Positions 1 through 9,217 of a DNA stretch of 9,217 nucleotides are shown here, one piece after another. The position numbers were made by a program, and so were the translations under genes. Numbering within the stretch: the first letter of the stretch is position 1; each line of letters opens with the position of its first letter. Source of the DNA: Bacillota bacterium (lineage in GTDB: Bacteria > Bacillota_E > Sulfobacillia > Sulfobacillales > Sulfobacillaceae). The notes under the pieces were generated by a model that was given only the letters and a program-made list of their open reading frames with translations, made no database searches and had not been told where the DNA came from. The stretch is taken from positions 1-9,217 of the forward strand of contig JAKAAL010000118.1 of NCBI GenBank assembly GCA_021802375.1, given 5' to 3'.

Positions 1-72
1 GCCTGATGCGTGGTCAGCCCCCCCGTAAGACTTAGCGCCATCGGGACAACCGCCGACGACGGCTCGAATCTG

Positions 73-94
73 ACAATTTAGCACGCTAAATTGT
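73..94. repeat. Perfect inverted repeat, 10-bp arms, 2-nt centre
   Basis: ACAATTTAGC at 73-82 is followed by AC and then GCTAAATTGT at 85-94, a perfect 10-bp inverted repeat. It sits at the border between GC-rich and AT-rich sequence. No U-tract follows, so it is not a standard terminator on either strand. A dimeric regulator's operator or the end of a mobile element would both fit; neither can be shown from the sequence. Confidence 0.7.
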
Positions 95-467
95 ACAGGT
101 CGGAATTTTTCGGAACAGCACGGATATGTTAACCGTTTTTCGAATGGCGCGACAACCTGGTTATTGTTTCGGATAGTGATTTGATATCGCCGACATTTTC
201 GGGACGTAATGATCGTATGGGGGAATCATCCGGATTTAGAATTATCGAATGATACCTAAAAATTACACGATGTAAATTTTTCCGTTTAAACTGGTAAGTA
301 GATGGGCAATTATCCATGAAAAAAGGCGTATGTATGAGATTATGTAGTGTACGTAGGTTCATTGTATGCTTTCGTCGTGTGTATTAACGATTTGAAAGGT
401 ATCACTATTTTCTACGTATTTATTTACTACGGACTCAGCCGATTTGTCAGAACTAAACACATACGTT

Positions 468-475
468 AAAGGAGG
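468..475 (+). promoter_or_regulatory. Ribosome binding site of the HD-domain gene
   Basis: AAAGGAGG lies 10 nt before the ATG at 486. This strong site decides the start in favour of ATG 486 over an in-frame TTG at 444, which would have the site inside its coding region. Confidence 0.8.
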
Positions 476-485
476 CAGTCCCATC

Positions 486-1106
486 ATGGATTATAGCCCG
501 TATCTAGAAATCGCGAAGCAGCGTAGTTCACAGGATCCTGCACACGACTTTTTACATGTACAACGTGTATTGAATAATGCAATATTGATTTTATCTGAAA
601 TTCCTGCGGATCAGGAGGTCGTTATTCCAGCGATCTTACTACATGAATTATTTAACCACTCGAAAGGAGATCCAAGATCAAGATACTCAGGAGATCGGTG
701 TGCGGAATTAGCAATGGACATTCTTACGGAGCACAAATATCCTTTAGTAAAATTAGAAAAGGTATTAGAGTGTATTAAGTTCCACTCTTTTTCCCGGGGC
801 GTAATACCTGATCACATTGAAGGGAAAATCGTTCAGGACGCTGATCGATTGGATGCCATTGGCGCAATTGGTGTAGCTCGCTGCTTTGCAAGTTGCGCAG
901 AAATGGAAAGACCATTTTACGATCTAAATGATCCATTTGCTCAGGGTAGGGAACTAGATGACATACACTATGGTTTGGATCATTTCTACATTAAATTACT
1001 TAAACTAGGGGAGAATATGCATACAGCACCTGCCAAAAGTATGGCACACAAAAGAACTGCATTTATGCTGGGTTTTCTTCAGGAATTTAAGAATGAAATC
1101 ATTTGA
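486..1106 (+). CDS. HD-domain phosphohydrolase, YedJ/YpgQ type
   Basis: This is a 206-residue protein of the HD superfamily of metal-dependent phosphohydrolases, close to the small YedJ/YpgQ group. Visible signatures are DPAHDFLHVQRV near residues 17-28 (H20, D21, H24), LLHE at 51-54, KFHSFS at 98-103, and the diagnostic IVQDADRLDAIGAIGVAR near 115-132. The length is typical of the group. Members such as Bacillus YpgQ are reported to act on nucleotide triphosphates; the substrate here cannot be read from sequence. The metal-binding HD doublet reads His53-Glu54, so activity or metal preference may differ. The protein is cytosolic, with no signal peptide or membrane segment. The start is ATG 486, chosen for its AAAGGAGG site. 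The gene is more AT-rich than the cas operon and is separated from it by a terminator, so a CRISPR role is not indicated. Confidence 0.85.
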   Translation: MDYSPYLEIAKQRSSQDPAHDFLHVQRVLNNAILILSEIPADQEVVIPAILLHELFNHSKGDPRSRYSGDRCAELAMDILTEHKYPLVKLEKVLECIKFHSFSRGVIPDHIEGKIVQDADRLDAIGAIGVARCFASCAEMERPFYDLNDPFAQGRELDDIHYGLDHFYIKLLKLGENMHTAPAKSMAHKRTAFMLGFLQEFKNEII

Positions 1107-1139
1107 AACATACGAGGAAACAGGAGAGTTTTGTTGGAA

Positions 1140-1199
1140 ATGGATTGGTTGCCACACTTTTTTGATCTGAACTCCATTACTTCCAAGTTGGGTCATTGA
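1140..1199 (+). CDS. Possible small ORF, 19 residues
   Basis: An ATG at 1140 opens a 19-codon frame reading MDWLPHFFDLNSITSKLGH, with an AGGAG at 1122-1126 about 13 nt upstream. In-frame TTG codons at 1131 and 1134 would be better spaced from that site. The frame ends in a TGA inside the first arm of the hairpin at 1190-1212. It could be a genuine small protein after the HD gene, the remnant of a longer gene, or chance. I recognise no family, and confidence is low because it is so short. Confidence 0.2.
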   Translation: MDWLPHFFDLNSITSKLGH

Positions 1200-1212
1200 C
1201 CTACAATGACCC
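1190..1212. repeat. Perfect 9-bp hairpin downstream of the HD gene
   Basis: GGGTCATTG at 1190-1198 and CAATGACCC at 1204-1212 form a perfect 9-bp stem with a 5-nt loop. The bases after it (TAAAAT) are not a clear U-tract, so it is a poor terminator by itself. It may act with the terminator about 30 nt downstream, stabilise the 3' end of the HD-gene mRNA, or mark a protein-binding site. Confidence 0.7.
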
Positions 1213-1241
1213 TAAAATCGTCACAATGTTAGCGTAAAGTA

Positions 1242-1264
1242 ACGCACCCTTACTGTGCGTTTTT
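1242..1264 (+). terminator. Rho-independent terminator
   Basis: ACGCAC at 1242-1247 and GTGCGT at 1255-1260 form a 6-bp stem with a 7-nt loop, followed directly by TTTT. This is a classic intrinsic terminator on the plus strand. It probably ends the HD-gene transcript and separates it from the cas operon. Confidence 0.75.
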
Positions 1265-1292
1265 AGAATTTTATAAAGAACTTCCATTCTCG

Positions 1293-1310
1293 TTCCACTA
1301 CAAAATCCGG
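1293..1310. repeat. 18-nt direct repeat, copy 1
   Basis: TTCCACTACAAAATCCGG matches the copy at 1349-1366 in 17 of 18 positions, differing at T/C in the seventh base. The copies start 56 nt apart. Function unknown; a pair of protein-binding sites is one possibility. Confidence 0.7.
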
Positions 1311-1348
1311 TCTACAAACTAATGAACCAAGAAATACAAAATGAAGTT

Positions 1349-1366
1349 TTCCACCACAAAATCCGG
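1349..1366. repeat. 18-nt direct repeat, copy 2
   Basis: TTCCACCACAAAATCCGG is the second copy of the repeat at 1293-1310, with 38 nt between the copies. I found no third copy nearby. Confidence 0.7.
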
Positions 1367-1783
1367 ATACCCCAAAATATTTGGTATAGTGACTTTCCCC
1401 CTTCGGTGATTCGTTCCCTGCGTAGAGAGTAATGCAGAAGGAGAAAAGGGGTGTATCAAAAAGGGGGTGGCGACCCGAACCCTGCAACCCGCATTCTGCT
1501 GTGCGTTTGTCTCTCGAAATCTCTGTGTTCACAAGGAAGTCGTTTGGGGTACGTTACGTATCTGTGTGGTACAATGTGAGCAAATTTTGGACCAAGTCAA
1601 ACAATCATGGAATATAGATGGCCACTAGTTAGAAGGCCTGAGCCTCTGCCAGTTTTTGAAGCAGGAAAAATTCATATTTAGGATCTCCCCGAAAGTAGCC
1701 GATATCTAACCAAAATTAACAACGTCGCGTTCTTTTGCCATCATAGTCCGTTAAAATGAGGAAGGTACTATTGGCACCAGGTT

Positions 1784-1811
1784 TTGACATGACATGCAAC
1801 AAGAATACAAG
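1784..1811 (+). promoter_or_regulatory. Sigma-70/A type promoter of the cas operon
   Basis: A perfect -35 TTGACA at 1784-1789 is followed after 16 nt by TACAAG at 1806-1811, a 4-of-6 match to the -10 consensus. Transcription would begin near 1818, giving a leader of about 20 nt before the csb1 ATG at 1840, enough to hold its ribosome binding site. The tandem TGACATGACATG that overlaps the -35 region could be part of a control site, but that is a guess. Confidence 0.65.
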
Positions 1812-1822
1812 ATTTATCAAGA

Positions 1823-1828
1823 AAAGGA
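1823..1828 (+). promoter_or_regulatory. Ribosome binding site of csb1
   Basis: AAAGGA lies 11 nt before the ATG at 1840. Together with the promoter at 1784-1811 it supports this start over an in-frame ATG at 1756, which lies upstream of the promoter. Confidence 0.65.
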
Positions 1829-1839
1829 CGTGTAAGATA

Positions 1840-3048
1840 ATGGATTTCTCCGAGTTCAAGCGGGCGATGCATGACGGGGTCGCATTTGAATTTACCGCGA
1901 AACTGCAAGCAGCCGGTGGAACGAATCATAAGGTATTTCCTCCAACCTATTTGAATGATGATCCGAGTACAAAAGCGAAAATTAAAGCGCGATATGCGAG
2001 AGAAACACGGATTATGGACGATGGACCGGTTCCGACGATTTTGTTGGATTCCATTCCTTCGCAGGCGAATCGTATGGAACAGGCATTGTTGTGCGCTATT
2101 CAGGATGACCAAATGGATTTCACCTTGCCGGTATACGCTGTAACCATTCCAGACCATGGCACTGTCACGTCCATAGATGCGCCGCACCGGGCCTTGGATG
2201 TGATATTTTTGGATTCGGATATTGCGGGTAAGTCGTTATTGAACACTGAATTTGGTCAACAGCTGGCGAATGCGGTGCCCGCTAATGCGACGGCTCTTTA
2301 TCAATATGCTCCGACGGCATTGGTTTTTGGAATGTGGAACTCACACTCGGGCAAAGCGGGAGGCCGCTTTGCCCGGATCATTGCCTCGGAAATCATTGGG
2401 TGGGGCAATATCGTTGAGGGTATTAAAACAGCTAGCCGCATCGACCCGCTGGAGATCGGCAACAAGTCCGAACTGTACAAAGTGGAGGGCGCCGAACGCT
2501 GGGTTTTTGAAAAGCCCAAAGGGGCCAAAAAGGCAGTTAGTCCCGCTACCGTTGGACATGGAAACATTCCGCCAACGATTAACGCAGCCACTGGGGGGGT
2601 CAGCCTCGACCATATCCAACAGCAAACCACGGTTTCAATTCTTGCCCTCCAGGCTCTGCATTTCCCCAATGAAATGGGGACCGTTGTTAAAGGTCGCGAT
2701 GAAGCTGGTCGGGCGGTCTTGGCCGCGTTAGCCCTGGTCGCGGTGAACCTGCAGTTTAATCAGGGGTATCAATTGCGATCAGGATGTCTATTGCAGGCAC
2801 TCGCATCTCCTGTGTGGAGGATTTTGAGTCGCATCGCCACGGATGACCGAGAATGTTCTCTTACACTAGAGGAATCCGTTGCCATCTTTCAACAAGCCGT
2901 GAAGGCTGCGGAAGAATTTGGCTTGGTATGGTGCGCAGATATGCCTACCCTGATGCCCTCCGCCAAGCTCATTAAACTTGTTCAAGAAAGCGACACCCAC
3001 CGAATTTTTGACCTCGAACCAGATCAAGCGTCGAGCCAGGAGGGCTGA
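1840..3048 (+). CDS. csb1: Type I-G Cas7, Csb1 (GSU0053 family)
   Basis: Csb1 is the Cas7-type backbone subunit of the type I-G Cascade; several copies polymerise along the crRNA spacer. The 402-residue product carries the family's hallmark blocks: KVFPPTY at 31-37, LLDSIPSQANRMEQAL at 68-83, DAPHRALDVIFLDS at 113-126, PTALVFGMWNSH at 158-169, then the GGRFARIIASEIIGWG segment and a late LRSGCLLQAL block. Length is normal for the family. An in-frame extension to ATG 1756 exists, but its 28 extra residues are not family-like and the promoter lies inside it, so ATG 1840 is preferred. It is the first gene of the operon; its stop lies 4 nt before csb2, whose ribosome binding site is inside its last codons. 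Bases 2297-2336, residues 153-166, recur in reverse complement at the right end of the window. Confidence 0.95.
   Translation: MDFSEFKRAMHDGVAFEFTAKLQAAGGTNHKVFPPTYLNDDPSTKAKIKARYARETRIMDDGPVPTILLDSIPSQANRMEQALLCAIQDDQMDFTLPVYAVTIPDHGTVTSIDAPHRALDVIFLDSDIAGKSLLNTEFGQQLANAVPANATALYQYAPTALVFGMWNSHSGKAGGRFARIIASEIIGWGNIVEGIKTASRIDPLEIGNKSELYKVEGAERWVFEKPKGAKKAVSPATVGHGNIPPTINAATGGVSLDHIQQQTTVSILALQALHFPNEMGTVVKGRDEAGRAVLAALALVAVNLQFNQGYQLRSGCLLQALASPVWRILSRIATDDRECSLTLEESVAIFQQAVKAAEEFGLVWCADMPTLMPSAKLIKLVQESDTHRIFDLEPDQASSQEG
2297..2336 (+). repeat. 40-nt segment of csb1 repeated inverted at window end
   Basis: These 40 bases inside csb1 match the reverse complement of 9178-9217 at every position. 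They encode residues 153-166, including the conserved PTALVFGMW block. The base after the match (2337, G) differs from its partner at 9177, so this side is the true boundary. The other side cannot be seen because the partner reaches the window edge. Confidence 0.95.
3038..3044 (+). promoter_or_regulatory. Ribosome binding site of csb2
   Basis: AGGAGGG sits inside the last codons of csb1, 8 nt before the ATG at 3053. It decides the csb2 start in favour of 3053 over the in-frame ATG at 2978, which would overlap csb1 by 71 nt and add 25 non-family residues. Confidence 0.8.
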
Positions 3049-3052
3049 TGGT

Positions 3053-4513
3053 ATGCTGAATATCGGGATAGAGTTTTTGGCAGGGCGTTACTATGCCCAA
3101 GATCCCCATTCAGCCCAGTTGCGTGCGGAGTGGCCCCCTCATCCCGACCGCTTGTTTTCGGCATTGGTCTCCACGGCTTATGCCCGGGCTGGGGAGCCAA
3201 CACTCGATCCCGCAGAGCGAGCGGCATTACTGTGGTTGGAAGGTCTTCCTGCTCCCGTCTGGAGCGGCCCCGTGATGTTGGGAACGGGGCGGTTAATGCA
3301 ATCATTCGTGCCGACCAACGCGGTGGATCTGCGGACCGTAGGCGGCAACCGTCTGATTCAATTAGACGCCTTGCCAGAATATCGTTCGCGGCAGTCTCGA
3401 AGTTTTGCGTCCATTGCTGTTGATACACCGGGATATTGGACATGGCCGGATGCGGAAGTGGGTCAGCATGCGGGGGCCGTGAAACGGTTAGTCGAAGGTG
3501 TTGCGAGGTTGGGGGCGAGTTCTTCCTTTGTGCGGCTATGGCTCGAGTCACACCCGCCGGCCGCAACATTGATTCCGGCACCATCTCATGCCGAAAACTC
3601 TGTCGCAATCCGCCTCCCTCATATTGGACGCCTGCAATCCCTTGAACACGCTTTTGCGGCCAATCGCCGACCTAGTTTTAGTATCCCCATCACCTATGCC
3701 CCGCCCTATGAGGGGGCACCAGCAGAATCGGCGGCGCCATCGCCGTGGGCGGCGCTGAGCTATTTTCTGAAGTTTGACCACCCCGTGCGCGATGACATCG
3801 CACAGGGATTGATCTGGAGTGAGGCACTGCGTCGTGCTGTGTTATCCCGGGCCGGCCAGGCCGGGGAGATCCTCGCGGTCCTACATGGGCATGCGAAACT
3901 AGGCCACTGTGCGTTTATTGCGGTGCCCGATGTCGGATATGCACACAGCGATGGCCACCTGCTTGGTGTGGCGGTGCTCCTGCCTTCCGATCTGCCACTC
4001 GGTGACCGTGAAGCCATTTACCAGGTGCTAGCACGAGTGGACCGCGTGGTGGTGCGGGGCCAAGTCGTTGGGTTGACGTCAGTCGCGTCCTTGCCCTCAA
4101 ACCGCGTACCTAGGGGCCTTCGTAGTGAGCGATGGAGTGGGCCCAGGGGAGGAACGACTGATTGGGTTTCCGTGACGCCCGTGGTATTTGACCGATTTCC
4201 TAAAAATCGACGAAGAATCCTGCCAGTGATCCAAACCATGGCTCAGTGGGCCGGATTACCGGAGATCCTAGATGCTCAATTAATCCATGGAACATCCATA
4301 CTGGGTGGGGTGTTCGCTCAAGACTTCATAACAGAGCGTCGGCCGTCTGGAACACCGCACTTTGTGAGTCATCTGTCCGTACTGTTTGCAAAGCCGGTGC
4401 ATGGCCCAATTCTGATGGGTCAATTGAGAAATTTTGGACTGGGACTTTTTATTCCCGTGGTGAAGAAGGAGGTTGGCGATGAAGACGACCACCACCGTAA
4501 TCATAAAATTTAG
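3053..4513 (+). CDS. csb2: Type I-G Cas5-Cas6 fusion, Csb2 (GSU0054 family)
   Basis: Csb2 joins a Cas5-like half, which holds the 5' handle of the crRNA, to a Cas6-like half, which cuts the CRISPR repeat RNA and stays on the 3' hairpin. In this 486-residue product the N-terminal half shows the family block EWPPHPDRLFSALV at 26-39. The C-terminal half ends with the Cas6-type glycine-rich loop in GPILMGQLRNFGLGLFIP at 451-468, preceded by HLSVLFAKPVHG. A histidine-rich block with H278 and H280 precedes GYAHSDGHLLG, a conserved-looking region of the family. I cannot say from sequence which histidine is catalytic. The last 14 residues are charged and His-rich, and their codons overlap the start of cas3 by 35 nt, which favours translational coupling. 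The start at 3053 is supported by AGGAGGG at 3038. Confidence 0.92.
   Translation: MLNIGIEFLAGRYYAQDPHSAQLRAEWPPHPDRLFSALVSTAYARAGEPTLDPAERAALLWLEGLPAPVWSGPVMLGTGRLMQSFVPTNAVDLRTVGGNRLIQLDALPEYRSRQSRSFASIAVDTPGYWTWPDAEVGQHAGAVKRLVEGVARLGASSSFVRLWLESHPPAATLIPAPSHAENSVAIRLPHIGRLQSLEHAFAANRRPSFSIPITYAPPYEGAPAESAAPSPWAALSYFLKFDHPVRDDIAQGLIWSEALRRAVLSRAGQAGEILAVLHGHAKLGHCAFIAVPDVGYAHSDGHLLGVAVLLPSDLPLGDREAIYQVLARVDRVVVRGQVVGLTSVASLPSNRVPRGLRSERWSGPRGGTTDWVSVTPVVFDRFPKNRRRILPVIQTMAQWAGLPEILDAQLIHGTSILGGVFAQDFITERRPSGTPHFVSHLSVLFAKPVHGPILMGQLRNFGLGLFIPVVKKEVGDEDDHHRNHKI
4466..4472 (+). promoter_or_regulatory. Ribosome binding site of cas3
   Basis: AAGGAGG inside the csb2 coding region lies 6 nt before ATG 4479. 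A TTG at 4473 is in the same frame but directly abuts this site, so ATG 4479 is the start. Confidence 0.8.
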
Positions 4514-7500
4514 CGAGTTTTTCCGACTGGTCACGGGATTTGCTCCGTTTACATGGCAGTCCCGGATGGCCGAGGAGATCGCAGCGCAGCGGCGGTGGCC
4601 TGATCAGATTGCCTTGCCGACCGGTGTGGGGAAAAGTAACGTCGTTACGATATGGGCGTATGCCTTGGCAATGGATCTTCTGGATACGCACCAGGTGCGC
4701 CGCATGCCCCTACGCCTGATTTATGTGGTGGATCGACGCATTATTGTGGATGCCGTGGACCAGCAAGCACAAGCCATGGCGACTCTTTTCGCCCAGTCGG
4801 AGGTTCCGGGGATTCGCACTATGGCCGCGGCATTGCGCCCGTACCCCGAGGCGCCCGCCCTGCAAGTAGCGCGCGCACGGGGGGGCGTGCCATCCCGACC
4901 ATTGTGGACACGGGCACCGAATCAGCCAACCATTCTTACCAGCACGGTGGATCAGGCCGGATCACGGTTGCTGTTTCGTGGATATGGCATCTCGCCAGGA
5001 CAACAACCCATTCATGCGGGGTTACTGGGCATAGATTCCCTGTTTGTATTGGATGAAGCACACCTAAGCACTCCGTTCGCGCAGACGCTATTCGCGATCC
5101 GTGGTGCGCAGAAGGAAAGAGAAGCCATGGCAGGGCTGTTACCTTTATCCGTGGTGACGATGTCCGCCACGTTACCTGGAAATGAGGGCGGGTGGGCGTT
5201 TACGCTGAATCCGGCAGAGACTGAAGAATTAGCGGATCGGCTCTGCCGCCCTAAGTGGATGACAATGCAACGCATCCCTCTTACTACGCACAAGGTGCCA
5301 TCTGAGTTGGGCGACGCCGATATGGCGGAGGATGCGAATAATCAAGAAATCGAAGCGGAGCAGTCTAAAAAGACGCCTGATGATTTTTTTGTGAACCGGT
5401 CTCAATTGCAATCGGCCATTGTCACGCAAGTCGCCCGCATCACGAAGGACGTAGGATCAGGGATAGGGGCGGTGGTGGTGGATCATGTAGCAACCGCTCG
5501 TGCCATATTCACCACATTGAAGAAGAAAGCCGCATACGACAAAGCAAAAGAAGGAAATATTCGTGATGTGGTTTTACTGACGGGCCGTATTCGCGGCTAT
5601 GACCGCGACGCCTTGCTCCGTCGGTGGCTACCACAAATGCAAGCACAGCGCACCGGTGATACCGACGAGGGGGGAGTGGTGTGGGTTATCGCCACGCAGA
5701 CGATTGAAGTGGGGGCCGATTTTGATTTTGACGCGCTGATTACCGAATGTGCACCGCTTCCCGCCCTGCGGCAACGGTTAGGACGATTGAATCGACTGGG
5801 CCGAATGACAAGTGGCGTGGGAACGATTGTGCGGCCGGAACACGCCAAAGGCATCTATTCGGATGCGGCACTACGGGCTACATGGGATTGGTTGTCCCGT
5901 CCCGTGAGCGGCCAATACCCAAAGCCGATGAGTGATGCGGCTCTATTCGCTTTGCCGTCATCGTTCAACGAGCTGTCCTCGGCAGAAGTGGACACTGTGA
6001 CCATCGATGGGTCATCCGCCGCGTTGGATAGAGAGATCGCGCAAAATCCCCCGATCGGTACCGAGGATCAGCCGCTAGATGCCCCGATTGTTCTCCTCCC
6101 GCACATTGAGGCATGGTCACAGACTCGTCCCAAACCTCGATGGGAGTCGGATATCACCCCGTTTTTACATGGCAAACAGACCCGCGTGCCGGATGTGCAT
6201 GTGGTTTGGCGCATGGATCTGAGGCAAGACCTATTGCTGCGTGCGTCGCAAGATGAGGAATTAGAAAGCCAGATTGCCGATTATTTGTCATGGGTGCCGC
6301 CCGTGAATGGCGAATCCTTAGACGTTCCGATCTGGGCCGTGCGGGAGTGGTTGGAAGGGGTTGCGGTGCAGCCTCTGCTGGCAGATTTTGATAGCACGGC
6401 GATGGATGCTGTTGACCCTAAGGATCCTAAACAAGGAGAGCGCCGCATGGCATGGCGATGGGAAAGGCCTCATGTGAAGCAATCACAGAATATCGCAAGA
6501 AAGGCCAAACCGTCTGCGTTTTACGTTGTCGCACCTGAAGACATTCATCCCGGCGATACGATTTTGGTTCCAGCAGACTACGGGGGAACCGATGCGTGGG
6601 GGTTGGATCTATGGCCAGACTCTAAAAAGTCCACAGTACCCGTTGTGGATGTCGGAGACTTCGCATCAGCGGTGCAAGGCCGCCGGCACCTGCGACTCAC
6701 TCCCGATTTGATTCAAGCGGGAGTAGCACCCGGCCCCCCTGCCGATATTCCTTGGCGTGCCGCTCTCACCGACCTTGTGGCTTTGACGGGATCTGATACT
6801 TCCCGGGCTGATTTTCGTGCGGCATTGGACCAATGGTTGCAACTTGTGATGCCACTCGTTAGGCCGGAATTGGAATCTATCATGAAGGAATGCCGCGACT
6901 ATTTGCCATCCACGACATGGCAGCTATACCCGGATTCTCTTGGATCCGGCATCGTGATTTTATGGTATGCCAAAGCGCAGACCGAGATGCTCGATGAGGC
7001 TGATGATGCAACAAATTGCTTGGGCGATCAGCCGGGGTTGACGTTGCCTACCTTACAGGAACATCAAGAGGCGGTTTCTGCATGGGTAGATTTGTATACA
7101 CAACACGGCCTAGTTCCAGCGGATTTGGCTGAAGTAGCATGTTGGGCAGGAAAATATCACGACCTGGGCAAACTTGATCCGCGGTTTCAATTGATGATGC
7201 ATGGGGGTGATGTCGTTGCCATGATGGCGGACACTGAACCCATAGCCAAATCCTCTATAGACCCGCGTGATCGACAGGCATTTACCCGGGCTCAACAATC
7301 CGCAAAGTATCCCCAGGGGCAACGGCACGAGGAACTCTCGGTACGGTTGGCTCAATCGCTGGCTTTCGAAGGCATGGATCACGACCATTTGTCTCTGCTG
7401 TGGCACTTGATCGGTACGCACCACGGGTGGGGACGCCCCTGGTTTCCCGCGAATGAAGATCCGGATCCCAGGATCATTACGGCGATCTATCAAGGGCGAC

Positions 7501-7667
7501 AAATTCAGGGAGCGTCTACACCGTGTCTTGGTCAACTCAATTCGGGATGGATCGACCAATTTGAGCAATTACAAGCTCGTTATGGCTTTTGGGGACTGGC
7601 CTATCTGGAAAGTATTGTACGACTGGCCGACTATCAAGCATCCGCTACCCAAGGAGGGCTGCAATGA
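4479..7667 (+). CDS. cas3: Cas3 helicase-nuclease, C-terminal HD (type I-G)
   Basis: Cas3 is recruited to target DNA bound by Cascade, unwinds it with ATP and degrades it. The 1062-residue product starts with the superfamily 2 helicase: a Q-motif-like FTWQ near 24-27, Walker A LPTGVGKS at 46-53, DEAH at 192-195, SATLPG at 229-234, and motif VI RQRLGRLNR at 431-439. The HD nuclease is at the C-terminus, with H862, the HD doublet H894-D895, H950 in RHEE, and H976, H981 and H982 near HHGWG, so the expected metal ligands are present. Helicase-then-HD is the reverse of the common HD-helicase order and is known for Cas3 of GSU0053/0054-type systems. No frameshift is visible, so the gene looks functional. 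It overlaps csb2 by 35 nt at the start and the csb3-like gene by 4 nt at the end. Confidence 0.95.
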   Translation: MKTTTTVIIKFSEFFRLVTGFAPFTWQSRMAEEIAAQRRWPDQIALPTGVGKSNVVTIWAYALAMDLLDTHQVRRMPLRLIYVVDRRIIVDAVDQQAQAMATLFAQSEVPGIRTMAAALRPYPEAPALQVARARGGVPSRPLWTRAPNQPTILTSTVDQAGSRLLFRGYGISPGQQPIHAGLLGIDSLFVLDEAHLSTPFAQTLFAIRGAQKEREAMAGLLPLSVVTMSATLPGNEGGWAFTLNPAETEELADRLCRPKWMTMQRIPLTTHKVPSELGDADMAEDANNQEIEAEQSKKTPDDFFVNRSQLQSAIVTQVARITKDVGSGIGAVVVDHVATARAIFTTLKKKAAYDKAKEGNIRDVVLLTGRIRGYDRDALLRRWLPQMQAQRTGDTDEGGVVWVIATQTIEVGADFDFDALITECAPLPALRQRLGRLNRLGRMTSGVGTIVRPEHAKGIYSDAALRATWDWLSRPVSGQYPKPMSDAALFALPSSFNELSSAEVDTVTIDGSSAALDREIAQNPPIGTEDQPLDAPIVLLPHIEAWSQTRPKPRWESDITPFLHGKQTRVPDVHVVWRMDLRQDLLLRASQDEELESQIADYLSWVPPVNGESLDVPIWAVREWLEGVAVQPLLADFDSTAMDAVDPKDPKQGERRMAWRWERPHVKQSQNIARKAKPSAFYVVAPEDIHPGDTILVPADYGGTDAWGLDLWPDSKKSTVPVVDVGDFASAVQGRRHLRLTPDLIQAGVAPGPPADIPWRAALTDLVALTGSDTSRADFRAALDQWLQLVMPLVRPELESIMKECRDYLPSTTWQLYPDSLGSGIVILWYAKAQTEMLDEADDATNCLGDQPGLTLPTLQEHQEAVSAWVDLYTQHGLVPADLAEVACWAGKYHDLGKLDPRFQLMMHGGDVVAMMADTEPIAKSSIDPRDRQAFTRAQQSAKYPQGQRHEELSVRLAQSLAFEGMDHDHLSLLWHLIGTHHGWGRPWFPANEDPDPRIITAIYQGRQIQGASTPCLGQLNSGWIDQFEQLQARYGFWGLAYLESIVRLADYQASATQGGLQ
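7651..7657 (+). promoter_or_regulatory. Ribosome binding site of the csb3-like gene
   Basis: AAGGAGG lies 6 nt before the ATG at 7664, inside the end of cas3. It decides the start over the in-frame ATG at 7589. Confidence 0.8.
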
Positions 7668-9007
7668 GCATCGTTACCATGTCGGCAATCAATGCCGAAT
7701 ATTTCCCCCTCAACTTTCTAGCGGCTTTGGGATTGCAGCAAGTGCTGTGTCGAGAAACAGGACGCGACGTGCGGCTACATTGGGAGCAACCCCCTTTCTG
7801 GACGGCCGTCATTACCGGTCTCGACTCGTTTGGTCAAATCACGACGATTTTGCAAGAGGCTGCTTGCAAGGTTTCTAGCGATCCTGTATGGGTAGGGATG
7901 CAAGAAATGCCTGATGGATCTGTGGCCACCGGGGTCGCGCAAATAGCCATTGCCACCTATCGTGAATATATGCAATCCATCGCACTGGACGTTGAGGCCC
8001 GGCGGTGGCTGGGGTTGGTCACAGAATGGCCGGAAAACAAAAAGAAATCAAAGGAAGCCATTACCGATGCCAAAAAAACGGCACGGAGAGCAGAATCAAA
8101 ACTTGCTGCGGCACAAAAATCATTGCAAAGCGTGCGAAATAGCGCCTGGCAAAAGGCGAGCCAAGTGATGGTCCTTGAAGAAAAAGCTCGGTTATCCGAA
8201 GAAGCTGCTTTATGTGCTGAAGCTGCCGAGGCAGATGCTACCACGGATGCGACACTCTCCAAAGCGGTAGGTAAAACTCGAAAGACCGCCCAAACCGATC
8301 AGAAAAAGCTGTTGGCCGCTCGGGATACGTTAGGAAAATTTCACAGCAAAATGGCCGAGGCTCTTGAGTGTGCGGATGAGGCAGCAGAAATTGCTCACAG
8401 GGCCGGCAACGATTTAGTGGAGGTTGAAAACGCATTAGAAGGCAATCTTGAGCCCGATCTACATTACGCGTCTACTTCACGCCTGCACATGTTGACCGGT
8501 GGGCAAACGAACCTATTTTTGAAATTCATTCGTGAAGCAGCTATGGTAGCGGCTCACAAGCCTGATGCGTTTACTGAAGGCCTACAGGGGCCATGGCGTT
8601 TCGAAGATTCTCCAGCACAGCAAGGACAGGGATGGGATGAAACGTCGTTAGGATGGTACACGAATACTCAGCGTGGGTGGGCGTATTCAGCTGGCAAACC
8701 TGAAAACATGAAGAAAACTACCACGGCTAGTGTTGCATGGCTTGCGGGGGAGGGTTTGTCATCCTTGCCTTCGTGGATTGGGGGCAAGGAAGCGAGAACG
8801 ACTGGAATTCTTGATCAGGGATTTACGTTCCCACTGTGGAACACTCCGTTGAGTCTTGCTGTCGTGCGTCGTCTGTTGATGAGTGTGGATAAGGATCACC
8901 CGGAGCAATGGCGACTACGTGGGGTAACAACTGTGATGCAATGTGAAAAGGGTGCAAGCAGCACCGAGTACAAGCCCGTATGGCTTTCGCCACGGGTAGT
9001 GTGGTGA
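7664..9007 (+). CDS. csb3: Csb3/Cas8-like subunit with coiled-coil insertion
   Basis: Position after csb1-csb2-cas3 and the overall pattern point to the Cas8-like subunit of type I-G (Csb3), which would recognise PAM/target DNA in the effector complex. The 447-residue product begins with PLNFLAALGL near 15-24, a block typical of large-subunit N-termini. Residues ~124-259 are Ala/Lys/Glu-rich with no proline and only three glycines near possible turns, so probably a helical coiled-coil hairpin. Globular sequence resumes with SRLHMLTGGQTNLFL at 270-286 and FTFPLWNTPLSL near 387-398. Without the insert the protein would be about 310 residues. The start ATG at 7664 overlaps the cas3 stop (ATGA) and has AAGGAGG 6 nt upstream. 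Family assignment rests on context and weak motifs; Csx17, the other large subunit of this subtype, is longer and less likely. Confidence 0.7.
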   Translation: MSIVTMSAINAEYFPLNFLAALGLQQVLCRETGRDVRLHWEQPPFWTAVITGLDSFGQITTILQEAACKVSSDPVWVGMQEMPDGSVATGVAQIAIATYREYMQSIALDVEARRWLGLVTEWPENKKKSKEAITDAKKTARRAESKLAAAQKSLQSVRNSAWQKASQVMVLEEKARLSEEAALCAEAAEADATTDATLSKAVGKTRKTAQTDQKKLLAARDTLGKFHSKMAEALECADEAAEIAHRAGNDLVEVENALEGNLEPDLHYASTSRLHMLTGGQTNLFLKFIREAAMVAAHKPDAFTEGLQGPWRFEDSPAQQGQGWDETSLGWYTNTQRGWAYSAGKPENMKKTTTASVAWLAGEGLSSLPSWIGGKEARTTGILDQGFTFPLWNTPLSLAVVRRLLMSVDKDHPEQWRLRGVTTVMQCEKGASSTEYKPVWLSPRVVW

Positions 9008-9051
9008 TGCGCGAACCTCTAGTGCCGCCGAAAAGCTGGGAGGTTCGCGCA
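9008..9051. promoter_or_regulatory. Perfect 12-bp inverted repeat, possible CRISPR leader element
   Basis: TGCGCGAACCTC at 9008-9019 and GAGGTTCGCGCA at 9040-9051 are perfect inverted repeats around a 20-nt loop, starting directly after the csb3-like stop codon. No U-tract follows and the loop is long, so it is a poor intrinsic terminator. From memory, arms reading GCGCGAACC and GGTTCGCGC are common between the last cas gene and the first repeat of type I-C and related loci. This makes a leader-associated element plausible, but I could not check it. Confidence 0.5.
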
Positions 9052-9177
9052 CGGTGCGGCGCAGGGGATTGTGTACTTTTTATAGGTTATGACACTACCA
9101 AATTCGGAATGCCAGAATGGGTACGCGGGAATGGTAGCGTCAAGCCTTGCTCCAAGCGGGATTGCGGGGGCAGGGGT
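9052..9177 (+). other. Unassigned downstream stretch, possible CRISPR leader
   Basis: These 126 bases follow the inverted repeat and contain no convincing gene. There is a short AT-rich part around 9069-9092, then GC-rich sequence with a weak CTTG-CTC-CAAG hairpin near 9144-9155. If an array begins near the window end, this would be the leader and perhaps a first repeat. With a single possible unit nothing can be defined. Confidence 0.3.
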
Positions 9178-9217
9178 CACATTCCAAAAACCAATGCCGT
9201 CGGAGCATATTGATAAA
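9178..9217 (-). repeat. 40-nt inverted copy of an internal csb1 segment
   Basis: The last 40 bases are a perfect reverse complement of 2297-2336. Identity stops abruptly at 9177 and runs to the final base, so the real length may be longer. In the csb1 frame on the minus strand, the copy would hit a TGA at the junction (bases 9179-9177). Possible origins are a chimeric or mis-assembled contig end, a true inverted partial copy of csb1, or a CRISPR spacer derived from csb1. Confidence 0.95.

Follow-up and report, generated by a model that had tools for sequence, protein, structure and literature searches.

The 9,217-nt stretch of DNA analysed here (the window) ends in a 40-nt inverted copy of its own csb1 gene, and we put at about 0.86 the probability that this tail is an artefact of amplification, library preparation or assembly, judging from the letters of the contig rather than from reads. 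Very probably the contig ends at the start of a CRISPR array. By its profile matches, the window carries a type I-G CRISPR-Cas effector operon consisting of csb1/cas7g, csb2, cas3g and a Cas8g-like gene, and this operon is followed by a type I-G leader with the array start expected at 9176, a result that is new but ordinary (Table 1). Read literally, the end of the contig would be added to the lists of self-targeting or autoregulatory CRISPR loci; the geometry of the leader fixes the repeat start and exposes the probable false join, and measuring the distance between leader motif and match is a check that applies equally to other contig-terminal 'self-spacers'.

Table 1. Features of the window, with the evidence on which each assignment rests
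Feature	Positions	Strand	Evidence
csb1 / cas7g, type I-G	1840..3048	+	Pfam PF09617 1.1e-42; TIGR02570 6.2e-20; PADLOC Cas7g
Source of the 40-nt copy, inside csb1	2297..2336	+	exact inverted pair
csb2 / cas5-6g	3053..4513	+	TIGR02165 6.2e-71
cas3g	4479..7667	+	TIGR02621 3.8e-199
Cas8g-like large subunit	7664..9007	+	NF049934 2.6e-38; PADLOC Cas8g 3.6e-26
CRISPR leader	9008..9175	+	alignment with the L001 leader
First leader motif, inverted pair GCGCGAACC ... GGTTCGCGC	9009..9050	+	also in related leaders
Second leader motif GGTACGCGG, 7/9 bases of GGTTCGCGC	9120..9128	+	ends 47 bases before 9176
Expected first CRISPR repeat, start	9176..9184	+	motif spacing; base fit to four related repeats
csb1 antisense tail, probably chimera-joined inside 9178-9184	9178..9217	+	exact inverted pair, repeat-profile fit, weak fold

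Comparison of the tail with csb1 revealed 40 of 40 identical bases between 9178-9217 and the reverse complement of 2297-2336, as the original prediction had stated; such a match is indeed far beyond chance in 9 kb, with 3.5e-17 reverse-complement matches of 40 nt expected in 9,217 random bases of equal base frequencies. The gene carrying 2297-2336 had been named cas7 (csb1), an assignment with which the Pfam, TIGR02570 and PADLOC matches agree. The match runs to the last base of the window, making 40 nt a lower bound on the length of the copy, and 6,841 nt lie between the two arms of the inverted pair. The residues coded by 2297-2336 belong to the FGMWNSH region of Csb1, which is well conserved across the eight relatives aligned, and because the matched stretch codes for conserved residues we take csb1 to be the original and the contig tail to be the copy. 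The sharp break that had been claimed at 9177 holds for the letters, the window having T where the csb1 antisense has C, but not for the join itself, which may lie anywhere in 9178-9184.

Several observations concern the operon and its surroundings. The protein encoded at 7664-9007 bears the name 'Cas3-extension family' in NCBIfam and Cas8g in PADLOC; 'Cas3-extension' was not found as a literature term among the matches listed. One of the four relatives of this Cas8g-like protein comes from a Sulfobacillus MAG (75% identity over 82% of the protein), and a csb1 relative at 90% is also named from a Sulfobacillus MAG. The Cas8g-like protein has a long variable stretch (roughly residues 140-260), of which relative P0003 has a shorter version, and a structure search with its alignment gave no relative (two matches, at E 0.42 and 0.61). 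Neither cas1 or cas2 nor any other adaptation gene was found among the six window proteins scanned with Pfam and NCBIfam profiles. The array itself lies outside the view, the window including no more than the opening bases of a single repeat. An HD-domain phosphohydrolase gene precedes the CRISPR operon (486-1106; Pfam HD above the cut-off, the NCBIfam model below it), and upstream of this gene a perfect palindrome at 73-94 (10-base arms, 2-base centre) and an imperfect A/T-rich palindrome at 258-281 were noted by eye, both having been missed by an inverted-repeat search with a longer minimum arm; they are possibly operators. Two near-identical direct repeats of 18 nt (1293-1310 and 1349-1366), 56 nt apart, lie upstream of csb1.

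Relatives of csb1 were found in 10 of the 154 genomes of the class, the best in G001 at 65% identity and the next at no more than 45%, with G136 and G137 at 44%. A search of genome contigs with csb1 returned one relative, locus L001 of G001, which is the nearest relative whose DNA was compared and has the same gene order, followed by a leader and then a CRISPR repeat; the corresponding search with the Cas8g-like protein returned none. With Cas3 as query, 22 plasmid records matched, all below 60% identity, and no phage did, while the Cas3 of the Thermus type I-G locus L005 is 28.1% identical to that of the window. The repeat that follows the L001 leader has four copies in the G001 genome at no more than 3 mismatches; another contig carries three of these copies, at distances of 72 and 74 nt, and the repeat was counted as 37 nt since, by eye, a G precedes all four copies.

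The stretch between the Cas8g-like gene and the tail resembles the L001 leader, with an alignment score of 108 against a mean of 27 and a maximum of 59 in 500 mononucleotide shuffles, and removal of the first motif still left a score of 58 (shuffle mean 17.8, maximum 44.5). That first motif, the inverted pair GCGCGAACC ... GGTTCGCGC, is common to L001, L054 and L055 as well as to the type I-C leaders L003 and L004, and the L005 leader has its GGTTCGCGC half. When 8900-9177 was used as a plasmid query, 9 records matched, 8 of them from Thermus, covering no more than 23% of the query; two Thermus loci with the shared motif adjoin a type I-C cas3, and in both the CRISPR array begins about 138 bases past the motif, which argues that the motif belongs to the leader. 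The leader as plasmid query matched 19 records, the best again from Thermus and the others weak, and the leader-motif pattern is present in 1 of the 42 genomes of the order. Leaders of both type I-G and type I-C, from different bacteria, carry the pair or its GGTTCGCGC half, and this motif may be, at our own guess, a binding site of the spacer-integration machinery. One promoter-like site was found inside the leader (9089-9118; 0.2 expected), and Rfam gave no match within the window. The strand at 9001-9217 folds better than shuffles (z -2.95), as expected from the first inverted motif; the folded span includes the tail, so this value is uninformative on the junction. A coding gene downstream of cas8g was rejected, as the 57-aa frame at 9007-9177 has no domain in Pfam or NCBIfam and its stretch is leader, and the frame at 9007-9213 was likewise rejected, having no relative in the protein collection.

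Within the leader, a second motif indicates where the array should start. Among the 117 9-mers in 9051-9175, GGTACGCGG is the sole one with at least 7 matches to GGTTCGCGC, and equally good 9-mers number 17 of 9,209 on the whole plus strand; this 117-9-mer scan was our control, the second-motif pattern having been loosened to take in GGTACGCGG. The distance from GGTTCGCGC to the first repeat is exactly 47 bases in all three other type I-G arrays with this leader (Thermus L005, L054 of G136 and L055 of G137), and L001 has 46 bases between the end of its motif TGTTCGCGC, at 16761, and the repeat (47 for a 36-nt repeat), the repeat starts for this comparison being set by hand from inspection of the arrays. 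With the motif ending at 9128 and a spacing of 47 bases, the first repeat is therefore due at 9176. The alignment of the window and L001 leaders puts the repeat start at the same place within a base; the bases just before it are GGGCAGGG in the window (before 9176) and GGGCAGG in L001 (before the 37-nt repeat). In the type I-C loci L003 and L004 the second motif was not found with the pattern used. For the comparison of repeats we took the four arrays with the leader motif (L001, L005, L054 and L055) and left out two arrays without GGTTCGCGC (L056 of G088 and L058 of G005), a locus with no array and a contig end near (L057 of G003) and a locus with one chance-like pair (L059 of G037).

Position by position, all 9 bases at 9176-9184 occur in at least one of the four related repeats; at three of these positions a single repeat supplies the match. 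The first two (GT, 9176-9177) are not csb1 bases, yet fit the repeat start, and the following seven (CACATTC, 9178-9184) fit the csb1 antisense and the related repeat profile alike. Past 9184 the fit to the related repeats drops to 3 of 7 bases, with the identity to csb1 carrying on. Of 18,342 7-mers in the window (both strands), 12 fit the profile at repeat positions 3-9, so that this appearance would seldom result from a blunt join at an arbitrary point; before 9178, CACATTC itself occurs twice, both times on the minus strand. It is therefore probable that the join falls within the first repeat, at a word of some seven bases common to both sequences, and the organism's own repeat would carry this word too, as we infer from the repeats of its relatives. 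Another candidate, the tail as the system's own CRISPR repeat copied from csb1, was rejected on the basis of the 3/7 fit past 9184 and the absence of a strong hairpin: the tail folds at -3.4 kcal/mol compared to -8.7 to -18.7 for five related repeats, and against the G001 repeat it scores 2.0 (500 shuffles: mean -1.5, maximum 17.5).

The same geometry bears on whether the tail could be the array's first spacer, acquired from the system's own cas7 for self-targeting or repression of csb1, an origin that the original prediction had offered. The tail does follow the leader in the right orientation, matches its own genome perfectly in the manner of a self-spacer and, at 40 nt, is near the spacer lengths implied by the repeat spacing of ~70-78 nt in related arrays. 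On the csb1 side, TTC stands 5' of the matched stretch, as would be compatible with the type I-G PAM, reported as TTN in PMC9638904. Taking the PAM from another organism in this way, the flank shifts the odds towards a spacer by as much as 16-fold and counts against an artefact, under which it is a 1 in 16 coincidence. However, a spacer requires a preceding repeat, and here the leader runs to 9175 and the match starts at 9178, while related arrays begin their first repeat at the base equivalent to 9176. Moreover, 9051-9175 aligns with a leader and contains no recurring word of 9 or more, and the fit of 9178-9184 to repeat starts would have to be a coincidence at the 7-mer frequency given above. 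Because no repeat precedes the match, a spacer is strongly disfavoured; with 9008-9175 being leader and the repeat due at 9176, the evidence contradicts this origin, and we rejected the self-targeting reading as very unlikely despite the fit of the TTC flank to the PAM.

An off-pathway acquisition, in which a csb1 prespacer was joined near the leader end without duplication of the repeat, would place the tail next to the leader-repeat junction and could account for the TTC flank, but the match to csb1 begins at the third base of the expected repeat instead of at its boundary, and the six proteins scanned include no cas1 or cas2. The integrase attaches a prespacer's ends to the side of the repeat rather than to the leader, and we regard such an event as extremely improbable. 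A real junction, at which the leader of a type I-G array in a Sulfobacillus-like bacterium would drive an antisense piece of csb1 without a leader-side repeat, is likewise very improbable, whether that piece were left over from aberrant self-acquisition or acted on the operon as a restraining antisense or guide element.

The simplest reading of the junction is a join at the shared word. The true sequence would lead from the type I-G operon through the leader at 9008-9175 into a first repeat from 9176, with GTCACATTC or a near variant as its opening bases. A strand that ended early in this repeat would have continued on the csb1 antisense strand, 6.8 kb away, in which the word CACATTC(C) is present too. 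The faulty step may have been whole-genome amplification, library preparation or assembly, and further faults in library or assembly would give the same trace; an overlap of 40 bases may mirror the k-mer or minimum-overlap setting of an assembler. CRISPR arrays are hard to assemble and are natural contig ends, and the contig would have stopped at this place since arrays assemble poorly; the L001 contig breaks off 11 bases past its first repeat, and the contig with the other G001 array ends 8 bases outside a repeat. The inverted partner, its location less than 10 kb away (6,841 nt), the short shared word and the contig end at an array together give the profile of a chimeric read. Of the 475 amplification chimeras in PMC1855051, the inverted ones numbered 406, of which 337 spanned less than 10 kb, and at least 2 complementary junction bases were present in 93.5% of the inverted class below 10 kb, so that inverted chimeras of less than 10 kb with a short complementary word are the commonest class there. 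A chimeric assembly end, such as an inverted amplification chimera, had been among the origins first proposed, and it is the one that best fits the leader geometry and the inverted partner within 10 kb. The original prediction had overlooked the leader, the position of the junction within the opening bases of an expected repeat and the short word that the two joined sequences probably have in common.

Identical junction letters would also arise from a real rearrangement in the cell, by recombination between the first repeat and the csb1 antisense at the shared word, which would have put a piece of csb1 in inverted orientation behind the leader, possibly in part of the population. Such a rearrangement would, however, break or displace the array, whereas a repeat stands in its ordinary place after the leader in four related loci (L001, L005, L054 and L055, with L001 showing one repeat). 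The window also stops after 40 bases of csb1 antisense, and nothing was found in support of a second inverted csb1 fragment downstream, the remaining origin first proposed. On balance a cellular rearrangement is unlikely. Two sequence searches for the junction in viral contigs gave 0 matches each, and further searches there found no relative; a pattern for the hypothetical repeat matched once in each of 25 viral stretches and twice in none, which we take as chance.

Compared with known cases, the artefactual join that we favour shares with the inverted chimeras of multiple displacement amplification in PMC1855051 the inverted orientation, the distance below 10 kb and the short junction word, which in the window is inferred; those chimeras were seen in raw reads of an amplified E. 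coli cell, whereas the window is known from a contig end alone. With the type I-G system of Thioalkalivibrio sulfidiphilus, as described in PMC9638904, the window has Cas7/Csb1, Csb2, Cas3 and a Cas8g-like protein in common, and the repeats of the window's relatives are similar in being ~36 nt with a hairpin (PMC9638904). Unlike in T. sulfidiphilus, the order in the window is csb1-csb2-cas3-cas8g with the leader directly after cas8g, and no adaptation genes are among the six proteins scanned (PMC9638904). Like the self-targeting spacers in PMC6990116, the tail perfectly matches a gene of the same genome; unlike them, the matching piece stands in the window without a leader-side repeat.
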